Under the pieces are notes generated by a model. The model was given only the letters and a program-made list of their open reading frames with translations. It was not told the origin of the DNA and did not search any database. The position numbers and the translations under genes are program-made. From Planctomycetia bacterium (lineage in GTDB: Bacteria; Planctomycetota; Phycisphaerae; Phycisphaerales; SM1A02), in the NCBI GenBank assembly GCA_005804005.1, contig SYPI01000205.1, positions 1 through 8,317 of the forward strand: a stretch of DNA of 8,317 nucleotides, given 5' to 3'. Positions 1-8,317 of this stretch are shown in pieces (within the stretch, counting starts at the first letter, position 1; every line of letters starts with the position of its first letter).

Positions 1-900
1 CTGCACCTCGTCTAGCCACACTGGCACACCGGCGCTGCGGGCAGTCTCGCAGATGGCAGTGAAGAAAGACCGCGGCGCCATGTTGAAGCCGCCCTCGCCT
101 TGAATGAGTTCCATCACCAGCGCCCCGTGCTGCTTGGGGTAGCGCGCTAGGAATTTGCGCAAGGAGCGCAGCGTGGCCTGCGTTGAAGCCTCGCCCAGCG
201 CGGCGTCATAAAACGGCAGGTAGTCGACCAAGGCATTCAGGGCCACGCCCTGCCGGTAATCAGGCCCATCACCGATCTGGGTCATGGCAGTCGAGCGGCC
301 CATGAAGCAATCGTCGAATGCCAGCAGGCGCGGCGCGCCGCCGGTCTTCTGCTGGCAGATCTTCAACGCCGATTCGTTCACCATGCAGCCAGAGTTGGAA
401 AGGAAACAGTGGCGCAATCGGCTGGTGCGGCCAGCTTCGGCCAGCAGCAGCTCGGCGAACTGAATCGAATCACCGTTGAACTGCAGATTGCCCTGCATGC
501 AAAGATCACTGGTGGCCGCTTCCAGCCCAGCGCGCACAATCGCGGCGTCACCGTGGCCGAAGGCATGCACACCGATGCCGCAGATCATGTCCCACTTCAC
601 GCTGCCATCGACCAGTTCGACCAGTGCGCCGCGGCCGAGCCCGCTGCCGATATACGGGTAGTAGGCGCCGCGCCCGCGCGAATCAGCCACTCGCTTGAGC
701 CAGGATTCCATCGTCGCCGCGCCGCCGTCGCGAGCCGGCCGGACGCCCGTCAGAGCGGCCTGCCGGGCGGCCAAGTCGGCGAGGATTGCCTCGATCGCCG
801 CCTGCGCTGCGGGCGAACCAGTCGCTGCCGCAACGCCCGAGGAAGAGCCGGTCTTCGTCGCCGCAGTCTGACCTGTTGAACCGGTGGTCACGGTCGCCAT
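1..900 (-). CDS. Class III PLP-dependent aminotransferase, partial (C-terminus beyond left edge)
   Basis: The frame is open from an ATG at 900 to base 1, giving 300 visible residues, so the stop and the PLP-binding lysine lie outside the window. Class III (ArgD/GabT-type) marks are SNSGCMVNESALK (residues 168-180, the cofactor phosphate/N-E region), ELIQGEGG (264-271) and WLDEVQ (295-300), whose Asp297 should pair with the pyridine nitrogen of PLP. Residues 1-30 are a Thr/Ser/Ala/Gly-rich low-complexity stretch; residues 80-86 read YYPYIGS, the usual substrate-side start of the fold. The gene begins 24 bases after the stop of the M20 peptidase gene and is last in the visible operon. The ribosome site is weak (GCAGAG next to the ATG). 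Family knowledge says it moves an amino group from an omega-amine donor to a 2-oxo acid. Beside dapF, an acetylornithine/succinyl-DAP type role is possible, but the substrate cannot be read from the sequence. Confidence 0.88.
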   Translation of the reverse strand, partial: MATVTTGSTGQTAATKTGSSSGVAAATGSPAAQAAIEAILADLAARQAALTGVRPARDGGAATMESWLKRVADSRGRGAYYPYIGSGLGRGALVELVDGSVKWDMICGIGVHAFGHGDAAIVRAGLEAATSDLCMQGNLQFNGDSIQFAELLLAEAGRTSRLRHCFLSNSGCMVNESALKICQQKTGGAPRLLAFDDCFMGRSTAMTQIGDGPDYRQGVALNALVDYLPFYDAALGEASTQATLRSLRKFLARYPKQHGALVMELIQGEGGFNMAPRSFFTAICETARSAGVPVWLDEVQ

Positions 901-924
901 CTCTGCATGGTAATGGGCCGCCGC

Positions 925-2115
925 CTACTTCCCGCTCAGTCGCCACAGCATGATGGCGCTCAGAGCAGCGCGCTCGCTGAGGCTGGCCAGCACCGCAAAC
1001 TCATCGGTGCGGTGCATGTTTCCACCGCGCGCGCCGAAACCATCGAGCACCGGCACACCAGCGCCAGCGATCGTGTTGGAATCGCTCACTCCGCCGGTGG
1101 AACCGAGCGTCGAGTTCAACCCCAAGTCGGTCATGGTGGCCTGCGCAACCTCGCGCAGTCGCGCGCCGGATGCATCGGGCACCAGTGGCGGCCGGGCGCA
1201 GGCCCGCTGCACTTGCACATGAGGCAGATCGTCCTTCGAGCCACGCTCTGCAGCAAGAAACAACGCCTCGGCTTCCGCTTGGCGCGCGGCATCGCGGAAT
1301 CGCCAGTTGCCCATGGCCACGGCGTGGTCGGGCACGATGTTGGTGGCCGAGCCGCCCTCGAGCGGTCCGATGTTGATAGCCAGCCCCTCTCGGGGCCGCG
1401 AGGCATTCAAGAGCGGCAACGACGCCTCCATCAGCGCCTTCACCGCACTGACCCCCTTCTCAGGGTCGCGCCCGGAGTGTGCGCTGCGCCCGAAGACCTC
1501 GATGCGGAATGTGCCCGAGCCGGGCCGCTGCTGCACCAGGCAGCCTTCGGCCGTAGGCGGCTCGTAAACCAGCGCGGCGGCGTGCCCAGCGGCCACCGCC
1601 TGCAATGCGCGGCGCGATCCGAACGAGCCCGACTCTTCGTCGGCCACCAGCGCCACGGTCCAGGGACTGTCGATGCCGCACTCGCTGAGTGATTCCAGGG
1701 CGTGCAGCATGATGATCAGCCCGCCCTTCATGTCGACCACGCCGGGGCCGACCACTGTGCCATCTGATTTGCGATTGAAACCGGTGAATCCCCCGCCGAC
1801 TGTGTGCACTGTGTCCAAGTGGCCGCTGAGCAGGACTCCATTGCGGGCACCATGAGTGGCCACCAGCACTTCAGGTGGCCGCGCGATCTTGCCGCCGGGG
1901 GCCAGCCAGCCGGGCACTTCGTCGCAGGAATGGCGGGTGATCGAAGCCCCCAGCTGCTCCAGCCGCGACTGGAAGAACGCCTGCATTCGCGCAATGCCGC
2001 TGGCCTCCCCCCAACCACTTTCAATGGCGACGATCGCCTCAAGGTCTTGCTCCATCCGCGCCGCCCGCGCGCGCGACGCCGCGACCAAGCGTGATTCGAG
2101 TTCGTTCAGCGGCAT
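925..2115 (-). CDS. M20 family metallopeptidase (carboxypeptidase G2/DapE-like)
   Basis: A 396-residue di-zinc hydrolase of family M20, close to the family's usual length. Metal and catalytic residues are visible: SGHLDTVH (His99, Asp101), GPGVVDMKGG (Asp128, bridging), ADEESGS (Glu160 as likely general base, Glu161), YEPP (Glu185) and GGNMHRTDE (His368). GRSAHSG (209-215) marks the lid/dimerisation domain. The end of the protein (GGVSDSNTIAGAGVPVLDG, 341-359) resembles glutamate carboxypeptidase more than classical DapE. I chose the ATG at 2115, which overlaps the dapF stop by 10 bases and suggests translational coupling. An in-frame start at 2157 would add 14 unconvincing residues inside dapF. 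It lies between dapF and an aminotransferase, so it may deacylate or cleave an acyl-amino acid or peptide in lysine/DAP metabolism; that role is inferred from context only. No signal peptide is seen, so it is probably cytoplasmic. Confidence 0.9.
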   Translation of the reverse strand: MPLNELESRLVAASRARAARMEQDLEAIVAIESGWGEASGIARMQAFFQSRLEQLGASITRHSCDEVPGWLAPGGKIARPPEVLVATHGARNGVLLSGHLDTVHTVGGGFTGFNRKSDGTVVGPGVVDMKGGLIIMLHALESLSECGIDSPWTVALVADEESGSFGSRRALQAVAAGHAAALVYEPPTAEGCLVQQRPGSGTFRIEVFGRSAHSGRDPEKGVSAVKALMEASLPLLNASRPREGLAINIGPLEGGSATNIVPDHAVAMGNWRFRDAARQAEAEALFLAAERGSKDDLPHVQVQRACARPPLVPDASGARLREVAQATMTDLGLNSTLGSTGGVSDSNTIAGAGVPVLDGFGARGGNMHRTDEFAVLASLSERAALSAIMLWRLSGK

Positions 2116-3059
2116 GGGGCCCCCGCCGCAACAGTCGCTGGCCACTCGCCGCGGCAAACCTCGACCGCTGGGCCAGCCTGGATCACATGCGAATCACTCT
2201 CGCGCCACTCCAACCGCAGCGCGCCGCCGGGCAGTTCAACCCGCACGCGCCGGGCGCAGCGACCCTGCCGAACCGCAGCGACCACCACCGCGCAGGCTCC
2301 CGTGCCACAGGCCTGCGTGATTCCCGCGCCGCGTTCCCAAGTGCGCATGCGCAGACCATCGCCAACGCGGGCAACAAAGTGCACATTGACTCGCCGCGGG
2401 AACCACGGATGGCGCTCGATCAACGGTCCGAGCCGTTCCAGGGGCACCGCCGCAACTTCACTGCAGAAAAACACTGCGTGCGGATTGCCCATGGAAACCA
2501 CGCTGATGGCCGACTCGACGCCAGCCGCATTCCGCCAGCCATCATCACCACCCAGCGCACTCCACCACTCGCCACTCAACTCGCGGCCGAACACTTCTTC
2601 TTCGCCGCGCACCCCGGGAATCGCCGCCGGTACACGGGCCATTTCCAGAATCGGCGCGTCCATGTCGACGGTGACCTCGCTCACCCCGCCATCCGCGTCC
2701 CGGCGCCACTGCACCGCAAGCACCCCGCGCCCGGTCTGCACTCGCAGCGGATTGGCGTCGGCCACACCCGAATCCACTGCCAACTTGCACAAGCAGCGCA
2801 GTCCATTGCCGCACATCTCCCCTTCGCTGCCGTCGGAGTTGAACATGCGCATGCGCACCTCGGCGTCCACTCCCGCCGCCGGACAACACAGCAGAATCAG
2901 CCCATCGCTGCCAACCCCGGTGTGGCGGTGACTCACCCGCCGAGTCAGTTCCGCCAGCTCGGCCACGGGAAGCGCCGCGACCGCCGCCTCATCCCCCCTA
3001 GTGCAATCCACCAGCACATAGTCGTTGCCGATCCCGTGATACTTGGCGAAGCGCATCAT
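2106..3059 (-). CDS. dapF: Diaminopimelate epimerase
   Basis: DapF converts LL-2,6-diaminopimelate to the meso form, the precursor of lysine and of the peptidoglycan cross-link residue, without a cofactor and using two cysteines. Both are present in their signature contexts: MCGNGLRC (Cys83) and ACGTGACA (Cys251). Other family marks are FAKYHGIGNDYV at the N-terminus, GVGSDGLI (48-55), MFNSDGSEGEMCGNG (72-86) and MGNPHAVFF (190-198). At 317 residues it is slightly longer than the usual 270-290; the extra length sits around residues 140-180 and at the C-terminus. Its ATG overlaps the TGA of the upstream lipoprotein gene (ATGA, 3059-3056); a second Met codon follows directly and could serve instead. 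Its 3' end overlaps the M20 peptidase start by 10 bases. The gene is therefore inside a tightly coupled operon. Confidence 0.97.
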   Translation of the reverse strand: MMRFAKYHGIGNDYVLVDCTRGDEAAVAALPVAELAELTRRVSHRHTGVGSDGLILLCCPAAGVDAEVRMRMFNSDGSEGEMCGNGLRCLCKLAVDSGVADANPLRVQTGRGVLAVQWRRDADGGVSEVTVDMDAPILEMARVPAAIPGVRGEEEVFGRELSGEWWSALGGDDGWRNAAGVESAISVVSMGNPHAVFFCSEVAAVPLERLGPLIERHPWFPRRVNVHFVARVGDGLRMRTWERGAGITQACGTGACAVVVAAVRQGRCARRVRVELPGGALRLEWRESDSHVIQAGPAVEVCRGEWPATVAAGAPCR

Positions 3060-4513
3060 GGTGCCGCTGGCCGCTTGATGGTTCCCATGTCCACCACCAC
3101 CTGGCCGCGCCGGTAGTAGTCGGCGTTCAGGGTGCGCGAGTCGATGAATGTGAAGACGACTCCATTGACCCCGGTGGCGTCCGCATACTGGAAGTCACCA
3201 TAGTGCGGCCCGGCATACTGACTGTTGTCGTGGGCCTGGCAGTGCAAGTGGAAGTGAGAAAGCGCCGCGTATCCGGCCTCGAACATGTCGTTGGAGGCCT
3301 CGAAGCGCACATCCCCGCCACGGATGCGCGGCGCGAATTCAACCACCTCGAGTCGCCCCAGCGTGTCCAGCCGGATGATCCCGCCGTACTCAGTGGAGAT
3401 GTCACGCAGGTCGCGGTCGGCTATCTCGAAGATGTGCGCCCGCACCGGGGCAATCGCCAGCGCCTCTCGAATCATGACGATGGCCAGCAGATCGCCCCAG
3501 GTGAGTTCCTTCTCGTGGGCCTGCAGGCGCTCCGAGTGCGTTCCTCCGTAGCCCTCGAAGTTGGCGGAGTAGCGCCGCGAGTCGCCATCTTCCACGCCCG
3601 CCGCCGCCAGAGCAAACAACTCGCCCTTTGACTTGCCCAGCAACTCGGGCCGACAACGCTGCGCGGCACCAATCACCGGGACATCTTTGAGTGAAACCTC
3701 GGCGCGCTCCGACGGACCCATGGCCGCCAGTCCCGCCGCGGCCGCCTGCCAGAGCGCCTCATGCCTCTCGCCAGCCAACATCTGCACCCACAGAACCTCC
3801 TCGCGGTTGCGCGGCAGCACGCCGAGTTCACGCGAGGCGCGCCGCAGGTCATGCAGCATCGGATCGTTCGCCCCCCCCGCGCCAGCGCCAACTTCGGCAG
3901 CCAGCAATTCAGTCAACCGCCGGGTGTGACCAGTCAGCACCAGCATCTCCCAGCAGCGCGCCCGGAGATTGGCCTCGCGAATCTGATCGGCGGCGATGAA
4001 TGTCTCCATCAGCACATCTGAAATCCGGTCCTGTCCCCACATGTCCGCCAGCGCCCGCGCCTCAGCTCGCTTGTTCAGGTCAGCCTCCCATGAGGGCATC
4101 GGCCGGGCCCAGGCCCGAATCAGCGTCGGGGTCATCTCCTTCCAGTCCAGTTCACCGATGCGCTGACACAGTTCCTCCCGCCACTGCAGAGAGTCCATCT
4201 TTGCCAGCCCGAGTTCCAGCGCGTGCCCCAACTCGACCCGATCGTGCAACAACTCCCGCTCAAACGCCATGCGGCGGGTGGCGATCGGATAGCCCGGCTG
4301 AACCACTATGCGCCGCAGGGCGCGCTGGTAGGCCGGATTGTTCGGCGTGGCATCCAGCAGATTCATGGCCGCTTCGTGGTCGTACGGCATGGCCGCGGGG
4401 TCATTCAGCGAGCTGATTGGGTCGCTCGGCGGCCGTACCGCACAGGCGCCACAGGCCATAGCCGCTCCCGCCAACAGGATCCGGAGGGAGACTCGCGCGC
4501 ATAGCGTTGACAT
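3056..4513 (-). CDS. Putative lipoprotein with C-terminal HxHxH...D (JAMM-like) motif
   Basis: I do not recognise a named family. From the ATG at 4513 the product is 485 residues. It opens with a lipoprotein-type signal: Arg7 and Arg11, then a hydrophobic stretch (LRILLAGAAMA) and a cysteine at 21 or 24 (AMAC or CGAC), followed by Pro/Ser-rich sequence. It is therefore predicted to be exported and lipid-anchored. Residues from about 50 to 300 are mostly helical-looking and rich in Leu, Ala, Arg and Glu. The C-terminus carries HFHLHC at 420-425 and GPHYGDFQYAD ending near 445. That spacing recalls the metal site of JAMM/MPN proteins (HxH, then SxxD), but with His where Ser is usual, so a metal site is only suggested. 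An in-frame start at 4573 is possible, but it would precede the signal peptide and nearly reach the divergent nfu start. It is the first gene of the operon and overlaps dapF by ATGA. Confidence 0.8.
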   Translation of the reverse strand: MSTLCARVSLRILLAGAAMACGACAVRPPSDPISSLNDPAAMPYDHEAAMNLLDATPNNPAYQRALRRIVVQPGYPIATRRMAFERELLHDRVELGHALELGLAKMDSLQWREELCQRIGELDWKEMTPTLIRAWARPMPSWEADLNKRAEARALADMWGQDRISDVLMETFIAADQIREANLRARCWEMLVLTGHTRRLTELLAAEVGAGAGGANDPMLHDLRRASRELGVLPRNREEVLWVQMLAGERHEALWQAAAAGLAAMGPSERAEVSLKDVPVIGAAQRCRPELLGKSKGELFALAAAGVEDGDSRRYSANFEGYGGTHSERLQAHEKELTWGDLLAIVMIREALAIAPVRAHIFEIADRDLRDISTEYGGIIRLDTLGRLEVVEFAPRIRGGDVRFEASNDMFEAGYAALSHFHLHCQAHDNSQYAGPHYGDFQYADATGVNGVVFTFIDSRTLNADYYRRGQVVVDMGTIKRPAAP

Positions 4514-4579
4514 CCTCGCCAAGTGTACGGGTGAGGCTGCGCAGGTGATTCGCACGCCACCGACGGCTACCATCGTCTC

Positions 4580-4837
4580 GTGGCCCGATTGCCCCGAGAT
4601 ACTGAGGACAACCCAACACTGGAGAGGATCCGCTCCGTGCTGGAGTTGATTCGCCCCGCAGTGCAGGGCGACGGCGGCGATGTTCAGTTGGCGTCGTTCG
4701 AAGACGGCGTGGTAGTGGTGCGTTTCAGCGGTGCCTGCATCGGCTGCCCATCGAAATCAATGACCATGACCCACGGCCTGGAAAAGACGATTCGCGAGCA
4801 TGTTCCGGAAGTGCGCGCGGTACGCGCTGAGAACTGA
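4580..4837 (+). CDS. NifU-like C-terminal domain protein (Nfu-type Fe-S scaffold)
   Basis: An 85-residue protein consisting of just an Nfu domain. The family holds a [4Fe-4S] cluster between two subunits through a CxxC motif and passes it to apo-proteins in the cytoplasm. Here the motif is GACIGCPSK with Cys53 and Cys56, preceded by the typical helix and strand IRPAVQGDGGDVQLASFEDGVVVVRFSG (24-51). The predicted start is GTG at 4580, with no clear ribosome site before it. A second GTG at 4637 has a good GGAGAGG eight bases upstream, but starting there would remove most of the first helix, so I keep the longer form. The gene stands alone: it is divergent from the lipoprotein gene (66 bases apart) and convergent with csrA, whose stop lies only 9 bases away. 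Confidence 0.9.
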   Translation: MARLPRDTEDNPTLERIRSVLELIRPAVQGDGGDVQLASFEDGVVVVRFSGACIGCPSKSMTMTHGLEKTIREHVPEVRAVRAEN

Positions 4838-4846
4838 CTCAGCGCC

Positions 4847-5083
4847 TCAGGCGCCAGTGCCGCCCTCGGCTGGGCGAATCTGCCCGATGATGTTTTGCTT
4901 GGTCTGTTCGCCAGCGACAATCTGATCGGCCACTTCGCGCCGATGCACGTCAACCTCACGCGGGAACTCAAACGCCAAGCGAACTCGGTCCCCCTTGATC
5001 GAAGCAACCCGGACGATTCCCAACGGGGACGCCGGGTTCCCGATTATGACTTCCTCCCCCTCGCGTCGCGTGATCACAAGCAT
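4847..5083 (-). CDS. csrA: Carbon storage regulator CsrA (RNA-binding translational regulator)
   Basis: CsrA is a small dimer that binds GGA motifs in hairpin loops and changes translation or stability of target mRNAs. The 78-residue product begins MLVITRREGEEVIIG, matching the family start. Thr5, Arg6 and Arg7, and the REVDVHRREV segment with Arg48 (equivalent to Arg44 of the E. coli protein) preserve the RNA-binding surface. Against E. coli CsrA it has about four extra residues in the second strand region (NPASPLG) and a longer Gly/Glu-rich tail. The ATG at 5083 is fixed by an excellent ribosome site, AGGAGG at 5096-5091, seven bases upstream; a longer open frame reaching 5278 is just noncoding leader. 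The GGA within this ribosome site and three more upstream suggest autorepression. Directly upstream, past a strong terminator, lies the GGA-hairpin RNA that could sequester this protein. No fliW (the protein antagonist of CsrA in many bacteria) is visible nearby. Confidence 0.96.
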   Translation of the reverse strand: MLVITRREGEEVIIGNPASPLGIVRVASIKGDRVRLAFEFPREVDVHRREVADQIVAGEQTKQNIIGQIRPAEGGTGA

Positions 5084-5170
5084 CGAGGGACCTCCTGCCC
5101 GCTTCAACTTGCCCGGGCCGCCATTGGCCCAGTCCATGCAAGTCTTGCTCCTGATCCTTCGGCCAAATCT
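5084..5170 (-). promoter_or_regulatory. csrA 5' leader with GGA motifs, hairpin and Shine-Dalgarno
   Basis: GGA occurs at 5157-5155 (AAGGA), 5151-5149 (CAGGA), 5135-5133 (AUGGA) and 5095-5093 (AGGA inside the AGGAGG ribosome site). UUGGCC at 5166-5161 pairs with GGCCAA at 5129-5124, and inside it GCAA (5148-5145) pairs with UUGC (5141-5138). The first three GGAs are thereby placed in the two sides of an internal loop. GGG and CCC also flank the ribosome site, so it can sit in a weak loop. This is the arrangement expected of a CsrA-autoregulated mRNA. The pairings are seen in the sequence; binding is inferred. I see no convincing promoter between 5278 and 5170. Confidence 0.6.
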
Positions 5171-5279
5171 GGACGAGGGTTGAGGGGGGCTCGCTGTATT
5201 TCGGAGGCCCCCTGCCTCAGCATGCAGAAATGGAAGCGCGAAGCCTCGAGAGGCGGTCCGATATCGCTGAGTTGGCAAT

Positions 5280-5315
5280 AAAAAGCCCCCGTAGGCCTAT
5301 TCAGCCTACGGGGGC
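5280..5315 (-). terminator. Rho-independent terminator of the mraZ/GGA-hairpin RNA unit
   Basis: A perfect 12-bp stem, GCCCCCGUAGGC (5315-5304) and GCCUACGGGGGC (5296-5285), with the seven-base loop UGAAUAG, is followed on the minus strand by five U residues (5284-5280) and then AUU. On the plus strand the stem is followed only by ATTTCTC, so the minus direction is the better fit. It ends transcription arriving from mraZ and the hairpin RNA and separates them from csrA, which should therefore have its own promoter. Confidence 0.92.
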
Positions 5316-5560
5316 ATTTCTCAAGAACGGGCCTCCAAGCCCGTGCCCTTTGCAGGGCCTACGCAGGGCGGCGATCCTTGCCGCGGTGCGCGTGTCAAAT
5401 CGGGCCGTCCATGGCCCGAACTGTTAGACGGAACCGTCCTGGTCCCGGGCCATGAGCAGGCATCCAGCCTGCGCATGACCATCGATTGTCGGCCGCGCCG
5501 TCCTTGGCGCGACCTTGAGCTCTGGGCTGACCGGGCAGTCCATTGCCCTGCTTCGCCCTG
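5280..5560 (-). ncRNA. CsrB/RsmZ-like CsrA-sequestering RNA (seven GGA-loop hairpins plus terminator)
   Basis: Read on the minus strand, seven successive hairpins each expose GGA in the loop. GGGCA/UGCCC with loop AUGGAC (5548-5533). CGCGCC/GGCGCG with AAGGAC (5511-5494). GCAGGC/GCCUGC with UGGAU (5472-5456). GGGACC/GGUUCC, one G-U pair, with AGGAC (5446-5430). UCGGGCC/GGCCCGA with AUGGAC (5419-5400). GCGGC/GCCGC with AAGGAUC (5384-5368). ACGGGC/GCCCGU with UUGGAG (5344-5327). An eighth hairpin (GCCCU/AGGGC, 5358-5345) has a GCAA tetraloop instead, and the RNA ends at a strong terminator. The minus strand has eight GGAs between 5581 and 5316, seven of them in loops; the plus strand has two. 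This is the design of CsrB/CsrC and RsmX/Y/Z, which soak up several CsrA dimers. No protein frame here looks real. The 5' end is uncertain: no clear promoter is seen, so the RNA may be cut from the mraZ transcript (stop at 5582) or have its own start in the end of mraZ. Confidence 0.85.
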
Positions 5561-5581
5561 TACCGAGTCGGATCGCAGACT

Positions 5582-6049
5582 TCATGCCCGCTGATCCTTG
5601 TTGCTCATTGCGGCCCGCGCCTTGCGCCAGATATCCCCCGCTGCTGGAGCGAGCCGAGCCTGTTCCTGCTGCCAATGCTGTGGACTGCAGAGTTCCAGAT
5701 GATCGCGTACTCCCAGAATCATCACCTTGTCCGTCAGTCCATGCTGACTGAGCAGGCGTTCTGGGATTCGGATTCGACCGGCGCCATCGAGGGGCAACGC
5801 TGCGGCCTTGCTGAAGACATGCCGTTCGAAGTCCGTCAATGATTCGTCGGCCAAGAGCGACCCACCCAGTTTCTCCGCCAGCGTTGCAAAGGTCTTCTCC
5901 GGCCACAGCCACAGCGAGCCGTTGGGTCCCGGCATCCCCACAAATCCCGCGCCGTGAATCGCTGGGTTCAGACCCGAGCGCACTTCGGCTGGGACTGCCA
6001 GCCTGCGCTTGGGGTCCAGGGCATGTTCGTACTCGCCAAGAAATAGCAC
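5582..6049 (-). CDS. mraZ: Transcriptional regulator MraZ
   Basis: MraZ is a DNA-binding protein with two AbrB-like (SpoVT-AbrB) halves that forms rings and represses its own promoter, which usually heads the division and cell-wall (dcw) cluster. Both DxxxR signature motifs are present in the 155-residue product: HALDPKRRLAVPAEVR (residues 9-24) and LPLDGAGRIRIPERLL (85-100), followed by VMILGVRDHLELCSPQHW (109-126). The N-terminus FLGEYEHALD is typical. The start is GTG at 6049, supported by AAGGTGA (6059-6053) six bases upstream; the ATG four bases before it is out of frame. Four 10-bp GTG repeats lie just upstream as the likely operator. Unusually, rsmH/mraW and ftsI do not follow. Instead the gene runs into a GGA-hairpin RNA and a terminator, then csrA. 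A 282-codon open frame overlapping this gene is a shadow. Confidence 0.96.
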   Translation of the reverse strand: MLFLGEYEHALDPKRRLAVPAEVRSGLNPAIHGAGFVGMPGPNGSLWLWPEKTFATLAEKLGGSLLADESLTDFERHVFSKAAALPLDGAGRIRIPERLLSQHGLTDKVMILGVRDHLELCSPQHWQQEQARLAPAAGDIWRKARAAMSNKDQRA

Positions 6050-6078
6050 TCATCACCTTCGGTTGGAGGTCATCGGTC

Positions 6079-6106
6079 AACATACCCACTTTGCCACACA
6101 ATGCAA
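6079..6106 (-). promoter_or_regulatory. Candidate mraZ promoter (TTGCAT - 16 - TATGTT)
   Basis: On the minus strand a -35-like TTGCAT (6106-6101) and a -10-like TATGTT (6084-6079) are separated by 16 bases. A transcript starting near 6072 would have a leader of about 23 bases before the GTG at 6049. The element overlaps the MraZ repeats, as expected for autorepression. The match is only partial, so the exact boxes are uncertain. Confidence 0.4.
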
Positions 6107-6119
6107 CACAACGATTCAC
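6080..6119 (-). promoter_or_regulatory. MraZ operator: four direct repeats at 10-bp spacing
   Basis: On the minus strand four 10-base units each begin with GTG: GTGAATCGTT (6119-6110), GTGTTGCATT (6109-6100), GTGTGGCAAA (6099-6090) and GTGGGTATGT (6089-6080). MraZ is known to bind short TGG/GTG-type repeats with about one helical turn between them, just upstream of its own gene, and this set ends 30 bases before the mraZ start. The first unit is the weakest match. The operator overlaps the candidate promoter. Confidence 0.75.
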
Positions 6120-6144
6120 TACAAGTCCTTTTTGCGACACCTGA

Positions 6145-6156
6145 ATCAGGCCTGAT
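6145..6156. repeat. 12-bp perfect palindrome in the divergent mraZ/flavin-reductase spacer
   Basis: ATCAGGCCTGAT is a perfect palindrome. It overlaps a second one, CCTGAATCAGG at 6140-6150, so the CCTGA/TCAGG half-site occurs repeatedly within 17 bases. It falls between TTGCGA (6132-6137) and TGATAA (6153-6158), a possible but short-spaced (15 bases) plus-strand promoter for the gene at 6287. It could be an operator for that gene; no known regulator is identified. Confidence 0.4.
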
Positions 6157-6286
6157 AACCGAATGCAAGGCTGCAACATGAATGGCAACAAGAAGTTATG
6201 GACGACAACATTTTCTTGAGGCATTGTTTTCCTGAAGGGCCCCTGATTTCCACCATTGGGCCGGAGCCCCACCGCAAGAGTCCCCG

Positions 6287-6907
6287 ATGCAGACCGATTG
6301 GACCCCGGCAGATCACGCGGCCGTCAAGCAGATCATGGAACTCGTCCCCTCGGAGTTCCACCTGCTGACAAGTTGTTTTGCCGAAGCCCGCGCTGGGATC
6401 GTGGTGCGGTTCGTGCAGCGCTGCGGCGTGACCCCACCGATGCTGGCTGTGGCGGTTGAGAAGGGTCAGCCGATCAGCCCGATCGTGCGCGACAGTCGGG
6501 CGTTTGCGGTGTGTGTGCTGGATCGAACTGACACCGCGCTGCGGCGACACTTCTCGCCCAGCAACTCAGTCGGCGATCCGTTCCTGGGCTTGGCTTGCAT
6601 CCACACTCCCAGCGGTTGTCCCGTGCCCGCGCGGGCGATCGGCTGGTTCGACTGCGAACTGGTGCGCCACCTCGATGTGGAGAGCGATCACGAAATCTAT
6701 TTCGGCATGGTGCATCACGCCGCGCGACGGGGCGGTCCGACCGCCAGCATCAGCGCCAAGGTCAATGGCAACGGCAACGGCACAGCGCAGACCAACGGTT
6801 CCGCGGCAAAGGCGGCCCGTGTTCGCACCAATGGAATCAGTGCGCCGACGCCAGCTCGAGCAGCGCGCGCGAAACGGCGTTCACATCGCCGTGCGGAAAA
6901 ACGCTGA
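6287..6907 (+). CDS. Flavin reductase-like (FMN-binding split barrel) protein with basic low-complexity tail
   Basis: The 206-residue product has a split-barrel flavin-binding domain at about residues 15-148. Recognisable parts are the start VPSEFHLLTSCF (20-31), TPPMLAVAVEKGQPISPIVRDSRAFAVCVL (49-78), a FSPSNSVGDPF region (89-99) and the closing strand AIGWFDCELVRHLDVESDHEIYFGMV (117-142). Such proteins bind FMN or FAD and reduce it with NAD(P)H or act as small oxidoreductases; the substrate is unknown. From residue 150 the protein turns into a tail without fold: Asn-Gly repeats (159-165), Ala/Thr/Gly-rich spacer, then a strongly basic end (ARAKRRSHRRAEKR, 193-206). The tail could contact nucleic acid or membrane, which is inference. 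The ATG at 6287 has only a weak ribosome site. The last 71 bases overlap the 3' end of the opposite gene. Confidence 0.82.
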   Translation: MQTDWTPADHAAVKQIMELVPSEFHLLTSCFAEARAGIVVRFVQRCGVTPPMLAVAVEKGQPISPIVRDSRAFAVCVLDRTDTALRRHFSPSNSVGDPFLGLACIHTPSGCPVPARAIGWFDCELVRHLDVESDHEIYFGMVHHAARRGGPTASISAKVNGNGNGTAQTNGSAAKAARVRTNGISAPTPARAARAKRRSHRRAEKR

Positions 6908-7760
6908 GTTGGGCGCCGGGAGCGGCCGCCCCGAGCGCTTCACCATTGCGGACTCCGGTGCGCATGTATTCGACGGCACCAGTCGGCGGGCGGCTCTCGG
7001 TGGAGGCCAGCAGCAGCAATCCGGCGTCTACGGCCCACCATGCCCCGATCGCACTGGGGGCAGGAAGGCCGCGGGATTCGCCCGCCGTGGATGGACCACT
7101 GAACAGCGCCAAGTCGGCGCACCAGACCATTCGCTCCAGTTCACCAGCACCAACTGTTGAGATTCGCGCCGGAACTCTGGTCGCCGCCAAGTAGGCCCGC
7201 GCCTGAGACAAGTCGCTCACACCCTCGGGAACGATGAGCGTCAACTCCGCCCCGCAGACTCCGGCGCGCGTCAGCAACTCCGTGGCAAAGATCAGGTCGA
7301 GCGCCGCTGGCGGCGAACCCATGAGCACGATTGCTCGACCCTTCCCAACGCCAAGTCGCTGGCGCAATCCAGCCCGCTCATCGCCTGAACCGATCTCCAG
7401 CCGCGGCGGCGCCACCTCATGATCGGCCCAGTGTTCTGCGGCCGGACTGACAATGCCCAGATCTGCGCCCCGCGTTGCACACCACTGCCAAGCGCGCCGT
7501 CCCCACGGCCGCACCCGCATCGGACCAGAGGGTGGCTGAAGCTGACGCACCGCTCGGTCGATTGGCTGCAGCCAGCGGCCCAGCGGCCGCACCACGCGCA
7601 CCTCGCCCGTCTGCGCCGACCCAGAGTCGCGCCCATCCGCTCCAGGCCCGATGATCACCACCGGGCCATTGGCCCCCGCCGAGCGCCAATGAACAAACGC
7701 CGCCATTCCAGCTTCCCCAAGGCTCTCTCGATCAACGAGCTGGATCTCGCCCGCCAACAC
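6837..7760 (-). CDS. GT4-like (GT-B fold) glycosyltransferase-related protein, divergent
   Basis: A 307-residue product that I assign tentatively. The second half follows the C-terminal domain of family 4 glycosyltransferases: GDERAGLRQRLGVGKGRAIVLMGSP (126-150), AELTLIVPEG (171-180), then VGAGELERMVWCADLALFSGPSTAGESRGLPAPSAIGAWWAVDAGLLLLAS (203-252), which looks like the usual acidic/aliphatic sugar-nucleotide region. The canonical EX7E glutamates are not clearly present and the first domain (residues 1-110) is short, so the protein may be inactive or a remote relative. I chose GTG at 7760, one base after the stop of the upstream gene (TAG C GTG), implying coupling. An ATG at 7706 with GGGGA upstream would give 289 residues and is a fair alternative. 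Sequence upstream of 7760 in this frame is a shadow. The 3' end overlaps the flavin reductase gene on the opposite strand. Confidence 0.62.
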   Translation of the reverse strand: MLAGEIQLVDRESLGEAGMAAFVHWRSAGANGPVVIIGPGADGRDSGSAQTGEVRVVRPLGRWLQPIDRAVRQLQPPSGPMRVRPWGRRAWQWCATRGADLGIVSPAAEHWADHEVAPPRLEIGSGDERAGLRQRLGVGKGRAIVLMGSPPAALDLIFATELLTRAGVCGAELTLIVPEGVSDLSQARAYLAATRVPARISTVGAGELERMVWCADLALFSGPSTAGESRGLPAPSAIGAWWAVDAGLLLLASTESRPPTGAVEYMRTGVRNGEALGAAAPGAQLSVFPHGDVNAVSRALLELASAH

Positions 7761-7761
7761 G

Positions 7762-8317
7762 CTACGGCTTGATGCCCAGCCCGGCGCCGAGCTCCCGCTT
7801 CTCGTGGTCGTAGAACAACTCGGCAATCTCCGTACCGAACTCGACGGCCAGCTCGTCTTCAATCTGGCGGCGGCCGGTAGTGTTGCCGTAGCGATCGGGT
7901 GCCACCTCGCGCATCTGCGACTGCACCAGCTCCCCGCTGGTCCCGCTCGGAAACAGCGCCTCGCGCGCCACCGCATCAATCACCCGGACTCTGGCTGACG
8001 CCGCCGGCTTCGGCGTTACCCCGTCGAGGCTGATCCGATAGGTCATCATCTCCACATAGATGAGTTGCTCGGCCCCCAGATCGCGGGCGATGCGCTCCAT
8101 CGAGAGGTGCTGCCCAGCCCGCTCATTGCGGGCTAGATTGTGGGCATCCCGCGGGGCCACCACATCGGGAACCAGCTTCTGCGTCAGGAGGGCGGTGGCG
8201 ATGGCATCACCGATCTCATCGCGCAGCCGACTGCGACTGATGGTGTTGGTGCGGTCATCGACGAAAATTGCCGTCTTGCGCTCGGGCAGGGTGTACTTGG
8301 CCGGGAGTTTCGGCGGA
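7762..8317 (-). CDS. Conserved-looking protein of unknown function, partial (N-terminus beyond right edge)
   Basis: The frame is open from the right edge to a TAG at 7762, giving 184 visible residues. The true start and any signal peptide are outside the window; GTG codons at 8163-8158 are internal because the upstream sequence (PPKLPAKYTLPERKTAIFVDDRTN) is protein-like. The visible part reads as an alpha/beta domain: a strand TAIFVDD, helix LRDEIGDAIATALLTQKLVPDVV, helix ERIARDLGAEQLIYVEM, then strands and a C-terminal helix IEDELAVEFGTEIAELFYDHEKRE. That order recalls periplasmic lipoproteins of the LpoB/CsgG type, in which a short N-terminal Pro-rich linker follows the lipidated cysteine, but I cannot name a family. 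It is translated just ahead of the GT4-like gene and probably shares its transcript. Confidence 0.7.
   Translation of the reverse strand, partial: PPKLPAKYTLPERKTAIFVDDRTNTISRSRLRDEIGDAIATALLTQKLVPDVVAPRDAHNLARNERAGQHLSMERIARDLGAEQLIYVEMMTYRISLDGVTPKPAASARVRVIDAVAREALFPSGTSGELVQSQMREVAPDRYGNTTGRRQIEDELAVEFGTEIAELFYDHEKRELGAGLGIKP

Follow-up and report, generated by a model that had tools for sequence, protein, structure and literature searches.

A planctomycete genome carries, immediately downstream of mraZ, an array of seven hairpins that each present GGA in the loop, which we predict to be a CsrA-sequestering RNA that recurs in most of the same-family genomes examined. We put the probability of this reading at about 0.82. 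The hairpins, their recurrence, the covariation of their stems, and a common loop motif are what this analysis shows. The window, by which we mean the whole 8,317-nucleotide stretch analysed, belongs to an assembly of 1.32 Mb in 276 contigs that is 56% complete. A first-pass annotation made from the letters alone had named a probable planctomycete as host, and the MraZ protein agrees with this. Twenty of its 24 nearest named relatives are labelled as planctomycete, 8 of these 20 as Phycisphaera-type, and the other four are two entries labelled uncultured bacterium, one with a Chitinophaga name, and one from Victivallaceae.

Structure of the array

Folding of the minus strand from 5581 to 5279 gave the seven GGA-loop hairpins and the terminator that the first-pass annotation had described, the terminator with a 13-bp stem. 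The predicted energy was -167.3 kcal/mol, compared with a mean of -128.9 across 100 shuffles (z -6.98), none of which was as good. The reported strand bias was also reproduced: ahead of the terminator tail, GGA occurs eight times on the minus strand while its complement TCC occurs twice, and seven of the eight GGAs lie in loops, the eighth being in the stem of hairpin 4. The span originally given, 5280..5560, located the array correctly but was slightly too narrow, as the feature starts at the mraZ stop and reaches approximately 5279. Features at and around the array, all on the minus strand, are as follows.

5279..5581, minus: GGA-hairpin array with terminator, predicted CsrA-sequestering RNA (fold z -6.98; seven GGA loops)
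5533..5548, minus: hairpin 1, loop AUGGAC (fold)
5491..5514, minus: hairpin 2, loop AAGGAC (fold; one compensatory pair relative to G001, a genome of the same genus)
5448..5480, minus: hairpin 3, loop UGGAU (fold; no counterpart in the G001 alignment)
5429..5447, minus: hairpin 4, loop AGGAC (fold; no counterpart in the G001 alignment)
5400..5419, minus: hairpin 5, loop AUGGAC (fold; one compensatory pair relative to G001)
5361..5391, minus: hairpin 6, loop AAGGAUC, plus an outer stem (fold; two pairs double-changed relative to G001)
5327..5344, minus: hairpin 7, loop UUGGAG (fold; same stem in G001)
5279..5315, minus: rho-independent terminator (13 pairs at 5315-5285, then TTTTTA)
5582..6049, minus: mraZ, which consistently precedes the array (PF02381, 66.7 bits; cut-off 23)
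4847..5083, minus: csrA, divergent paralogue and predicted ligand of the array (PF02599, 53.4 bits against a cut-off of 27)
6081..6110, minus: three imperfect 10-bp repeats 5' of mraZ, MraZ-box-like (sequence; conserved in 12 relatives)
6101..6106, minus: candidate -35 of the mraZ promoter, TTGCAT (by eye from the alignment)
6079..6084, minus: candidate -10 of the mraZ promoter, TATGTT, 16 nt past the -35 (by eye from the alignment)

In the 300 nt after mraZ, the window contains seven GGA loops, compared with a mean of 0.4 and a maximum of 1 in 15 dinucleotide shuffles. Every other 300-nt segment on either strand of the 8.3 kb has at most two. A scripted rule for loops with the sequence ANGGA recognized four of the seven hairpins, and hairpins 2 and 5 alone match the strict family consensus, CANGGAYG.

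Gene neighbourhood

The minus strand of the window reads mraZ (6049-5582), the non-coding stretch, and csrA (5083-4847), with a NifU-like gene at 4580-4837 on the plus strand convergent with csrA. The first-pass annotation had based its functional link on adjacency to csrA. This gene is indeed nearby, but the tie is to mraZ: among 57 family genomes, csrA runs in the same direction as mraZ in 12, is convergent with it in 40, and lies beyond the fetched stretch in four, with G022 counted in neither orientation group. At 23 planctomycete-type loci, csrA follows mraZ in 20 and is convergent in three. The constant neighbour of the array is mraZ, not csrA, and for this reason we dropped the idea of a csrA-linked element.

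The csrA ribosome-binding region of the window (5084-5105, minus strand) contains CAGGAGG, as do the csrA leaders of L032, L045, and L046, and the GGA within it could serve CsrA autoregulation. The long frames at 3056-4573, 6837-7979, and 7762-8316 (minus) had no Pfam match at E 0.001.

Recurrence after mraZ

We found an mraZ match in 95 of 101 relatives and compared the sequence downstream of mraZ in 57 same-family genomes and in 24 others of the order, the latter taken from 37 genomes outside the family with a match. Family genomes left out were G010, G014, and G038, which had no mraZ match, and G041; G029, with 129 nt after mraZ, was uncounted. Each genome was shuffled 15 times, giving 1,200 shuffles over 80 genomes.

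GGA loops were strongly enriched on the RNA strand. Within the first 300 nt past mraZ, the 56 family genomes contain 182 GGA loops, compared with 20.1 in shuffles and five on the opposite strand, and 148 ANGGA loops, compared with 2.2 and none. The pattern was the same with one genome per genus (n = 40; 131 GGA loops compared with 14.8 shuffled and five on the opposite strand). At least two ANGGA loops were present in 47 of the 56 family genomes and in none of the 1,200 shuffles over 80 genomes; the other nine had fewer than two, and G023 had zero. The first-pass annotation had staked its reading on relatives carrying GGA loops at the same place, and they do so both here and at all 23 planctomycete-type loci, where the mraZ-csrA spacer holds three to six GGA loops under a rule that includes the closing pair. 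At the Victivallaceae locus the count is one.

The enrichment is also local. When 300-nt segments on both strands of 24 loci (the source and 23 relatives) were ranked, the segment with the top count overlapped the start of the array, with a tie between the top segment and distant ones at L193. At L191, the segment from the mraZ stop has zero loops and the top segment starts 150 nt earlier. Away from the array, one of 1,750 segments has three GGA loops. Across the 56 family genomes, the terminal 300 nt of mraZ itself contain 40 GGA and 18 ANGGA loops, which is fewer than in the array and more than in shuffles of the downstream sequence, and some of the loop signal may extend into mraZ. Under strict criteria, 34 of 57 family genomes gave a terminator in the 600 nt past mraZ.

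A weaker signal, judged against shuffles and the opposite strand, reaches into the rest of the class. Among the other families of the order, GGA loops exceeded shuffles in f2 (23 compared with 2.5, seven genomes), f3 (2 compared with 0.3, one genome), f5 (11 compared with 1.5, seven genomes), and f6 (13 compared with 2.3, six genomes), while f4 had two compared with 1.2 in three genomes and no ANGGA loops. At least two ANGGA loops occurred in 10 of these 24 genomes. For the class, we inspected the loci of the best-scoring 30 of 114 matching genomes, and the 27 of these 30 that lie outside the order contain 33 GGA loops (8.9 shuffled, two on the opposite strand), 21 ANGGA loops (1.3 shuffled, none opposite), and 16 CANGGAYG motifs compared with one, with at least two ANGGA loops in 5 of the 27. 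The GGA and ANGGA excess at these 27 loci speaks against an array limited to the order.

Stem covariation

Stems of the array vary between relatives while the loops keep GGA. We aligned L181:3472-3715 with 12 relatives, leaving out the source window, and in this 13-sequence clade (alignment A1), GGA is invariant in three loops and the stems are variable. RNAalifold recovered the same hairpins from A1, with 15 of 39 pairs double-changed in at least one sequence. In the three GGA hairpins, 93.2% of cells are paired, compared with 79.2% in shuffles. Pairs with a double change number 13 compared with 9.7 shuffled, a value reached by 7 of 500 shuffles, and double-changed cells number 49 compared with 18.0 (0 of 500). 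The covariation score was 0.434 compared with 0.177 shuffled (0 of 500) and 0.046-0.134 when the partners were slid; we note that the structure tested came from A1 itself and that kinship among sequences can push such values above shuffles. Since the slid-partner controls were low, kinship is unlikely to be the sole cause of the covariation.

The source window gave a similar picture when compared with G001, in which hairpins 2, 5, 6, and 7 are shared, as matched by eye. Of 27 pairs, 21 are identical, two are changed on one side, four are compensatory, and none is broken. The first-pass annotation had looked to relatives for conserved GGA loops with compensatory stem changes, and pair counting, used here in place of R-scape, found them in both comparisons. 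The terminator hairpin including its loop (GCGTCACTGGCCCGACGC) is nearly identical across the 13 A1 sequences, far more so than the array that precedes it.

Loop motif

The loops share an octamer. From 134 loops, taken from one genome per genus, we derived the consensus C-A-N-G-G-A-Y-G, with frequencies of 0.84 for the C, 0.81 for the A, 0.81 for the Y, and 0.78 for the final G. In 12,129 bases, the RNA strand has 98 copies of CANGGAYG and the opposite strand has two. This consensus fits the apical hexaloop CANGGANG, given as a high-affinity CsrA/RsmE target in PMC4894983, and we read the loops as putative CsrA sites.

Searching whole genomes for three CANGGAYG-type motifs in a row gave a match in 29 of 101, compared with 5 for the reversed pattern. 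In 12 of these 29 the match lies after mraZ (G017, G024, G025, G030, G042, G043, G053, G055, G056, G060, G078, and G092); in the others, by eye and among the matches listed, it falls in tandem or coding repeats or in single places. The search found no match in the source window, and so it is specific rather than sensitive. Long CACGGACGCGG-type tandem repeats, present in many places in G020 and G021, also match the motif, and G021 contains 396 forward and 380 reverse pattern matches.

Transcription and alternative explanations

The array probably forms the 3' terminus of the mraZ transcript. Where a hairpin is present (55 genomes), the first GGA hairpin begins a median of 56 nt past the mraZ stop. 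TTGCAT- and TATA-like hexamers are conserved 5' of mraZ in 12 relatives and overlap three 10-bp repeats of GTGGG type, which we take to resemble MraZ boxes. A sigma-70 scan, covering one promoter type, reported no site in 5200-6280 and also passed over the candidate mraZ hexamers. Identity at mraZ third positions was 0.56-0.67 in the last 40 codons, compared with 0.45-0.69 in codons 11-120, so that the 12 relatives gave no clear third-position constraint at the mraZ 3' end. With no promoter found in 5200-6280 and no rise in identity at the 3' end of mraZ, a shared transcript is favoured.

These results also bear on the possibility that the array is a separate CsrB-type sRNA gene with its promoter inside mraZ. 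CsrB-type sRNAs are usually separate genes that stand alone, and the array has its own terminator, as such a gene would. However, the scan of 5200-6280 found no promoter-like site, and the third positions at the 3' end of mraZ have no clear constraint. We therefore regard a separate gene as rather unlikely.

The array could instead be a purely cis-acting CsrA site in the mraZ mRNA, controlling the stability of that mRNA and drawing no CsrA from other targets. Its start close to the mraZ stop and the lack of a promoter of its own in the scan are both consistent with this, but seven loops in the window and three to six in all 23 relatives exceed what one CsrA dimer needs; the flaA leader of Campylobacter jejuni, which antagonizes CsrA from within an mRNA, has two loops (PMC4894983). 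A site with this restricted role is improbable. Finally, although the tandem repeats of G020 and G021 match the motif too, it is very hard to credit that the hairpins are palindromes of a structural or mobile kind (stabilisers of the 3' end or REP-like repeats) unrelated to CsrA, given that their stems differ from one another and covary around an invariant GGA and that their loops carry the octamer of the CsrA hexaloop.

Two further features of the mraZ region were observed. In mraZ codons 1-10, third positions are 95% identical across 12 relatives, compared with about 45-69% later, which suggests constraint on the start of the mRNA. Farther 5' than the mraZ promoter, 12 relatives (the L180-L193 set) conserve a TTGTCCACAAA-like block that resembles a DnaA box.

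CsrA paralogues and FliW

Most family genomes encode more than one CsrA. At least 46 of 61 had at least two csrA matches, usually one of them canonical, among the matches listed. The CsrA of the window is of the divergent form and has a four-residue insertion relative to solved CsrAs. In 59 sequences, with L090 and L091 left out of the 60 csrA loci, T5, R6, E10, R31, and R44 (E. coli-type numbering) are kept in all 59, R7 in 58, H43 in 56, V42 in 55, and V40 in 40, while L4 is replaced by I in 56. The window CsrA and its relatives retain the residues that we take to contact RNA. The ligand of the predicted sponge could be either paralogue, since family f5, which has a single canonical CsrA in eight of nine genomes (among the matches listed), has at least two ANGGA loops in three of the seven examined.

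FliW was present in 88 of 101 genomes. Of the family genomes, 37 of 43 that encode FliW and 10 of 13 that lack it have at least two ANGGA loops after mraZ, which rules out an RNA that plainly substitutes for FliW; most family genomes with the array encode FliW as well, and the array is not a simple stand-in. These 37 genomes also make joint action of FliW and an RNA directly testable. A 2020 review describes joint action of FliW and sRNAs in any species as still to be determined (PMC7652899). FliW and canonical CsrA were missing together in 12 genomes with divergent CsrA as the sole match among those listed: FliW was absent from all 12, two of which have low completeness (G000 at 56% and G046 at 65%).

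Proposed mechanism

We infer transcription, co-transcription with mraZ, CsrA binding, sequestration, and control by MraZ, and these steps could connect as follows. Transcription would start at the mraZ promoter with its MraZ-box-like repeats, pass through mraZ and the array, and end at the terminator. The array would then remain attached at the 3' end or be cleaved off, and could bind several CsrA dimers, with one loop per binding face. CsrA held in this way would release the mRNAs that it represses, and MraZ, by regulating the mraZ promoter, would determine the amount of sponge.

A broader version of this idea, to which we give somewhat less than even odds, is that an independently evolved sponge sits at the 3' end of the mraZ mRNA across the class, MraZ being the regulator of the division cluster, so that an autorepressed promoter sets the level of free CsrA. 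The sponge would act jointly with FliW in members that encode FliW and alone in members that lack FliW and have a single, divergent CsrA.

Comparison with known CsrA antagonists

The array had been described as CsrB/RsmZ-type by the first-pass annotation. This is apt for its many GGA loops and its terminator, but no Csr or Rsm model, nor any other Rfam family, reached its cut-off. The best match in the source window was RsmW (grouped with RsmY in Rfam clan CL00106), which scored 25.7 bits where 52 are required (E 0.4), and the loci of 17 relatives gave zero families at gathering score. Membership of a known Rfam family was rejected on these grounds.

Like CsrB, CsrC, and RsmW/X/Y/Z of Gammaproteobacteria, the array combines numerous hairpins with GGA loops and a rho-independent terminator on a single RNA, and it is predicted to hold several CsrA dimers as those sRNAs do. 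By analogy, given its many predicted CsrA sites, it should act as CsrB and RsmZ do. The BarA-UvrY and GacS-GacA systems control Csr/Rsm sRNAs through an upstream box, TGTAAGN6CTTACA, which had zero matches in the source window with up to three mismatches. The array differs from these sRNAs in its position after mraZ, probably at an mRNA 3' end, in having no GacA/UvrY box, and in its planctomycete host.

CsrA-binding RNAs have also been predicted outside Gammaproteobacteria. TwoAYGGAY (RF01731) and Bacillaceae-1 (RF01690, read as its reverse complement), from Clostridia and Bacillales/Lactobacillales, share with the array predicted CsrA sites in hairpin loops, a prediction that its source did not validate (PMC4333381). 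They belong to other phyla and, from the name, have two hairpins rather than seven, and neither model matched the source window up to E 10. The same paper, from 2014, states that sRNAs sequestering CsrA were at that time known from Gammaproteobacteria alone (PMC4333381), and a 2015 study listed Planctomycetes among groups possibly using FliW instead (PMC4682653). Within the literature covered, mostly papers open without subscription, we found no description of an RNA that binds CsrA either in Planctomycetota or downstream of mraZ, and no link between MraZ and CsrA. If true, a recurrent array after mraZ in a planctomycete family would mean that CsrA RNA sponges arose more than once.

FliW is a protein antagonist of CsrA and, like the array as predicted, would lower free CsrA. 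The flaA leader of C. jejuni and the fimAICDHF leader of Salmonella are, like the array as predicted, CsrA antagonists borne on an mRNA (PMC4894983). The flaA leader acts beside FliW in that account and so offers a precedent for an mRNA-borne antagonist in a FliW-encoding cell. Both are 5' leaders, flaA with two GGA hairpins, whereas the array is long and lies 3' of a coding region.
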